Shown one piece after another: positions 1 to 64,000 of a stretch of DNA of 64,000 nucleotides. Origin of the DNA: Boseongicola sp. (GTDB lineage Bacteria > Pseudomonadota > Alphaproteobacteria > Rhodobacterales > Rhodobacteraceae); the NCBI GenBank assembly GCA_028824715.1, contig JAPPCV010000114.1:86127-150126 (forward strand), in the 5' to 3' direction. Position 1 is the stretch's first letter. Each line of letters begins with the position of its first letter. The notes beneath the pieces are model-generated. The model was not told where the DNA came from. It saw nothing but the letters and a program-made list of their open reading frames with translations, and did not search any database. Made by a program: the position numbers and the translations under genes.

Positions 1-2
1 CT

Positions 3-566
3 GCCAGCCATGTCAGCAGCATCATTCATGGATTTCGGAAGACCTACCCTAGCGTCCGGATTGTCATCGCCTCAGGAAATACCGAAGAGATTGTTCAAAG
101 GTTGCGGTCATTTGATGCTGATATCGGGGTTATCGGCAGCGGGGAATCCTACGATGATTTCGAGACGCTGCCCTTGTCAACGAGCAAGTTGGTGGGGTTC
201 GCGCGCAGGGACTATTTCCCGACCGGAAAGCGGAGCATCTCGCTAGCCGAGCTTGCCGATCTGCCGCTCGTCTTGCGCGAACCTGGCTCAAAGACACGGC
301 AACAGCTGGAAGAGCTTGGCAAGGAGCGAGGCGTGACGCTTGATCCTGCGGTCGTTGCGGAAGGACGCGAGGCAGTTCGCGAAATCGTCGCCGCCATCGA
401 TGGTGTCGGCATCGTATCCCGTGCGGAACTGGGCGAAGATCAGCGCATTCGTGCCTTCGAACTTGAAGACATTGACCTGGAAATGCGGGAAACGGTGGTC
501 CATTTGCGCCAGCGTCGCGATGTCAGGGTCATTCGTGAATTCATGCGATTGTGCCAATCCACTTGA
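3..566 (+). CDS. LysR-type transcriptional regulator, C-terminal part (5' end outside window)
   Basis: The reading frame is open from the first bases of the window to TGA at 564-566, so the start codon and the winged-helix DNA-binding domain lie upstream. What is visible is the type 2 periplasmic-binding-protein-like effector domain of a LysR regulator: a YPSVRIVIASGN strand, the RSFDADIGVIG segment that typically precedes the hinge, and a LADLPLVLREPGSKTR region that begins the second lobe. The first internal ATG (102) falls inside the domain and is not a plausible start. The stop codon lies within the left arm of the palindrome at 560-607. The target genes and effector cannot be told from the fragment. 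Confidence 0.8.
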   Translation, partial: ASHVSSIIHGFRKTYPSVRIVIASGNTEEIVQRLRSFDADIGVIGSGESYDDFETLPLSTSKLVGFARRDYFPTGKRSISLAELADLPLVLREPGSKTRQQLEELGKERGVTLDPAVVAEGREAVREIVAAIDGVGIVSRAELGEDQRIRAFELEDIDLEMRETVVHLRQRRDVRVIREFMRLCQST

Positions 567-607
567 TTCAATCCGCAGCGAGCGCTCGTTGCGGATTGAA
601 TCAAGTG
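560..607. repeat. 48-bp near-perfect palindrome over the LysR stop codon
   Basis: The left arm 560-577 (CACTTGATTCAATCCGCA) is exactly complementary to the right arm 590-607. The 12 bases between them are self-complementary apart from one G/T pair (core CGAGCGCTCG). The whole 48 nt is therefore a palindrome with one mismatch. It contains the stop codon of the LysR gene (564-566). As RNA it would form a very stable hairpin, but no T-run follows it, so it is not a classic intrinsic terminator. It also sits at the junction with the decayed region to its right and could be a footprint of a rearrangement or a mobile palindromic repeat. Confidence 0.8.
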
Positions 608-699
608 CCTGCGCAGACCCAAACCGCATCTGCCGGGTTTCCATTTCCGCCGCCGGCCTGGCGTGCCGCAACCGTTGCCTCGGGCGGACTCGTTCCATG

Positions 700-1020
700 A
701 CGGTTCTATGGGGGCAATTCCGTCCTGCGTTGCTTCAATTCGCATTTCCGACGAGATTGTCAGGAGCCTCCGGTCGCGCGTCCAGAGACGGATCCCGGGA
801 ACAAGCAGGCACGACGCGATCAGCGACGCATCTACATAGCCGACCCCACGCCTGTAGAGCTTGCGTGCCTCGATCAGCACTCGCACTTCGCCTGGGGCGA
901 CGACCGGGAGGCTTGGGAGACCGTGAACGAGATCAAGCACCTATTGAAATAATGAAGATTGATGGACTTTCAGAGCACTTCCTGCAGCATTTGTGTCGAG
1001 CACAACTATCAAGATTTGCA
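700..1020 (-). pseudogene. VapC-type PIN-domain toxin remnant
   Basis: From GTG at 940 leftward the minus strand encodes VLDLVHGLPSLPVVAP, then RRGVGYVDASLIAS and LWTRDRRLL. This is the C-terminal half of a VapC PIN-domain ribonuclease, including two of its conserved acidic residues (D of YVDAS, D of TRDRR). An in-frame stop lies directly before the GTG at 941-943. Further upstream in the same frame, around 1015-985, is a short VVLDTN stretch that resembles the PIN N-terminus, which may mean that the middle of the gene was deleted. The 3' end runs into unrelated codons, so the left limit is approximate. No matching VapB antitoxin is visible. It cannot encode a working toxin. Confidence 0.65.
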
Positions 1021-1330
1021 CGCCAAACTCTTCCCTCTGGCACGCCACGCAGCGCACCCAAAACCAAGTTCTTGCTCCGCTGTTTATGTGCGGGCGCTGG
1101 TGGTGAATGGCGCCCAAAGACGGGCCATGGGTGCGACCGTGAGGCCTAGACCGCGATGGCGGCGGCCTCCATGCACGGCGAGGACGACGATCCCGAGGGC
1201 GGCGCATGGCACTGAAGCCCCGTCCGGCGGTGCAGTCGGTCCGCGGGCAGTGGCTTGCCGCCCATCTACACAAATGCTATATCTAGTAACCGAGGCAACA
1301 CCCCGCGCCTTCTGCGGGATGGAGACGCTC

Positions 1331-1588
1331 ATGCCCCAGGTGAAACTCCGCACATCTAGCGAGCGCCTAGCCGTCATCGACCGCGCGGCGGCGATTCGGG
1401 GCGTCAGCCGCACCGAGTTCGTGCTGCGCTCCAGCGAGGCGGCGGCGATCGAGGCCCTGAACGAGCGCCCGGTCATCGCCCTCGACGATGAGGCCTGGGA
1501 CGATTTCGTCGCGGCGCTCGACGCGCCGGTGGTGGTCGATCCCGCCGTGAAGGCGCGCTACGCGCGCAAGCCCCTTTGGGACCGCTAG
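1331..1588 (+). CDS. DUF1778 (TacA-like) antitoxin
   Basis: An 85-residue protein with the N-terminal ribbon-helix-helix pattern of DUF1778 antitoxins: VKLRTSSERLAVIDRAAAI, then SRTEFVLRSSEAAAIEAL. The C-terminal tail (DDEAWDDFVAAL, then ARYARKPLWDR) is the type that wraps and inhibits a partner acetyltransferase. ATG 1331 was chosen because GGAG at 1321-1324 is a good ribosome-binding site; ATG 1319 is a possible alternative. The stop overlaps the start of the GNAT gene at 1576, as expected for a toxin-antitoxin pair. Such antitoxins normally bind DNA as dimers and repress their own operon together with the toxin. Confidence 0.85.
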   Translation: MPQVKLRTSSERLAVIDRAAAIRGVSRTEFVLRSSEAAAIEALNERPVIALDDEAWDDFVAALDAPVVVDPAVKARYARKPLWDR

Positions 1589-2079
1589 GCCCGCCCGAGC
1601 CGCTCGCGCCCAGCCACAACATCTCGCAGTTCTCCTCGGGGGTTCCCACCCTCGACGTCTGGCTGCGCGGCAAGGCCAGGCTCAACGAGGTCAGGGGCGG
1701 CGCGCGCACCTATGTGGTTTGCGAAGGCGACCGCGTAGCGGGGTTCTACAGCCTCGCCGCCAGTTCCGTGGAACGGCGCCGGCTGTCGTCCAGGATCGGC
1801 CGCAACATGCCCGATCCGGTCCCGGTCATCCTGCTGGGCCAGCTCGCGGTGGACGAGGCCTGGCGCGGGCGCGGCCTCGGCTCGGACCTTCTGATCGACG
1901 CGGCGCGGCGCACGCTCGCCGCCTCCGGCGTGGTCGGCGCCCGCGCCGTCGTGGTGCAGGCTATCGACGACCGTGCCCGGGTTTTCTACGAGAGGTTCGG
2001 CTTCCGTCCGTTCTCGGAGCGTGAGCCGCTCATGCTGGTACTTCGCATGTCTGAGATCGCCGGATTGCTGGTGACCTGA
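1576..2079 (+). CDS. GNAT-family acetyltransferase toxin (TacT-like)
   Basis: A 167-residue GNAT acetyltransferase, the usual partner of DUF1778 antitoxins. Known TacT/AtaT-type toxins acetylate the amino acid on charged tRNA and block translation. The start is TTG at 1576, giving MGPLGPPEPLAPSHNI; it overlaps the antitoxin stop by 13 nt. Visible signatures are LDVWLRGKA near the N-terminus, the acetyl-CoA-binding loop DEAWRGRGLGSDLL at about residues 94-107, and the terminal AIDDRARVFYERFGF, which holds the tyrosine typical of the family. It looks complete. The pair is the only apparently intact unit in the decayed stretch 567-3200, consistent with addictive genes outlasting the element that brought them. 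Confidence 0.82.
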   Translation: MGPLGPPEPLAPSHNISQFSSGVPTLDVWLRGKARLNEVRGGARTYVVCEGDRVAGFYSLAASSVERRRLSSRIGRNMPDPVPVILLGQLAVDEAWRGRGLGSDLLIDAARRTLAASGVVGARAVVVQAIDDRARVFYERFGFRPFSEREPLMLVLRMSEIAGLLVT

Positions 2080-2554
2080 GCTGCGCAGCCGGCTCGTTGC
2101 CCTCCGTCCCGCCTCCCTGGCCCGACACCATCGGCGCCGCGCAGACCGGACTCCGTCGCTGCGTCGCTGGCCCGCCGCACTCCAAACTCAGCGGTGACGC
2201 GCGTGCCACCTTCAGGCGATCCAGACCGGCAGCCTGAGCACCACCGCGCATGCGGCGGCGGTCAGCGGGCCGAGCAGCCCCGCGAACACGGACGTCGCCA
2301 CAACTAAGTCCCGAAGCCGCACACCGCTTCCGCCGGGAGGACAAAGTCCGCCAGCTCGAACACGGGGCTCTCTTTGTATCTGGGGTCGTCGCGACCGATG
2401 TAGGGGCCGATGTGCCGAATTCGCCGAGATAGGCGAAAGGCGTCACCCTCCGGCCTCCAGAATCACGAAAGCCCGCGCCGAAACGCGGGCCTCGGAAAGA
2501 GGGCAAGACGAGCCTGCGTCTCACGGTGAAAGTTAGGCCCTCGCGCCGGCACGG
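2080..2554. other. Gene-free stretch with a short orphan protein fragment and a hairpin
   Basis: No complete gene is visible. On the minus strand, codons from about 2435 to the TAG at 2304-2306 read as a convincing protein tail (HIGPYIGRDDPRYKESPV, then ELADFVLPAEAV) without a start; the family was not recognised. A GC-rich hairpin lies at 2471-2490: GCCCGCG, a 6-nt loop, CGCGGGC. On the minus strand it is followed by only TTT, so it is a weak terminator candidate. The stretch is best read as relics of a mobile element between the toxin-antitoxin pair and the relaxase fragment. Confidence 0.4.
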
Positions 2555-3025
2555 TCAAGTCTCGCTCACGTCCCCAGCCGCGCTCGCCGCTCTCGATCTT
2601 CCGTCTGTCCATATCCCAAGATCGCGATCGACACTCCGTCCACCCGGACCCGGTTCGATTTCCGGCCCGGACGAGCGGTCACGGTCACGAGATGCGGACT
2701 CGCCGATCCCCCGGTCCTCGCTCCGACCCCCTTCCAGTCCGGCCTCGCGGTCCTTCGCCCTGTCCGGCTCGACCGCTTCGAGCGCCGTAATGCGCTCACC
2801 GGTCACGGCTTCGAGCTGCTCCTTCAGTGCCGCCTTGTCGTCGGTCACGAGCTCGGCCCAGGTCCCGTGCGCGGCTAATCTCAACGTAGAACGACTTCTG
2901 CGTGGTGAGGTGGGGATGGTTCGCCTCCATCGCGGCGATCACAGTGTCGACCGTGCGGCCCTGGAACGCATGGACGGTGGACGCCCTGGCGCGGTCGACA
3001 TGGCGAAGCTGCGGGTCGCTGGACG
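2555..3025 (-). pseudogene. MobF (TraA/TrwC-type) conjugative relaxase-helicase, C-terminal frameshifted fragment
   Basis: From about 3025 to 2862 one minus-strand frame gives the terminal helicase motif of conjugative relaxases: ASTVHAFQGRTVDTVIAAME, then QKSFYVEISRARD. From about 2857 to 2555 a different frame continues with AELVTDDKAALKEQLEAVTG and an acidic tail. In intact relatives these two pieces follow each other directly, so a frameshift lies at about 2857-2862. Everything N-terminal of the helicase C-terminus (the relaxase domain and Walker motifs) is missing. Intact proteins of this family are roughly 1000 residues long. The fragment shows that plasmid or integrative-element DNA once inserted left of the radical SAM gene. 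Confidence 0.75.
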
Positions 3026-3219
3026 CGACTTCGGCGGGCCTCGCTTTATGGAGGCCGAGGCCGATTGGGTGCTGGTGTCTTCGCGAGTTCGACGGTGGGT
3101 CGACACCCTCGGTCTTGTACACTCTGGTTGGGCTGGGTCCGCCCCCGCCAGTGTTCAAAGAGAGCCTTGGAACAATCATCCCCATTGCCTATGTTCGCTT
3201 TGTGTTCTATCTTGGCGAC

Positions 3220-4302
3220 ATGTCGCAAGTTGATCAATTGGCAGGATTCCGGGCGGTCGGTCGCGCCGCCCGGACGAACCCGACCAACCGGTTCGAGTCG
3301 CGGGAGCGCGAGGCCTTTCACGATGGCTGGCCGGTCGAAGTCGACCTTCCGCCGCTGCGCACCGAAGTGACAGTCGAGAGGCCGCGGCGCGTGATCACGC
3401 GCAACCGCTCGCCGGACATAGGTTTCGATCAGTCGATCAATCCCTACAGGGGATGCGAACATGGCTGCATCTACTGCTTTGCGCGTCCCACACACGCCTT
3501 TCTCGGACTGTCGCCGGGGCTCGACTTCGAAACGCGGCTTGTCGCGCGGCCGGGAGCTCCCGAGATCCTGGAGCGGGAGCTTCGGGCCAAGTCCTACCGC
3601 CCGGCCGTGATCGCAATGGGAACGAACACCGATCCGTACCAGCCGATCGAACGCGAATATCGGATCGTGCGCCGGATCCTGGAGACGCTGAATGAATGCC
3701 GGCACCCAGTTGCCATGGTGACCAAGGGCACGCTGATCGAGCGGGACCTGGACATCCTTGGTGAAATGGGTCGCCTCGGCTTGGCTCGGGTCGGAATAAG
3801 CATGACTACCCTGGATGCGCGATTGGCCCGCAAGATGGAGCCGAGGGCACCTTCGCCGAAGCGGAGGCTCGAGACGATTCGACGCCTTGCAGAGGCAGGG
3901 TGTCCCGTGCGGGTCATGGTGGCGCCCGTAGTTCCCGCACTCACCGACCACGAGCTGGAGGCCATCCTTGTCCAAGCTGCCGAGGCGGGAGCAATCGCCG
4001 CGAGCTGGATCATGCTTCGCCTGCCCCTGGAAGTCTCGCCACTGTTTCAGGAATGGCTGGCCGAGCACTATCCTGACCGGGCACACAGGGTCATGGGTCG
4101 CGTACGAGAGTTGCACAACGGCCGGGACTATGACCCTGAATGGGGAAGGCGAATGACCGGCCAGGGCGTCTTCGCCGACATGGTCGCGCACCGTTTCTCG
4201 ATTGCAGCGAGGCGGCTGGGCATTGCGGCGAAACCGCCTCCCTTGCGCACCGACCTGTTCAAGCGGCCCGTGAGGGTGGGGGACCAGCTTTCACTACTCT
4301 GA
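3220..4302 (+). CDS. PA0069-family radical SAM protein
   Basis: A 360-residue radical SAM protein of the SplB-like group annotated as PA0069 family. The iron-sulfur motif is C79-x3-C83-x2-C86 (sequence GCEHGCIYCF), followed by TDPYQPIE and VTKGTLIERD segments typical of the family. The open frame extends upstream to 2902, but residues before M3220 fall in the decayed relaxase region and are not family-like, so ATG 3220 (MSQVDQLAGF) is taken as the start; its ribosome-binding site is weak. The substrate is unknown. It lies 118 bp upstream of murB, where relatives carry murG and murC, so it does not belong to the cell-wall cluster by function. Confidence 0.85.
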   Translation: MSQVDQLAGFRAVGRAARTNPTNRFESREREAFHDGWPVEVDLPPLRTEVTVERPRRVITRNRSPDIGFDQSINPYRGCEHGCIYCFARPTHAFLGLSPGLDFETRLVARPGAPEILERELRAKSYRPAVIAMGTNTDPYQPIEREYRIVRRILETLNECRHPVAMVTKGTLIERDLDILGEMGRLGLARVGISMTTLDARLARKMEPRAPSPKRRLETIRRLAEAGCPVRVMVAPVVPALTDHELEAILVQAAEAGAIAASWIMLRLPLEVSPLFQEWLAEHYPDRAHRVMGRVRELHNGRDYDPEWGRRMTGQGVFADMVAHRFSIAARRLGIAAKPPPLRTDLFKRPVRVGDQLSLL

Positions 4303-4420
4303 AGCCATCCAATCGACGTCTGCCTTGATTGCATCGGCACATGGAACTCGCCATGGCGAACGGCGGCAAGCTTCCGGTTTGTGCTGGCCTTGAATCGGGT
4401 GTGGTGCTAGCTCCGGCGCG

Positions 4421-5356
4421 ATGGGTGGCGTGGCTGAAATAGGCGTGCGTGGGCGGCTCGTGCCGAGCTACGACCTGTCCGGGTTGACATGGCTGCGTGT
4501 GGGCGGACCGGCGGACTGGCTGTTCCTGCCAAAGGATGTTGATGACCTGGGCACCTTCCTTGCGGCCCTTCCTGAAGACATTGCGGTCTTCCCGATGGGC
4601 GTCGGGTCGAATCTCATCGTGCGCGACGGCGGGATTCGCGCCGTCGTTATCCGCCTGGGCCGACAGTTTGCCGACATCTCGGTCAGCGGCGACGTCGTGA
4701 CTGCGGGTGCGGGCGCCATGGACATCCAGGTTGCCAAGAGAGCGGCGGAAGCGGGCCTTGATCTCGTGTTCCTTTGCACCATCCCAGGCGCGATCGGTGG
4801 TGCCGTCCGGATGAATGCCGGATGCTACGGCTCGTATATTTCGGACCATTTCGTGTCGGCCGAATTGGTGCTGCGTGACGGCAGCAGGGCGAATCTCGGT
4901 CCGGACGGCATGAACTTCGGATACAGGAAGAGCGAACTTCCGGAGGGCGCCGTCGTGGTTTCGGCAAGATTTCGCGCAGACCTGCATGACCCCGAGGTCC
5001 TGGAAACTAAGATGAAGGCGCAAATCGCCAAGAGAGAGGAAACGCAGCCGACCAAGGCGCTGACGGCGGGATCGACGTTCCGGAATCCGGCTGGCTACAG
5101 CTCGACGGGCAAGGCGGATGACACGCATGAACTGAAGGCGTGGAAGGTCATCGAGGACGCCGGATTGCGCGGCGCGCGTCGTGGACAGGCGCAGATGTCT
5201 GCAATGCATCCGAATTTTCTCGTCAATCTGGGTGGCGCCACCGCAGCCGATTTGGAGGCGCTCGGCGAAGAGGTTCGAACAAAGGTCTTCCAACACTCGG
5301 GAATTGCATTAGAATGGGAGATTGCGAGGGTCGGGGAACCGGCCCCGACGGCATGA
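4421..5356 (+). CDS. murB: UDP-N-acetylenolpyruvoylglucosamine reductase
   Basis: MurB reduces UDP-GlcNAc-enolpyruvate to UDP-MurNAc with NADPH and FAD in the cytoplasm, the second committed step of peptidoglycan synthesis. The 311 residues show the FAD-binding segment [14 protein letters not shown] (58-71), [17 protein letters not shown] (121-137), the GYRKS motif (167-171) with the substrate tyrosine, and GSTFRNP (217-223) with the proton-donor serine. A glutamate late in the protein (LEWEI) fits the family. ATG 4421 has a poor ribosome-binding site, but the N-terminus aligns with relatives (VRGRL, then [12 protein letters not shown]). It starts the murB-ddl-ftsQ-ftsA-ftsZ run; murG and murC, usually upstream, are absent from the window. 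Confidence 0.95.
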
Positions 5357-5404
5357 GGCAGACAGACGGGGGCGGGTAACGCCCTGATAGCAGGTGGGGA
5401 AGGA

Positions 5405-6319
5405 ATGTCGAGCAGGACACTTCCCAAAGTCGCGGTAATCATGGGCGGACGCTCGGTCGAGCGCGAGGTTTCCCTGTCCTCGGGCCACGAATGTGCCATG
5501 GCACTTCGCGAGATGGACTACGATGTCACCGCCATTGACGCGGGGCAAGACATCGTGGAGCGGCTGACGGAGGCGTCTCCCGACGTCGTCTTCAATGCGT
5601 TGCACGGGCGTTGGGGAGAGGACGGGTGCGTTCAGGGCATTCTCGAATGGTTGCGGATTCCCTATTCGCATTCCGGCGTGCTGGCTTCGGCTCTCGCCAT
5701 GGACAAGGCGCGCTCGAAAGCGGCCTTTGCCAAGGCGGGCATTCCGGTGGCGGATGGCGGGCTGTTTTCCAGGAAGGAAATCAAGGCAGGGCACGTCATG
5801 GCGCCGCCCTATGTCGTCAAGCCAAACAACGAAGGCTCTTCCGTCGGCGTCTGCATCGTGCCGGATCGCGCAAACCGGCCGCCGGAGATTGACGACGAAA
5901 TGCCTGCGTCCCTGATGGTCGAGGCATATGTGCCGGGTCGGGAACTGACGGTGACGGTGAAGGGCGGCAAGGCGCTCTGCGTTACCGAAATCGTGACCAA
6001 TGGCTGGTACGACTATGACGCAAAGTACGTGCCGGGCGCCTCGCGGCACGACTTGCCGGCGAACCTCCCGGACAGGATCACGGAAGCCTGCCTCGCACAT
6101 GCCGAGACAGCTCATGAGGCGCTCGGTTGCCGGGGAGTCAGTCGAATCGATTTCCGATGGGACGAGGCAAGGGGTCTGCAGGGCCTATTTGCGTTGGAGA
6201 CGAACACCCAGCCCGGAATGACTCCGACGTCGCTTGTGCCGGAACAGGCCGCCCATCTCGGAACCGGTTTTCCGGAACTCTGCGACTGGATCGTGAAGGA
6301 TGCGTCATGCGAACGATGA
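5405..6319 (+). CDS. ddl: D-alanine--D-alanine ligase
   Basis: Ddl joins two D-alanines using ATP, giving the dipeptide that MurF adds to the peptidoglycan precursor. The 304 residues begin [19 protein letters not shown], the N-terminal substrate loop. Then come [10 protein letters not shown], the ATP-grasp domain with [14 protein letters not shown], and the metal-binding end [19 protein letters not shown]. The start ATG 5405 is preceded by GGTGGGGAAGGA, a strong ribosome-binding site. It follows murB by 48 bp and its stop overlaps the start of ftsQ at 6307, indicating translational coupling in the division operon. Length and motifs are normal for the family (DdlB type). Confidence 0.95.
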
Positions 6320-7143
6320 AGGATCCCGCTCCGTCCCGCCTGGAATACAGGATGAAACGGCTGATGCTGCGGCCGTCGATGCGCCCGTTCCGGCGGTACG
6401 GGATGCCCGTGATCGCGTTGGCGACGCTGGTCGGTCTCTGGGCGGTCGACGAGGATCGGCGGGAGAGTGCCGTGGCGTTCGTCGCCGAGTTGCGAAATGA
6501 AGTCGGTGAGCGGCCGGAGCTGATCGTGCGGATGATGATTGTCGAGGGTGCATCGCCGGAACTGGCGGCGAGCATCCGGGAATCCCTTTCCGTCGAATTC
6601 CCCGTCTCTCCCTTCAACCTGCGGCTTGACGATCTGACGGAAAGGGTCCAGGCGCTCGATGCCGTCGCGCATGTGTCGCTTCAGGTCCGGTCGAGAGGTG
6701 TCCTGGCCGTTGAGGTCGATGAACGGGTGCCGGTTGCGGTCTGGCGTTCGGACGACGGCGTGGCACTTCTTGACAAGACCGGGCATCGGGTTGCGACCGT
6801 GCCGTCGCGCGTTTCCCGACCTGATCTGCCCCTGGTCGCGGGACTTGGTGCGGATGCGGCAATTCCGGAGGCGCTCCGGCTCTATGACGTAGCCCGTCCG
6901 ATCAGGGACCGCGTGCGCGGCTTCATTCGGGTGGGGGAGCGCCGATGGGACGTGGTCCTGGATCGCGGGCAGTCGATCAAGCTGCCCGAAACGCAGGCTG
7001 TGACTGCGCTCAAGAAGGTCATTGAGCTGGATGTGGCGCAGGATCTGCTTGAACGGGACATATCGGTTGTGGATTTCCGCAACTCGCAGCGACCGGTCCT
7101 GCGCCTTGGCCAGACGGCAATCGGGACATTCCACGATGGGTGA
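6307..7143 (+). CDS. ftsQ: Cell division protein FtsQ
   Basis: FtsQ is the bitopic inner-membrane protein that links early and late divisome proteins through FtsB/FtsL. The predicted 278 residues have a basic cytoplasmic N-terminus, one membrane segment at about 33-47 ([15 protein letters not shown]), a POTRA domain at about 75-145 ([13 protein letters not shown], then [17 protein letters not shown] and [11 protein letters not shown]), and the periplasmic beta domain ([11 protein letters not shown]). ATG 6307 overlaps the end of ddl by 13 nt and has AAGGA upstream; ATG 6316, in an ATGA overlap with the ddl stop, is an alternative. The long upstream extension of the frame overlaps ddl and is not used. 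ftsA follows after 16 bp. Confidence 0.9.
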
Positions 7144-7159
7144 GCAGCGAGCCTGACCG

Positions 7160-8497
7160 ATGATGGGTGACCTTTATCGCAACCAACGTGCAATGCGGGC
7201 TATGCGGCAGACCGCAATGCAGAGAGGAGTCATCGCGGTTCTGGACGTCGGAACATCCAAGATTGCCTGCCTGATCCTGGTTCTTGACGAGAACATGCAT
7301 GCCGTCAGCGACGAGGGCATCGGCAACCTGGCAGGGCAGGAAAAGTTCCGCGTCATCGGGGCGGCGACCACGCGGTCGCGAGGTGTTGAATTCGGTGAGA
7401 CGATGGTGCTGCGCGAGACCGAACGCGCAATTCGAACCGCCGTGCAGGCTGCGCAGAAAATGGCGCAATGTCGCGTTGACCACGTGATGGTCTGCGCGTC
7501 GGGGGGCAGGCCGCGTTCGTATGGCCTCGCTGGCCAAGTGCAGGTTGAGCGAGAGATTGTGACCGAATCCGATGTCGCTCACGTTCTCGCATCCTGCGAC
7601 ATCCCGGACTACGGGGCGGATCGTGAAATTCTGCACGCTCAGCCTGTGAACTTCGTGCTGGACCACAGGTCGGGCCTGACGGATCCGAGAAATCAGATCG
7701 GGCAGCGTCTGGCCTGCGACTTGCACATGCTGACGGCTGACCGGGCTCCGATCGGCAACTTGGTTCACTGCGTTCGTCGTTGCGATCTGGAGATGGCCGG
7801 ATTGGCCATGTCATCCTATGTGTCGGGGATTTCGGCACTGGTCGAGGATGAACAGGAGCTCGGTGCGGCATGCATCGACATGGGAGGAGGCACGACTGGC
7901 ATCTCGATCTTCCTGAAGCGACACATGATCTATGCCGACGCGGTTCGTCTCGGTGGCGAGCACGTCACTCACGACATCGCGATGGGTTTCAAGGTTCCGA
8001 TGAACGTGGCCGAACGGATCAAGACATTTCATGGCGGTGTTGTCGCAACTGGCATGGACGACCGAGACATGATCGAGATCGACCGCGAGTCCGAAAATTG
8101 GGATGGCGAGAGGCGAGCGGTGAGCCGGGCGGAATTGATCGGCATAATGCGTCCCAGGGTCGAGGAAATCCTTGAAGCGGTGCGCGAGCGCCTCGATGCC
8201 GCCGGATTCGAGCACTTGCCGAGCCAGCAGATCGTGCTGACGGGAGGGGCCAGCCAGGTGCCTGGGATTGATTCGCTGGCGGCGCGGATTCTCGGCCAGC
8301 AGGTGCGCATCGGCCACCCTTTGAGAGTGCGCGGCCTGCCCCAGGCCGTTACAGGCACCGCATTCTCCAGCGCCGTGGGACTCAGTCTTCTGGCGGCCCA
8401 TCCCCAAGACGAGTGTTGGGACTTTGAATTGCCCTATGATTTCAGGGCGGCGCGTCCGCTGAAGCGCGCGGTCAAGTGGTTCAGGGCCAACTGGTAA
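7160..8497 (+). CDS. ftsA: Cell division protein FtsA
   Basis: FtsA is the actin-like ATPase that tethers FtsZ filaments to the inner membrane. The 445 residues have a Rhodobacterales-type N-terminal extension (DLYRNQRAMRAMRQTAMQRG) before the phosphate-1 loop AVLDVGTSKIACL. The SHS2-inserted 1C domain lies at about residues 105-195, phosphate-2 is CIDMGGGTTGISIF, and the adenosine motif is VLTGGASQVPG. The C-terminal RPLKRAVKWFRANW is the amphipathic membrane-targeting helix. It is the fifth gene of the murB-ftsA run. A 548-bp spacer separates it from the FtsZ start. Confidence 0.94.
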   Translation: MMGDLYRNQRAMRAMRQTAMQRGVIAVLDVGTSKIACLILVLDENMHAVSDEGIGNLAGQEKFRVIGAATTRSRGVEFGETMVLRETERAIRTAVQAAQKMAQCRVDHVMVCASGGRPRSYGLAGQVQVEREIVTESDVAHVLASCDIPDYGADREILHAQPVNFVLDHRSGLTDPRNQIGQRLACDLHMLTADRAPIGNLVHCVRRCDLEMAGLAMSSYVSGISALVEDEQELGAACIDMGGGTTGISIFLKRHMIYADAVRLGGEHVTHDIAMGFKVPMNVAERIKTFHGGVVATGMDDRDMIEIDRESENWDGERRAVSRAELIGIMRPRVEEILEAVRERLDAAGFEHLPSQQIVLTGGASQVPGIDSLAARILGQQVRIGHPLRVRGLPQAVTGTAFSSAVGLSLLAAHPQDECWDFELPYDFRAARPLKRAVKWFRANW

Positions 8498-9045
8498 AGC
8501 GGGCGCGAAGCTGCGTCTGATTCTCGACACGGCGCTCATATTTCCGATGCCGCAAGCGCTGCCGGAAGCCCGGGACCCCGGGATCGATACGAGATTCCAC
8601 CGTAATTCTGTTACTTTACAGAGGGTTGCACGTTTCAAGGTGGGGAGGGCCATGGCTGCCCCGAAAGTGCAGTGCCGACCAAATTAGTGCGCGACCTCGC
8701 GAAGCGAATCTGGTAAGTTGACCACAAGGTCGGGAAACGGCCACGAAGATGGGCAAAGCAGGCACCACGCAACCATGTCGCTCCAACCAAGTCGGCTTTG
8801 GCGTAGCCGAGGTCGGCAAGGCGCAGGGCTGGCGGATGAGCGCCGCCAGGCCACTATATGGCGGGTCGCGCACGACATGATGGGCAATCTGCAAAAATGC
8901 TTGCCATATTTCGTGGTTTCGGCCACAAGTCGAGTGATTGGTGGGCCATCCGGGGCCTAAGGGTTGAGGCATGAGGCAGATGACAGGGACGACCGCAAGA
9001 GCGGCACCTCATCAGGCAAGAGAAATGGAGCAGGAGGGCAAACCA
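8498..9045. promoter_or_regulatory. ftsA-ftsZ intergenic region, probably holding ftsZ promoter(s)
   Basis: 548 bp without a recognisable gene. ftsZ commonly has its own regulated promoters, so this spacer is the expected place for them. AT-richer patches that could hold promoters are GTAATTCTGTTACTTTACAG (8602-8621) and CTTGCCATATTTCGTGGTTT (8899-8918). No CtrA-type TTAA-N7-TTAA pair and no clear -35/-10 combination was found. Short minus-strand ORFs in the stretch show no recognisable domain. An in-frame ATG at 8971 would extend FtsZ, but the 9046 start is better supported. Confidence 0.4.
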
Positions 9046-10566
9046 ATGACGTTGAATCTGACAATCCCCTCACATGAGGATCTGAGACCTCGCATTACGG
9101 TGTTCGGAGTGGGAGGCGCGGGAGGCAACGCGGTCAACAACATGATCGAAATGAATCTCGAGGGCGTCGAGTTCATCGTTGCCAACACGGATGCACAGGC
9201 GCTGCAACAGTCGAATGCGCCGACCAAGGTCCAAATGGGGTTGCGTGCCACGGAAGGATTGGGCGCGGGCGCACGCCCGTCGGTCGGTGCGGCTGCAGCC
9301 GAAGAGGCCCTGGAGGAGATTGTCGATTGCCTGACCGGCGCTCACATGTGCTTCATCACGGCCGGGATGGGCGGAGGTACAGGAACCGGCGCAGCGCCGA
9401 TCATCGCGCAGGCAGCGCGAGAACTCGGAGTGCTGACGATCGGCGTGGTAACGAAGCCGTTCCAGTTTGAAGGCGCAAAACGGATGACGCAGGCCGAAGA
9501 GGGCGTCGAGGAACTGCAGAGGGTGGTCGATACGCTGATCATCATCCCGAACCAGAACCTGTTCCGGATCGCCAACGAGCAGACCACCTTCACCGAAGCG
9601 TTTTCCATGGCGGATGATGTTCTCTACCAAGGCGTGAAGGGGGTCACCGACTTGATGGTTCGCCCCGGCCTCATCAACCTCGATTTCGCGGATGTCCGCG
9701 CCGTCATGGACGAGATGGGCAAGGCGATGATGGGAACGGGCGAGGCAGAAGGCGAGGACCGGGCGGTGAAGGCCGCCGAGATGGCAATTGCCAATCCGCT
9801 GCTTGACGAGATCAGCCTTCAGGGTGCCAACGGCGTCCTGATAAACATTACCGGTTCGGATGATGTGACCCTGTTCGAAATTGACGAAGCCGCAAATCGC
9901 ATCCGCAACGAGGTCGAAAGCGAAGCCAACATCATTGTTGGTTCCACGCTGGATACTGCCATGCAGGGCAGGATGCGTGTGAGCGTCGTGGCCACAGGAA
10001 TAGACAGCGTGCCGCGTGCCCGGATTGATTCATACTCGCCGACGGAGGAACTGGTTTCGGTCGAGTGCGAGCCCGAACCGGAAGTTGCACCCGAACAGGA
10101 AATCGAACCCGAATTGGCGGCGACGGCACATGCCTTCCAGGAGGAAGAGCAGAGCCTGTTCGGAGAGGCTCCGCCCGAAGCTGTGGCCGAGGCAAGGCAT
10201 GTTGAAGCCGAAGAGCCGCCTCTCGCGGCAGAGCCAAGGCCCCCGGCGGAATTCCGTCCGGTGCCCGGCGCGCCGTCGCCTGAGGTGATTGCGCGACTTG
10301 AGCGAGTCGTTGGCCGCGAGCCTGGCTCGATGGCAGGCCGGATTCCCGGAGATGCAAACTTTGGCAATGACGTGTCTGATGGCCCCGGCACCGTGGAACA
10401 ACCAAGGTTCGGCATAAACAAGCTCATCAATCGGATGTCTGGTCGCAGGAATGGAAATGCGGACCTGCCGCCGACGGAGCCACGGCCCGACGATGCCGTC
10501 CGTGACGGGCAGATGGGCGACGAGAGCATGGAAATACCGGCTTTCCTCCGCCGTCAGGCGAACTGA
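9046..10566 (+). CDS. ftsZ: Cell division GTPase FtsZ
   Basis: FtsZ polymerises into the cytokinetic ring. The 506 residues show the nucleotide-binding [18 protein letters not shown] at the start, the tubulin signature GGGTGTG (109-115), the T7 segment [11 protein letters not shown], and a long, low-complexity linker rich in Glu/Pro/Ala from about 335 to 490. The C-terminal peptide [12 protein letters not shown] (495-506) is the FtsA-binding site. ATG 9046 was chosen because AGGAGGG (9032-9038) is an excellent ribosome-binding site and MTLNLTIP matches relatives; ATG 8971 would add 25 residues. The long linker is usual in alphaproteobacteria. Unlike in relatives, lpxC does not follow directly. 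Confidence 0.96.
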
Positions 10567-10960
10567 AGTCTCAGCTGCACGGATTTGATTGCCTTTGTGC
10601 GCGAGCCCGTCTTTGCGAATTGTCGTCGCTCACGCCGCTCGCGCAGTTTTCGCGAGGTGAGGCTTCTTCCTGTGCGCCGTTTGGTTCAGGATGCGGCTTG
10701 TTGACCAGGCGGCCGGTCAAGAACGGCCGCCAAGGCTCCCAGGTGAGAGTCTGAATTTGCGCAAGACCCGATCGCGTGCGAGCAAACGCTGATGGCCCGG
10801 TTCCAGGTACTTTCCGGCCCGAGCTTCAAGCGAACTCCGGACCAAATCTTCCCGACGGGACCGAACCGGTGACGATGTAGGGGAGTGAAAGGTCAGACCG
10901 GCGGGGGAAACCGGTTACGGGCAATGGATGCCCGCCGAACTGCGGCTGACGGAAGTCTCG
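10567..10960. other. Gene-free region after ftsZ with several hairpins
   Basis: 394 bp between convergent ftsZ and the ABC permease, with no gene recognised. It contains a 6-bp hairpin at 10638-10656 (CTCGCG, 7-nt loop, CGCGAG) and an 8-bp hairpin at 10708-10731 (GGCGGCCG, 8-nt loop, CGGCCGCC). Neither has a T-run, so terminator function for ftsZ or the opposing operon is only possible. From about 10860 to 10945 the sequence has further paired segments (see the separate entry). Confidence 0.45.
10856..10948 (+). ncRNA. Possible structured-RNA relic downstream of ftsZ
   Basis: This stretch reads like structured RNA rather than spacer. ACCGG at about 10894 pairs with CCGGT 9 nt later across a CGGGGGAAA loop, and CGGGCA pairs with TGCCCG across a 5-base ATGGA loop immediately after. 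Flanks include GTGACGATGTAGGGGAGTG and GTGAAAGGTCAG. The style resembles domain I of group II introns, but no reverse transcriptase or domain V was found and no RNA family could be assigned. It could equally be a 3' structure of the opposing ABC operon. Boundaries are approximate. Confidence 0.25.
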
Positions 10961-11722
10961 CTAGGTCGGAGCACGTTCGGCCCATCCGGCGAAGACCTTC
11001 TCAATTGCCACGACCACGTAGTAGAGCAGGATCCCCATGAGCGCCAAGGCGATGAGAACTGCGAACATCAAGGGATAGTCGGCGCTGATCTTGCCACTGT
11101 CGAACAGATGGCCGAGCCCGCGGCCATGCGGCTCGACGATCTCCATCAGGTTGGTGCCAATGAAGGCGAGCGTGACGGCCACTTTGAGCGCGCCGAAAAA
11201 CTCTGGCAATGTCTTGGGCAGCGCGATCTTCCAGAAGATCGTGAAGCGCGACGCGCCGAGTGACGCAAGGATGTCGCGGTATTCCGGCTCGAGGGTCGAC
11301 AGCCCGATGGAGACGGAAACGGCAATCGGGAAAAAGCTGATGAGAAATGCGATCAGAATGGTGTTCATGTCGTGCTGTCCCACGAAGAGAAGCGCGATGA
11401 TCGGCACGACGGTGGCTTTCGGGATCGCATTGAACCCCACGAGCAATGGATAAAGCGCATCGCGCATGATCCGCGACAGCCCCATGATCATGCCGAGGAA
11501 CACGCCAAGAACCACCGCCAGGACCAGTCCGGCGACCGTTCGCCATAGCGTGTCCCACCCGTACTCGAGGAAAAGCCAGCGGAACTTCCAGAAGGAGGGC
11601 CAGAGATCGCTGGGTGAGGCCATCTTGTAGTTGGGCCAGCCGTTGACCCAGACCAGAAGCTCCCAGAAAATGCCGAATATGACCAATGCGGCGATGGGAA
11701 CGGCGATCTGCTTCCAGTTCAT
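10961..11722 (-). CDS. ABC transporter permease, TauC/SsuC/ThiX-like
   Basis: A 253-residue inner-membrane permease of the nitrate/taurine/sulfonate (NitT/TauT) importer class. About six membrane segments are visible: residues 6-27, about 65-85, 90-112, 120-145, 185-205 and 225-245. The EAA-like coupling loop is RDILASLGASRFTIFWKIALP, followed by EFFGALKVAVTLAFIG. Its start overlaps the stop of the ATPase gene by 4 nt (11719-11722, ATGA), so the two are translationally coupled. It is the last gene of a minus-strand operon of binding protein, ATPase and permease. The substrate is not evident. Confidence 0.88.
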   Translation of the reverse strand: MNWKQIAVPIAALVIFGIFWELLVWVNGWPNYKMASPSDLWPSFWKFRWLFLEYGWDTLWRTVAGLVLAVVLGVFLGMIMGLSRIMRDALYPLLVGFNAIPKATVVPIIALLFVGQHDMNTILIAFLISFFPIAVSVSIGLSTLEPEYRDILASLGASRFTIFWKIALPKTLPEFFGALKVAVTLAFIGTNLMEIVEPHGRGLGHLFDSGKISADYPLMFAVLIALALMGILLYYVVVAIEKVFAGWAERAPT

Positions 11723-12519
11723 TGGGCGATCTCCTCAGCCGGAGCGCGGCCTTGGGCGATCTGGATCTGGTGGCGCAGAATGTTGAGTGCATCGGCAGAT
11801 CTGGGCGTGTAGAGATGTTCGATGTCGCGTGGGCCCTTGAGATGAACGTCCATCACGTACTGCGTGCGTGCGGGGCGGCCGGAGAGGACGACAATTTCGT
11901 CGGCGAGAAAGATTGCCTCTCTCAGATCATGGGTGATGAGGACGCCGGTGAAAGGCTCTTCCGCCTTCACGGCATGCATGGTTTGCCAAAGGTCTTCACG
12001 CGTGAAGGCATCGAGCGCGGCGAAGGGCTCATCAAGGATCAGAACTTCGGGCTTGTGAACGATGGCGCGGCAGAGCGAAGCGCGCTGGCGCATGCCGCCG
12101 GAGAGCTCGCTCGGGCGCTTGTCCTCGAATCCTTCGAGGCCGACAAGGGCAAGGAGGTGGAGCGCGCGGTCTTCCCGCTCTTGTCTCGACATCTTGGTCG
12201 ACACGATCTCGAGCGGAAGCATCACGTTTTGCAGGATCGTGCGCCATTCGAGCAAGACCGGGTTCTGGAAGGCCATGCCAACGATTGACTTCGGACCCCT
12301 TACAAGTTCTCCGTGCAGCCAGACCTCGCCCTCATCGGGCTTCAGCAGGCCGGCGATGAGCCGTGTCAGCGTGGACTTGCCACAGCCCGAGGGCCCGACG
12401 ACGGCCGAAAAGCCGCCCTCGGGCACCGAAAGCACCAGACCATCGAGCACCGGAAGCTCCCCAGTCTGGGTCTGGTAGGCGTGGCGGACGCCCTTGATCT
12501 CGATGAGAGGCTTGTCCAC
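11719..12519 (-). CDS. ABC transporter ATP-binding protein, TauB/SsuB-like
   Basis: A 266-residue cytoplasmic ATPase that powers the importer. The Walker A is GPSGCGKST, the Q-loop is MAFQNPVLLEWRTI, the signature is ELSGGMRQRASLCRA, the Walker B is [12 protein letters not shown] and the switch histidine is VLITHDLREAI. This set is typical of the TauB/SsuB/ThiZ subgroup. It lies 12 bp downstream of the binding-protein gene and overlaps the permease start. The insertion of this operon between ftsZ and lpxC is unusual; see the findings. Confidence 0.92.
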   Translation of the reverse strand: MDKPLIEIKGVRHAYQTQTGELPVLDGLVLSVPEGGFSAVVGPSGCGKSTLTRLIAGLLKPDEGEVWLHGELVRGPKSIVGMAFQNPVLLEWRTILQNVMLPLEIVSTKMSRQEREDRALHLLALVGLEGFEDKRPSELSGGMRQRASLCRAIVHKPEVLILDEPFAALDAFTREDLWQTMHAVKAEEPFTGVLITHDLREAIFLADEIVVLSGRPARTQYVMDVHLKGPRDIEHLYTPRSADALNILRHQIQIAQGRAPAEEIAQ

Positions 12520-12531
12520 GTGCCTGGGAGC

Positions 12532-13539
12532 CTACTTCAGCATGCGTTCCGCCTCGCCGGGCAGATAGGCGTCGGTGAAGTAGAGGCTGGCGTCTGGAGC
12601 GGACTGAAATTCATAGGTTTCCGCCAGTTGCTCAAGCGCTTTGGCCATCCGTGCGTCGTCGATCCCGCCCATGCCGTTGGCTCTCGTGTAGTCGGTAACG
12701 ACATTGGCATCAATGGCGAGCTGCAGTCGCCGCTGTTCGAGGGCGGCATCGGCGGCCGGGTTGCGCGCGATCAGGCTTTCGATAGCCGTCGCAGGGTCGG
12801 CTATTGCATCATTCCAGCCGGCGACGACGGCGCTGAGAAAGCCCTTTATCACGTCCGGGTTGGCTGCGGCGAAGTCGGTGTTCACGATGATCGCGTTGCC
12901 GTAGAGCGCAAGTCCGTGATCCGCCATCAGGATGGTCGAGATGTCCTCTTCCGGAACGCCGAGGCGAACGAGATTCAGGAACGAGGAAAAGCTGAAGCCT
13001 GTGACGGCCGCAACCTTGCCTTCGGCCAGCATCGGCTCGCGCGTCGGGAAGCCGACAGGCTCGACGGTGATCTTGTCGACATCCAGGCCGTTTGCGCTGG
13101 CGAAAGCCGGGAATTGCGCCCAGGCGCCGTCGGGAGGCGGCGCGCCGAGGATGCGGCCCTCAAGGTCCTTCGGCGCGCTCACGCCGAGCGATTTGCGCCC
13201 GACCACGGCGAAAGGCGGCTTGTCGTAGATCATCATCGCTGCAGTGACCGGTGCGTCCGGGTTCTGATCGAGGAACTTGATGAGCGAGTTGATATCGGCA
13301 AAGCCAACAGGGAAGGCGCCAGTGGCAACTTTCGGAATCGCTTCCAGGGAGCCCTGTCCGGCAGAGATTTCCACGCTCAGGCCCGCGGCCTCGAAGTGGC
13401 CGTTGTCTATTGCGGTGAAGTAGGGCGCAGACGGCCCTTCGAATTTCCAGTCGAGTGCAAAGGGCACACTTGTTTCGGCCAGCGCCGTGCCCGCAAAGGC
13501 GAGCGTGGCAGCGAAAGTTGCGGTGGTGGGTCTGAACAT
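12532..13539 (-). CDS. ABC transporter substrate-binding protein, NMT1/ThiY-like
   Basis: A 335-residue periplasmic binding protein. It has a signal peptide (MFRPTTATFAATLAFAGTAL, cut near ALA-ET) and an NMT1-type fold: FALDWKFEGPSAPYFTAIDN, then GHFEAAGLSVEI and KVATGAFPVGFADINSLI. The start at 13539 was chosen because CAGGAGAG stands 7 bases upstream and it gives a clean signal peptide; the open frame continues to 14283 without family-like sequence. Proteins of this group bind small aromatic or pyrimidine-like compounds, taurine or sulfonates, and the ligand here cannot be assigned. It is the first gene of the operon 10961-13539. Confidence 0.88.
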   Translation of the reverse strand: MFRPTTATFAATLAFAGTALAETSVPFALDWKFEGPSAPYFTAIDNGHFEAAGLSVEISAGQGSLEAIPKVATGAFPVGFADINSLIKFLDQNPDAPVTAAMMIYDKPPFAVVGRKSLGVSAPKDLEGRILGAPPPDGAWAQFPAFASANGLDVDKITVEPVGFPTREPMLAEGKVAAVTGFSFSSFLNLVRLGVPEEDISTILMADHGLALYGNAIIVNTDFAAANPDVIKGFLSAVVAGWNDAIADPATAIESLIARNPAADAALEQRRLQLAIDANVVTDYTRANGMGGIDDARMAKALEQLAETYEFQSAPDASLYFTDAYLPGEAERMLK

Positions 13540-14366
13540 TGGTCTCTCCTGAGATCGATTGTCGACGCGAGTCTGCTGGACGCGCGGCGATAGTGGAACG
13601 CCGTGCCGGCGATGCACGATCGGAAAGAGTGCCGCCCGGCCGGCTGCCGCAAATTGTGCAGTCTGCATGGGAATAGTGCAAGTGTGCAATCCACTCTGCG
13701 CATGGCGTGGAAGTGACGCCGAAAGGCGAATCCCGAGGCGACGGGATCTGGCGCCTGTCTCCTTGTCGGCGTTCAGTTCAGATGCTCGGAACCGTCCCGC
13801 AACAACGGGCGGCAGGTCGAGGACAAGTACCGTCTCATCTTCCCGAGTGGTTCGCCGAATCGCCACGGGCTGAGGTTCTGGCGATGAGCAGGATTGAGTC
13901 CTGCAAGTCTCGGGTTCCATGTTGAAGCGCACCGCCCGCACGCGGTCCAGGCGGCGGGGACGATCGCGGATGACCGGGGGTGCCGAGGAACGCGCAGAAT
14001 CCTGCCGTTGCAGCATCCATGGCCTCTGGGCTCGACATGATCTCTGCCGCTGCACGCAGTCGTGGGGCGTGGCGAACGCTGCAGACGATCCTTTTCCGGC
14101 CACCGGGAACCCGCTGATCGCAGCCCGAAACCGGGTCCGTGTCAGCTTCGCCGAACGCAAATTCTCGCTTCCATCAAGCCTGCATGCAGGCCCGGACCGG
14201 CCATGAGACGGCCCTTGCTCAAGCGTCCGCCCATTGGGCGACAAACCGCCGAATTGCCGCAGCCTTGTTTCAGGATGTTGCAATGATTGTTTTGAGAGTG
14301 CCGTCCCGTGAGTGTAACATGCGCGTGTCGGACTGGGGGGTCCGACGCTGCATTCAGGATATTTTC
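13540..14366. promoter_or_regulatory. Divergent intergenic region between ABC operon and lpxC
   Basis: 827 bp without a recognised gene. It must contain the promoter of the minus-strand ABC operon and probably one for lpxC. Near the ABC side, 13651-13690 has repeated GTGCA units (AAATTGTGCAG, then AGTGCAAGTGTGCAAT), which read on the minus strand as two TTGCAC hexamers 8 bp apart plus a TGCACAA; this could be an operator. The rest, up to the lpxC start, holds only short ORFs without domain character. Confidence 0.35.
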
Positions 14367-15290
14367 TTGCAGACAGCAGTCAGATCTTCGGTGGTCTTCG
14401 TTGGTACCGGGCTGCACACGGGACAGGCGGTTCGCGTGACCGTGCAGCCAGCTTCTGCCGACTACGGCATCTGGTTTCGTCGCACGGATGTCAATGGGGT
14501 GGATCCGCTGGTTCCCGCCCGCTGGAACCGGGTCACCAATACTGAACTCAACACTCGCGTCACGAACCATGACGGTATCAGCGTTTCGACGGTCGAGCAC
14601 ATCATGGCCGCTTTCGCAGGTTGTGGCCTGCACAATGCGTTGGTTGAGATTGATGGTCCCGAGGTGCCTTTGCTGGACGGTTCGTCCGCACCGTTCGTCG
14701 CTGGAATCCTTTCGTGCGGCCTGGAGAGTCTCGACGCACCGGTGTCCGCCATTCGCGTGCTTCGGCCGGTGAAGGTGACGCACGGCGATGCCGCGGCCGC
14801 CCTCATGCCCTCGGATGATCTCAGGATCGAGTTCGAGATCGACTTCGCCGACGCGGTCATCGGTCGCCAGGAAAAGAGCCTGAACATGGCGAACGGCGCA
14901 TTTGTGTACGAACTTTGCAACAGTCGCACGTTTTGCCGGAAAGCCGATATCGACGAAATGCGCGCGCGTGGCTTGATTCTTGGCGGATCGGTCACCTCTG
15001 CCGTCGTCGTGGATGGTGACAATGTCGTGACCCCGGGCGGAATGCGTCATGCAGACGAGCCCGTGCGCCACAAGATGCTCGACGCGTTCGGGGACCTCGC
15101 ACTCGCAGGCGCCCCGATTCTTGGTCGCTATGTCGGTCGGCGTGCGGGTCACGCCACGACCAACCAGTTGTTGCGCAGGCTCTTTGCCGACCCGGAGGCA
15201 TTCGAGATCGTGGAATGCGATTCCCGGACGGCTGGTCGCCTTCCAGGGGCTGGTCTCGTGCGCGAAGACGCTCTTGGCATTGCGGCCTGA
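14367..15290 (+). CDS. lpxC: UDP-3-O-acyl-N-acetylglucosamine deacetylase (TTG start)
   Basis: LpxC is the zinc-dependent deacetylase that commits UDP-GlcNAc to lipid A synthesis. Relatives start MQTTLKSS...GLHSG. Here TTG at 14367 gives MQTAVRSSVVFVGTGLHTG, with CAGGAT upstream, and yields 307 residues, the normal family length. ATGs at 14283 and 14319 would add a non-homologous leader. Metal and catalytic residues are present: VSTVEHIMAAFAGCG (first zinc histidine), HKMLDAFGDL (second histidine and the aspartate) and RAGHATTN (catalytic histidine). bamD follows after 86 bp. The rare start codon may keep synthesis low, which matters because LpxC level sets LPS output. Confidence 0.93.
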   Translation: MQTAVRSSVVFVGTGLHTGQAVRVTVQPASADYGIWFRRTDVNGVDPLVPARWNRVTNTELNTRVTNHDGISVSTVEHIMAAFAGCGLHNALVEIDGPEVPLLDGSSAPFVAGILSCGLESLDAPVSAIRVLRPVKVTHGDAAAALMPSDDLRIEFEIDFADAVIGRQEKSLNMANGAFVYELCNSRTFCRKADIDEMRARGLILGGSVTSAVVVDGDNVVTPGGMRHADEPVRHKMLDAFGDLALAGAPILGRYVGRRAGHATTNQLLRRLFADPEAFEIVECDSRTAGRLPGAGLVREDALGIAA

Positions 15291-15376
15291 AAGCAGCCTG
15301 CGAAACCAGCCCAAAACCAATTTGCACAGCAATCTTCCCGTGCTACCAAGCAGTCCGGTACTCGAGGTGGCGTGGC

Positions 15377-16234
15377 ATGACGGAAATGAGAAAGTGGACA
15401 AGGGGCGCGCGGCGATTTGCCCTGACCGGGACATGCCTGTTGATGATGGCAGGATGCGCGGCCCTCCAGCAGTCGGAAGATGCCGAGTCACTCGAGGACC
15501 TCACTGCCGAAGAGATATTTGGGAGAGCGGAGTTCACGCTGGATTCCGGCGACGGAGCGGAGGCTGCCAATCTTTTTGGCGAGGTCGAAAGACTTTACCC
15601 GTATTCCGAATTGGCGCGGCGCGCGCTTGTCATGCAGGCCTATTCCTACCATCTGGACCGAGACTACGAGGCGGCAAGGGGAGCGGCTGAGCGATTCCTG
15701 AGCAACTATCCTGCTGATGATGACGCCCCTTGGGCACAGTATATCGTGGCGCTGTCCTTCTACGACCAGATCGACGACGTCGGACGGGATCAGGGCTTGA
15801 CGTTTCAGGCGCTTCGGGCGCTTCGAACGGTCATCGAGGGGTACCCTGACAGCGAACATGCGCGATCAGCATCTCTCAAGTTCGATCTGGCCTATGACCA
15901 TCTCGCTGCCAAGGAGATGGAGGTCGGCCGGTACTATCTGAAGCGGGGCCACTATCTTGCGGCGGTCAATCGCTTTCGGGTCGTCGTCGAGGACTTCCAG
16001 ACGACAAGCCAGGCCCCGGAGGCGCTGCACCGGCTGGTCGAGGGCTATCTCGCACTTGGCCTTGAGAGTGAAGCACAAACCGCCGGAGCCGTTCTTGGCC
16101 ACAACTTCAGGAGCACGGAATGGTACGAGTCCAGCTACGCCTTGCTGACTGGCAACGGGCTTGAGCCCGTGGCAAAGGGCGACAGTTGGCTAAGGCGGGT
16201 GTTCAGGCAGACGCTTCGCGGCGAGTGGCTTTGA
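15377..16234 (+). CDS. bamD: Outer-membrane assembly lipoprotein BamD
   Basis: BamD is the essential lipoprotein partner of BamA in inserting beta-barrel proteins. The 285 residues begin with a lipoprotein signal whose lipobox is LLMMAGC, so the mature protein starts at the cysteine. TPR repeats follow, with RAEFTLDSGDGAEAANLFGE, VERLYPYSELARRALVM and AYSYHLDRDYEAARGAAERF as the first two repeats. ATG 15377 has GAGGTGG about 6 nt upstream; the longer open frame overlaps lpxC and gives no signal peptide. The lpxC-bamD-recN order is conserved in Rhodobacterales. recN begins 10 bp after the stop. Confidence 0.93.
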   Translation: MTEMRKWTRGARRFALTGTCLLMMAGCAALQQSEDAESLEDLTAEEIFGRAEFTLDSGDGAEAANLFGEVERLYPYSELARRALVMQAYSYHLDRDYEAARGAAERFLSNYPADDDAPWAQYIVALSFYDQIDDVGRDQGLTFQALRALRTVIEGYPDSEHARSASLKFDLAYDHLAAKEMEVGRYYLKRGHYLAAVNRFRVVVEDFQTTSQAPEALHRLVEGYLALGLESEAQTAGAVLGHNFRSTEWYESSYALLTGNGLEPVAKGDSWLRRVFRQTLRGEWL

Positions 16235-16244
16235 CGCAATTGCC

Positions 16245-17894
16245 ATGCTGAGAAGTCTCGACATCCGGGACATTCTGATCATTTCCAGGCTGGAATTGAC
16301 GCTTTGTTCCGGCTTGAATGTGCTGACCGGCGAGACCGGGGCCGGCAAGACGATTTTGCTGGATGCACTTGGATTCGTGCTGGGTTGGCGCGGTCGCGCC
16401 GAATTGGTTCGGAAGGGTGCGGAACAAGGTGAGGTAATTGCCGAATTCGACCTCGCTCGCGATCATGCCGCACGCCAGGTGCTGAAGGAGGCCGGGCTCC
16501 CCGCAGAGGACTGCTTGATCCTGAGGCGAGTGAATGCGCGAGATGGGCGGAAGACATCCTGGGTCAACGACCGTCGGGTGTCAGGCGAGGTGCTGAGGCA
16601 GCTCTCGGATGAATTGGTGGAGGTGCATGGGCAGCTTGATGATCGCGGCCTCCTGAATCCAGGCGTTCATCGCCGGCTGCTTGATGCGTTTGGCGGGCTT
16701 GAAGAGCAGGTGGCGCGATGCCGGACGGCCTGGACCAGCCTGAAGGTTGCGGAATCCGCGCTGGCCCACACGGAGGCTCGGCTTGCAGTTGTGCGCGAGG
16801 AAGAGGGCTTCCTGCGGCACGCGGTCGAAGAGATGGACCGGCTGCATCCCGAGACCGGGGAAGACGTCACGCTGGATGCGAAGCGTCGGCTTATGCGGGC
16901 TTCCGGGCAGATACGCGAGGATGTCGCACGTGCCTGCAGGGCGCTTGGTCCGGATGGCGCAGAGGGCATGATACGTGACGCATCGCGATGGTTGGGCGGC
17001 GTCGCTGCGAGCGCTGAAGGCGTGCTGGACGATCCAATGGCGGCCTTGTCGAGGGCGATGGAGGAAGTTGGCAATGCCGAGCAGGGCGTGGCCAAGGTTC
17101 TCGAGGCCCTGGAGTTTGATGCGGCCGAACTCGAGCGCGTAGAGGAGCGGCTGTTTGACATTCGTGCGCTGTCGCGGAAGCACGATGTGCCGTCAGACGA
17201 TCTCCCGGGCCTTGCAGACGAGTTTCGGGCAAAGCTTGCCGCACTTGACGACGGTGCAAGCGACCTGAAGGAGCGAAAGCAAGCAGTGGACGATGCCCAG
17301 ACAGCCTATGACACTGCTGCGGCCGAACTCGGAAACGCACGGGCGACGGCGGCGAAGAAGCTGGATGCGGCGATGTCGAAGGAATTGCCTCCGCTGAAGA
17401 TGGAGAGAGCGAGTTTCTCGACGCAAGTCACCAAAGCCGACCACGGGCCCGAAGGCGGGGAGCATGTTGCATTCACGATTGCAACGAATCCGGGAATGCC
17501 TGCCGGCCCCTTGAACAGGATCGCGTCGGGCGGGGAACTCAGCCGGTTTCTCCTTGCACTCAAGGTATGCCTCACGGCCGGCGCGGACGACCTGACATTG
17601 ATCTTCGACGAAATTGATCGCGGCGTCGGAGGTGCCACGGCCGATGCTGTTGGCCGGCGGCTTGCGGCCCTGGCGTGCGGATCGCAGGTGCTCGTGGTCA
17701 CCCACAGCCCGCAGGTTGCGGCACGAGCGGTGCATCATTGCCGGGTCGAAAAATCGGTCGAGGACGGAGTGACTCTAAGCCGGGTGACGTCCTTGTCGGA
17801 CGATGAACGCATTGACGAGATTGCCAGAATGCTCTCCGGCGATACCGTGACCGATGAGGCAAAGGCAGCGGCACGGGCCTTGCTGGCCGCGTGA
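16245..17894 (+). CDS. recN: DNA repair protein RecN
   Basis: RecN is an SMC-like ATPase that helps repair double-strand breaks. The 549 residues have the N-terminal Walker A GETGAGKT (29-36), a central coiled-coil region rich in Glu/Ala/Arg (about 160-365), and the C-terminal half-ATPase with NRIASGGELSRFLLALK (signature) and LIFDEIDRGVGG (Walker B), then VVTHSPQVAARA. The length is normal. It lies 10 bp after bamD. The family is usually SOS-controlled, but no LexA box was found directly upstream, where the gene is too close to bamD to have a large promoter region. It is convergent with the methyltransferase gene, 8 bp apart. Confidence 0.95.
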   Translation: MLRSLDIRDILIISRLELTLCSGLNVLTGETGAGKTILLDALGFVLGWRGRAELVRKGAEQGEVIAEFDLARDHAARQVLKEAGLPAEDCLILRRVNARDGRKTSWVNDRRVSGEVLRQLSDELVEVHGQLDDRGLLNPGVHRRLLDAFGGLEEQVARCRTAWTSLKVAESALAHTEARLAVVREEEGFLRHAVEEMDRLHPETGEDVTLDAKRRLMRASGQIREDVARACRALGPDGAEGMIRDASRWLGGVAASAEGVLDDPMAALSRAMEEVGNAEQGVAKVLEALEFDAAELERVEERLFDIRALSRKHDVPSDDLPGLADEFRAKLAALDDGASDLKERKQAVDDAQTAYDTAAAELGNARATAAKKLDAAMSKELPPLKMERASFSTQVTKADHGPEGGEHVAFTIATNPGMPAGPLNRIASGGELSRFLLALKVCLTAGADDLTLIFDEIDRGVGGATADAVGRRLAALACGSQVLVVTHSPQVAARAVHHCRVEKSVEDGVTLSRVTSLSDDERIDEIARMLSGDTVTDEAKAAARALLAA

Positions 17895-17902
17895 ACGGGG
17901 CA

Positions 17903-18916
17903 TCAGTCCCGTCGCCGCCTGCGCCGTTTGCGGGGAGCGGTTGCACTTTCCGATGTGCCGTCGCCAGCCGACGAGAATCCGCCGAGCCGCTCTGCAATTT
18001 CTTCCAGCGTGGGGCGCTTGCCCTTTGGCCGGGTTTCCAGTGCTGCGCGCATGAGCCGCAGGTGCTCCGGAGTCGTTCCGCAACAGCCGCCGATGATCGT
18101 TGCACCGGCGTCCCGGGCCAGGGCGGCGTAGTCCGCCATGAGATCCGGAGTGCCGTCATAGTGGATTTGACCGTCGACGTATTTGGGAATTCCGGCGTTG
18201 CCCTTAGCTATCAGTGGCAGCGTCTGCCCTGTCGCGGCAAAGCCCAGAACCGTCCGAAGGAGGTCTGATGCCCCAACACCGCAATTTGCGCCGAAAGCGA
18301 CCGGGGGCTCGTCCAGCTTCTGGACCATCTTGACCATGTCTGCGCTGGTCAGGCCCATCATGGTCCGGCCCGCCGTGTCAAAGCTCATTGTTCCGCACCA
18401 GGACATGCCGGATCGCGCAGCGGCTTCAGCCGCCGCGCGGTACTCGTCCGGGGCGCTGATCGTTTCGACCCAAAGCAGGTCCGCGCCGCCATCCTTCAAC
18501 CCCTCGGCCTGTTCATGGAATATCTCTACGGCGTCGGCATAGGACAACGTGCCGAGCGGTTCCATGATTTCGCCTGTTGGCCCGATCGAGCCGGCGACGA
18601 TGACCGTGCGAACCGCACCGTCCGCCACGTCGCGGCCGATTTCTGCCGCAGCACGGTTCAGTTCGCGAACCCGTCCTTGGCCGTCGTGGAGCTTCAGCCG
18701 GGACGCGTTCCCTCCAAAGGAATTCGTCAAGAAGAGGTCACAGCCTGCGTCCACGAATTCCTGGTAGAGTCTCCGGATCTCTCTCGGCCTGTCAACGTTC
18801 CAGAACTCAGGCGCCTCTCCCGCGGACAGCCCCATGTTGAAGAGATTTGTGCCGGTGGCGCCGTCGGCCAGCAACCAGTCTTGGGTTTCGAGATGGGAAC
18901 TGACACGGTCGCTCAT
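17903..18916 (-). CDS. bmt: Betaine--homocysteine S-methyltransferase
   Basis: This enzyme makes methionine by moving a methyl group from glycine betaine to homocysteine. The 337 residues begin LETQDWLLADGATGTNLFNM, highly typical of the bacterial BmtB group. The three zinc ligands are present: C212 in GANCGVG and C278/C279 in GGCCGTTPEH. The tail is unusually basic (PRKRRRRRRD). ATG 18916 was chosen because the domain starts right after it; the open frame continues to 19075 without homology. The upstream LysR gene on the same strand ends at 19162, and a terminator-like hairpin at 19013-19033 lies between them. Confidence 0.88.
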   Translation of the reverse strand: MSDRVSSHLETQDWLLADGATGTNLFNMGLSAGEAPEFWNVDRPREIRRLYQEFVDAGCDLFLTNSFGGNASRLKLHDGQGRVRELNRAAAEIGRDVADGAVRTVIVAGSIGPTGEIMEPLGTLSYADAVEIFHEQAEGLKDGGADLLWVETISAPDEYRAAAEAAARSGMSWCGTMSFDTAGRTMMGLTSADMVKMVQKLDEPPVAFGANCGVGASDLLRTVLGFAATGQTLPLIAKGNAGIPKYVDGQIHYDGTPDLMADYAALARDAGATIIGGCCGTTPEHLRLMRAALETRPKGKRPTLEEIAERLGGFSSAGDGTSESATAPRKRRRRRRD

Positions 18917-19012
18917 TGGCGAGCCCTTCCGTTTGTCGTTCCGGAATGCCACGGGCCACTCGCTCGCGCAAACCAGATTCGTCCAATGACCGCAAGCGGC
19001 CGATTCAGAAAA

Positions 19013-19033
19013 TGGCCGGGCAGAGCCCGGCCA
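19013..19033 (-). terminator. Hairpin between LysR gene and bmt
   Basis: TGGCCGGGC at 19013-19021 pairs perfectly with GCCCGGCCA at 19025-19033 across a 3-nt loop. On the minus strand the stem is followed by TTTT. It lies 129 bp downstream of the LysR stop and 97 bp upstream of the bmt start. It is most simply the intrinsic terminator of the LysR gene, but it could also attenuate read-through into bmt. Confidence 0.6.
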
Positions 19034-19161
19034 GTCCAACAGGGAGGTGTGAATGCTCCGTTCATGTCGTTGCATTCATGACATTTGTATGCGGCATGCG
19101 GCATTCAATCAACCTTTGAAGCAAGGCGATTGGTCAAGGCAGGGTTGTCCCAGATGCATAG

Positions 19162-20067
19162 CTATGCGGCGACGCCCGACTTCAGTTTCTTCCGGTACGC
19201 GATGATCTCCTCGGTGACGAAATCGCGAAACGCCGCGATTCGGCGGGATTGCCGGAGCTCTTCGGGGAAGGCGAGAAACACCGGGACATCATTTGACTCG
19301 ATGTCTGGAAGGACGCGCTGCAGTTCGGGGAAGTCCTGTGTAACATAGTCGGGCAAGACCCCGATCCCGAGATTTGCCAGAACGGCCTGCAAGACACCGA
19401 AGTAGTTGTTCACCGTCAGGAGGAACGGGACGTCATGGGCCAGCAGTTCCTGAACAAGCTGCGCGCCCGCGCTCACCTGCGTTGCATTGGCGCTCTGGCT
19501 GATCAACCGGTGCTTCCTCAACTGGGCCAGGTCCTCAGGGACGCCATGCGCGGAAAGATAGTCCGGACTTGCATATAGGCGCATCTTGACTGCCATGATC
19601 TTGCGGCGAATCAGGTCTGCCTGGCTGGGCTCCTTCATGCGAATCGCAACATCCGCTTCCCGCATCGGCAGATCCAGTACGCGCTCTTCAAGCATCAGGT
19701 CTATCTTCAGGTCGGGGAACTTCTCGTAGAGCTTCGGAAGACGAGGCGCGAGCCAGAGCGAACCGAAGCCGGTCGTGGTCGTCACGCGCAACTCGCCAAA
19801 GACCTCTTCCTTGCTGTCGCGAATTCGGGCTTCGGCAGTCTCAAGGCGGCGCGACATGGCCGACGTGGCATCGAACAGGAGTTCGCCCTGTTCAGTGAGA
19901 ATCAGGCCGCGTGCGTGGCGATGGAACAACGTCGTGTTGAGACTCACTTCGAGCGCGCGAATCTGCCGTGACACGGCTGACTGGCTCAGGTGGAGCGAAT
20001 CACCGGCATGGGTCAAGCTGCCGGCATCGGCAACTGCGTGAAAGATTCGAAGCTTGTCCCAGTCCAT
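19162..20067 (-). CDS. LysR-type transcriptional regulator
   Basis: A complete 301-residue LysR regulator. The N-terminal winged helix-turn-helix reads MDWDKLRIFHAVADAGSLTH, then SQSAVSRQIRALE, followed by the linker helix and an effector domain (FGELRVTTTTGFGSLWLAPR, then DLKIDLMLEERVLDLP). It is divergent from the fused indolepyruvate oxidoreductase, with 147 bp between the start codons, so it may regulate that gene. An inverted repeat at 20165-20185 overlaps the oxidoreductase promoter. The subgroup resembles GcvA-like regulators. The effector is unknown. Confidence 0.9.
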   Translation of the reverse strand: MDWDKLRIFHAVADAGSLTHAGDSLHLSQSAVSRQIRALEVSLNTTLFHRHARGLILTEQGELLFDATSAMSRRLETAEARIRDSKEEVFGELRVTTTTGFGSLWLAPRLPKLYEKFPDLKIDLMLEERVLDLPMREADVAIRMKEPSQADLIRRKIMAVKMRLYASPDYLSAHGVPEDLAQLRKHRLISQSANATQVSAGAQLVQELLAHDVPFLLTVNNYFGVLQAVLANLGIGVLPDYVTQDFPELQRVLPDIESNDVPVFLAFPEELRQSRRIAAFRDFVTEEIIAYRKKLKSGVAA

Positions 20068-20164
20068 GTGAACCCTTGCCTCCCCGAATGCGCCTGCAGT
20101 TTCCCATGAGGTAACCCTGTCGCGACCGGGATTGCAAACGTGCTCGTGACAAAGATTGAGTTTG

Positions 20165-20185
20165 TAGGTCAGTAAATTTGACCTA
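20165..20185. promoter_or_regulatory. Inverted-repeat operator candidate overlapping the ior promoter
   Basis: TAGGTCA (20165-20171) and TGACCTA (20179-20185) form a perfect 7-bp inverted repeat separated by GTAAATT. Its right arm runs into a consensus -10 box TATAAT at 20184-20189. A protein bound here would block RNA polymerase. The divergent LysR gene is the obvious candidate regulator. A -35 match is poor (TTGTAG around 20162), which would suit an activated or repressed promoter. Confidence 0.55.
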
Positions 20186-20189
20186 TAAT
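20184..20189 (+). promoter_or_regulatory. Consensus -10 box (TATAAT)
   Basis: TATAAT lies 26 bp before ATG 20215. It overlaps the first possible ATG of the oxidoreductase frame at 20188, so that ATG would sit upstream of the transcript start. This argues for translation from 20215. Confidence 0.55.
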
Positions 20190-20214
20190 GCGACCAAACT
20201 GCCAGGTAGGGAAA

Positions 20215-23200
20215 ATGTTGATCCGCGAGGTCACGCTAGGCGACAAGTTCGACCTTGATTGCGGCGCGGTCCTGATGAACGGAACTCAGGCCCTCGTGCG
20301 TCTTGTGCTGATGCAGGCGGCGCGCGACAGGATGTCCGGGCTGAACACCGCTGGATACGTTTCAGGATATCGTGGCTCGCCCCTCGGAGCGGTCGACCAG
20401 CAGATGGCTGCCGCGGAGGCCATGCTGACCGCAGCGGGCATAAGGTTCCAGCCAGGCCTGAACGAAGACCTTGCCGCCACCGCGATCTGGGGAACACAGC
20501 AAGCGGAACTGCGGGGCGAGGGGAGGCATGACGGCGTCTTTGCACTTTGGTACGGCAAGGGCCCGGGCGTGGACCGTTCAGGCGATGTCATGCGACACGC
20601 AAACATGTCAGGCACCTCCCCGCATGGCGGCGTTCTCATGGCACTGGGGGATGATCACACGGGCGAGAGCTCGACAGTGTGCCACCAGTCGGATTGGGCA
20701 CTGGTCGACGCCTACATGCCGGTGCTGTCACCGGCCGGCGTTCAGGAAATCCTGGATCTTGGACTATACGGGTATGCGCTGTCGCGTTTCTCGGGGACCT
20801 GGTGCGGACTGAAATTGATGAAGGACACGGTCGAGGTGACCTCCGTGATCGATGGCCGCACTGACCGAATGTCATTTGTCGAGCCCGAATTCGCGATGCC
20901 TGAAGGTGGCCTCAATATTCGGCTTGGCGATCACTGGATCGATCAGGAAGCCAGGATCATCGACTACAAGAGATTTGCGGCGGAGGCGTTTTCTCATGCG
21001 AACCGGATCGACCGTCGGGTTTGGGGCAGCCGGGGAGCCAAGATCGGCTTCGTTGCGGCAGGCAAGAACTGGCTCGACCTGAACCATGCCCTCAAACTTC
21101 TGGGCATCGACGGGGATGAGGCCCGACGCCTCGGGCTGACGACCTACAAGGTGGGACAGGCATTCCCGCTCGACATGAAGGGATTTCACGATTGGGCCGA
21201 GGGTCTGGACCTGATTGTCGTGGTCGAGGAAAAGCGCAAGCTGATAGAGGTGCAGGTCAAAGAGGCAATCTTCGATGATCGCCGCGGTCGCAGGGTCTAC
21301 GGCTGGTACAAGGGCGGTGCCGGCGGAATGCACCACGAGGAGTTGTTTCCGACCCGGTTCGCGCTGGATCCGGCAATGATCGCGGAGAAGATCGGCGGCA
21401 TTCTTGTTGAAGAGGGACGGGGCACGGACCGGATCAGGGCGGGCCTCGAAATGGTGACGGCTGCGCGTGCCCGCGCCAATGCTCCGGATATCGCATCGCG
21501 CCTGCCCTATTTCTGTTCGGGTTGCCCACACAACACGTCGACGAACGTGCCGGACGGCTCACGGGCCTACGCAGGCATCGGCTGCCACTTCATGTCACTC
21601 TGGATGGATCGGGAGACAAGCGGGTTCACGCACATGGGTGCCGAAGGCGCGAACTGGATCGGCGAGGCGCCGTTCTCAAGCCGGAGGCATGTGTTCCAGA
21701 ACCTGGGCGACGGAACCTATAACCATTCCGGAATTCTGGCAATCCGGGCCGCTCTCGCGGCGGACGTGAACATCACGTTCAAGATTCTCTACAACGACGC
21801 AGTCGCGATGACGGGTGGCCAAAAGAATGATGGCGACCTGCGGCCGGAGAGGATCGCGCGCGAATTGCTGGCAATGGGCGTCAGAAACGTGACCGTCGTC
21901 TTCGACGCCAAGGAGGTGCCGGACCGGACGGCGTTTCCTGGGGAGGTCGGGTGGCATGAGCGAGCGAGGCTGCCGGAAGTGCAGGCGCGCATGGCCGAAA
22001 GCGATGGCGTCAGCGCGATCATCTACATCCAGACATGTGCGGCCGAAAAGAGGCGACGCCGGAAGCGTGACGCGTTTCCGGATCCCGACCTGCGCGTGCT
22101 CATCAACACCGACATCTGCGAGGGCTGTGGCGACTGCGGAATTCAATCGAATTGCGTTTCCGTCGTGCCTGTCGAGACCGAGTTCGGGCGCAAGCGGGCG
22201 ATCGACCAGTCGTCCTGCAACAAGGATTATTCCTGCCTGAACGGATTCTGCCCTTCCTTCGTGACCGTCAAAGGCGGGCAGCCTCGGAAGCGTGCGATGG
22301 TGGACCTTGAGACCGGCGGGTTGGCAGCCCCCGAGTTGCCATCCATTGAGGGCACCCACAATGTCGTTATCACCGGCGTCGGCGGAACTGGCGTCGTTAC
22401 CGTCGGTGCACTGCTTGCGATGGCCGCGCATCTCGATGGAAGGGCAGCGGGAATGATGGAGATGGCAGGGCTCGCGCAGAAGGGTGGTGCGGTCCACATT
22501 CACTGCCGAATCGCCAATGAACCCGAGGACATTACCGCCATTCGCGTTGCGGTCTGTGAGGCGGACACGTTGATTGGAGGGGATCTTGTCGTTTCCGCAG
22601 GTCACAAGACCCTCGATCTTGTCAAGGCTGGTCGGACCAGTGGCGTTGTCAACGTGCATGAGACGGTGACCGGGGACTTCACGAGGGATCCCGACTTCCA
22701 CATTCCCGCGGACCAGCTCAGGCTGTCGCTGGAGGCCGCGCTGAGGGATGGGTTGATTTGCCTCGACGCGTTCGCGCTGGCCGAATCCACGCTCGGCGAC
22801 TCGATCTATTCGAACATGGTTCTGCTGGGTGCGTCCTGGCAGTCCGGCCAATTGCCGCTAAGCCGGACAGCAATCATGCGCGCCATCGAGCTGAACGATG
22901 CGCGGGTAGAGGAAAACATGCGCGCCTTTGAGATCGGCCGGTGGGCGGCGGTCAACCCGGACAAGGCGGCTCGTTTGTCAACCAGTGACGTGACGCGCTT
23001 GCCAAGAACACTTGAAGAAAGGATCGAATTTCGCGCCAGGCACCTTGCCGCCTACCAGTCCCGAAAGCTGGCTCGACGGTACCACGAGCTGGTTGACCAG
23101 GCTGACGATCCTGCGCTGCGGGAGGCGATCGCAAGGGGCTATCACAAGGTGTTGGCATACAAGGATGAATTCGAGGTTGCTCGGCTACTTTCCGGAACAC

Positions 23201-23634
23201 GTGCCAAGGCCGAAGAGGTGTTTGACGGAAACCTCACGCTCACGTTTCACCTGTCACCGCCTTTCCTGCCGGGACGCGATGCGTCCGGGCGACCCGGAAA
23301 GCGCGCATTTGGCGCATTTTCTGAACGGGTGTGGCCGCTGCTCGCGCGCTTCAAGTGGTTGCGAGGCACGCCGTTCAATCCCTTCGGCTACAGCGCTGAG
23401 CGCCAGATGGAACGGAAACTGATCCAGCAGTATGAACGCGACATGGCGGAAGTCCTGGCGGATCCGGATCGCAACTTAGGGGCCGCCATCGCTCTGGCTG
23501 AATTGCCACTGGAAGTGCGTGGCTTCGGTCCAGTGAAGGCAGCCAACGCACAGAAGGCAGCCGAGCGTCGGGAGACGCTGCTGCGATTCTTCCGGAACGG
23601 GGCGGCCGCAGCCGCAAGCACCGCCGCAGAATAG
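20215..23634 (+). CDS. Indolepyruvate ferredoxin oxidoreductase, fused alpha-beta subunits
   Basis: A 1139-residue fused IorA-IorB type 2-oxoacid:acceptor oxidoreductase, which decarboxylates aryl pyruvates (indole-, phenyl-pyruvate) to acyl-CoA using thiamine diphosphate and iron-sulfur clusters. The N-terminal pyrimidine-binding domain reads [16 protein letters not shown]. The TPP-binding part is around residue 500 ([14 protein letters not shown]), the cluster motif [13 protein letters not shown] at about 635-647, and the gamma-like domain from about 710 ([20 protein letters not shown]). ATG 20215 ([10 protein letters not shown]) has TAGGG upstream. Single-chain forms of this size are usual in proteobacteria. 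It probably serves aromatic amino acid degradation; the product would be arylacetyl-CoA. Confidence 0.9.
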
Positions 23635-23798
23635 CGCGCCCTGCCGCGTTCGACATCGAACGGTTCTGCATCGGCCTTGTGCGGGCCGAATTGTCGGCAA
23701 TGGACATTCCTCAATGCTGCACGTATGCCCTGCCGCCAAGGAGGGTCGGGCCTTTGGTCGGGGCGCGGGATGAACGGGACGCGGACGAGCAGGCGAAA

Positions 23799-24611
23799 AT
23801 GGCGGTAGGACTGTTTGACAGCGGGCTTGGTGGCCTGACGGTCCACAAGGCCGTGGCACAGCGGCTTCCCAACGTGCCTCTCGTCTATTTTGGCGACAAC
23901 GCGCACACGCCATACGGGGTTCGTGACGTCGACGACATCTACAAGTTGACCACTCAGGGGGTGTCCCGGCTGTTTCAGGCTGGCTGCGACCTTGTCGTGC
24001 TCGCCTGCAACACGGCGTCGTCGGCCGCGCTCCGCCGAATTCAGGAAGACTGGGTTCCGTCGGACAAGCGGGTGCTTGGCGTCTTCGTGCCGTTGATCGA
24101 GGCCCTGACCGAACGGCAATGGGGTGACAATTCGCCGCCCCGCGAAGTCGAGACGAAGAACGTGGCGCTTTTCGCGACGCCGGCAACAGTCCGGAGCCGT
24201 GCGTTCCAGCGCGAGCTGGCATTCCGTGCGATCGGCGTTGACGTGGAGGCGCAAGCCTGCGCAGGCATTGTTGATGCCATCGAAGAGGGCGACATGATTC
24301 TGGCTGGCGCGCTTGTGCGGAGCCATGTCGAAGCGCTGAGGCGAAAGATGCCAATGCCGGAGGCGGCAGTTCTTGGGTGCACACACTACCCGATCGTCGA
24401 GGATGAATTCAGGGCGGCTCTGGGACCTGGCGTCAAGGTGTTCAGCCAGCCGGCCCTTGTGGCTGACAGCCTGGCCGACTATTTGCAACGGCATCCCGAA
24501 ATGCGTGGCACTGGCGAGATCCCCATGTTCCTGACTACTGGCGACCCGCAACGTGTTACCGACCAGGCGACCCGGTTTCTCCGACGGAAGACGGAGTTTC
24601 ACGCAGCGTGA
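23799..24611 (+). CDS. murI: Glutamate racemase
   Basis: MurI interconverts L- and D-glutamate and supplies D-Glu for peptidoglycan. The 270 residues begin [19 protein letters not shown], with the catalytic aspartate. The two catalytic cysteines lie in [10 protein letters not shown] (about residue 70) and GCTHYPIVE (about 193). [10 protein letters not shown] is the substrate loop. ATG 23799 fits the domain start; the upstream part of the frame (from 23679) is not homologous. Spacing to ior is 164 bp and to argC 56 bp. The order murI-argC-ccmE appears normal for the group. Confidence 0.92.
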
Positions 24612-24667
24612 TTGCCGCGCGAACCTTGTCGCGCTAGACACTCATGATTTCCCGAAGGAGGGCCCGG

Positions 24668-25696
24668 ATGCCCCATCACGTCGCCATTCTTGGCGCCAGC
24701 GGATATACAGGCGCCGAACTCGTTCGGTTGATCTCGACACACCCGTCGATCCGGGTCGCTACGTTGACCGGAGACCGGAAGGCGGGCCAGCCGATGTCAA
24801 CGGTGTTTCCGCATCTTGGGCACATGAATCTGCCTGACCTGATCGCCATCGATCAAGTGGATTGGTCAGGAATTGACCTGGCATTCTGCGCACTCCCGCA
24901 CGCAACAAGCCAGGCCGTCGTACCTTCCGTTCCCCGGCATGTTAAGGTCGTCGACCTTTCCGCCGATTTTCGGCTGCATGACTCCGACGCCTACGAGACG
25001 TGGTACGGCAAGCCTCATGCGGCAATGGAACTGCAGCAAGACGCGGTTTACGGGCTGACGGAGTTCTATCGTGAGGACATCCGGTCAGCGCGGCTTGTCG
25101 CGGGCACTGGCTGCAACGCGGCAGCTGGCCTCTATGGCTTGCGGCCTCTATTCATGGAGAAGTGCATAGATTTCGACGACATCGTTCTGGACCTGAAGGC
25201 GTCCGTGTCCGGTGCGGGGCGGTCGCTTAGGGAACATCTGCTGATGGCCGAGATGGAAGACAGCGTGTTGCCGTATTCAGTGGGTGGCACTCATCGGCAT
25301 CTCGGGGAATTCGATCAGGAACTGGCAAAGCTGGCAGACGGCAAGCCTAAAGTCACGCTTACGCCGCACCTTCTGCCCTCCACGCGAGGCATTGTCATGA
25401 CCTGCTACGTGAAAGGCGTGCCTGAGCGGATTCATGCGGCACTGGAGAAGGTCTACGGCGGCGAGGTCTTCATCCATGTCCTGCCGTTCGGCCAGGTTCC
25501 GCAGATGAAGCATGTGCGGGCCTCGAACTTCTGCTACATTGGCGTGGTGGGTGACCGGCGCGAGCGGGTCGCGACCGTGATTGTCGTGCTAGACAACTTG
25601 ACGAAGGGATCGAGCGGGCAGGCGATCCAGAACGCGAACCTGATGTTGGGCGAAGACGAAACAGCCGGCCTCATGGCCGCACCCGTCTATCCGTGA
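24668..25696 (+). CDS. argC: N-acetyl-gamma-glutamyl-phosphate reductase
   Basis: ArgC reduces N-acetyl-glutamyl phosphate with NADPH, the third step of arginine synthesis. The 342 residues start with the Rossmann motif [17 protein letters not shown]; the catalytic cysteine is in GTGCNAAAG (about residue 148), and [12 protein letters not shown] and [10 protein letters not shown] are family landmarks. ATG 24668 is preceded by AAGGAGGG, a strong ribosome-binding site; ATG 24644 would add 8 non-homologous residues. The long (type 1) form of ArgC. Confidence 0.94.
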
Positions 25697-25883
25697 AACA
25701 TCGGCTCCCTTGGGTGATGATCGTGGGCCTTATGCAGTCACGGTTTGTCCCATTGCCGCGGCATCCTGGATCGGAGGCCAAGAATGCAACCACGCGCCAT
25801 TGGTCCTGCAGGAAATCGCCACGTCGATTTGCCAGCCATCGGATGCGGAGCCCCCTATCATCTCTCTTGCACGGTGTGCGCGG

Positions 25884-26333
25884 ATGAAGGGCCTGAAGAA
25901 GCAGCGCCGCATACAGGTCCTTGCAATGGCGGGCGCCTGCCTTGCCGGCATGTTGGTCGCGCTTTGGTTCTTGCCAAAGGATGCATTCCAGTTCTTTCGG
26001 TCCCCGAGCGAAGTCCTGGCCGCACCGCCCGCGAAGGACGAGTATTTCCAGCTGGGCGGGCTGGTGAAGGACGGCTCGATGACAGGGGTTGACGGCGTGA
26101 GGTTCTCCTTTGTGGTCACCGACGGCGCTGCGGAGGTTCCCGTGACATATGTTGGCGGAGATCCGGCCCCAGATCTGTTCGGAGAGGGGCAGGGGACCAT
26201 AGCAAAGGGGCACTACGTAGACGGCGTGTTTCGGGCCGATGACCTCCTCGCCAAGCACGACGAGACCTACATGCCCGTGGAGGTGATCGATGCCTTGAAG
26301 GAACAGGGCGTATACCGGAAGCCGGACAGTTAG
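25884..26333 (+). CDS. ccmE: Cytochrome c maturation heme chaperone CcmE
   Basis: CcmE carries heme covalently in the periplasm and hands it to the CcmF/CcmH ligase. The 149 residues have a basic N-terminus and signal anchor at about 11-30 (QVLAMAGACLAGMLVALWFL). An OB-fold domain follows (FQLGGLVKDGSM, then FVVTDGAAEVPVTYVGGDPAPDLFGEGQ, in which PDLF-EGQ is characteristic). The heme-binding histidine is H125 in AKHDETYMP, with Y129. In relatives ccmF follows at once; here it is 30 kb away at 56431. Confidence 0.94.
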   Translation: MKGLKKQRRIQVLAMAGACLAGMLVALWFLPKDAFQFFRSPSEVLAAPPAKDEYFQLGGLVKDGSMTGVDGVRFSFVVTDGAAEVPVTYVGGDPAPDLFGEGQGTIAKGHYVDGVFRADDLLAKHDETYMPVEVIDALKEQGVYRKPDS

Positions 26334-26596
26334 ATGCAATGCACTTGCCTTGAGGAGATTCTTGTGTCGGGACGGCAGATCATCACATCCTCAGGAGGAC
26401 TTCGTCATGGGCCGGAAAGATGGCACTTTGCCTGCGGCGGACATGCGGCATGTCGGTGACAGGCTTCGATCGATGGATTGCAATTCCGAAGCGCACGGCC
26501 CAGATGCATCTTGACAACCGAATCGCCCGGTCCGAATTTCCGATTGTTGTGCGAGCGCTGATTGGGCAATCGTGCAAGACGACGAGTGGGCCCGCG

Positions 26597-27382
26597 ATGT
26601 TACAGGAACCCTTCCGCCGATCGATCCTTGCAATGCTGCTTGGTACAACCGTCGCACTGTCAGCAGGCGCTCTTGTTCCGAACATGGCCGTGGCTCAGGA
26701 CGCGAGATCGATCTTGCGGGCGACCTTCGACAACTGGCGCGCAGACAGCAGCCACTTGACGACGTCGATGACGATCAATCGCGCCTCGGGCACGCGCAAC
26801 CTGACGATGAAGAGCTGGACGCAGGGCGAAAAGAAGGCGCTTGTCCGATTCACCGCACCGGCCCGCGATGCCGGCAATGCGACCCTGCAGGTTGGCAATT
26901 CAACCCATGTCTTCAATCCAAAGCTCAACCAGGTCATCAAGCTGCCCGCCAGCGCCATGTCGCGGAGCTGGATGGGGTCGGACTTTTCCTATGACGATCT
27001 GGCTCGGTCGGACAAGGTGATCGACGACTACACGCATACGCTGAAAGGCATGGTCAACGTCGCGCGCGGCCGGGCGCATGTGATTGAATCAGTTCCCAAG
27101 CGAGGTGTTCCGGTGGTCTGGGGCAAACAGGTTCTGACGATCCGCACGGACGGCGTATTGATGGAAGTCGAATATTACGATCAGGTCGGCAAACGCGTCA
27201 GGGTCATGACAACCGACCGCGTCGGCAGGATCGGCGGACGCCCCTATCCGGTCGTGATGACCATGCGGACGGATGCCAAGCCCGGGCAGTTCACGCGCCT
27301 CACCACTGAATCGGCCGAGTTTGACATCCCCATCCCCTCATACCTGTTCACCAGGTCAAACCTTCAGAACCCACGGGACTGA
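26597..27382 (+). CDS. LolA-fold periplasmic protein (outer-membrane lipoprotein-sorting family)
   Basis: A 261-residue exported protein. The signal peptide covers about 1-34 (SILAMLLGTTVALSAGAL, cut near AVA-QD). The mature part matches the COG2834-like 'outer membrane lipoprotein-sorting protein' group: LRATFDNWRADSSHLTT, then MTINRASGTRNLTMKSW, RFTAPARDAGNATLQV and MGSDFSYDDLARSD. The last is a hallmark of the group. Such proteins have the LolA/LolB fold, which carries lipid in a hydrophobic half-barrel. ATG 26597 gives a clean signal peptide. The stop is followed 3 bp later by the first permease start, so it is the first gene of a five-gene operon. The cargo is unknown. Confidence 0.8.
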   Translation: MLQEPFRRSILAMLLGTTVALSAGALVPNMAVAQDARSILRATFDNWRADSSHLTTSMTINRASGTRNLTMKSWTQGEKKALVRFTAPARDAGNATLQVGNSTHVFNPKLNQVIKLPASAMSRSWMGSDFSYDDLARSDKVIDDYTHTLKGMVNVARGRAHVIESVPKRGVPVVWGKQVLTIRTDGVLMEVEYYDQVGKRVRVMTTDRVGRIGGRPYPVVMTMRTDAKPGQFTRLTTESAEFDIPIPSYLFTRSNLQNPRD

Positions 27383-27385
27383 CCC

Positions 27386-28603
27386 TTGATAGCCGCGCTC
27401 GCCTGGCGAAATATCTGGCGCCAACCAATCCGAACCTCGCTGTCGGTCCTCGGCATGGCGTTCACGTCGATGCTTCTGGTGTTCATGCTGTCCCTTCAAC
27501 TTGCGGCCTACGACACGATGAAGTCCAGCATGCTGCGCATCGCCGACGGATTCGGCCAGTTTCAGATCGAGGGCTACAAGGACGACCCCGAGATGGACAA
27601 GGTCATTGCCGACCCGGCGGCGCTATTGGCCGACCTTGAGAGTGTTTCCGGCATCACGGTGGCAGCGGCCCGCGGAACCGGTTTCGGGCTATTGGCCAGC
27701 GGGGAGCGCAGCTTTGCTGTCGCCATTCTCGGGATCGACCCGGCGCTTGAGCCGGATGTTTCGACATTGTCTGGCCTGGTCGAGCGGGGCCGCAGCCTCG
27801 CGCCCGATGACCGCGACGCGATCGTGCTGGGCGACGGACTGGCGCGCAATCTGCGATTGGGTCTCGGCGACCACGTCGCGCTTTTGGGTTCTGGACTCGA
27901 TGGTTCGGTGGCCGTCGACGTTCTGGAGGTGGTCGGGATATTCAAGTCCAAGGTCCCCGAGCTTGACCGCGCCTTCGCGCAGATGCCGCTTGCGCGGTTT
28001 TCCGAGACATTTCTGATGGCAGGCGGCGTCCATGCCATTGCGGTTGCCGGAGAGGATCTGCCGGACGTGGTGCGGGCCGAGCCCGGGCTGCGGGAAGTCG
28101 CCGCACGGCATGGGGTGGTGTATCTCAACTGGGCCGAACTGCGGCCCGATGTTGAGGAGGCCATCGCGGCCGACATGATCACCGCGATCATGATCTATGT
28201 TACGCTGGTGGTGGTCGTCGTCTTCATCACCCTCAACACGCTGTACATGTCGGTCCTGGAGCGCACGCGCGAATTCGGGGTTCTTCTGGCGATCGGGATG
28301 AAACGCCGCTGGATCGGTCGCATGGTCTGGATGGAAATGATCTTTCTCTCGCTGTTCGGCAACGGGCTGGGCATCCTGCTTGGCATGGCCCTGACCTATT
28401 GGGTGCAGCAGGTCGGCATCGCCATTGAAGGATTGTCCGAGATTTATGAATCATGGGGAATGCCGGCAAGGTTCTATCCGGCGATGACACCGTTCCGCGT
28501 GCTGTTCGGGCCGCTTGCGATTGTCCTTTCCATCGCGGTTCTGGGCATCGTGCCCTATAGCCGCGTTCTTGGGTTGGAACCGGTGAAGGCAATGGCTTCA
28601 TGA
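27386..28603 (+). CDS. LolC/MacB-like ABC permease 1
   Basis: A 405-residue permease of the FtsX/MacB type VII ABC class. It has the N-terminal cytoplasmic helix LAWRNIWRQPIRTSLSVLGM leading into membrane segment 1 (about 18-45) and a periplasmic domain at about 50-265 (ADGFGQFQIEGYKDD, then GDGLARNLRLGLGDHV). Three further membrane segments follow in the C-terminal third (TAIMIYVTLVVVVVFITLNT about 268-290; about 320-350; about 375-395). ERTREFGVLLAIGMKRRWIG is the coupling-helix signature of FtsX domains. The start is TTG at 27386. These mechanotransmission permeases extract substrates from the inner membrane rather than pumping across it. It overlaps permease 2 by 4 nt (ATGA). Confidence 0.85.
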   Translation: MIAALAWRNIWRQPIRTSLSVLGMAFTSMLLVFMLSLQLAAYDTMKSSMLRIADGFGQFQIEGYKDDPEMDKVIADPAALLADLESVSGITVAAARGTGFGLLASGERSFAVAILGIDPALEPDVSTLSGLVERGRSLAPDDRDAIVLGDGLARNLRLGLGDHVALLGSGLDGSVAVDVLEVVGIFKSKVPELDRAFAQMPLARFSETFLMAGGVHAIAVAGEDLPDVVRAEPGLREVAARHGVVYLNWAELRPDVEEAIAADMITAIMIYVTLVVVVVFITLNTLYMSVLERTREFGVLLAIGMKRRWIGRMVWMEMIFLSLFGNGLGILLGMALTYWVQQVGIAIEGLSEIYESWGMPARFYPAMTPFRVLFGPLAIVLSIAVLGIVPYSRVLGLEPVKAMAS

Positions 28604-29829
28604 TCGACGGCCTCAATACCATGCTGCCGCTCGCCTGGCGAAACCTGTGGCGGAACCCGCGTCGCACCGGCATCACGCTGATCGTTGTGGCCATCGGGGT
28701 TTGGTCGATCCTGTTCTTCAATGCATTCATGATTGCCTGGGCCAAGAGCTCGAAGGAAACGACACTTCAACTTCTTCTCGGGTCAGGACAGATCCATGCC
28801 GAAGGCTACATGGACGATCCTTCAATTGAGAAATTGATGGATCCACCCGACCTGGACCTCACCTCGGCACTGGATTTACCCGCCGTAGCCGACTGGACAA
28901 CCCGCGTCGTCGTCCCGGGGGTGGTTCAAAGCGAGTACAAGACCTTGCCGGCCACAATTGTCGGCGTCGACCCGACGGCCGAGGCACGGATTTCGTCGAT
29001 CCCCGGCAAGATCGCCGAAGGTCGATATCTGAACAGCAGCGATGACGACTCGGCCGTCTTGGGGCTGCACATGGTCGAGCGGCTGAAAACCGGGCTTGGT
29101 CGCCGCGTGATCCTGATGTCGCAGAACACCGCGGGCGCGATGTCCGAACAGAGCTTCGACGTGGTTGGCATCTACGACGCCGACAAGGCGACCGAAGACC
29201 TTTATGTCTTCACCGGACGCGCGGCGTCGCAAGCGTTCCTGGGCCTTGAGGGCGAGATCGCCCAGATCGTCTTCGTTCTGCAGGAGGAGATGGCATTGGA
29301 GGACACCATCGCGGCGATGGCCGACGCGGCACCCGACCTTGACGTCCGCAGTTGGAGAGACCTCAACCTGTTCCTGGCCTCTATGGACAGCTACATGCGT
29401 GTCTTCATCCATGTCTGGCTAGGCATCGTCTTTGCGCTGATGGCGATCGGCATCATCAACACCCAACTGATGGCGGTCTTCGAACGAACGCAGGAATTCG
29501 GGCTGCTGCGTGCGCTTGGGATGAAGCCGCGTCGGGTTCTCTTGATGGTCACCATCGAAAACGCACTGCTGATAGGCGTCGGAGTGCTCTTAGGCATGGC
29601 CATGGCAGCCGTGACCATATGGTCGGTCAGCGACGGCATCGACTTCTCGGCCTTTGCCCGGGCCATGGAGATGGTTCAGACCGGCGAAATCATCTATCTT
29701 GATTACGAACCGGACGCATTCATCCTGTTCCCGGGCCTGATTTGGCTTCTTGGCATCTTGGTTGCTCTCTGGCCCGCGCGACGGGCCTCGAATTGCCGCC
29801 CGGTAGACGCCATGCGGCGAGAGACCTAG
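28600..29829 (+). CDS. LolE/MacB-like ABC permease 2
   Basis: A 409-residue second permease of the same class. It opens LAWRNLWRNPRRTGITLIVV, has membrane segment 1 at about 24-48 and a large periplasmic domain (about 50-270; LGSGQIHAEGYMDDPS, then GLGRRVILMSQNTAGAMSEQ). The FtsX domain has VFERTQEFGLLRALGMKPRR as the coupling segment and WPARRASNCRPVDAMR at the end. The two permeases share the overall plan but differ clearly, suggesting a heterodimer like LolC/LolE. Its start overlaps permease 1 (28600-28603). Confidence 0.85.
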   Translation: MIDGLNTMLPLAWRNLWRNPRRTGITLIVVAIGVWSILFFNAFMIAWAKSSKETTLQLLLGSGQIHAEGYMDDPSIEKLMDPPDLDLTSALDLPAVADWTTRVVVPGVVQSEYKTLPATIVGVDPTAEARISSIPGKIAEGRYLNSSDDDSAVLGLHMVERLKTGLGRRVILMSQNTAGAMSEQSFDVVGIYDADKATEDLYVFTGRAASQAFLGLEGEIAQIVFVLQEEMALEDTIAAMADAAPDLDVRSWRDLNLFLASMDSYMRVFIHVWLGIVFALMAIGIINTQLMAVFERTQEFGLLRALGMKPRRVLLMVTIENALLIGVGVLLGMAMAAVTIWSVSDGIDFSAFARAMEMVQTGEIIYLDYEPDAFILFPGLIWLLGILVALWPARRASNCRPVDAMRRET

Positions 29830-29842
29830 GAAGGAACAAGGC

Positions 29843-30535
29843 ATGGATCCGATTGTCACCTGCCGCGGCCTGTCCAAGACCTTCGGAAAGGGCGAACTGG
29901 CGGTGCATGCGCTCAGGGATGTCGATCTGGACATCATGCCCGGCGACATTGCGACGCTTGCCGGGCCGTCGGGGTCGGGCAAGACGACGCTTCTCAACAT
30001 GATTGGCGCCCTTGACGAGCCGACCTCGGGCGAGGTGTCCGTTGGCGGGCAACCGCTGAGCGGGATTTCCCGGTCCGGGCTCTCGGACTTGAGGCTATCG
30101 AAGATCGGCTTTGTCTTCCAGTCTTACAACCTGATCCCGGTCCTGTCGGCGCGCGAGAACATCGAGTTCGTGCTGCAATTGCAGGGTGTTTCCGGTTCGG
30201 AGCGCCACGACCGCGCGATGGAGGCGATCAAGGAGGTCGGGCTTGCCGGCATGGAAGACCGCCGTCCCGGCAAGATGTCGGGCGGGCAACAACAACGGGT
30301 GGCCGTCGCCCGTGCCCTGGTGTCTCGCCCGACCATCGTTCTGGCCGATGAGCCCACGGCCAACCTTGATTCAAAGAACGCGCTTGAGCTTGTCGACCTG
30401 ATGCGGAACCTCAACCGCGAACACGGCACAACCTTTCTGATCGGAACTCACGACGTCAGGGTGATGGAACACTCAATGCGTCACATCGAAATGGTGGACG
30501 GAAGGATCGACAACGATGCGCGCAGCAGCGCCTAG
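29843..30535 (+). CDS. LolD/MacB-like ABC ATPase
   Basis: A 230-residue ATPase of the LolD/FtsE/MacB group. The Walker A is GPSGSGKTTLL, the Q-loop is GFVFQSYNLIPVLSA, the signature is KMSGGQQQRVAVARA and the Walker B is IVLADEPTANLD, followed by the switch histidine in LIGTHDVRVM. AGGAAGGA stands upstream of ATG 29843. The -NLIP- after the Q-loop is typical of the LolD/MacB clade. It is coupled to the outer-membrane gene, whose start at 30516 lies inside the 3' end of this gene. Confidence 0.9.
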   Translation: MDPIVTCRGLSKTFGKGELAVHALRDVDLDIMPGDIATLAGPSGSGKTTLLNMIGALDEPTSGEVSVGGQPLSGISRSGLSDLRLSKIGFVFQSYNLIPVLSARENIEFVLQLQGVSGSERHDRAMEAIKEVGLAGMEDRRPGKMSGGQQQRVAVARALVSRPTIVLADEPTANLDSKNALELVDLMRNLNREHGTTFLIGTHDVRVMEHSMRHIEMVDGRIDNDARSSA

Positions 30536-31742
30536 TGCGGTCATTCTTGCCTTAATCGTGGCAATGCCGGCCGGGGCCGATGACTTTCGTGTGCGGACCG
30601 AAGCTGGGCTGACGTCAAGCAGTGCGGATGCAACAAGTCTGGGGGCTGACCTGGGTTATCGGGGCACCCGGGCGGTGACCGCGAGCGCACGCCTCATGTG
30701 GGACAAGTTCGAGGGATCCTTTCGCCTTGAGGTTCACACACAGCTCAAGGCCGCGCATGGCAGCCAGATTGCCCTGGCGTCCGAATTGATGCCTTCCGAA
30801 GGCCCGCCACGGACATTGCTTGATCTAAGTGGCGACTGGTCGCAAGATCCTGATCAGAAAGTTGTCGGCGCCATCGACCGTGCTTCGGTCGCCTACACCC
30901 GTGAGAGCCTGGTCTTGAAGGCGGGACGGCAAGCCATCACTTGGGGGAGCGGGTTGTTCTTTCACCCATCCGACATCGTGGCCCCGTTTTCGCCAGATGC
31001 GATCGATACCAGCTACAAGCCCGGCGTCGACATGCTCTACGCTCAATACCTTTTTGACAATGGCGCCGATGTCCAGGCCATTGCCGTCCCGCGCGCGGAA
31101 ACTCACGGCGGATCAGTCGACATGGACCAAAGCACCTTGGCAATCCGCGGCAGTGCGACCCTGGGTAACCTAGACGGTGCGCTCTTCTACGCTCGTGACC
31201 GTGGCGACAACGTGACGGGGCTGAACCTGAGCGGTCCATTGGGCGGGGCGTCCTGGAACGCCGAGTACGTCCATTGGCGGCTTGCAGACGGCACCACGCA
31301 TCCGTCCTGGCTCTTCAACATCACCAACTTCGGCACCTTTGGGGATTGGAACGTTTCCTATTTCGCGGAGTATTTTCGCAACGGCTTCGGCGTGGATGCC
31401 TCAGCGCCATTGGACGCTCTGCCAGCAAGCCTGACAAAGCGGATGTCGACCGGACAGGTCTTTTTCGGCGGGCAGGATTTCCTGGCGCCCGGGGGCCAGC
31501 TTCAGGTGACCCCTGATCTTTCGATCAGCCCAAGAGCAATCATCAGCCTGAACGACCGCAGCAAGCTTGCCATGGTCGGCATCAACTACGCGCTCGGCGA
31601 CAACACCGATCTTGCTTTCGACATTTTCAGCCCGTTTGGCGCCGATGGCTCAGAGTTTGGCGGTCGCGAAACATCAGCCGGATCGGGGACTTTTGCGGGC
31701 CCGGCGCGATCGGCGACGCTTCGCCTCATTCATTTCTTCTGA
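30516..31742 (+). CDS. Outer-membrane beta-barrel protein, fifth gene of Lol-like operon
   Basis: A 408-residue exported protein that begins with a signal peptide (AAAPSAVILALIVAMPAGA-DD). The mature chain is rich in alternating hydrophobic/polar beta strands (RVRTEAGLTSSSADA, then VTASARLMWDKFEGSFRLEV, and DLAFDIFSPFG), with a segment YTRESLVLKAGRQAITWGSG that recalls porin-like and DUF1302-like barrels. It ends TLRLIHFF, with the terminal phenylalanine expected of BamA substrates. The start overlaps the ATPase gene by 20 nt. It is not a lipoprotein and not LolB. Together with the LolA-fold protein it suggests an envelope-spanning export route. No family could be named with certainty. Confidence 0.7.
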   Translation: MRAAAPSAVILALIVAMPAGADDFRVRTEAGLTSSSADATSLGADLGYRGTRAVTASARLMWDKFEGSFRLEVHTQLKAAHGSQIALASELMPSEGPPRTLLDLSGDWSQDPDQKVVGAIDRASVAYTRESLVLKAGRQAITWGSGLFFHPSDIVAPFSPDAIDTSYKPGVDMLYAQYLFDNGADVQAIAVPRAETHGGSVDMDQSTLAIRGSATLGNLDGALFYARDRGDNVTGLNLSGPLGGASWNAEYVHWRLADGTTHPSWLFNITNFGTFGDWNVSYFAEYFRNGFGVDASAPLDALPASLTKRMSTGQVFFGGQDFLAPGGQLQVTPDLSISPRAIISLNDRSKLAMVGINYALGDNTDLAFDIFSPFGADGSEFGGRETSAGSGTFAGPARSATLRLIHFF

Positions 31743-32470
31743 TGTCATTCGGACGCGTCGCGAAAAGAGGGGACGACTTGCGACAACAATGTTTCGGCTA
31801 CGCGGACGCCTCTGGTTGGTCACAATCCGATTGGGAATTCCGTTGACTGAAACGTGGCAGTCCCAGCCCCGGCTGATTTCACGGGTCGGTGAGGTGGGCA
31901 ACCCCAACGCCTCGCCGTGCAGATGCGCCAATCCCGGACGCCTCGTCATGTCTTTCCGCCCACGCGGCGGTCGTTCACGGGGCCGTAGGCCCAAAGCCTT
32001 TGCGAAGATCGGCGGGAAACCCGCCCTTCTGGCTGGCATGCACATGGCACGTTCCGCAGTTTCAGTCAACGATATAATCGCCATCCGATTCTCCAGTTCC
32101 AGCCTGCAGTAGACCGTTCCAAGGAAATGTCGCGTGGTCTGGTCCTTCCGGTGCATTCACGATTGTAGCGGCAATGCCGCAGCGTGCCTGAAGCCGCGCG
32201 AGAGTCATGACAGCAGTCCTCGCTTCCCCGGATGCCGGATTCCTCAACAGAACGGAAACTGGCCGCGCGCCAAGTCAGCGCATTGCTTGATGGCCGAAGA
32301 TTCGAGGGAAGGCCCCTCGTACATTTGGGGCGGCACGGGGCGAACATCTTGCCGTTGACTGCCCGCGACATGAGAACAAGGCGACCACGCCAGTGAGGCA
32401 ATCCCTCCGAACCTAAAGTGCAGACCTGCCCGTGACTGTGGGATGCGCCCGTCTCCCGACGTCTCTGTCC
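31743..32470. other. Gene-free stretch between Lol-like operon and TetR gene
   Basis: 728 bp between convergent genes. Several short ORFs overlap on both strands, but none shows a recognisable domain. A minus-strand reading from about 32247 to 32062 (ARLQARCGIAATIVNAPEG, then GDYIVD) has protein-like composition and could be a remnant. No T-run hairpin was found after the barrel gene. Confidence 0.4.
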
Positions 32471-33115
32471 TCAGGCTTGTGCCTGTTCCCGGGAGTCGAC
32501 CTCAAGCAGCCCGTTAAGGATCACGTTGGCAATCTCGGACGCAATGTATTCCGCATTCAACGTGTCCGAATCCCCATGTTCGAGAAAGAACCGCACCTGC
32601 TTGCCCATGACGGCGTAATATTCTGTCATCGCCCAGATGTGGAACAGCAGCAAGACCGGATCGACAGGACGCACGCGTCCGTCGGCAATCCAGCTCTCGA
32701 TCAGCGAAGCAGAGCGTCGGACGTCTTCGCGCGACCGTATCCAGTGATCCTGCAACATGCCCGCGTCGCGCATGACCTCGTTTGCAAACAGCTTCACCTT
32801 GTTGGGGTGTTCGAGCGAGAACCGGACCTTGCGGACGACATAGTCCCTCAGCACGGATTCGGGATCCCGGTTGATGGCGCTTCCGTCAAACAGATCGGCC
32901 CAGATCCCGATGATCTGGTCGATGACGTCCTGGTACAGCTCTTCCTTGCCGCTGATATGGTAGTGAAGCTTCGTCTTTGTAAGCCCCGCGCGATCAGCGA
33001 TGGCTTGGGTGGTGGTGCCGCGCAGACCATGCTCTGCGAATTCCGCAATAGCGGCCTCGCGGATCTTCTCGTTGAGCGCCTCGCGCTTTTGGGCGAAATC
33101 TGAACGTGATTTCAT
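32471..33115 (-). CDS. TetR-family regulator, RutR-like
   Basis: A 214-residue TetR regulator. The helix-turn-helix lies at about 17-60 (IREAAIAEFAEHGLRGTTTQ, AIADRAGLTKTKLHYHISGK). The C-terminal domain (ELYQDVIDQIIGIWADLFDG, then RPVDPVLLLFHIWAMTEYYA) is the YcdC/RutR type, whose founding member senses uracil in pyrimidine degradation. The start at 33115 (MKSRSDFAQKREAL) fits the domain; the open frame upstream is not homologous. It lies downstream of, and on the same strand as, the seven-gene operon, 395 bp from its last gene. It is the probable regulator of that operon. Confidence 0.85.
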   Translation of the reverse strand: MKSRSDFAQKREALNEKIREAAIAEFAEHGLRGTTTQAIADRAGLTKTKLHYHISGKEELYQDVIDQIIGIWADLFDGSAINRDPESVLRDYVVRKVRFSLEHPNKVKLFANEVMRDAGMLQDHWIRSREDVRRSASLIESWIADGRVRPVDPVLLLFHIWAMTEYYAVMGKQVRFFLEHGDSDTLNAEYIASEIANVILNGLLEVDSREQAQA

Positions 33116-33510
33116 GTGCTGACCGGGCTGCAAGCCGTGGCACCGACCGGGATGTCGTCGGTGGGCATCATCGCCGCAACCTCGACTACGCAAAAGTTCG
33201 ACGGTTCGTCTTTGGTATGCATCTTCCTTACCCGGTTGAGACGCGGAAAACCAGACAGCTTCCGAAGACATCGTGCCAACTTGAAGATGTCTTCCACCCC
33301 TGTTTCCGGCTCCTGTCAGGGTCATTCCGATCTGGTCGCGAAAGTACCTTGCCTGTGCCAAAGCCTGACCGTCCCCGGCGTCAATCGAGAATTCGCCAGC
33401 CTGCCCTATAGTCCGGCCTGCGCATTCGGGCAAGCCGCGGAAGCCGAGTTCCAGAAGTGCAAGGTCTTATTGTCATGTCCAGGCGGAACGGCGTGCAGGC
33501 AGAACGGCGG
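33116..33510. other. Spacer between reductase and TetR genes
   Basis: 395 bp. No gene was recognised on either strand. It probably holds the TetR promoter; no clear operator palindrome could be identified by eye. Confidence 0.4.
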
Positions 33511-34116
33511 TCACGGCCGGACGGGTATGCGCTGCAAGGTCCTTTCGACACGGGCGAGAAAGCCGGTACGGTCCTTCTCGGTCGAGTTGTTCATGTCGTA
33601 GAGCTGGAGCCAGATCACCTTGCACTTCGGCGAAAACAGCGGGCGCAGACCCCTTGTCCACAAGCTGCGTCCGGGATCGCGTATCAGGCGGATCCACCAC
33701 CATGGCGAGCCCGATGTAGTTATCCCGGCAAAGAGCCGGATGTGCCCGAGTCGCCCCTTTGTGCGCCTCAGCCGGGCATCGGCCACTTCAAACGCAATTC
33801 CGGGAAGCCATACCCTTTCGAGCCAGCCCTTCAGCATCGCCGGAGGTCCGTAGTACCAGGTCGGGTAGATCACCAGCAGCCCCTCAGCCCATTTCAGGTC
33901 GTCAATGTGCTCTGGGTGCTTGTCGATGATGGCCTGGGTGTGCGGCAGGTAGTCTGACCATTCCTGCTCGCTCAGGACCGGCTCGAATTCCTCGCGGTAG
34001 AGATCGCGTACACGCACGTCATGGCCTGCCGCACGCAAGGTGCGGCAGGCGGTGTCGAAGACGGCGGCGCCAAAGCTTTCACGACTCGGGTGACAGAATA
34101 CCACAAGCAGTCGCAT
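33511..34116 (-). CDS. Flavodoxin-fold NAD(P)H:quinone oxidoreductase
   Basis: A 201-residue protein of the NQO/MdaB/KefF flavodoxin-fold group: MRLLVVFCHPSRESFGAAVF at the start and KWAEGLLVIYPTWYYGPPAM with the FMN/FAD-binding YPTWYYGPPAMLKGW. The family transfers hydride from NAD(P)H to quinones or other acceptors. ATG 34116 begins the fold directly; GTG 34128 is an alternative start right after the stop of the binding-protein gene. It is the last gene of the seven-gene operon and may recycle reducing equivalents for a ring-reduction or oxidation step. Confidence 0.8.
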   Translation of the reverse strand: MRLLVVFCHPSRESFGAAVFDTACRTLRAAGHDVRVRDLYREEFEPVLSEQEWSDYLPHTQAIIDKHPEHIDDLKWAEGLLVIYPTWYYGPPAMLKGWLERVWLPGIAFEVADARLRRTKGRLGHIRLFAGITTSGSPWWWIRLIRDPGRSLWTRGLRPLFSPKCKVIWLQLYDMNNSTEKDRTGFLARVERTLQRIPVRP

Positions 34117-34128
34117 GGCCCCGCGCAC

Positions 34129-35118
34129 CTACGGCTTGAGGTCCATTCCGACCATCTTGTTCACGAAGCGGTCGGTTGCGACCATTTCCACATCGACCGA
34201 ACCGGCCTCGATGATTCCGGCCTCCACGGCAAGATCGTGAAAGGCCCTGACCCTCTGCAGGTCTATCGCGCCGATTCCGGCCTCGAGCTGGTAGCCACTG
34301 TCAATGATTCCGAGCGCCTTCATCTGCGCGACCTCGGCTGCGAGCTTTTCGGGTGTCTGGTCCGGATTGGCTTCAATGATTGCCGCGTTGCCTGCGGAAT
34401 TGTCGCCGTAGAGGTAATTGTACCAACCGATGGTGGACGCATCGATGAAGCGCTGCACGAGGTCGGGATTGCTTTCAACCAGTTCGACCCTGGTCTCAAT
34501 GGTGGTCGAATAGGTGCTCCAGCCATAGTCGGCCAGCACGAAAGTCTCCACTTCTGCACCTGCGCTTGCCGCGTAGAGCGGTTCGGCCGTCGCGTAGCCC
34601 TGCTGCACCATCTTCTCGTCATTCAGGAATTCGGCGAGGTTGTAGCCGTAGGGACGCAGGCTCTCGTCGCGGAAGCCGTGCGCAGCCGTCATCCACTGCC
34701 AGAAGCTGAACTGCCCATCTTTCGAGATCAGGATCTTCGGCGCGTTCACAAGGTCATCCCAGCCGCCATACTGGCCCTTGTGGGCGATCAGGACCTGCGG
34801 GTCCTTTTCAAAATAGGACGCTACGACGATCGTGGGAATTTCGTTGCGGACGTTGTCGATCGACAGCAGCAGGTTCCCGGTCATCAGGAAGTCGATCTTT
34901 CCTGCGGCCAGGAGCGGGCGGTTGTTCAACTGAGGACCGCCCATCTGGATTTCCACGTCCAACCCGTGCTCCTCGTAGGTTCCGTCGGCGAGCGCCTGGT
35001 AGAAGCCGCCATGACCGCCCTGGGCCAGCCAATTGGTGGCAAATACGACCTTGTCGGCGGCCGTGGCACCGCCCGCGACCAGCATTGCGGCCAGCGCGGC
35101 GAACATTCTCTTCATCAT
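34129..35118 (-). CDS. ABC substrate-binding protein, NMT1/ThiY-like
   Basis: A 329-residue periplasmic binding protein with a signal peptide (MFAALAAMLVAGGATA-AD) and an NMT1-type fold: VVFATNWLAQGGHGGFYQAL, then TYEEHGLDVEIQMGGPQLNN and LAAGKIDFLMTGNLLLSIDN. Relatives bind hydroxymethylpyrimidine, riboflavin or aromatic compounds; the WLAQGGHGG segment matches the pyrimidine-binding type in position. It is the sixth gene of the operon, well separated from its ATPase and permease by two enzymes, an unusual order. GGAG stands before the ATG at 35118. Confidence 0.85.
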   Translation of the reverse strand: MMKRMFAALAAMLVAGGATAADKVVFATNWLAQGGHGGFYQALADGTYEEHGLDVEIQMGGPQLNNRPLLAAGKIDFLMTGNLLLSIDNVRNEIPTIVVASYFEKDPQVLIAHKGQYGGWDDLVNAPKILISKDGQFSFWQWMTAAHGFRDESLRPYGYNLAEFLNDEKMVQQGYATAEPLYAASAGAEVETFVLADYGWSTYSTTIETRVELVESNPDLVQRFIDASTIGWYNYLYGDNSAGNAAIIEANPDQTPEKLAAEVAQMKALGIIDSGYQLEAGIGAIDLQRVRAFHDLAVEAGIIEAGSVDVEMVATDRFVNKMVGMDLKP

Positions 35119-35151
35119 GGTTTCATTCTCCTTTTTGCATGACAGTTCGGG

Positions 35152-36519
35152 TTACGCCCTTTCCATTTCGGGCAGCCAGCCCCGGGTTTTTCCCGGGTTC
35201 ATCAAGCCGTGGGGATCGGCTTCCTTCTTGAATTCGATCTGCACCGTGTCGATTTCCTTCATGCCCCCGTCTTCAATCGTGATCGCATGGGGATCGAAAA
35301 TCGTGCAGCCGTCGATCTCTTCCATTTCGTGAATGATCTCGTACATGCGCTCCCGGCCACGCCACCTCACGAGCGGCAACGCGAAGATCTGGACCGCGCC
35401 GTCCATGCGCGCCATCTCGTGATGGAAATGGACTTCGTCGCCATAGCGCTCCTTCTGGCGCACGACGAGACCAGGATCGAACGGGCGCGGATAGGCCACC
35501 TGCAGATAGGACCAGATGCCCGGTTCGAGCTTCAGCGCCTGCAGCGTGGTGTGGTTCCAACCGCATTCCCAGGCCGGAGGCAGGTTGGCGGCCTCTACCT
35601 CGTGCAGGGACTTTTCAAGGCTGACCGTTCCCTGGAAGCTTTCCACGCAAGCACGGAATTCCAGCATCGCGTCCGGCGCCATCATCGAGAAGACCGCATC
35701 CCTTCCGCCGGGGAAATGGTCGGTGAGGCGACGATAGAAGCGGGCGAATCCGCGTTCGACGACCGTCAGGAGATAGGCGTCGAGACCTGCGTCCTGTACC
35801 TGTACGGCGAAGTCGAGTGCCGTGCGATAGCCGTCGAAGAGCGCGATCGCGTGACTCCAGTCGGTGGCCGGCGCAAGCGCATAGTCCATCTCGGTGATGA
35901 TGCCGTTTGTGCCGTAGGCGTGCTGGGCCTTCAGGATGTCCTTGCCGCGGAGCTCGATGATCCTGGGCTTCTTCTCGACGGTGACGATGCGCAGGTAGGT
36001 GATGTTTCCTCCGTCGCGCAGCATTCCATGGCGCAGCGAACCGATGCCACCCGAGCCGCCGGCCACGAATCCCCCCATCGTGGCGATCCGCTTGGTCGAG
36101 GGAAACATGGTCAGCATCTGCCCGGTTCGGGCCACCTCGTTCTCTACTTTCCCGATGCGAGCGCCTGCCCCGCAGATCACGCGCCCGTCGGAGATTTCGC
36201 GTATGGCAGACAGGCCGGTGATCTCCAGAATCACGCCGCCGTCGATCGGGACGCACTGCCCGTAGTTGCCGGTGCCGCCACCCCTGACAGTCAAGGGAAT
36301 TCGGTGCCGCGCCACCGATTCGGCAATGGTCCTGACCTCCTCTTCGGTCTGCGGACGCACCAGCAACTGGCCCAGGCAGTGGTCGAGCCGCTCCTTCAGG
36401 ATCGGCGAGTACCAGTAGTAGTCACGTGACTTCGTCTGCAGCAGCCCAGCGTCGTCATGGCAAGGGATGCTTCCGATGTCCTTTCGGAATGCCGCCAGCT
36501 GTTCAGCCGTTGCTCTCAT
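35152..36519 (-). CDS. FAD-binding oxidoreductase (VAO/PCMH family)
   Basis: A 455-residue FAD-linked oxidase or dehydrogenase of the VAO family. The FAD-binding PCMH domain covers about 50-230: LLVRPQTEEEVRTIAESVAR, then LTVRGGGTGNYGQCVPIDGG and GGFVAGGSGGIGSLRHGML. The C-terminal part ends with GLMNPGKTRGWLPEME, a hallmark of glycolate-oxidase-like FAD enzymes. It starts within the stop of the amidohydrolase gene (ATGA overlap 36516-36519). No signal peptide is seen, so it acts in the cytoplasm. The substrate is unknown; in this operon it may oxidise a hydroxy acid or a ring carbon released by the hydrolases. Confidence 0.85.
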   Translation of the reverse strand: MRATAEQLAAFRKDIGSIPCHDDAGLLQTKSRDYYWYSPILKERLDHCLGQLLVRPQTEEEVRTIAESVARHRIPLTVRGGGTGNYGQCVPIDGGVILEITGLSAIREISDGRVICGAGARIGKVENEVARTGQMLTMFPSTKRIATMGGFVAGGSGGIGSLRHGMLRDGGNITYLRIVTVEKKPRIIELRGKDILKAQHAYGTNGIITEMDYALAPATDWSHAIALFDGYRTALDFAVQVQDAGLDAYLLTVVERGFARFYRRLTDHFPGGRDAVFSMMAPDAMLEFRACVESFQGTVSLEKSLHEVEAANLPPAWECGWNHTTLQALKLEPGIWSYLQVAYPRPFDPGLVVRQKERYGDEVHFHHEMARMDGAVQIFALPLVRWRGRERMYEIIHEMEEIDGCTIFDPHAITIEDGGMKEIDTVQIEFKKEADPHGLMNPGKTRGWLPEMERA

Positions 36520-37688
36520 GCCGCCGCCCTGTCGTCTTGCCCGATCTCGCCGGTCCGCACTACCAGTCGGCGGGCGCGGGGGCTGCGCAGCGCCTCGTTC
36601 CAGTCGTGTCCTTCAATCAGCAGGAAATCTGCCGGGGCACCGACCGCGAGTGGCGGCCGATCCAGCCCCAGCGCCTCGACGGGTCCGGTGGTTATCGCAT
36701 CCAGCCATCCCGCCGGATCGAACTGCGCCGAAACCGATGCCAGTCGCAGCACTTCGATCGCGTCGTAGCTGCCAAACGGATAGAACGGGTCGGCGACGTT
36801 GTCCGATCCGAACAAGACGGAAACCCCGGCAGTGCGCATCTCGTGCACCGGTGCGAGACCGCGCATCCTTGGGGTCCGGTCGCAGGAACTGTCCTGCAGC
36901 CAGAGATTGGCCGTTGGCAGCACGACCAGCGCGACGCCGGCTTCCGCGGCTGCACCGGCCGCGCGGGCGACTTCCCGCTCGGGCCGGATCGAAAGCGAGC
37001 AGGCGTGACCGCAAAGGACCCGCCCAGCAAGCCGGTGCCTGGCCGTCAGAGCCACGATTCGGTCAAAGGCGTTCGCCTCCGCGTCCAGCCCTTCATCGAC
37101 GTGAAAGTCGAGGCGCAAGCCATGTCTTGCGGCCAGCGCGAACACGTGCTCCAGCCACTCGTCGATCCTGGCATTTCGATAGACGAAACAGCCCAGAACC
37201 TCGCCGTCATTGGCCACGCGTTCGGCGATGCCCGGCCCGTGGTCCGGATCGCCCAGCAGATCCAGCGGTGTCAGCGAGGCTCGCTGCACGCGGACGCGGT
37301 TGCACCAATCCTGCGCCAATTCGCCGAGCACGTGCCACGCGAGCGGCGTCTGCGCCCCGGGCCAGTCCACGTGGCTGCGAAGCGCGCATATTCCGTTGTC
37401 GCTGGCTTCATTCAGCGCCCGGCCCATGCGGGAACGCAGATCCTCTTCGCTCCAGTTTGCGAGATCAGATTCCATTGCGTCAATTGCGCCAAAGAGACCG
37501 GGCCGCGCAGATTTGCAGCGGCCGGCAGTGAAGGTCTTGTCCAGATGCACATGCGGGTCCACGGGCAGCGGGATGGCCACGTGGCGTGCCGGTTCCGGCT
37601 GCGGTTCGATCGCGACGATGCGGCCCTGCCGAATGCCGAGCGCAACCGTCCGGCCGTTCAATAGAACATGGCTGAACTCAGAGTTCAC
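36516..37688 (-). CDS. Amidohydrolase-superfamily protein, cytosine-deaminase-like
   Basis: A 390-residue metal-dependent hydrolase of the CodA-like group. The metal motif HxH is in LPVDPHVHLDKTFTAGR, the third ligand and catalytic Glu are in LDFHVDEGLDAEANAFD, RVLCGHACSLS carries the next histidine, and the metal aspartate is in SVLFGSDNVADPFYPFGSYD. DNVADPF-P-G is characteristic of cytosine and isocytosine deaminases and of related triazine or pterin deaminases. It overlaps the permease gene by 11 nt and the oxidase gene by 4 nt. It probably deaminates or opens a nitrogen ring taken up by the transporter. Confidence 0.85.
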   Translation of the reverse strand: MNSEFSHVLLNGRTVALGIRQGRIVAIEPQPEPARHVAIPLPVDPHVHLDKTFTAGRCKSARPGLFGAIDAMESDLANWSEEDLRSRMGRALNEASDNGICALRSHVDWPGAQTPLAWHVLGELAQDWCNRVRVQRASLTPLDLLGDPDHGPGIAERVANDGEVLGCFVYRNARIDEWLEHVFALAARHGLRLDFHVDEGLDAEANAFDRIVALTARHRLAGRVLCGHACSLSIRPEREVARAAGAAAEAGVALVVLPTANLWLQDSSCDRTPRMRGLAPVHEMRTAGVSVLFGSDNVADPFYPFGSYDAIEVLRLASVSAQFDPAGWLDAITTGPVEALGLDRPPLAVGAPADFLLIEGHDWNEALRSPRARRLVVRTGEIGQDDRAAA

Positions 37689-38550
37689 GACGAATCTCGC
37701 TTTCGTGCCAGTGACCCAGAACCCGGTGCGAGGCCCAGCTGGTCAGGAGAAAGATCACGATGCCCAGCAAGGACACCAGAAACAGCGCAGCGAACATGCG
37801 GGGGATTTCGCTGCGAAACGAGCTCTCTATGATCCGGCTGGCAAGCCCGGTGTGCTGGCCTGCCGTCCCGGCCACGAATTCCGCGACTACCGCGCCGATC
37901 AGGGCCAGGCCGCCGGCAACGCGGAGCGCGGCCATGAAGTAGGGCAGGGCGGACGGAGCCAGAAGGTAGCGCAGTTTCTGCCACGGCGTTGCGCGGTACA
38001 TGGTGAAGAGGTCGCGCAGGTTGTGATCGGCGGATCGAAGGCCGACCACCGTGTTCGTCAGGATCGGAAAGAATGCGACGATCCAGGCACAGATCAGAAG
38101 CGCAGCAAACGTGCTGTCGACATAGATCAGAATGAGTGGTGCGATGGCCACAACCGGCGTGACTTGAAGGATCACGGCAAACGGGAAGAGGCTCAGTTCC
38201 ACTGGTCGCGACAGGGCAAACAGCGCCCCCAGCAGCACTCCGCCGACGATCGCCAGGGCGAGCGACAGGAAGGTCAGCTTCACAGTGAACCACGAAGATG
38301 CCATCAGCGACGCGAAGTCCCTTACCAGGGTCTCGGCAATCAGGCTCGGGGCCGGAATCAGGTATTTGGGAATCTCGTGATACCGGACCAGGAATTCCCA
38401 GATGCAGATGGCGACGACCAGCAGCGTGATTGGCATGACCCAGCTCAGGATCCGTTCGCGCCTGGCGCGGCGCAGATGCCCGATGTTGATCGGGGCACCG
38501 CCGTCTTCGTGGACACCGCGGGTTCGGTCAGTGGTCGATTTCGTCGACAT
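37678..38550 (-). CDS. ABC transporter permease, NitT/TauT class
   Basis: A 290-residue permease. A hydrophilic N-terminus of about 35 residues precedes the first membrane segment (MPITLLVVAICIWEFLV). The periplasmic helix IPAPSLIAETLVRDF follows, then the core domain with the coupling loop DLFTMYRATPWQKLRYLLAP and RVAGGLALIGAVVAEFVAG. It overlaps the ATPase gene by 23 nt and the amidohydrolase by 11 nt. It works with the ATPase (38528-39301) and the binding protein (34129-35118). Confidence 0.87.
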   Translation of the reverse strand: MSTKSTTDRTRGVHEDGGAPINIGHLRRARRERILSWVMPITLLVVAICIWEFLVRYHEIPKYLIPAPSLIAETLVRDFASLMASSWFTVKLTFLSLALAIVGGVLLGALFALSRPVELSLFPFAVILQVTPVVAIAPLILIYVDSTFAALLICAWIVAFFPILTNTVVGLRSADHNLRDLFTMYRATPWQKLRYLLAPSALPYFMAALRVAGGLALIGAVVAEFVAGTAGQHTGLASRIIESSFRSEIPRMFAALFLVSLLGIVIFLLTSWASHRVLGHWHESEIRREL

Positions 38551-39301
38551 GAAGCGTGCCTTTCAGGGTTTCTGATACGCGCCGGGCCTCGTCCGTGAAC
38601 TCGATCGACGTGCGATAGTCCTCGCTGCGCGGCCAAGGGGCATCCAGGGGCATGTCCGCCACCAGCCGTCCTGGGCGCGCCGCCATCACGATGACTCGGG
38701 TGGAGAGGTAGACGCTTTCGAAGACCGAGTGCGTGACGAAGACCACTGTCAATCCATGGTCGTCGGACAATTGCATCAGGTCGTTGTTGAGCTTGGTGCG
38801 GGTCATCTCGTCGAGCGCGGCGAAAGGTTCGTCCATCAGGAGAATTCGCGGCCGGGAGACCAGGGCGCGGGCGATCGACACCCGCATTTTCATTCCACCT
38901 GACAATTGGCGCGGGTAGGAGCGCGCAAACCGCGAAAGGCCGACTTCCTTCAACGCTTCGCGCACCCTGGGCTCGCCGTCGCTGCGGCCAACGCCGGCAA
39001 GCCGCAGTGGCAGGTAGACATTGTCGAAGACTGATGCCCAAGGCTTCAGAGTGGGCTCCTGGAACACGAAGCCAAGGTCGTGTTCTGCATTGCCCTTCGC
39101 CGGCGAGATCGTGATCTCGCCGGCAGTCAGCGGCAAGATCCCCGCGATCATCTTCAACGCGGTGGACTTTCCGCAGCCCGAGGGGCCGAGGAGAGTGACG
39201 AATTCTCCCTCGCGGATGCTCAGGCTCATGTTGTCGACCGCCAGCACGTCACCGAATTCCTTTGAAACGCGGTTCATCGTGATGATCGGATCACCGGTCA
39301 T
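38528..39301 (-). CDS. ABC transporter ATP-binding protein, NitT/TauT class
   Basis: A 257-residue ATPase. The Walker A is [12 protein letters not shown], the Q-loop is [15 protein letters not shown], the signature is [15 protein letters not shown], the Walker B is [13 protein letters not shown] and the H-loop is [10 protein letters not shown]. These motifs match the TauB/SsuB/ThiZ type. Its start overlaps the creatininase-like gene by 4 nt and its end the permease gene by 23 nt, so the operon is tightly coupled. Confidence 0.92.
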
Positions 39302-40113
39302 CTGGCGGCATCCGGGTCGGCGGCGGTGTCGAGTATCGACAGCGGCATGCGGTGAACCTCCTGCAGCAGCGAAACCAGTTGCCGTGCTGCATGTTCAATC
39401 ACCGCGCGGCCTTTCTCGGCCGTGGCCGCCGCCGCGTTGCCGCAGGCGCCGGCAGCGTTCATGTCCTGTGCCATCCAGCCCAGCTTCCCGGCTGGCGAAA
39501 GTCCGACATGGCTGTAGGCTTGATCGATGTCGGCTATGGCGGGTCGGAAGTCACGTGCATGTTCCATCTGGACGAGCTCGCCATGCAGGGCAAGCATCAC
39601 GCTCGTTTCCATGTCACCTGCGTGAATGCCGAAGCGCCGCTCGTTTTCGGGAAACAGCCCGTCTGGCACGCCGTGCGCGAACCAGTTCGCGGCAACGGTC
39701 AGCATCCGGTGCTTGACGCGCAGATCGCGCGCCGCAATGTCCATGGGCGCGACCTGGCCGCCATGGGAGTTCAGGATCACCAGCTTTCTCACGCCTGCAG
39801 CAGCAACGGAGTCGCCGATCTCCATCAATAGGGAGATGAGCGTCTGCGCGGAAACGGTCAGCGTGCCGGGCCACGCGTTGTGCTCGTTGGACTTGCCCAC
39901 GGGCATGGTCGGGAGAAACAAGGCCGGCAAGGATTCGGGGATCTGCGGCGCGGCAGCGGCTACTATCCCGTCGAGTATCGCTCGGTCAACGGAAAGCGGC
40001 AGATGCGGTCCGTGCTGCTCGGTCGCGCCTATCGGCAGTACGGCAACGAGGCTCTCACGCTCCAGCGCCGCGAAGTCACGTGCCGTGAAGTCGGCCCAGA
40101 ACCGATGCATCAT
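39298..40113 (-). CDS. Creatininase-family amidohydrolase
   Basis: A 271-residue enzyme of the creatininase/MftE/ArfB family of binuclear metal amidohydrolases that open cyclic amides or cleave formamides. The metal motifs are VLPIGATEQHGPHLPLSVD (E-x-H-x-x-H), VILNSHGG and IHAGDMETSVML (aspartate and glutamate ligands). Two adjacent ATGs (40113 and 40110) can serve as start; the first is used. It is the first gene of the seven-gene operon, with a bulged hairpin at 40136-40166 in the leader. It is a likely ring-opening or deformylating step in the pathway. Confidence 0.87.
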   Translation of the reverse strand: MMHRFWADFTARDFAALERESLVAVLPIGATEQHGPHLPLSVDRAILDGIVAAAAPQIPESLPALFLPTMPVGKSNEHNAWPGTLTVSAQTLISLLMEIGDSVAAAGVRKLVILNSHGGQVAPMDIAARDLRVKHRMLTVAANWFAHGVPDGLFPENERRFGIHAGDMETSVMLALHGELVQMEHARDFRPAIADIDQAYSHVGLSPAGKLGWMAQDMNAAGACGNAAAATAEKGRAVIEHAARQLVSLLQEVHRMPLSILDTAADPDAAR

Positions 40114-40135
40114 CCCAAACCTCCAGCCGCCCGCA

Positions 40136-40166
40136 GTGATCGTCCGGGAAAGAGGCTCCCGATCAC
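40136..40166 (-). promoter_or_regulatory. Bulged hairpin in the leader of the seven-gene operon
   Basis: GTGAT (40136-40140) pairs with ATCAC (40162-40166) and CGGGA (40145-40149) with TCCCG (40157-40161), with a 4-nt bulge CGTC on one side and a 7-nt loop. It lies 23-53 nt upstream of the first start codon. It could be an operator or an RNA leader element; no T-run follows. Confidence 0.35.
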
Positions 40167-40800
40167 CCCCAGGATCGAGTTCCAGTCTTTGCCGAAATGG
40201 CGCCAGGGGTCCGAGGCGCATTCAGCCTGGCCGAAATGCTCGACTCCGAGGCCCGCGGCCCGGTGCCCGTGCACGCAGCCGAGCCTGGGAGACGCGACCA
40301 TGCGGCATTCGGGCTTGCTTTTCCGTCCGCGAACCCTGACATGGTCCTGAACGAGGCTGGCAAACGCGGTGATTGCTACGCCCAGACTGACCCAGCCAGT
40401 CAAGAAGTCCACGTTGGTGCTGTCCTTGTTGCGGCTGGGACAGCCCTGGATGCCGTCATGTCCGCGGGAGTTCCGGTTCTTTTCCAGTGCCCGGTTGCCG
40501 GCAAGATATTGCGGTGCGTGATGCGACCGCCCGGCATGCGACTTGACCGCCACTCCGTCCTGCGGGCGAAGTGCATTGCAAGAGAACAAGGTCACTTTGG
40601 TCGCCATCAAGGCGCATCTGGCCAGGTGCCCGCCGACCTTCAGCCCGTCGGTGCAGCAGCGCAGGTGGCCGGCGTCTTGAACCATCCAGCAGAACTGCCA
40701 AAGCGACCGGTTCTGGATGAACTGCAATTCGGGTTTTGACGGCATGCCCGAATAATCCCTGACCTGTCGCATGGTGTAGCGGCCAAGCCTCGAAAATCAA

Positions 40801-40838
40801 TTGATCAAACCAATAGATCAAAGCAAATGGTTTGTCAA
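40801..40838. promoter_or_regulatory. Imperfect inverted repeat, operator candidate
   Basis: TTGATCAAACCA (40801-40812) and TGGTTTGTCAA (40828-40838) are complementary apart from one unpaired base. The segment also contains the palindrome TTGATCAA and a second GATCAA (40817-40822), in an AT-rich patch of a GC-rich window. It resembles TetR/RutR-type operators (TTGACCA...TGGTCAA) loosely. Confidence 0.4.
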
Positions 40839-41071
40839 ACTCGCGGTGCAGCGCTTTCGGCAGCAGGCCGGATGTCCGCTGCAGGTAACTGACCATCTGT
40901 CCGGTCCCAAATGTGGTTCCCAAAGCGGGAGGGCGGCGAACAATGGCACTGGCAAGGGCGATGCAGGGGAGAAGGCGAGTGAAGTTCGAGGAGCTCAAGA
41001 CCGACGGGCAGACATGCGCGAAAGACAGCGCGTCGCAATTCTGCCTATCGTCACCCCCAGTGAAATTCCGG

Positions 41072-42022
41072 TCAGTTCAGCAACGGCCATTTGTCTTCTG
41101 ACAGCTGCACCCAATATGGGCGGTGGTCCGAACCCATTGCCTCCGCGTCAACCCACTTGCGCGTTACGTGCGGGGCCAGTTCCGGGGACAGGAAACAGTA
41201 ATCCAGCCGCAGTGGCCTTCCGGGTGCGCGGTCCGGCGGGTCTGGCCACCATGTGTGGCCGGGGTCATCCTTGTCGTCAGGCGGCGCCAGATGCCAGCTG
41301 TCCGCAAGTCCATCTGCATGCAGCAGGCGTCCTCCGACTGTAGGGTCGAATTCACCTACGATCCGACGGTATTCCGGTCCCTCGGGAACGGAGTTGAAAT
41401 CCCCCATCCAGACGGTCTTGTCCGCAACGTCCGGAACCGGCTCCCCGTTGTTCCAGTCGTGCCGCAGGAATTCCTGCCATTCTCTTTCGTCCTGAACCGG
41501 CCCTTCTCCGGTCCATGATCCGCCTCTGGCACGCGCATTTCGGTGGAGGTCGAGGAGATAGTCAATTTGCAGCAGACGCTCACGTATCGAGATCGCGGAC
41601 AGGTGAATGGAGAACACGCGAATTGGCCCGCGGCTGGAAGCGATAACGCATTCCAGGGCCCCCGTGTCCATGTTGAAGTTCTGCTTGGTCGCAATTTTTG
41701 GCAGAATGTGCGTGCGGGCTTCCCGAATTGGCCAGCGTGACAGGATCATTGTGCCGAATTGACGGCGCCGTTTGGTGACATGCCCATCCGGCGCAGTCTC
41801 GCTGGCATCCACATCAAATGCCGGACAGTAGCATGAATGATATTGCGGCAGCCTGTCCTCAATCAGCGCAACCTGGTCGGCCATGTCGCTGCGCCGCCAA
41901 TGTCGCTCGACCTCCTGCAGCGCAATGACATCGGCGCCATCCACGGCCTGCGTTACCCGGCCATAGTCGTGCTTTCCATCAAGTCCGAAGGCGTACCGAA
42001 TATTGTAAGTGACTAACTTCAT
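41072..42022 (-). CDS. Endonuclease/exonuclease/phosphatase (EEP) family protein
   Basis: A 316-residue protein of the DNase I/sphingomyelinase-like EEP fold: KLVTYNIRYAFG (N-terminal Asn), VIALQEVER (metal-binding glutamate), VFSIHLSAISIRERLLQI (His), VWMGDFNSVPEGPEYR (Asp and Asn) and AMGSDHRPYWVQL (catalytic histidine). All catalytic positions are kept. No signal peptide is visible. ATG 42022 was chosen at the domain start with GGGAAG upstream. It lies 50 bp downstream of the double ATPase of a Dpp-like importer, as last gene of the operon, so its substrate is probably an imported phosphodiester or a nucleotide-like compound. Confidence 0.85.
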   Translation of the reverse strand: MKLVTYNIRYAFGLDGKHDYGRVTQAVDGADVIALQEVERHWRRSDMADQVALIEDRLPQYHSCYCPAFDVDASETAPDGHVTKRRRQFGTMILSRWPIREARTHILPKIATKQNFNMDTGALECVIASSRGPIRVFSIHLSAISIRERLLQIDYLLDLHRNARARGGSWTGEGPVQDEREWQEFLRHDWNNGEPVPDVADKTVWMGDFNSVPEGPEYRRIVGEFDPTVGGRLLHADGLADSWHLAPPDDKDDPGHTWWPDPPDRAPGRPLRLDYCFLSPELAPHVTRKWVDAEAMGSDHRPYWVQLSEDKWPLLN

Positions 42023-42072
42023 GAGCTTCCCGCCAAATTTGCTCCCGAACGGACACACACGGATGCAAGCGG

Positions 42073-43704
42073 CTAGAATCCGGCGCTTTCCATCTTCCTG
42101 TTCTGCACGACGCCCTCCAGCCAACCCAGCCTGAGTTCGGGGACCGAAGACAAAAGCAGATCGGTATAGTCATCGAATGGCGGCGTCAGCACCTCGGTCT
42201 TGGGGCCATATCGCACCAGTCGCCCCTGATACATCACCGCGATGGAGTCCGAAATCGCCTCGACCGTCGCCAGATCGTGCGTGATGAACATGTAGGCAAC
42301 GCCTTCTTCCGTCTGCAGGTTCAGCAACAGTTTGAGAATCCCGTTGGCCACAAGCGGGTCCAGTGCGCTGGTCACCTCATCGCAGATGATCATCCTGGGC
42401 TTGGCAGCAAGCGATCGGGCAATGCAGACCCTCTGTTTCTGACCACCCGACAATTCGGCCGGATACCGGTCGATGAAGTTCTCGCCCATTTCGATCTGGT
42501 CCAGCAGTTCGATCACGCGCCTGCGCTTTTCCGCGCCGCGGATGCCGAAATACATCTCCAGCGGCCGGCCGATGATCGTGGCGACTGTCTGGCGCGGATT
42601 CATCGCCACATCCGCCATCTGATAGATCATCTGCAATTCACGCAGCTGTTCCAGGCTCCGGTCCGCAAGCGCCGGCGGAAGCGGCTGATCATCGAACAGG
42701 ACACGCCCCTTTTCGGGCGGCAAAAGCCCCGTCACCACTCGCGCCAGCGTAGACTTTCCAGACCCGGATTCACCGACCACGGCCAAGGTCTGACCAGGAT
42801 GAATTTCGGCCGTGACATCGGTCAGAACCTGTATCTTGCCTTCATAGGATGCCGTGATGTCTTCGAGGCGAAGGACCGGATTGTCTGTGGCGGCCTGTTC
42901 CTCATGCGGGATGGAATGCGCAGACACCAGTGCCCGGGTGTATTCCTCTTTCGGCGCTTCGATGATCTGCTGAACGGCGCCATGTTCCACCATCTTGCCA
43001 TGACGCAAGACCAGGATTTCATCGGACACCTGCGCCACGACGGCAAGATCATGAGTAATGTAGAGCGCCGCCACTCCTGTGTGCTGTATCGCGGTCTTGA
43101 TTGCCGCCAGCACATCAATCTGCGTGGTCACGTCCAGCGCCGTTGTCGGTTCGTCAAAGACAATCAGGTCGGGCTTGGGGCAGAGTGCCATGGCTGTCAT
43201 GACCCGCTGCAACTGCCCGCCGGAGACCTGATGCGGATAGCGGCTGCCGATGCTTTCAGGTTCCGGCAGGCTGAGCGCACCGAACAGTTCCACCGCACGT
43301 TTCTGTGCCTCTGATCTGGACATGATCTTGTGCAGGACTGTCGCCTCGATCACCTGATCCATCAGCCTGATGGACGGGTTGAAAGAGGCAGCGGCGGATT
43401 GTGAAACATAGGTCACTTCGCGCCCGCGCAGATCCCGCAACTGACCGGGACTGATCGTCTGGATGTTGCGGCCGTTAAGCCAGATTTCTCCGCTCAGTCG
43501 CAGGCCGCCCCGCCCATAGCGCAGCGTTGACAGCCCCACGGTGGACTTGCCTGCGCCACTTTCCCCGATCAGCCCCATGACCCGTCCTGGCGCCAGCGTC
43601 AGCGAAACGCCTTCGACGATGTTGATGTCTTTCGGCCTTTCGCCGGGCGGTCGGACCGTTCCGTCAATTCTGAGATTGCGGACCTCAAGGAGGGTGTCCG
43701 ACAT
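42073..43704 (-). CDS. Oligopeptide-type ABC ATPase with two fused nucleotide-binding domains
   Basis: A 543-residue protein joining DppD- and DppF-like ATPases in one chain. Domain 1 has Walker A GESGAGKST, signature QVSGGQLQRVMTAMA and Walker B LIVFDEPTTALD. Domain 2 (from about 275) has Walker A GESGSGKST, signature ELSGGQKQRVCIARS and Walker B MIICDEVTSALD, followed by the PELRLGWLEGV segment typical of the DppF C-terminus. It directly abuts the permease gene (shares base 43704). Fused forms (GsiA/YejF type) are common for di-/oligopeptide, nickel or glutathione importers. Confidence 0.92.
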   Translation of the reverse strand: MSDTLLEVRNLRIDGTVRPPGERPKDINIVEGVSLTLAPGRVMGLIGESGAGKSTVGLSTLRYGRGGLRLSGEIWLNGRNIQTISPGQLRDLRGREVTYVSQSAAASFNPSIRLMDQVIEATVLHKIMSRSEAQKRAVELFGALSLPEPESIGSRYPHQVSGGQLQRVMTAMALCPKPDLIVFDEPTTALDVTTQIDVLAAIKTAIQHTGVAALYITHDLAVVAQVSDEILVLRHGKMVEHGAVQQIIEAPKEEYTRALVSAHSIPHEEQAATDNPVLRLEDITASYEGKIQVLTDVTAEIHPGQTLAVVGESGSGKSTLARVVTGLLPPEKGRVLFDDQPLPPALADRSLEQLRELQMIYQMADVAMNPRQTVATIIGRPLEMYFGIRGAEKRRRVIELLDQIEMGENFIDRYPAELSGGQKQRVCIARSLAAKPRMIICDEVTSALDPLVANGILKLLLNLQTEEGVAYMFITHDLATVEAISDSIAVMYQGRLVRYGPKTEVLTPPFDDYTDLLLSSVPELRLGWLEGVVQNRKMESAGF

Positions 43705-44525
43705 CAGCTCCGGCCCCCTTTTAGGTCACTCGTGCGCCGCAAGATCCAGTCGGCCACCAGATTGACAGAGATCGCCAGCACCGAAATGGCTGCCGCAGGG
43801 ATCAAGGCCGCGGGGATGCCGAATATGATGCCGTCCTTGTTTTCCTTGACCATCCCGCCCCAATCGGACTCGGGCGGCTGAACGCCAAGGCCAAGGAAGG
43901 ACAGTGACGACAGAAAAAGCACCATGAAGATGAAGCGCAGCCCCAGCTCCGCCACCAGTGTTGAAAGGGCGTTGGGCAGGATTTCCCGGAACACGATCCA
44001 TTTCAGGCGCTCGCCGCGCAGGCGCGCAGCCTCGACATAGTCCATGACATTGACATCGACGGCAACGGCCCGGGCCAGCCGGTAGACCCGTGTGAAGTCA
44101 AGGACTGCCATCACCAGGATCAGGATCAGTACCGTGCTCGGCAGGACCGACAAGACCACGAGCGCGAAGATCAGGCTCGGGATTGACATCAACAGGTCAA
44201 CGCTGCGTGACATTGCCTGATCGGTCAGGCCGCCGGCCACCGCGGCAGCAAAGCCGGCGACCGCCCCGACACAAAATGACAGGGCCGTGGCGGCAGCGGC
44301 GATGAAGATGGTGATGCGGGCTCCGTAGATCATCCGCGACAGCAGGTCCCGTCCCAGATTGTCGGTGCCAAGCCAGAACTGATCCGAGGCAGGTTCCCAG
44401 ACATCGCCGACGGTCTCGGCGGGGCTGTAAGGGGCCAGAAATGGCGCAAATACAGCGACGAAAATGGACACTCCGGTCAGGATCAGCCCGATCAGCGCAC
44501 TTATTGGAATTCGGCGAAGCGTCAT
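43704..44525 (-). CDS. Oligopeptide-type ABC permease (DppC-like)
   Basis: A 273-residue permease with about six membrane segments. The first is at about 8-32 (IGLILTGVSIFVAVFAPFLA), followed by the OppC N-terminal domain and APYSPAETVGDVWEPAS, then GTDNLGRDLLSRMIYGARIT, the DppC signature. The coupling loop is DYVEAARLRGERLKWIVFRE. It lies 9 bp downstream of the DppB-like gene. It works with the DppB partner and the fused ATPase. Confidence 0.92.
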   Translation of the reverse strand: MTLRRIPISALIGLILTGVSIFVAVFAPFLAPYSPAETVGDVWEPASDQFWLGTDNLGRDLLSRMIYGARITIFIAAAATALSFCVGAVAGFAAAVAGGLTDQAMSRSVDLLMSIPSLIFALVVLSVLPSTVLILILVMAVLDFTRVYRLARAVAVDVNVMDYVEAARLRGERLKWIVFREILPNALSTLVAELGLRFIFMVLFLSSLSFLGLGVQPPESDWGGMVKENKDGIIFGIPAALIPAAAISVLAISVNLVADWILRRTSDLKGGRS

Positions 44526-44534
44526 GACGCCCCC

Positions 44535-45497
44535 CTACTTCGGGTGCCGCAGGCGCGGGTTGGAGATGATTGAGACAAGGTCTGCGACCAGATTCAGGCC
44601 GATATAGACGGCAGCGAATATGGTGCCGCAGGCCTGCACGACCGGCACGTCACGTTTCGAGACATGATCGACCATGTACTGTCCCATTCCGGGATAGACA
44701 AATATCACCTCGACGACGACAACCCCCACCACCAGATAGGCCAGGTTGATCATGACCACATTGACAATTGGCGCGATCGCGTTCGGAAAGGCGTGCTTGC
44801 GAATGACGTTGAATGGCGTCAGTCCCTTGAGTTCCGCCGTCTCGATATACGCAGACTGCATCACGTTCAGAATGGCGGCCCGGGTCATGCGCATCATGTG
44901 CGCCAGCACCACCATGGTCAGAACCATCACCGGCAAGGCGATCGTCCGCAGCTTCTCGCCCAGGGGCATGTCTGCGTTCAGCGTGGCGACCGACGGAAAC
45001 CATTGCAGCTTTACCGCCAGGAAATAGATCAACAGATAGCCGATGAAAAACTCCGGAAGGGAAATCGAGGCCAGCGACAGCCCGGAAATCATGCGGTCCG
45101 GCGTCCGGTCCTGGTAACGTACCGACAGCAGGCCCAGGAAGATCGCCAGGGGCACCGAAAATGCCGCTGCCCAGCCGGCAAGGAACAGCGTGTTGCCAAG
45201 CCGCCCGGCAACAGATTCCCCGATGTCCTTGCCGTTCGAAAGTGCCGTGCCCAGATCGCCGCTCAAAAAGGCAAGGAGCCAGTCAAGATACCGCTGGACC
45301 GCAGGCTTGTTCAGCCCCAGCTCTTCGCGCAGGCTGGCAAGAGATTCCGGCGTTGCGCTTCGGCCAAGAATCGATTGCGCCACGTCGCCGGGCAGAATCT
45401 GGGTTCCCGCAAAAATCAGAACCGACGCTGCGACAAGCAACATGCAGCCCAACGCGATGCGTTGGGCTGCCATCCGGATCATCGGGTTGTTCGGCAC
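44535..45497 (-). CDS. Oligopeptide-type ABC permease (DppB-like)
   Basis: A 320-residue permease. It has the DppB N-terminus (RIALGCMLLVAASVLIFAGT, then LPGDVAQSILGRSATPESLA), followed by LGLNKPAVQRYLDWLLAFLS. The core has the coupling loop SAYIETAELKGLTPFNVIRK and NVVMINLAYLVVGVVVVEVI. It starts 6 bp after the binding-protein stop. Motifs and length are normal. Confidence 0.92.
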   Translation of the reverse strand: MPNNPMIRMAAQRIALGCMLLVAASVLIFAGTQILPGDVAQSILGRSATPESLASLREELGLNKPAVQRYLDWLLAFLSGDLGTALSNGKDIGESVAGRLGNTLFLAGWAAAFSVPLAIFLGLLSVRYQDRTPDRMISGLSLASISLPEFFIGYLLIYFLAVKLQWFPSVATLNADMPLGEKLRTIALPVMVLTMVVLAHMMRMTRAAILNVMQSAYIETAELKGLTPFNVIRKHAFPNAIAPIVNVVMINLAYLVVGVVVVEVIFVYPGMGQYMVDHVSKRDVPVVQACGTIFAAVYIGLNLVADLVSIISNPRLRHPK

Positions 45498-45503
45498 GTT
45501 GGA

Positions 45504-47090
45504 TCAGAGCAACCAGGTCTTTACCAGCGCGCCATCGAACATCGAACCGCCGCCGGGATCGCCGACCCAGCCGCCAAGGCTCGTGCTGACCGCGTCAATG
45601 AAGTCGTTGAACATGGGAACGATGACGCCACCTTCGTCACGCAACATGACGGACATCTGGCGATAAAGCTCCTTGCGCTTGACCAGGTCAAGCTCTGCCT
45701 TGGCCTGTGCCAGCAATGCGTCGAAATCATCCCGGAAGAACCGGGTGTCATTCCAGTCTGCATCCGACTTGTACGCGGTCGAGAACATCTGGTCCTGCAC
45801 CGGGCGTCCGCTCCAGTAGGAGGCACAGAACGGCTCCTTGTTCCAGACCTCTGACCAGTAGCCATCGTTTGGCACCCGTTCCACCTGCAGCGGGATGCCG
45901 GCCCTTTTCGCGCTCTGCTGGAACAGCTGGGATGCGTCGACCGCGCCCGGAAAGGCTGCTTCAGACACTTTCAGAACGATCGGGCTGCCATCATGGCCGG
46001 ACTTCTCGTAGTGGAACCTGGCCTTCTCGGGATCGTAGGCGCGCTGCCCCAGATCATCGGAATACAAGGGATAGGCCGCATTGATAGGCGTATCGTTTCC
46101 GACGCTGCCATAGCCGCGCAGGATCTTGTCCACCATTTCCTCGCGGTCGATGGCGTATTTCAATGCCAGACGCAGGTCGTTGTTGTCAAAGGGCGCAGTG
46201 TCATTGTGCATGATGAACACGTAGTGGCCCCGGCCCGAGATGCTCTCGATATTGATGTTGGGGGCACGGCCCAGCAATTCGGCAACCTTGGGATCGACCC
46301 GGTTGATGTAATGGACCTGTCCGCTTTGCAATGCGGCCGCCCGCGCCGTGTTGTCATTGAGCACGACAACCTCGACCTGATCTGCATGACCGCGGCCGTC
46401 GTCCCAGTAGTTCGCGAACTTGGTAAAGCCATGACGAACACCCGGTTCGTTGAACTCCAGTACATAAGGACCGCATCCAATGCCGGAGGCCGGATCGTCA
46501 AAGCCACCTCCTGGCTGAATCACGAGGTGATAGTCTGCCATCAGATAGACCAGGTCGGCATTCGGGGTTGAAAGCGTCACGCTGAAGATGTCCCCATCGG
46601 TCTTCATCGACTCGATGCCGCGCATGACGCCAAGTGCGCCGGATTGCGAATCATCGGCCGAATGGCGCTCCATGGTCTTGAGCACATCATCGGGCGTCAA
46701 CGTCTTGCCGTTGTGGAACTCGACTCCCTTGCGGATGCGGAAATGCCAGGTCCTGGCGCCGGCGCTGGATTCAACGCTCTCGGCCAACCGGTTCACGATT
46801 TCTCCCTCGGGGCTGACTTCAACGAGAAGATCGCCAAAGGCCGTCAGATTGTGTGAAGGGACACTGCTGGCTGACAGCGCTGGATCAAGGCTGTTCGTGC
46901 TTTCCCCACCCTGAATGCCGGCCTTGATAACGCCGCCCTTGTTCGGGCCCATCGCCTTCACGGACGTGGCCAGCAGACTTCCCGCCATTGCAGTGCTCAG
47001 GCCCAACGCAGAGGTCCTGCCAAAGAACTCCCGTCGGCTCATCAGCCCGGCAGCCGTGCGTCTCACATAATCGTCGATCTTTCTGGACAT
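45504..47090 (-). CDS. Extracellular solute-binding protein family 5 (DppA/OppA-like), Tat signal
   Basis: A 528-residue binding protein, first gene of the importer operon. The N-terminus has a twin-arginine motif MSRREFFGRTSALGLS followed by a hydrophobic stretch, so export is probably by Tat. The mature domain shows SLDPALSASSVPSHN, RIRKGVEFHNGKTLTPDDV (the family 5 signature) and LRLALKYAIDREEMVDKI. ATG 47090 is preceded by GGAGAAAG. The ligand may be a peptide, opine or other small compound; the EEP gene downstream hints at a phosphodiester-containing compound. Confidence 0.9.
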   Translation of the reverse strand: MSRKIDDYVRRTAAGLMSRREFFGRTSALGLSTAMAGSLLATSVKAMGPNKGGVIKAGIQGGESTNSLDPALSASSVPSHNLTAFGDLLVEVSPEGEIVNRLAESVESSAGARTWHFRIRKGVEFHNGKTLTPDDVLKTMERHSADDSQSGALGVMRGIESMKTDGDIFSVTLSTPNADLVYLMADYHLVIQPGGGFDDPASGIGCGPYVLEFNEPGVRHGFTKFANYWDDGRGHADQVEVVVLNDNTARAAALQSGQVHYINRVDPKVAELLGRAPNINIESISGRGHYVFIMHNDTAPFDNNDLRLALKYAIDREEMVDKILRGYGSVGNDTPINAAYPLYSDDLGQRAYDPEKARFHYEKSGHDGSPIVLKVSEAAFPGAVDASQLFQQSAKRAGIPLQVERVPNDGYWSEVWNKEPFCASYWSGRPVQDQMFSTAYKSDADWNDTRFFRDDFDALLAQAKAELDLVKRKELYRQMSVMLRDEGGVIVPMFNDFIDAVSTSLGGWVGDPGGGSMFDGALVKTWLL

Positions 47091-47755
47091 CACTTTCTCC
47101 CTTTTTTTTGTCCCTGCCGAATCCCGGCAAGGGGCCACAACGCCCAAATCACACGATCCCACCTGGGATCGTTCCCCTTGAGCTTTTTTTGCAAAACACT
47201 GAGTGAACGAACGCAGGTGATCGACTCACCCATTTCAGACTTTGTCAATGCACGCCGGATTTCAAGGCTGTTGCCGCGGATTTTCCGGCCCGGCGGCCCT
47301 GGAAGCCGCCAAATTCCCGTGATCGGCGGATTCCGGCCAAGGGAATGCGATGCCCCGGCACGGCGGGGACGTTGCCACCGTACGGATGCGTGTCGGAGTC
47401 CCAAGTGCCAGGCCAAGGGGGTGGCTGGACCGCAGGGAACTCGAAGAGGTCACTTGGCAAGGCGCGTCATGCACGCCGCGACCATCCCGCGGACACCCCG
47501 GCGATCCTTGCTACGGTCAGCGCCAAGAGAAAGTTCGCGCCAGGCTTCCTGAAGATCTCTTCGACTTTCGACTACGATGCACAGCGTGGGGCACCTTGGC
47601 GACGCGCCTGCGTGGCGCATCTCTCGGCGTCGCCAGCCATTGTGCATAGTCCTGCATGCGTTCGTGTCCGGCGATTTCCCAAATGTCAGGCTTGATCCTG
47701 GGTCGCGCCGCCACGAGATACGCAACAGGCAGTGCAGGCAAGGGAGAAGATGCAA
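47091..47755. promoter_or_regulatory. Intergenic region between importer operon and ion-channel gene
   Basis: 665 bp between divergent genes. It must hold both promoters. A perfect palindrome lies at 47153-47172 (see entry). A T-run (CTTTTTTTTG, 47101-47110) is in the leader just before the binding-protein ribosome site, and CTTTTTTTGC lies at 47183-47192. The part between about 47280 and 47740 contains only ORFs without domain character. No gene is called. Confidence 0.45.
47153..47172. promoter_or_regulatory. Perfect 9-bp inverted repeat, operator candidate
   Basis: ACGATCCCA (47153-47161) and TGGGATCGT (47164-47172) are exactly complementary with CC between. It stands 63-82 bp upstream of the start of the binding-protein gene at 47090, a good place for an operator or for an RNA hairpin. 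The regulator is not apparent; no regulator gene lies in this operon. Confidence 0.6.
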
Positions 47756-48541
47756 ATGACGGGCGTACGTGAATCGCTGGCAGCATGGATGGAACGGCCG
47801 ACCGTTCAACGCATGATAATCGGCGTGATCGTCTTCAATGCAATCCTGCTCGGCATGGAGACGTCCGAAGTGATCATGACGCGTGCGGGCCGGCTCGTCA
47901 CACTGTTGGACCGGATCTGCCTCGGCATCTTTGCGGCCGAGATCTTGGCGAAGCTCTACGCCTACCGTGGCCGGTTCTTCCGTGACGGATGGAACATTGC
48001 GGACTTCATGATCGTTGCCGTTTCGCTCATGCCGGGGGCAAACACGCTGTCGGTCTTGCGCGCGCTCCGGATTCTGCGGGCGTTGCGCCTTGTGTCTACG
48101 GTTCCGAGCCTCCGCCGGGTCATGGAGGGACTGATCGGCGCCTTGCCTGGGATGGCGTCGGTTCTCGGATTGACAGGTCTTATCTTCTATGTCGGCTCCG
48201 TCATCACCACGAAACTCTACGGCGGTGACTTCCCCGAGTGGTTCGGCACGATCGGCCGGTCAGCATATTCCCTCTTTCAGATCATGACGCTCGAAAGCTG
48301 GTCCATGGGCATCGTTCGAGTTGTCATGGCAGACTATCCCTATGCCTGGGCCTTTTTCGTACCCTTCATCATCGTCACGACATTCGCCGTGATGAACCTC
48401 GTGGTCGGGCTCATTGTCAATGCGATGCAGCAATCACACTATGAAGAGCAGTCCGGTGCGACCGACATTTACCGCGATGAGGTTCTTCGCCGTCTCGCCG
48501 CCATAGAAGGCCGGCTGGTAGATTTGGACGGGCGAAAGTGA
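47756..48541 (+). CDS. Voltage-gated sodium channel, NaChBac/NavAb family
   Basis: A 261-residue single-domain six-helix channel subunit. S4 at about 97-121 carries arginines every third residue: R102, R105, R108, R111 (LRALRILRALRLVS). The selectivity filter TLESWS is at 178-183 (MTLESWSMGIVR), identical in this core to NaChBac and NavAb, so sodium selectivity is expected after tetramer assembly. S6 is FFVPFIIVTTFAVMNLVVGL, followed by a C-terminal helical tail (DEVLRRLAAIEGRLVDLDG) likely to form the four-helix coiled coil. Start: AGGGAG at 47741-47746 best serves ATG 47756; ATG 47750 and GTG 47732 are alternatives. It is alone, divergent from the importer. Confidence 0.92.
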   Translation: MTGVRESLAAWMERPTVQRMIIGVIVFNAILLGMETSEVIMTRAGRLVTLLDRICLGIFAAEILAKLYAYRGRFFRDGWNIADFMIVAVSLMPGANTLSVLRALRILRALRLVSTVPSLRRVMEGLIGALPGMASVLGLTGLIFYVGSVITTKLYGGDFPEWFGTIGRSAYSLFQIMTLESWSMGIVRVVMADYPYAWAFFVPFIIVTTFAVMNLVVGLIVNAMQQSHYEEQSGATDIYRDEVLRRLAAIEGRLVDLDGRK

Positions 48542-48582
48542 TTGCGCTGATCGTTGCGGGTCTTGGGCGATGGCGCGGAGAT

Positions 48583-48623
48583 GCCCGACGCGATTGCGGC
48601 GTCGTCGGGCAGGAACTTTTTTT
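48583..48623 (+). terminator. Intrinsic terminator candidate after the channel gene
   Basis: GCCCGACG (48583-48590) pairs with CGTCGGGC (48603-48610); AGGAAC and seven T's (48617-48623) follow. It lies 42 bp after the channel stop. The stem is strong, but the T-run starts 6 nt after it, slightly further than usual. Confidence 0.55.
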
Positions 48624-49153
48624 GCGTGCACTTTTGGGCGGGATCATGAAACCACGCGCTTGCGATTGTGCCAGCGCGGCGCCGTGAATCTGCTCAAGCG
48701 ACATGGCTTTCGGCGCAGGAAGGCGCCGCGGGTCTGACGGAAGGATTCCAGCAGCGTCACGTTCGAGTACGGGTTCGGGCCACTCCACGAGAGCGATAGC
48801 GGCTCGTTCTGTGACAATTCTGCAAGCTTCATCTGGTCCCAGGGTCCGCTTCGCCAAAGGGTGTTCTGCGGACATGGAATCCATGGCTGGCGAACGAGCC
48901 TCGGACCTACCTGTGCGCCGAACATGCCTCGGCGAGGCAAGCTGTCATATGCGTGCCTCAATGCGGTCCTGTCGCTCCGGTTCGTCCAGAAGTTGACACC
49001 GCACTTCGAGCCAATCAGGCCTTTTCAAGGCGGCTTGGCGAGGGCGACCAGGGCGTCATTGACGGCGAGAATCGGGATCGGGAAGGTGATGATTCCGACG
49101 CACGGGACAGCTGACAAGACATGCTGCAGACCGGATCTGAGAAGCCAGCAGGG
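48624..49153. other. Gene-free stretch between channel and LacI-family gene
   Basis: About 530 bp between convergent genes. Short ORFs on both strands (for example 48644-48961 minus, with SLSWSGPNPYSNVTLLESFR) are protein-like in places but match no family that could be recognised. They may be remnants. Confidence 0.4.
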
Positions 49154-50170
49154 CTAGCGGACGGGGCCGCTTGTCGACCGAACTATCAGCTCGGGTGGCA
49201 CAAGTTCCCCGCTGCCGGAGGCGCTTTCCCTGACTATGAGCGCGACAATCAGCTTGGCGGCCTTCGATCCAATGGTATGCGCCGGAATTCGGACCGTCGT
49301 CAGGCTTGGCTCGAAATCCTTGGACCCGTGGAAGTCACCGATCCCCGTGATCGTCACGTGCTCCGGCACCGAGACTCCCGATCTTCTGAGGGCATGAATC
49401 GCGCCCCAGGCAAGAACGTCATTGCCGCAGATGATCGCCGTCGGACGCCGCGGAAACCTGATCAGCCTGGCAACCTTGCTCTTGGCGGCCGAGACGCTGT
49501 ATGGCGTCTCCAATCGCCAGTCCTCTGCGATTTTCAGCCCCTGTGAGGCGAGCGAATCCTCGACTCCGGACAGCCGCTGAAATGCCCGGTCATTTCCCGA
49601 AGTCGGCGGGAAGACCGCGGCAATCGAACGATGGCCAAGGCGTACCACGTGGTCGCCAATCAAGCGGCCGGCCAGGTAGTTGTCGGAGCCGACGCAGGGC
49701 ATCGGGGCGTCGTCGGAGTGGTTCCAAAGCAGGACCGTCGGCGTGTTCTGCTGGCGCAAGAGACCATATGTATCGTCGGAGTGTTCCAGGCCAATCAAGG
49801 CCATGCCGTCCACCCGATGCTCTAGCATCTTCCGGGCGATCGCGTATTCGCGTTCCAGTCGGTAGCCATGCGAGGCCAGCAGGATAGTGAATCCCTGTTC
49901 CTCCACGCTTTGGGAGAAGCTCTGGATCAGTTCGGCAAAAATGGCATGATCGACTGTCGGCACGATCAGGCCGATCGTGCCGCCGCGAATGCCGTGAATT
50001 GTCTGGGCGGCACGATTGCGGATGTAGCCTAGCCGTCGCACCGCCGCGTCGATCCTTTTGCGTGTTGCCGCTTTGACCAACTCGGGATGATTGAAGCTGC
50101 GCGACACGGTCGAAGGAGATACGCGCGCAGCCTTGGCGACAGCAATGATGTCGGCCTTTTTCTCTTTCAT
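49154..50170 (-). CDS. LacI-family transcriptional regulator
   Basis: A 338-residue LacI regulator. The helix-turn-helix and hinge lie at about 8-62 (IIAVAKAARVSPSTVSRSFN, then RKRIDAAVRRLGYIRNRAAQ). The sugar-binding-protein-like domain follows (TIGLIVPTVDHAIFAELIQS, then MPCVGSDNYLAGRLIGDHVV and TAIICGNDVLAWGAIHALRR). It is divergent from the TTT-SauS-SauT genes, with 109 bp between starts, and an inverted repeat in that gap is the probable operator. In the Cupriavidus sau cluster a divergently oriented regulator gene (sauR) has the same position. Confidence 0.9.
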   Translation of the reverse strand: MKEKKADIIAVAKAARVSPSTVSRSFNHPELVKAATRKRIDAAVRRLGYIRNRAAQTIHGIRGGTIGLIVPTVDHAIFAELIQSFSQSVEEQGFTILLASHGYRLEREYAIARKMLEHRVDGMALIGLEHSDDTYGLLRQQNTPTVLLWNHSDDAPMPCVGSDNYLAGRLIGDHVVRLGHRSIAAVFPPTSGNDRAFQRLSGVEDSLASQGLKIAEDWRLETPYSVSAAKSKVARLIRFPRRPTAIICGNDVLAWGAIHALRRSGVSVPEHVTITGIGDFHGSKDFEPSLTTVRIPAHTIGSKAAKLIVALIVRESASGSGELVPPELIVRSTSGPVR

Positions 50171-50203
50171 ATCATCGTGTTGTCTAGCAAATCGCGACCA
50201 ATA

Positions 50204-50231
50204 ATGAAAACATTTGCAAAACTATTTTCAT
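50204..50231. promoter_or_regulatory. Probable operator in the LacI/tctA gap
   Basis: ATGAAAA (50204-50210) and TTTTCAT (50225-50231) form a perfect inverted repeat with 14 bases between them, in the AT-rich gap between divergent starts (50170 and 50280). TGAAAA half-sites are typical of LacI-family operators, although the usual spacing is shorter, so two half-sites of separate operators are also possible. Confidence 0.5.
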
Positions 50232-50279
50232 CACGTAGTCTGATCTGTCAACCGACATGGGAGACAAAGGACGCCCGAA

Positions 50280-51809
50280 TTGGAATTTCTTGCTTACTTC
50301 GGGGAAGTGTTCACGCCGATCAATTTCGGCTTGTTGCTGATCGGCACGATTGGAGGGTTGCTTCTGGGTGCTACGCCCGGACTTTCGCCGACGATGGCGG
50401 TGGCGCTCTTGATTCCGTTCACGTTCAAGCTGGAACCTGCGCAGGGGCTGATCCTTTTGGGCGCGGCCTACACGTCCACTGTCGCAGGGGGCGCGGTCAG
50501 CGCGATCCTGCTGAAGATCCCGGGCGCACCGGCCAATATTGCGACGACGCTTGACGGCCACACAATGGCCAAGAAAGGCCAGGGGGCGCGAGCGCTGCAG
50601 TTGTCGTTTTTGGCCTCTGCGGTTGGCGGCGTCTTCGGCGTGCTCCTGTTGATATTTCTTACCCCTGTCCTGGCGCAATGGGCCCTGGCATTTGGTCCAT
50701 CGCACCTCTTTTGGCTGGCGATCCTTGGTGTCACCGTGATCGGTACGCTCGATTCCAGCTCTGTCGTGAAGGGTTTGCTGTCCGGTTGCATCGGGCTTTG
50801 GCTCGCCACGGTCGGGTTTGACGACATCATGGGTGCGCAGCGATTCATTTTTCACGATGCCGTGTCGGGCGGGATCAACGTGATCGCGGCGCTGATAGGG
50901 CTCTTCGCGATCCCGCAGGTGATCGGCATGTTCGCAAACGGGCGACGGTCGCTCGATGCCGAGATTCTGACCGTCGAACGGCACCCGATCTCCAAGGCCT
51001 TCGGAGAGGTGTTTTCGCGGCTGCGCGCGCTGTCCATCGGCACCATCACCGGTTCGATCATTGGTCTGATCCCGGGTGTCGGCGGACAGATTGCCGGGCT
51101 GGTCGCGTATGACCAGTCCAAGAAGATGAGCCCGGAACGCGACAAGTTTGGAACCGGCCATTCCGAGGGCGTGATTGCGGCAGAAAGCGCCAACAACGCA
51201 ATGGTTGGGCCTAGCCTGGTCCCGCTCCTGACCCTGTCGATTCCTGGCTCTCCCACAGCGGCGGTGCTGCTTGGGGGCCTCCTGATTCACGGCATATTCC
51301 CTGGCTCGGACCTCTTCGACAACCATCCAGACGTGGCCTGGACGTTCATTAACTCGATGCTGATTGGACAGGTCTTGATGTGCATTTTTGGGCTCTATGT
51401 TGCGGGGCTGGCCGCGCGCGTCGCTCAGGTGCCGAACGCGGTCATGGCCGCGGTGGTGCTGGGCTTGGCTGTATTCGGCAGCTATTCCGTGCAGCATTCG
51501 ATGGGCGACGTTTATGTCATGGCCGCCCTCGGAACCGGGATGTATTTTCTTGAACGCTTTGGCTTTTCCGCAGCGCCGCTGGTTCTGGGCCTGATCCTGG
51601 GACCGATCGCCGAGGCGAATTTCGTGCAAGGATCCATGATCGCCAATGCAACGTCGAGTATCGGCAGCTACTTCTTCACCGGGGCGCTGAACTTGGCACT
51701 GATCGCCACCGTGGTCGCCTCTATCGGCTATTCGGTCTGGCTGGAACTGCGCCACCGCCGCCACACGGCAAGGGAGGAGGCGGTGGCCAAGAATGAGGCG
51801 ACTCCATGA
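50280..51809 (+). CDS. tctA: Tripartite tricarboxylate transporter, large membrane subunit (TctA)
   Basis: A 509-residue TctA-family membrane protein with about 11-12 helices. Family landmarks are GLLLGATPGLSPTMAVALLI (the conserved P-G-L loop), ILLKIPGAPANIATTLDGH, GSIIGLIPGVGGQIAGLVAY (second pseudo-repeat loop) and LSIPGSPTAAVLLGGLLIHG. The start is TTG at 50280 with AAAGGA upstream; no in-frame ATG fits. TTT systems import carboxylates and sulfonates by a sodium or proton gradient with a periplasmic binding protein. It overlaps TctB by 4 nt. Confidence 0.9.
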   Translation: MEFLAYFGEVFTPINFGLLLIGTIGGLLLGATPGLSPTMAVALLIPFTFKLEPAQGLILLGAAYTSTVAGGAVSAILLKIPGAPANIATTLDGHTMAKKGQGARALQLSFLASAVGGVFGVLLLIFLTPVLAQWALAFGPSHLFWLAILGVTVIGTLDSSSVVKGLLSGCIGLWLATVGFDDIMGAQRFIFHDAVSGGINVIAALIGLFAIPQVIGMFANGRRSLDAEILTVERHPISKAFGEVFSRLRALSIGTITGSIIGLIPGVGGQIAGLVAYDQSKKMSPERDKFGTGHSEGVIAAESANNAMVGPSLVPLLTLSIPGSPTAAVLLGGLLIHGIFPGSDLFDNHPDVAWTFINSMLIGQVLMCIFGLYVAGLAARVAQVPNAVMAAVVLGLAVFGSYSVQHSMGDVYVMAALGTGMYFLERFGFSAAPLVLGLILGPIAEANFVQGSMIANATSSIGSYFFTGALNLALIATVVASIGYSVWLELRHRRHTAREEAVAKNEATP

Positions 51810-52270
51810 CCGACCTGCCGCGCGTGCAACACGTTGTCGCCAGCGGGCTTGTGGCCGCAGTAGGCGTTTCTGTGGCGTATGTCAGCTATACTCGGGAACC
51901 GGCGGCCGCGTTTCTGTTCCCGCGGATCATCTCGACGGTTTTTGTCGTGCTGGCACTTTGGACATTTGGCAAGGCGCTCCTTGGCCAAACCAAGGTCGGC
52001 AATGGTCTGGACCGGGAGGCGATGATCAATATCGCGCCGGGACTGGTCGTGTCGCTGATCTTCGTTTTCTGGGCTGCGCAAACCCTGGGATTCTATACGG
52101 CCTCGACCATCGCGTTTTTCGTTTTGCTGTCGCTTTACGATCCTGCCCCGCACGGGGAACTCAAGACCTGGATCAAGCGCATTCTCATCACCGCCGGATT
52201 CCTGGTGGTCATGTACGGTCTCTTCGCGAGACTGCTGAGTGTCTTCACTCCGCGAGAGATCTTTTTCTGA
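51806..52270 (+). CDS. tctB: Tripartite tricarboxylate transporter, small membrane subunit (TctB)
   Basis: A 154-residue protein with four predicted helices (about 8-28, 40-60, 78-105 and 125-145: VVSLIFVFWAAQTLGFYTAS, RILITAGFLVVMYGLFARLL). Size, topology and position after tctA identify TctB. It overlaps tctA by ATGA (51806-51809). The order tctA-tctB-tctC is one of the usual ones. Confidence 0.85.
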   Translation: MTDLPRVQHVVASGLVAAVGVSVAYVSYTREPAAAFLFPRIISTVFVVLALWTFGKALLGQTKVGNGLDREAMINIAPGLVVSLIFVFWAAQTLGFYTASTIAFFVLLSLYDPAPHGELKTWIKRILITAGFLVVMYGLFARLLSVFTPREIFF

Positions 52271-52314
52271 ACCGCAAGAGCGGCAGACCAACCAGTCCAA
52301 AAAGGAGGACCAAC

Positions 52315-53277
52315 ATGAAGAACCTGATAGCATCCGCCGGCATGGCGCTGACGGCCTTGGCCGGTGGCGCATTGGCTGACGACAACTACCCCGAGCGCCC
52401 CATCATGTTGATGGTTAGCTACGGTGCCGGAGGAGCAACTGACTTCCAGGCGCGAATCGTGACCATGACTGCGGGCAACGAAGATGCACTTGGCATGCCG
52501 ATCGCGATAATCAACAAGCCGGGCGCCGGCGGCCGCGTCGGCTGGAACTGGTTCGCTGGGCAAGCGGAATCCGACGGCTATACGCTCGGCGCCTACAACA
52601 TTCCGCATTTCATTGCCTAGTCGATCGAAGGCGGCGTGTCCTATTCCGCCGACAGTTTTGAACCCATCGCCAACTGGGGTGCCGACCCGGCGGTTTTCGT
52701 TGTCGCGGCGGACAGCGAGTTCGACTCGATGAACGACGTGGTCGAATATGCTTCGGCAAACCCTGGCAAGCTGACGTTCTCTGGCGCGGGCCTCTTTGTC
52801 GGCCACCACATAGCCGCGTTGCAGCTGGAAAAGGCCGCTGGGGTGAAACTGGCCTACATTCCGAACGACAAGGGGGGTGCGGGCGCAATGAAGGCCGTAA
52901 TCGCCGGCGAGGTTCTCGGCGGCGTCAACAATCTGTCGGACGCGTTCCGGGCGCGCGAAGCTGGCAACGTCAAGATTCTCGGCGTCTTCGACCTGGAACG
53001 GAATGATTTCCTTCCCGACGTGCCGACGCTGAAAGAGCAAGGTTTTGACATCGACAACTCATCGGTGAACTTCCGCGGAGTTATGGTGCCAAAGGGCACG
53101 CCACAGCCGATCATCGACAAGCTGGCTGAAGTGGTGCCGAAAATGTTCGCCAATGGCCGCGTGGCCGGCAAGATGAAGGCCGGTGGCTCGCCCATGCACA
53201 TCATGACACGTGACGAGGTGATTGAAATGTGGAAGGCCCGTGAAGTCGCCTTGAAAGAGCTGCTCGCCGGGCTTTGA
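52315..53277 (+). pseudogene. tctC: TTT solute-binding protein (TctC/Bug family) interrupted by in-frame TAG
   Basis: The frame 52315-53277 encodes a complete TctC/Bug binding protein in one phase, but codon 102 is TAG (52618-52620). Before it: signal peptide (MKNLIASAGMALTALAGGAL), YPERPIMLMVSYGAGGATDF, INKPGAGGRVGWNWFAGQ and GAYNIPHFIA. After it, in the same frame: IEGGVSYSADSFEPIANWGA, SANPGKLTFSGAG, NDKGGAGAMKAVIAGEVLGG and the normal end EVALKELLAGL. A CAG-to-TAG change (Gln) would explain it. A strong ribosome site (AAAGGAGG) precedes ATG 52315. No other damage is seen, so the mutation is recent, a sequencing error, or suppressed. Confidence 0.85.
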
Positions 53278-53294
53278 TGCCATGAGACCAAGTG

Positions 53295-53319
53295 CAGGGT
53301 GGGCTTGATGCCCACCCTG
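53295..53319 (+). promoter_or_regulatory. Strong intercistronic hairpin between tctC and SauS-like gene
   Basis: CAGGGTGGGC (53295-53304) pairs perfectly with GCCCACCCTG (53310-53319) across the 5-nt loop TTGAT. It lies 18 bp after the tctC stop and 25 bp before the next start. No T-run follows, so it is more likely to stabilise the upstream mRNA or set the ratio of transporter to enzymes than to end transcription fully. Confidence 0.6.
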
Positions 53320-53343
53320 CCGCCATTCCTGACGGACGGTTCG

Positions 53344-54741
53344 ATGAATGCTCCCGATCCCATCGCAGAACTCGACGCCATCGTGGCGCGATCCCGGACT
53401 GCACAGGCCACCTACGAACGAAAGGGAAGCCAGGACCGTTACGACCGAGCCGCAAAAGCCGCTGCCTGGGCGATCATGGAGCCCGCGCGCAATCGCGAGC
53501 TGGCCGAGCTGGCAGTGGCCACCACCGGGCTTGGCAACGTGCCGGACAAGATTGTCAAGAACCATCGGAAGACACTGGGGCTGATGCGCGACATCACGGG
53601 TGTGCGAACCCATGGCGTGATTCGTGATGACGCCGAATCCGGCATCACCGAAATTGCCCGTCCGATGGGTGTCATCGGGGCTGTCGTGCCCTCGACCAAT
53701 CCGATCGCGACGCCTGCGAACAACATAATCAACGCCCTGAAGTGCGGCAACTCGATCATTGTGGCGCCTTCGCCCAAAGGCGCCACCTCGTGCGCGCGAT
53801 TGCTGGAGCTCATGCATGCCGAATTCGCCAAGATCGGCGAGGACCCCGACCTGGTGCTCATGGTCCCTGCACCCGGTTCGAAGGACAAGACCCAGCGGCT
53901 GATGAAGGCCTGCGACAAGATCATCTGCACAGGCAGCCAAGACAACGTCCGCCGCGCCCAGACCGCAGGCACGCCTGCCGTAGCTGTCGGCACGGGCAAC
54001 GTCACCGTGATCGTCGACGAGACCGCCAATCTTGAAGCCGCGGCCGAGAAGATCCGTGCGTCCAAGACATTTGACAATGCCACGTCCTGCTCGTCGGAGA
54101 ATTCAGTCGTGGTTGTGGATCGAGTCTACGAAGCCTTCGTGGCCGAAATGGCTTTGGCCGGCGGCGCACTGATCGAAGACGAGGCGGGCGTTGCCGCCAG
54201 GCTTTGGCCAGACGGGCGCCTGAATCGGTCGGTTGTCGCGCAGGACGCGGACAAGGTGATAGCCGCATTGGGCCTCGTAGTTCCCGAAGGCACAGAATAC
54301 ATCGCCGTGCAGGCCAGCGGCATTGGCCCGGGCCATCCGCTGTCGGGCGAAAAACTCAGTCGAGTTCTGGCGCTCTATCGTGCCAAGGACTTCGGTGACG
54401 CGGTGCAGATTGCGCGCAAGATCCAATTGCACCAAGGGGCCGGGCATTCGGTGGGTTTGCACTCGACCGATGACGGCCGTGCCATGACCCTCGCCACGGC
54501 CATTCCGACGTGCCGTGTCATTGTCAACCAGGCGCACTGTTTCGCCACTGGCGGCGCGTTCAGCAATGGCGTGCCATTTTCGCTGTCGATGGGCTGCGGG
54601 TCATGGGGCGGCAACTCGATCGATGACAACGTACACTGGCGACACTTCCTGCAATCGACCAAGATCGTCAGAGAAATTCACTCGCGTGAACCTTCGCTCG
54701 ACGACATCTTCGGCGAGTATTGGCGAGATGTGGGGAGATGA
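53344..54741 (+). CDS. sauS: CoA-acylating aldehyde dehydrogenase, probable sulfoacetaldehyde dehydrogenase (SauS-like)
   Basis: A 465-residue acylating aldehyde dehydrogenase (EutE/AdhE-N type). Motifs are MGVIGAVVPSTNPIATPANN, NALKCGNSIIVAPSPKG, DKIICTGSQDNVRRAQTAGT, the catalytic cysteine C249 in FDNATSCSSENSVVV, and the glycine-rich end FSLSMGCGSWGGNSIDDNVH. SauS reduces sulfoacetyl-CoA to sulfoacetaldehyde with NADPH. The SauS reading rests on its close similarity in style to that group and on the neighbouring CoA ligase, transporter and divergent regulator. Alternatives are acetaldehyde- or another acyl-CoA-forming dehydrogenase. ATG 53344 was chosen over the GTG at 53299, which lies within the hairpin. 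Confidence 0.75.
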   Translation: MNAPDPIAELDAIVARSRTAQATYERKGSQDRYDRAAKAAAWAIMEPARNRELAELAVATTGLGNVPDKIVKNHRKTLGLMRDITGVRTHGVIRDDAESGITEIARPMGVIGAVVPSTNPIATPANNIINALKCGNSIIVAPSPKGATSCARLLELMHAEFAKIGEDPDLVLMVPAPGSKDKTQRLMKACDKIICTGSQDNVRRAQTAGTPAVAVGTGNVTVIVDETANLEAAAEKIRASKTFDNATSCSSENSVVVVDRVYEAFVAEMALAGGALIEDEAGVAARLWPDGRLNRSVVAQDADKVIAALGLVVPEGTEYIAVQASGIGPGHPLSGEKLSRVLALYRAKDFGDAVQIARKIQLHQGAGHSVGLHSTDDGRAMTLATAIPTCRVIVNQAHCFATGGAFSNGVPFSLSMGCGSWGGNSIDDNVHWRHFLQSTKIVREIHSREPSLDDIFGEYWRDVGR

Positions 54742-56222
54742 AGCCGTCAATCGACCATCCGCCCAAGGGCACGGTTGGCGACTGGCTGGACGCGCGGGCA
54801 CGGCGTGGTGGCGCGGCAGTCGTGTTCCCCGAAACCGGACGCACGCTCCTCTGGGCCGAACTCCGCACCGCAGCTCGCCGATTTGCTGCGGCGCTGACCG
54901 CTCGCGGCGCAAACAAGGGCGATAGCGTCGTCATCGTCGCTCCGAACGGGCCAGAGGCAGTGACTGCGCTCTATGGCACTCTGGTCGGCGGATTTCGCGC
55001 AACCATGATCAACCTTGCTGCCGGTCGTGACGCGATTGCGTATGCGCTGGAACACTCAGAGGCACGGCTTGCCTTTGTGCATGCAGACGCGCGCGCAATG
55101 TTTGAAGACGCCAGTGGCACAGCGATCTGCCCCGTTCCACTGGACGCGGATGACGTCGCGCCGTTGTTCGATGTCGGGCCTCGTGACGACGCGCTGCTGA
55201 TGTACACGTCGGGCACAACGGGACGGCCAAAGGGGGTGGTGCACACCCACGCAAGTCTGCTGGCTGGCGGCTGGACAACCTCGATTGCCCACGGCCTGAC
55301 AGCGCGAGATCGCGGCTTCTGCACGCTGCCGATCTATCACATCAACGGGCTATGCGTGACGTTGATGGGCAGCCTCGTCTCCGGCGGTTCGCTGGCGATG
55401 GTGGCAAAGTTCTCGGCCTCTCGCTTTTGGGATCAGGCCGCGGAAGGCAAGGTCACGTGGTTTTCGGTCGTGCCGACGATCATCTCGCATCTCCTGCACG
55501 GTTCGGGAGAGCCTGACCCGGCCTGCCGGGCGCGCATCCGTTTCGGCCGCTCTGCCTCCTCGGCCTTGGCAGTGGAGACGCAGACAGCTTTTGAAGCGCG
55601 CTTCAACGTGCCCATCATCGAGACCATGGGGCTGACCGAGACCGCAGCGCAGATCTTGTCGAATCCCCTGCAGCCAGGGCTTCGAAAGGTCGGCTCACCC
55701 GGCATTGCCTATGGCTGCGAAGTGGCCGTCCATGGAACCGATGGCACCGAGGTGGCGCACCGCGGTGAAGGTGAAATCGTCGTGCGCGGCCCCAATGTCA
55801 TGCGCGAATATCTCAAGGACCCTGCAGCCACCAAAGCGACGTTTCGCGACGGTTGGCTTCGGACCGGTGACCTTGCGCGTATGGATGAGGATGGATACGT
55901 CTTCGTGACCGGACGCCTAAACGAGCTGATCATCAAGGGCGGCGAAAACATTGCACCGCGCGAGGTGGATGAGGCGCTCTATGCACATCCCGATGTTGTT
56001 GAGGCTGCCGCATTTGCCCGAATCTGCAGCCGCTACGGAGAAACCGTGGAAGCCGCTGTTCGAATTCGAACCGGGTCTCCGCTGGAGGCCGGCGACCTCG
56101 TCAATTTCTGCAGGGAACGGCTGGGGAACTTCAAGTCACCGGATGCGATTCATTTCCTTGACGAGCTTCCGAAGGGGCCGTCCGGAAAGATCCAAAGGCT
56201 GAGACTCGCGGAGCTGCTGTGA
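54738..56222 (+). CDS. sauT: AMP-forming acyl-CoA ligase, probable sulfoacetate--CoA ligase (SauT-like)
   Basis: A 494-residue ANL-superfamily ligase. Motifs are LLMYTSGTTGRPKGVVHTHA (A3 phosphate loop), GFCTLPIYHINGLC, ETMGLTETAAQILSNPLQPG (A5), GWLRTGDLARMDEDGYVFVTGR (A7/A8 hinge), LNELIIKGGENIAPREVDEA and LPKGPSGKIQRL with the catalytic lysine (A10). The family activates a carboxylic acid to the acyl-AMP and then the CoA thioester. The start overlaps the SauS-like stop by ATGA (54738-54741), so the two are co-translated. Together they would turn sulfoacetate or a similar acid into the aldehyde. Xsc, which would complete sulfoacetate use, is not in the window. Confidence 0.75.
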   Translation: MKPSIDHPPKGTVGDWLDARARRGGAAVVFPETGRTLLWAELRTAARRFAAALTARGANKGDSVVIVAPNGPEAVTALYGTLVGGFRATMINLAAGRDAIAYALEHSEARLAFVHADARAMFEDASGTAICPVPLDADDVAPLFDVGPRDDALLMYTSGTTGRPKGVVHTHASLLAGGWTTSIAHGLTARDRGFCTLPIYHINGLCVTLMGSLVSGGSLAMVAKFSASRFWDQAAEGKVTWFSVVPTIISHLLHGSGEPDPACRARIRFGRSASSALAVETQTAFEARFNVPIIETMGLTETAAQILSNPLQPGLRKVGSPGIAYGCEVAVHGTDGTEVAHRGEGEIVVRGPNVMREYLKDPAATKATFRDGWLRTGDLARMDEDGYVFVTGRLNELIIKGGENIAPREVDEALYAHPDVVEAAAFARICSRYGETVEAAVRIRTGSPLEAGDLVNFCRERLGNFKSPDAIHFLDELPKGPSGKIQRLRLAELL

Positions 56223-56430
56223 GCAAGGCCAACGATCCCGGCATTTGCGTGGCCTGAGAGAGGAGCGCCGAGTTTTCTTGCAGGCGGCGTCGGCGAAGAC
56301 AGCGTTCTCCGGTGTGGCGATGTCCTTCAAATGATGGCGTGATTTCAGTCTTCTGGAATCAGGCGATGCCGAAGCCGCGTTCTTCGTTGTGCACTTGGCG
56401 ACCTGTCCGGGACGCACTACGTTCTGGCAC

Positions 56431-58398
56431 ATGATCGTCGAGCTCGGACACTTTGCCCTGATTCTGGCACTTGTCGTTGCCTGCCTGCAGACGGTGATGC
56501 CCCTGGTCGGCGCCCAAAGGCGCTGGGGTGCGTGGATGGCTGTGGCTGAACCGGCAGCTCTGATGCAGGCAGCTCTCCTTGCGGTAGCGTTCGCCGCGCT
56601 GACCTATGCATTTGTTTCGTCGGACTTCTCTGTTCGATTGGTGACGGCGAACTCGCATACGCTGAAACCAATGATCTACAAGGTCTCCGGCGTATGGGGG
56701 AACCACGAGGGCTCCATGTTGCTTTGGTGCCTCATCCTCGCATTCTTCGGCGCCCTTGTCGCCATGTTTGGAGGCAATCTGCCTGACGTGCTTAGGGCGC
56801 GTGTGTTGGGGGTCCAGGCCTCCATCGGCGTTGCGTTCCTGGGTTTTCTGATCTTCACGTCGAACCCGTTCGCCCGCCTTGATGCACCTCCCATGAACGG
56901 GCGCGACCTGAATCCGTTGCTGCAGGACCCGGGTCTCGCCTTCCACCCGCCCTTTCTTTACCTGGGCTATGTCGGTCTGTCGATGTCGTTCTCATTTGCT
57001 GTTGCGGCCCTGGTCGAGGGTCGCGTCGACGCGGCATGGGCCAGGTGGGTCAGGCCGTGGACGCTTCTGGCATGGCTCATGTTGACCGTTGGCATCGCAC
57101 TTGGCTCCTGGTGGGCCTACTACGAGCTCGGCTGGGGCGGTTTCTGGTTCTGGGATCCGGTCGAGAACGCTTCGTTCATGCCTTGGCTGATCTCCGTGGC
57201 GCTCTTGCATTCCGCCGTTGTCGTCGAGAAACGCGAGGCGCTGAAGAGCTGGACGGTGCTCCTCGCGATTCTCGCCTTCGGGTTTTCGTTGATTGGCGCG
57301 TTCATTGTGCGTTCAGGCGTTCTTACAAGCGTGCACGCGTTCGCGAATGATCCCGAGCGCGGCGTCTATCTGCTGGCCATAACCGGCGTTTTCATGGGCG
57401 GCGCGTTGCTGCTCTATGCAGCGCGTGCCAGCGCAATCCAAAGCGTCGGCGTCTTCGGGACAGTCAGCCGGGAGAGTGCGCTGGTGCTGAACAACGTGCT
57501 GCTGGCGGTTGCGGCACTTGTGGTGTTCATTGGCACGGTCTGGCCTCTCGTGGCCGAACTGGCCAATTCGCGCAAGGTATCGGTAGGGCCGCCCTTCTTC
57601 GAAGCATCATTCACGCCATTCTTCATGACGCTCGCCGTGATCCTTCCCATTGGAGCCGTCATGCCCTGGAAGCGGGCGAGGCTTGGACGGACCGTCCGGG
57701 CCGTATGGCTTGCGGCGGTGGGAGCCTTCGGCATCGCGGCCTTCGTTTGGATGATCGGAACAGGGCGAACCATGTTGGGTCCGGTTGGGGCATTCCTTGG
57801 CAGCTGGGTCATTCTTGGTGCAGTTTCGGATCTTTGGGCGCGAACAGGGCAGGCGCATTCCGGAAGGCTGCATCGAGCCATCAGGTTGCCGCGTTCCGAT
57901 TGGGGCCGAGTCGTGGCGCATGCGGGTCTTGGAATCACGATCACTGGAATCTCGCTTCTGCTCGCCTGGGAGGTTGAGGACATACGCATAGCCAAGGAGG
58001 GTGAGACCTTTTCGGCCGGTCGCTACGAATTCACCCTGATCGGTGTTGAAGAGGTTCTGGGGCCAAATTACCACTCGACGATGGCGGAATTCCGCGTGGC
58101 CCGGAACGGGCGCGCCGTGGCGGTGCTCCGTCCGGAAAGGCGACTTTATCCCGTTGCCGGGATGCCAACCACGGAAGCGGCCATCGACAACGGTGTCTTC
58201 CGGGACGTGTACCTGGTGATCGGGGAACTGCAGGACGGTGGCGGCTGGGCTGTACGGACCTACATAAAGCCGTTCGCGAACTGGATATGGTCGGGGGCGG
58301 TGATCATGGGGCTTGGCGGCGCGCTGTCGTTGAGTGACCGACGATTCCGGGTGGCGGCCGGTGCGCGGCGGCGAGCGATGCAGGTGGTTGCGGAATGA
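56431..58398 (+). CDS. ccmF: Cytochrome c heme lyase subunit CcmF
   Basis: CcmF is the large membrane protein that attaches heme to apocytochrome c with CcmH. The 655 residues have about 15 membrane helices. The WWD-type loop reads LGSWWAYYELGWGGFWFWDPVENASFMPWL (split here for reference: W-G-G-F-W-F-W-D-P-V-E-N), and MIYKVSGVWGNHEGSMLLWC and AFHPPFLYLGYVGLS are further signatures with heme-ligand histidines. ATG 56431 (MIVELGHFALILAL) begins the first helix; the open frame upstream to 56389 is not needed. It overlaps ccmH by 4 nt. Its usual upstream partner ccmE is at 25884. Confidence 0.95.
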   Translation: MIVELGHFALILALVVACLQTVMPLVGAQRRWGAWMAVAEPAALMQAALLAVAFAALTYAFVSSDFSVRLVTANSHTLKPMIYKVSGVWGNHEGSMLLWCLILAFFGALVAMFGGNLPDVLRARVLGVQASIGVAFLGFLIFTSNPFARLDAPPMNGRDLNPLLQDPGLAFHPPFLYLGYVGLSMSFSFAVAALVEGRVDAAWARWVRPWTLLAWLMLTVGIALGSWWAYYELGWGGFWFWDPVENASFMPWLISVALLHSAVVVEKREALKSWTVLLAILAFGFSLIGAFIVRSGVLTSVHAFANDPERGVYLLAITGVFMGGALLLYAARASAIQSVGVFGTVSRESALVLNNVLLAVAALVVFIGTVWPLVAELANSRKVSVGPPFFEASFTPFFMTLAVILPIGAVMPWKRARLGRTVRAVWLAAVGAFGIAAFVWMIGTGRTMLGPVGAFLGSWVILGAVSDLWARTGQAHSGRLHRAIRLPRSDWGRVVAHAGLGITITGISLLLAWEVEDIRIAKEGETFSAGRYEFTLIGVEEVLGPNYHSTMAEFRVARNGRAVAVLRPERRLYPVAGMPTTEAAIDNGVFRDVYLVIGELQDGGGWAVRTYIKPFANWIWSGAVIMGLGGALSLSDRRFRVAAGARRRAMQVVAE

Positions 58399-58841
58399 TG
58401 TTTCGAGCGTTCCTCCTGATGCTGATTGCCGGGGCCGCCTGGGCCGTCGAGCCTGGCGAGATCCTGGAAGATCCGGCCCAGGAGTCTCGCGCACGAGACA
58501 TTTCGAAGGGGCTCCGCTGTTTGATCTGCCGGAACGAATCAATCGATGAATCCGATGCGGGCCTTGCCCGCGATCTGCGCCTTCTTGTCCGGGAGCGAAT
58601 TGTCGAAGGCGACAGCGACGAAGAGGTTGTCGCCTTCGTCGTCGATCGTTACGGCGAATATGTGCTCTTGAACCCGCGGCGGGAGGGCATCAATCTCCTG
58701 CTTTGGTCCGCAGCCCCGGTTCTTTTGCTGGCGGGGCTCGCCGCCGCCGGCGTTTTTTTGGTCCGTCGCCGGAGTGCCGCGAGTCCTGATGCGCTGACGC
58801 CGGCGGAAAGGGCGCGTGTTGCGGAGTTGATGGACGAGTAG
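58395..58841 (+). CDS. ccmH: Cytochrome c maturation protein CcmH (CycL)
   Basis: CcmH is the thiol-disulfide component that reduces apocytochrome c for heme attachment. The 148 residues have a signal anchor (FLLMLIAGAAWA). The redox motif is LRCLICRNESI with C42 and C45 (family consensus LRCxxCQNxSI; here R replaces Q). VDRYGEYVLLNP and a C-terminal membrane helix (LLWSAAPVLLLAGLAAAGVFLV, about 102-123) follow. It is coupled to ccmF by ATGA. Confidence 0.93.
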   Translation: MMFRAFLLMLIAGAAWAVEPGEILEDPAQESRARDISKGLRCLICRNESIDESDAGLARDLRLLVRERIVEGDSDEEVVAFVVDRYGEYVLLNPRREGINLLLWSAAPVLLLAGLAAAGVFLVRRRSAASPDALTPAERARVAELMDE

Positions 58842-58939
58842 GCGGCCCGGGATCGCGAGGCCGGCATCGTCAATTGACTCTTTCGCCGGAGTGCCCGTTC
58901 ACCTATGTCGATTGCATCCACCAAGGAGGCGCTCTTTCC

Positions 58940-59719
58940 ATGGAGTATCAGACCATTCGCTTGTCATACGCTGGCGATTGCGCGGAAATCACTCTCGACA
59001 GGCCCGACGTAAAGAACGCACTCAACGGCCAAATGCGGGCAGAGTTGCTGGACGCCTACAAGGAGGCGTCCGACGTGGCGCGCGTGATCGTGCTGTCCGG
59101 GGCAGGAGATGCCTTTTGCTCGGGGCAAGACCTGACGGACGCACAGCATTCTTTGTCAAACGCCAATCTTGAGCGGACGCTCAGGGACGAATACATGCCC
59201 CTCTTGCGCGCGATCTTCGACTGCAAGGTGCCGACGATGTCGGCGGTAAACGGCGCTGCCGCCGGCGCGGGAGCGAATCTTGCATTGGCATCCGACATCG
59301 TGATTGCGTCCGAGCGGGCGGTGTTCCTGCAAGCGTTTGCCAGGATCGGACTCATTCCCGATGCGGGTGGAACCTACTGGCTTCCACGACAGGTCGGGTT
59401 TGCCCGAGCCATGGGAACGGCGCTCTTCGCTGAGCCGGTGCCTGCGCGCGAGGCCGCTGAGTGGGGAATGATCTGGGAGGCGGTCCCGGACAACGAATTC
59501 GAGGGGCATTGGCGGAAACGGGCGACGCAGCTGGCGACGGGGCCGACCGAGGCTTACCGCCGGGCCAAGGAAGCGATCCGGAGTACGTACGACAATTCAC
59601 TTGAGGAGCAACTGATCCTTGAAGCCAGGTTGCAGGGGCGCTGTGGCAAGACCCGGGACTTCCGAGAAGGCGTGATGGCATTTCTCGACGGCCGGCCTGC
59701 GCAATACGAGGGGCGCTGA
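58940..59719 (+). CDS. Enoyl-CoA hydratase/isomerase, PaaG-like
   Basis: A 259-residue crotonase. EITLDRPDVKNALNGQMRAE is the N-terminal motif, VIVLSGAGDAFCSGQDLTDA the first oxyanion-hole element, VNGAAAGAGANLALASDIVI the second, and FARIGLIPDAGGTYWLPRQV carries the catalytic region. The GQDL segment and GLIPDAGGT match the PaaG group (ring 1,2-epoxyphenylacetyl-CoA isomerase), but other hydratase roles are possible. ATG 58940 has CAAGGAGG upstream; the frame to 58874 adds non-homologous residues. The gene is conserved next to ccmH in this bacterial group. It is convergent with gltA. Confidence 0.85.
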   Translation: MEYQTIRLSYAGDCAEITLDRPDVKNALNGQMRAELLDAYKEASDVARVIVLSGAGDAFCSGQDLTDAQHSLSNANLERTLRDEYMPLLRAIFDCKVPTMSAVNGAAAGAGANLALASDIVIASERAVFLQAFARIGLIPDAGGTYWLPRQVGFARAMGTALFAEPVPAREAAEWGMIWEAVPDNEFEGHWRKRATQLATGPTEAYRRAKEAIRSTYDNSLEEQLILEARLQGRCGKTRDFREGVMAFLDGRPAQYEGR

Positions 59720-59740
59720 TTCACGAATTTCCTTTGGGGC

Positions 59741-61036
59741 TCAGCGGCTTTCCACGTCCACGTAGTCGCGCATGCCAGGTCCGACATAGAGCTGTCTCGG
59801 GCGGCCGATCTTCATCTGCGGATCGGCGATCATTTCTTTCCACTGGCTGATCCAGCCTACCGTACGTGCCAACGCGAAGATCGGTGTGAACATCGAGGTC
59901 GGGAAACCCAGCGCGTCCAGGATGATGCCGGAATAGAAGTCGACATTTGGATAGAGTCTCCTTTCCTTGAAATACGGGTCTTCAAGGGCAAGTTTCTCGA
60001 GTTCCATAGCCACCTGAAGGGTCGGGTTGTCCTCGATTCCGAGGAGGCCCAGCACCTCGTCGGCGGACTGCTTCATGACTTTCGCGCGCGGGTCGAAGTT
60101 CTTGTAGACCCGGTGACCGAATCCCATCAGGCGGAACGGGTCGTCCTTGTCCTTGGCGCGATCAATGAATTCGGGGATGCGGTCAACCGATCCGATTTCG
60201 CGCAGCATTTCGAGGCACGCTTGGTTGGCGCCGCCGTGAGCCGGGCCCCAAAGGCAGGCAATGCCGGCGGCGATGCAGGCGAACGGATTGGCGCCGGATG
60301 AGGATGCAAGCCGCACGGTTGAAGTCGACGCGTTCTGCTCGTGATCTGCATGGAGCGTCAGGATCCGGTCCATGGCCCGGCTGAAGATCGGGTTCACTTG
60401 ATATTCTTCGGCTGGAACGCTGAAGCACATGCGAAGGAAGTTCGCGGCGTAATCGAGATCGTTCCGGGGATAAACGAAGGGTTGTCCGATGTGGTACTTG
60501 AAGGCCCAGGCCGCGATCGTGGGCATTTTTGCCACAAGCCGAATGGAGGCAACTTCGCGCTGCCATGGATCGGTGACATCCGTTGAGTCGTGATAGAAGG
60601 CCGACATTGCACCAACCACGCCGACCATGATCGCCATTGGGTGGGCGTCGCGACGAAATCCGCGAAAGAAGTTGACCATCTGCTCGTGCAGCATGGTGTG
60701 GGCCGTCACACGGCCTTCGAAATCTTCGAGCTGTTCCGCCGATGGAAGTTCGCCGTACAGGAGCAGGTAGCAGACTTCCAGGAAATGCGACTTTTCCGCA
60801 AGCTGGTCGATTGGATAGCCGCGGTGCAGCAAAACGCCTTCGTCGCCGTCGATGAACGTTATCGTGGAGTTGCATGATGCAGTCGAAGTGAATCCGGGAT
60901 CGTAGGTAAAGACATCGGCGTCACCGTACAGCCTGCGAATGTCAACCACGTCCGGGCCGCAGGTTGGCGAGAACATTGGAAGATCGAGTTCCTTGCCGTT
61001 GATGTGCAGCCTGGCTGATTTCGGAGATTCTTTCAT
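59741..61036 (-). CDS. gltA: Citrate synthase (type II)
   Basis: Citrate synthase condenses oxaloacetate and acetyl-CoA, the entry step of the TCA cycle. The 431 residues show [39 protein letters not shown], the active-site histidines in [18 protein letters not shown] and [16 protein letters not shown], and the end [16 protein letters not shown]. The start at 61036 has GGAGAAG upstream; a GTG at 61048 is a weaker alternative. It lies 62 bp downstream of gltX on the same strand. Length is that of the hexameric Gram-negative, NADH-sensitive type. Confidence 0.95.
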
Positions 61037-61098
61037 GTACTTCTCCACCCCTTGTATCCTTGTTGTTCAGACGTCCCGCGTCTGTCAGGCGTCAACTG

Positions 61099-62505
61099 TC
61101 AGTTCGAGGCATCTGCCAGCCTGAGAATGGTTTCGCCACGTCCAAGCACCAGCATCATGTCGAAAATGCTGGGAGAGACCTTGCGTCCGGCCAATGCAAT
61201 CCGGATGATGCTGGCGAGCTTTCCGAGCTTGACGTGATTTGCCTCGGCGAACCCCCGCACGATGCTCTCCAACGTGCCGCGCTGCCAATTAGCATTTTGC
61301 AGGTGCGGCGTCAATTCTGACAACATGCGATTGCATGTCGCATCCTGCTCGCCGACGTTTCCGGGATCAGGGACGATTGGTCTGGATGTCAACACAAAGC
61401 GAGCCATTTCAAGAAGGTCGGGAAACGTCTTTGCCCTGTCCTTCAAGCAGTACAAGGCGCGTTCCAGGTCCGATTCCTGCGTGGCGGTCAGTGCGTCCCT
61501 GCCAGAGAACGCGAGGTAGTCCTGTACTCCTGCCAGAAGTTCCGCATCCGTGGACATTGTGGCAAGGTGCCTGCCCGAAATGTATCCGAGCTTCCTTGTG
61601 TCAAGGCGCGCAGGCGACCTATTGAGTCCGGTAAGGTCAAACCACGCCGTTGCCTCTTCCATAGTGAAGACTTCATCGTCTCCGTGGCTCCAGCCGAGGC
61701 GCAGGAGATAGTTCCGCATGCTTGCGGCGGGATACCCCATGGCAGCCCAATCCTGGATTCCGAGTGCTCCGTGGCGTTTGGACAACTTCTTGCCGTCTTC
61801 TCCATGGATCAGCGGCACATGAGCCCAGACGGGCGGTTCCCATTCCATGGCCCTGTAGACCAGCATCTGCCGGGCGGCATTGTTCAGGTGATCGTCGCCT
61901 CGGATGACGTGGGTGACGCCCATGTCGTGATCATCAACGACGACCGCCAGCATGTAGACCGGCGTTCCGTCGGACCGGAGCACGATCATGTCGTCGAGCT
62001 GGTCATTCCGGATCGTGACATCATCCTGAACCCTGTCCTGCACTGTCGTTGCACCATGGTTCGGGGCCTTTACGCGTATCGCGTATGGTTCGTCCGGATG
62101 ACTGCTTTCCGGCGCATCACGCCAGGGAGACCGGAACGCGGAGGAGTCGCCCTGCCTGCGAGCCTCGTCACGGAGCGCGGTGACCTCTTCCTGGCTCAGG
62201 AAGCACTTGTAGGCCGAACCCCTGGCAAGCATTTCGCGTGCTACTTCCGCATGGCGACCCGCACGTTCGAACTGGCTCACCGCATCTCCGTCCCAGTCGA
62301 TGCCGAGCCAGTTGAGTCCCGCGAAAATGGCTTCCGTCGCTTCGGGTGTCGATCGTGCGCGATCGGTGTCCTCGATGCGGAGCCGGAAGAATCCGCCTGA
62401 ATGGCGTGCGTAGAGCCAATTGAACAGAGCGGTGCGTGCGCCTCCGATATGCAGGTTCCCGGTGGGTGAAGGCGCGAAGCGAGTGACAACAGGAGAATCG
62501 GTCAT
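61099..62505 (-). CDS. gltX: Glutamyl-tRNA synthetase
   Basis: Charges tRNA-Glu with glutamate. The 468 residues have the HIGH motif in [18 protein letters not shown] (HIGG), the Glu-binding [14 protein letters not shown], and the KMSKS-type motif KKLSKRHGA. The C-terminal anticodon-binding part includes [20 protein letters not shown] and [18 protein letters not shown] 62505 was chosen because the synthetase starts right after it; the open frame upstream to 62550 is not homologous. Only one gltX is seen; in alphaproteobacteria a second copy is common elsewhere. Confidence 0.95.
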
Positions 62506-62847
62506 CGGCTGGCAAACCTGGCAAGTTCGATGGGAGTGGCGGACCCGCATGGGGTGTAATCAAGGCGTTTCTGAGTGACAAGGGCAGGTTGGCCGGGCAT
62601 TGGATGAGGCCCATTTCGCTTCAAGGAACGGGAGGGACACGCGCAATTCCGGCAGGAACGCGAACTCACGATGTCTGGATGCTTCCACAGTGGCGGGCCA
62701 AGGCAAGACGCGCCTGACGTGTCGACCACATCCGACGGGAACGCAGGAACTCGAGGATTCCGTGATTCTCGAACCGTGTACCGGGCCGTCACGCACTTGG
62801 GCACGCCCAGGTGGCCACGCCCAGGCAACGTGGCCGCCCGGAAAGCC
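62506..62847. other. gltX-lexA spacer without a gene
   Basis: 342 bp between two minus-strand genes. In many Rhodobacterales comEC lies here; it is absent. No domain-like ORF was found on either strand. Confidence 0.5.
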
Positions 62848-63540
62848 TCAGTAGCTGCGCATCAGGCCAACGAGGCGTCCTTGGACCTTGACCTGATCAT
62901 CTCGGAGCAGTCGGGTCTCGTAGGACGGGTTTGCAGCCTCCAGTGCAATCGTATCGCCGGACTTGCGGAACCGCTTGAGCGTGGCCTCATGGTCATCGAC
63001 CAACGCAACTACGATGTCGCCGTTGTCCGCTGTGCTGGTTTCCCGAATGACAACGACGTCGCCCTCGTTGATGCCGACGTCGATCATGGAATCGCCCATC
63101 ACTTCCAGCGCGTAGTGATGACCCCGGCCCACCATTTGGTCGGGCACGGCCACATTGTGGCTGACCTCGCTGATCGCCTCGATCGGCACACCAGCGGCGA
63201 TCCGGCCCATGACCGGAACCTCCATTGCATGCCTTGCTGAGTCGGCAGCGTCTCCGGGAGAAGCGGCCGCGCCCGTTTTGTCGCCTTGGATCACTTGCGG
63301 CTCAAATCCTGTTTCTCTTTCCAGCGCTTCGGGAAGTCTCACGATCTCGAGCGCACGGGCCCGGTGCGGCATGCGGTGGATGAAGCCGCGTTCTTCCAAG
63401 GCCGTGATCAGCCTGTGGACGCCGGATTTCGATTTGAGATCGAGTTCGTCCTTCATCTCCTCGAAGGATGGCGGAACTCCATCGGCCCTTATGCGATCAC
63501 GTATGAACCTAAGCAGTTCAATTTGCTTGCGGGTCAGCAT
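62848..63540 (-). CDS. lexA: SOS repressor LexA
   Basis: LexA represses DNA-repair genes and cleaves itself when RecA is active. The 230 residues have the winged helix at 1-65 ([17 protein letters not shown], then [20 protein letters not shown]). The cleavage site is A116-G117 ([10 protein letters not shown]), the catalytic serine is S151 ([10 protein letters not shown]) and the catalytic lysine is K189 (EATLKRF). The inter-domain linker is long and Ala/Asp-rich (about 80-105), as usual in this group. ATG 63540 starts the domain; the frame runs up to 63621 without homology. An SOS box at 63593-63607 indicates self-regulation. Confidence 0.95.
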
Positions 63541-63900
63541 TCGCTTCGTCTCCTCTACTCGATTTGACAGCCAGTCGGCTGCGTTCGCTGATGTTCTATC
63601 CGTGTTCGCCTTTTGTGTCAAGTTGAGCGTGTCGGCAGCGTCGCCGGTTCACGTCGCAAGGCAATCTTGTTCATGAATTGTGCCGAAGCAAGGTGGTGAA
63701 GAACGAGACGGGACAGGCAAGCACTCTTCGGAGGAAACCAGATTTCCTTGAACCGCTGGCAGTTTGCCGGTGTCTTTCGTGATGGATGACCGACGTCCAG
63801 ATTGGCCGGTGACCAACACTTGCCACCGCGGCGGTTGTTGGCATCTTGCAGTAGCGTTCGAAAATCGCGGCGCGATCCCGGAAGAGCGCTGGTCCCGTCA
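63541..63900. other. Region upstream of lexA
   Basis: 360 bp holding the lexA promoter and SOS box near its left end. The remainder has no recognised gene; a minus-strand ORF to 63958 (FERYCKMPTTAAVASVGHRP) has no identifiable domain. Confidence 0.4.
63593..63607 (-). promoter_or_regulatory. Alphaproteobacterial SOS (LexA) box of lexA
   Basis: GTTC-TATCCGT-GTTC fits the alphaproteobacterial LexA-binding direct repeat GTTC-N7-GTTC exactly. It stands 53 bp upstream of the lexA start, as expected for autorepression. A further GTTC occurs 10 bp before it (63583). Confidence 0.85.
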
Positions 63901-63999
63901 TCAAGTCATCCCGCAGGAAACCCCGTCCAGGAGCTTCCTCGCCCGGGCCGGGTGGCACGGCATCAGCGGGGCGCCCCGCCGGTCCAGGACGAAGACGCG
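63901..63999 (-). pseudogene. IscB-family (RRXRR) protein, N-terminal fragment at window edge
   Basis: Reading leftward from 63999 the minus strand gives RVFVLDRRGAPLMPCHPARA-RKLL, which is the conserved N-terminus of IscB-type RNA-guided nucleases of IS200/IS605-related elements (RRXRR domain). After 24 residues the similarity ends (expected continuation: a GRA-V-R-PFTIRL type segment) and TGA follows at 63901-63903. The start codon must lie just outside the window. The fragment lacks the RuvC and HNH domains. It is a decayed copy, unless the break at about residue 25 is a sequencing error; the sequence following it also does not resemble IscB in other frames. Confidence 0.55.
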
Positions 64000-64000
64000 G

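Follow-up and report, generated by a model that had tools for sequence, protein, structure and literature searches.

In the window, the whole 64,000-nucleotide stretch of Boseongicola sp. DNA that was analysed, five genes follow one another on the forward strand. The first (26597..27382) encodes a LolA-like carrier of 261 residues belonging to PF17131 (Pfam E 1.9e-46). Its frame opens at 26420, and the start was set at 26597 because the N-terminus there looks, by eye, like a signal peptide. Two permeases of the FtsX/MacB_PCD type come next: permease A (27386..28603, 405 residues, TTG start; Pfam FtsX 2.7e-16, MacB_PCD 8.7e-11) and permease B (28600..29829, 409 residues; Pfam FtsX 9.3e-16, MacB_PCD 6.8e-12). 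They are followed by a LolD/DevA-type ATPase of 230 residues (29843..30535; ABC_tran 4.1e-34). The last gene (30516..31742) encodes a protein of 408 residues ending in Phe, predicted by AF2 to be an 18-strand outer-membrane β-barrel and related to DUF1302 by profile match. Barrel residues 137–160 (GRQAITWGSGLFFHPSDIVAPFSP; 30924..30995, forward strand) run from the end of predicted strand 5 into the beginning of what is predicted to be the third extracellular loop.

The pump and the housekeeping Lol genes

The FtsX and MacB_PCD domains of the permeases, together with an ABC_tran ATPase, place the pump in the type VII (MacB/LolCDE/FtsEX) ABC superfamily by Pfam. The nearest solved chains are LolE for permease A (best E 8.1e-14) and LolE and LolF for permease B; the solved relatives of both are mainly LolE, LolF, LolC and MacB. 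The ATPase carries a Walker A motif, GPSGSGKT, and a signature motif, MSGGQQQR. None of the three proteins scores as a Lol component: against TIGR02212 (lolCE), permeases A and B gave 85.6 and 91.0 bits (cut-off 362.45, not reached), and the ATPase gave 220.1 bits against LolD (cut-off 307.75, not reached) and 227.8 bits against DevA (cut-off 295.8). The LolC-type loop, which we take to be the Hook where LolA docks, was placed by aligning the genome's own LolC/E with E. coli LolC. The aligned segment is 8 residues long in all 20 module permeases, compared with 12 in the genome's own LolC/E, and the four residues of the latter at the presumed docking loop are retained in none of the 20. Because the permeases and ATPase score far below the Lol cut-offs and these four residues are not kept, the set does not, judged by its sequences, qualify as a strict Lol system.

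The genome has housekeeping Lol genes elsewhere. A profile search located PF03548 LolA in one place, on contig C132, apart from the operon. The housekeeping LolC/E gene lies on another contig than the operon (TIGR02212 358.2 bits, itself just under the cut-off of 362.45), with a LolD-like ATPase reading frame immediately 3′ of it. Thus, the five-gene set is separate from the housekeeping LolA and LolC/E, and it is not the genome's sole lolCDE/lolA, the outcome that the first-pass annotation had named as fatal to its reading. LolB (PF03550) had no match in this 98%-complete genome, although the E. coli control matched. Alphaproteobacteria are often without LolB, so this absence discriminates weakly. 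The earlier description of a barrel standing in place of LolB keeps its predicted barrel, but the contrast it drew was overstated, there being no PF03550 match in the genome to contrast with.

These results bear on the reading that the five genes are a duplicated housekeeping LolCDE–LolA set with no special role. The gene types do resemble lolA, lolC, lolE and lolD. Against this stand the scores far under the Lol equivalog cut-offs, a carrier in PF17131 when the sole PF03548 match lies elsewhere, and a barrel gene that accompanies the others in the loci identified by way of the barrel (8 of 8 and 16 of 20) and in regions identified by way of the carrier (2 of 5; below). We therefore rejected this reading as extremely improbable. 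What the set does have in common with LolCDE–LolA(–LolB) is the permease type, a separate ATPase and a carrier of the LolA superfamily; it differs in its sub-cut-off scores, shorter LolC loop, PF17131 carrier, own barrel and coexistence with the housekeeping set. A MacAB–TolC type was also considered and rejected. The permeases are of the same FtsX/MacB_PCD type, but the ATPase is unfused, a carrier and a DUF1302-like barrel are present instead, and neither a membrane-fusion protein nor TolC is found among the five genes.

Conservation of the set and its neighbourhood

A barrel search matched eight other alphaproteobacterial genomes, and each of them has the five genes in an identical order. 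A phylum-wide search matched 42 other genomes, from which the regions of 20 were taken (some of the others were viewed as short flanks). Fifteen of these regions hold the five genes in order and one more holds all five reordered; the other four are incomplete, with barrel matches alone (L083 and L085), the ATPase and barrel (L084) or a set without lolA (L091). The barrel was the entry point to all of these loci, and the counts are lower bounds, since scoring was limited to the first few candidates per genome (four or six for the barrel). Among 29 short loci, whose genomes partly overlap the fetched regions, 26 have the ATPase 5′ of the barrel. A carrier-based search matched six plasmid records, five of which were opened (Prevotella was left out). 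Two of the five have all genes in order, Vibrio campbellii (L120) and Persicobacter (L121, a Bacteroidota plasmid); two further Persicobacter regions (L122 and L123) contain the ATPase, both permeases and the carrier, with no barrel match. Pump, carrier and barrel genes are thus kept together from Rhodobacterales to Mariprofundaceae, vibrios and Bacteroidota, and the gene-neighbourhood search that had been proposed as a check shows the five-gene order recurring in Alpha-, Zeta- and Gammaproteobacteria and on a Bacteroidota plasmid. The first-pass observation of the five genes is confirmed, and the architecture proposed for them is supported.

Of 28 loci, at least 8 have a TetR gene adjoining the operon, which favours a small hydrophobic cargo. 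TetR_N genes stand beside lolA in seven alphaproteobacterial loci, and a TetR-like gene lies 5′ of lolA in L121, the only non-alphaproteobacterial locus where tblastn with three TetR queries found one. No TetR gene adjoins the window's own operon. A TetR/RutR-like gene at 32471–33433 was considered as its regulator and not counted, because it lies downstream on the opposite strand and travels with the three genes that follow it: L015, L016, L018 and L022 have all four together, downstream of the operon. Its separateness is a judgement.

A simple scan for lipoboxes up to 3 kb from the set yielded candidates at 5 of 28 loci, of which one is not credible; no two are homologous, and the window's set has none beside it. 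The scan tries one start per reading frame and misses some lipoboxes, including one in L039. By eye, L039 and L041, which belong to one family, have a common lipoprotein-like reading frame beside the barrel. This last feature would fit a second, dedicated lipoprotein route, in which pump and carrier handle one or a few lipoproteins that the barrel then places in the outer membrane or flips out to the cell surface. The LolE/LolF-like permeases and the LolA-superfamily carrier point the same way, as does the suggestion, in the excerpted text of PMC13078400, that lipoprotein export is possible for a similar Borrelia cluster. We nevertheless consider such a route unlikely, given the scarce and unrelated lipobox candidates, the shortened loop in every module permease and TetR neighbours that suit small molecules. 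In addition, the carrier's PDB relatives include Porphyromonas gingivalis LolA3, whose binding to LolB was only weak (PMC13103446).

The carrier, the barrel and their relatives

The carrier belongs to the LolA superfamily (PDB relatives 4z48, 9tp6, 3bk5 and 3buu) and is assigned by Pfam to PF17131, not PF03548. Structure prediction of both envelope proteins, also suggested earlier, served the barrel better: its 18-strand AF2 model has a pLDDT of 84.5, whereas confidence in the carrier model is low (pLDDT 66). In a carrier tree, 27 carriers of ABC sets form one group (support 99/98) apart from eight RND-labelled rows, one of which, L010, is separated by about 5 kb from its pump, encoded on the opposite strand. 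The tree kept 43 of 46 rows (L118 and L099 were removed as fragments, and L105 had no BLAST match to the LolA queries), its ABC rows were mostly gathered through their barrels, and the program warned of long branches meeting. Three FtsX-adjacent carriers (L104, L106 and L111) fall outside the ABC carrier group.

By hhalign, the barrel profile matches seven DUF1302-type barrels, six from RND sets and one from another carrier locus (96.3%, E 1.8e-9). At E 0.1, PF06980 is matched by 3 of 13 family barrels, the window's own being unmatched, and no Omp85 family is among the Pfam matches of the 13. Loop 3 is at least 90% conserved at 18 of 31 positions in A1 and at 4 of 31 in the wider A4. The pattern G-R-[QT]-x3-[WF]-[GS] occurs in 13 of 13 ABC-set barrels and G-x5-W-G in 7 of 7 barrels of the other, mainly RND-linked set, both patterns having been picked after viewing the sequences; as written, the loop-3 motif of the ABC-set barrels appears to resemble that of the RND-linked barrels. 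The conserved third loop is probably folded inward.

The fold neighbours of the barrel model are OprD/Occ proteins (nearest) and AlgE; such porin-like neighbours fit a diffusion channel too, and the absence of Omp85 proteins from a fold list of this kind carries no weight. Porins of the OprD/Occ type take up substrates, and this predicted likeness is what speaks for uptake, with the barrel importing a hydrophobic compound, the carrier moving it inward and the ABC unit accepting it using ATP. Retrograde transport of this kind seems improbable to us. LolE, LolF, LolC and MacB, the main solved relatives of the permeases, act outwards; no shared catabolic neighbour is evident among the 25 largest flanking clusters listed; and the related RND-linked sets are regarded as exporters, as the excerpts on AmeABCD have it (PMC6394551).

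The same genome also has an operon of MMPL, PF17131 and DUF1302 genes, and the only plasmid match of the window's barrel belongs to a TetR–MMPL–LolA–ferredoxin–barrel set of Haliovirga. Judged by sequence, the carrier and barrel are relatives of PF17131 and DUF1302-type proteins that adjoin RND/MMPL pumps in other loci, this genome's own operon included: the engine appears to differ, and the delivery half to be shared. The label 'Lol-like' does not hold throughout the set, since carrier and barrel group with these often RND/MMPL-paired proteins and both permeases are without the longer LolC-type loop.

Three further published systems are among the closest. In the available portion of its description, AmeABCD of Castellaniella defragrans combines an RND HAE3 pump, a DUF1329 LolA-superfamily protein and a DUF1302 barrel, is tied to monoterpene metabolism and, when deleted, lowers monoterpene tolerance (PMC6394551). 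Common to both sets are a LolA-superfamily carrier, a DUF1302-type outer-membrane protein and one inner-membrane engine alongside. AmeABCD differs in its RND pump, where the five-gene set has an ABC pair and ATPase, and in a second periplasmic protein, AmeC, with no counterpart among the five genes. In our reading, a carrier-plus-barrel export module has an RND form, to which AmeABCD belongs, and the five-gene set is its putative ABC-driven form, the link to the Ame proteins being at the level of Pfam families. Borrelia BBJ23-29, as excerpted, likewise joins a type VII ABC unit, a LolA-like carrier and an outer-membrane barrel, and its authors propose, computationally, the export of a non-polar ligand; but its barrel is of the Omp85 family, where ours shows kinship to the DUF1302 type, its permease is a proposed homodimer, and it adds two TPR proteins and one unknown protein (PMC13078400). 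Bacteroidota TetR–MMPL–LolA-like–hypothetical operons, raised under low hemin or iron according to the passages available, resemble the set in their TetR gene and in a LolA-like carrier beside a further unnamed gene, and differ in being driven by MMPL where the set has its two FtsX-type permeases (PMC10470040, PMC10434189). Searches of an open-access library gave no description of this five-gene set and no named, characterised system with its genes, so the earlier proviso that it might already be characterised under a known name was not borne out there.

A possible shuttle exporter

On balance, we favour reading the five-gene set as a shuttle exporter, in which a pump, a LolA-like carrier and a predicted 18-strand barrel would move a lipid-like molecule outward. 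The LolCDE/MacB-like type VII ABC pump would lift the molecule out of the inner membrane. The PF17131 carrier would take its acyl or hydrophobic part into an open half-barrel, cross the periplasm and dock on the barrel's periplasmic side; the barrel would then release the cargo into or through the outer membrane under the control of the conserved third loop. Of the first-pass proposal, the dedicated second set with its own barrel is supported; the cargo, the direction of export and the assembly of the system are inferred. Most likely, the cargo is a small amphipathic or hydrophobic compound or a special lipid, its level sensed in several lineages by a neighbouring TetR-type regulator. FtsEX likewise uses the type VII ABC fold, and the ABC unit might instead be a signalling or gating device that drives carrier and barrel in envelope remodelling, with no cargo. 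This strikes us as very unlikely: AmeABCD and the Borrelia proposal, in the excerpts available, as well as LolA/LolB, all give the LolA-like part a role in transport.

Export across the two membranes of Gram-negative bacteria usually takes place through continuous tunnels (MacAB–TolC, AcrAB–TolC) or bridges (Lpt), and periplasmic shuttles are familiar mainly for lipoproteins. We suggest, tentatively and at somewhat less than an even chance, that the set belongs to a widespread, unnamed class of trans-envelope exporter that works as a shuttle, not a tunnel, having neither fusion protein nor TolC but a LolA-like carrier and its own DUF1302-type barrel, which evolution has joined to one or the other of two unrelated engines (RND or LolCDE-like ABC) for the export of TetR-sensed hydrophobic molecules. 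The likeness to the RND sets raises a testable question, namely whether carrier and barrel form a delivery unit for different pumps. If the shuttle reading is true, five genes with their own barrel would give lipids or hydrophobic compounds another path across the envelope.

Separateness and conservation of the five-gene set

The five-gene set (window 26597..31742, forward strand) comprises a LolA-like carrier of the PF17131 family, two permeases, a LolD/DevA-type ATPase and a predicted DUF1302-related barrel. Profile and alignment comparisons indicate that it is not the housekeeping Lol set. By profile search, the genome has a single place matching LolA (PF03548), on contig C132, and a LolC/E on contig C172 (358.2 bits, slightly below the lolCE cut-off of 362.45) with a LolD-like ATPase ORF immediately 3' of it, so that the five genes form a second set, as the first-pass annotation had claimed. 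Against the same lolCE model, one permease of the set reaches 85.6 bits and the other 91.0; the ATPase scores 220.1 bits where the LolD cut-off is 307.75. When 20 module permeases (10 pairs) were aligned with the genome's own LolC/E, itself aligned to Escherichia coli LolC, the segment of the extended LolC loop, the LolA-docking Hook, was 8 residues long in all 20 permeases and 12 in LolC/E. The LolA–LolC complex (PDB 6f3z) was among the structure matches. LolB (PF03550) was not found in the genome by a profile search that matched the E. coli positive control.

The gene neighbourhood of the barrel bears out the arrangement noticed in the window. The barrel profile matched 9 of 289 alphaproteobacterial genomes (own genome counted), and the order LolA–permease–permease–ATPase–barrel is kept in all eight others, the barrels of which are merely 21–35% identical to that of the window. 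A wider profile matched 43 of 397 genomes of the phylum (own genome and several weak matches counted); 20 regions were taken for inspection out of the 42 non-own genomes, and in 15 of these all five genes follow the order seen in the window. Ten of the 15 come from one family (f172), taken to be Mariprofundaceae; one of its loci, L089, encodes a barrel with 100% identity to a protein of Mariprofundus aestuarium. Region L079 has all five genes in a different order (carrier, ATPase, permeases, barrel), and four regions hold incomplete sets: barrel matches with no other members detected (L083 and L085), ATPase and barrel as the sole members detected (L084), and four genes on a 6 kb contig in which the carrier was not found (L091). 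Among 29 short loci from the wider profile (own locus excluded; genomes partly overlapping the inspected regions), 26 have the ATPase upstream of the barrel; a permease takes its place in L058 and L059, and in L070 the barrel stands alone where the contig stops.

Because the alphaproteobacterial and phylum loci had all been found through the barrel, plasmid records were searched in reverse with the carrier. This gave six matches, and five regions were inspected: Vibrio campbellii (L120) and Persicobacter (L121, Bacteroidota) have the complete five genes in the same order, two further Persicobacter regions (L122 and L123) contain the other four genes but gave no match to the barrel, and the Haliovirga region (L119) is an MMPL set. 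Within its own family the set is patchy, present in three genomes (own included) and absent from at least 20 of those listed; even within a single genus two genomes differ, G570 having the set and G541 giving no match to the wider barrel profile. The set also occurs in two alphaproteobacterial genomes of 1.3–1.4 Mb from one family (L035 and L036), which suggests that it is important even in small genomes; a Cas9-like ORF lies close by in L036 (by eye).

Kinship with RND sets

A survey of PF17131 in 66 alphaproteobacterial genomes found 21 strong places (E < 1e-30), three of them in the own genome. An RND homologue lies within the 1.5 kb flank in nine, an FtsX permease in six (window included) and neither in six. 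In a tree of 43 carriers, its ABC rows mostly collected via their barrels, 27 ABC-set carriers fall together on one side of one branch (support 99/98), apart from eight RND-labelled rows. The tree program gave a warning that long branches meet, and one RND-labelled row, L010, has its pump ~5 kb distant on the opposite strand. Judging from this tree, carrier–FtsX coupling may have more than one origin, because the FtsX-adjacent carriers L104, L106 and L111 lie outside the ABC-set group. In these three loci and L105, all alphaproteobacterial, an FtsX permease is followed by a PF17131 carrier and then a barrel-like ORF (by eye).

The same genome holds an RND counterpart of the set: on the window's own contig C140, ~25 kb before the window (L011:7222-11956), an MMPL/RND pump gene shares an operon with genes for a PF17131 carrier and a DUF1302 barrel. 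On contig C52 (L010:3371-13281), a second MMPL pump accompanies a GPP34/cytochrome P450-domain ORF, a third PF17131 protein and a flavin amine oxidase, a cluster possibly serving lipid modification and export.

The barrels are likewise related. The ABC-set barrel profile aligned (hhalign 96.3%, E 1.8e-9) with one built from six RND-set barrels and a seventh belonging to a different carrier locus, and it matched the DUF1302 paralogue of the own genome (E 3.6e-6); PF06980 (DUF1302) itself was matched at E 0.1 by 3 of 13 ABC-set barrels, the window barrel not among them. At the predicted junction of strand 5 and the third extracellular loop, the two kinds of barrel carry a similar motif: G-R-[QT]-x3-[WF]-[GS] occurs in 13/13 ABC-set barrels and G-x5-W-G in 7/7 of the other set, patterns defined post hoc from sequences already seen. 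Among the longer loops this one is the best conserved; 90% conservation or more is reached at 18 of 31 positions in the narrower alignment (A1) and at 4 of 31 in the wider (A4). In porins, loop 3 is commonly folded inwards. The sole plasmid match of the window barrel is from Haliovirga (Fusobacteriota; 22.5% identity, E 2e-9), where the barrel gene lies downstream of TetR, MMPL, LolA-like and ferredoxin genes. Within 17 kb, this plasmid, pHIC of Haliovirga abyssi (L119), carries a pair of LolA-like/MMPL sets in opposite orientation; a TetR gene accompanies one of them, which also has the ferredoxin gene between carrier and barrel.

Proposed mechanism and cargo

Gene content, order, conservation and kinship of the set are observed; the folds of barrel and carrier are predicted, and signal peptides were judged by eye. 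We infer that the ABC unit would extract a hydrophobic cargo from the inner membrane, that the LolA-like carrier would shuttle it to the barrel, and that the barrel would take it and pass it into or through the outer membrane. Among solved structures, the permeases are related mainly to LolE, LolF, LolC and MacB, all of which act outwards; these, together with the RND partners of related carrier/barrel pairs, argue for an outward direction.

A small molecule is favoured as cargo because TetR_N genes directly adjoin lolA in seven alphaproteobacterial loci, divergently in L021, L034, L072 and L073 and in line in L039, L040 and L041. A TetR-like gene also precedes the set in Persicobacter L121. 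With these, TetR genes stand beside the set in at least 8 of the 28 module loci examined. The true number may be higher, since outside the Alphaproteobacteria the check consisted solely of tblastn with three TetR queries. The window operon has no adjacent TetR gene. Further downstream, on the reverse strand (window 32471-36519), a RutR-like TetR gene (122 bits, below the RutR cut-off of 368) is grouped with genes that by eye resemble those for an NAD(P)H oxidoreductase, a substrate-binding protein and an FAD oxidase; this is probably a catabolic cluster in its own right.

The 25 largest flanking clusters listed, from 26 loci, revealed no evident biosynthetic neighbour in common. A simple lipobox scan within 3 kb of the set, which misses some lipoproteins, gave candidates at 5 of 28 loci, with no homology between any two of them; L039 and L041, of one family, have in common a lipoprotein-like ORF adjoining the barrel (by eye). 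Many genomes of the presumed Mariprofundaceae carry the set (L075–L078, L080–L082, L086, L089 and L090), and in L077, L078, L082 and L089 a protein family of ~360–370 aa adjoins the barrel and faces it. Mariprofundaceae are iron-oxidising, and one might speculate that the set is tied to this life or to stalk material.

Published relatives

AmeABCD, a studied RND set that combines the same two domain families, supports monoterpene tolerance (PMC6394551), and Bacteroidota TetR–MMPL–LolA-like operons show a strong response when hemin or iron is limiting (PMC10470040, PMC10434189). Porphyromonas gingivalis LolA3 binds LolB only weakly (PMC13103446), and a flexirubin role has been suggested for a different LolA/LolB pair (PMC11885536). 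The closest published concept concerns Borrelia BBJ23-29, in which a type VII ABC unit is joined by a LolA-like protein and an Omp85 barrel and for which export of a non-polar ligand was proposed computationally (PMC13078400). Unlike that system, the five-gene set has two permeases that differ from each other, its barrel is DUF1302-related, and TPR proteins are absent among its genes. No paper recognised as describing the set was listed in searches of an open-access library, which largely lacks subscription papers. The five-gene set is, as far as searched, an unnamed system, broad and well conserved, made of known parts and with a recent conceptual precedent.
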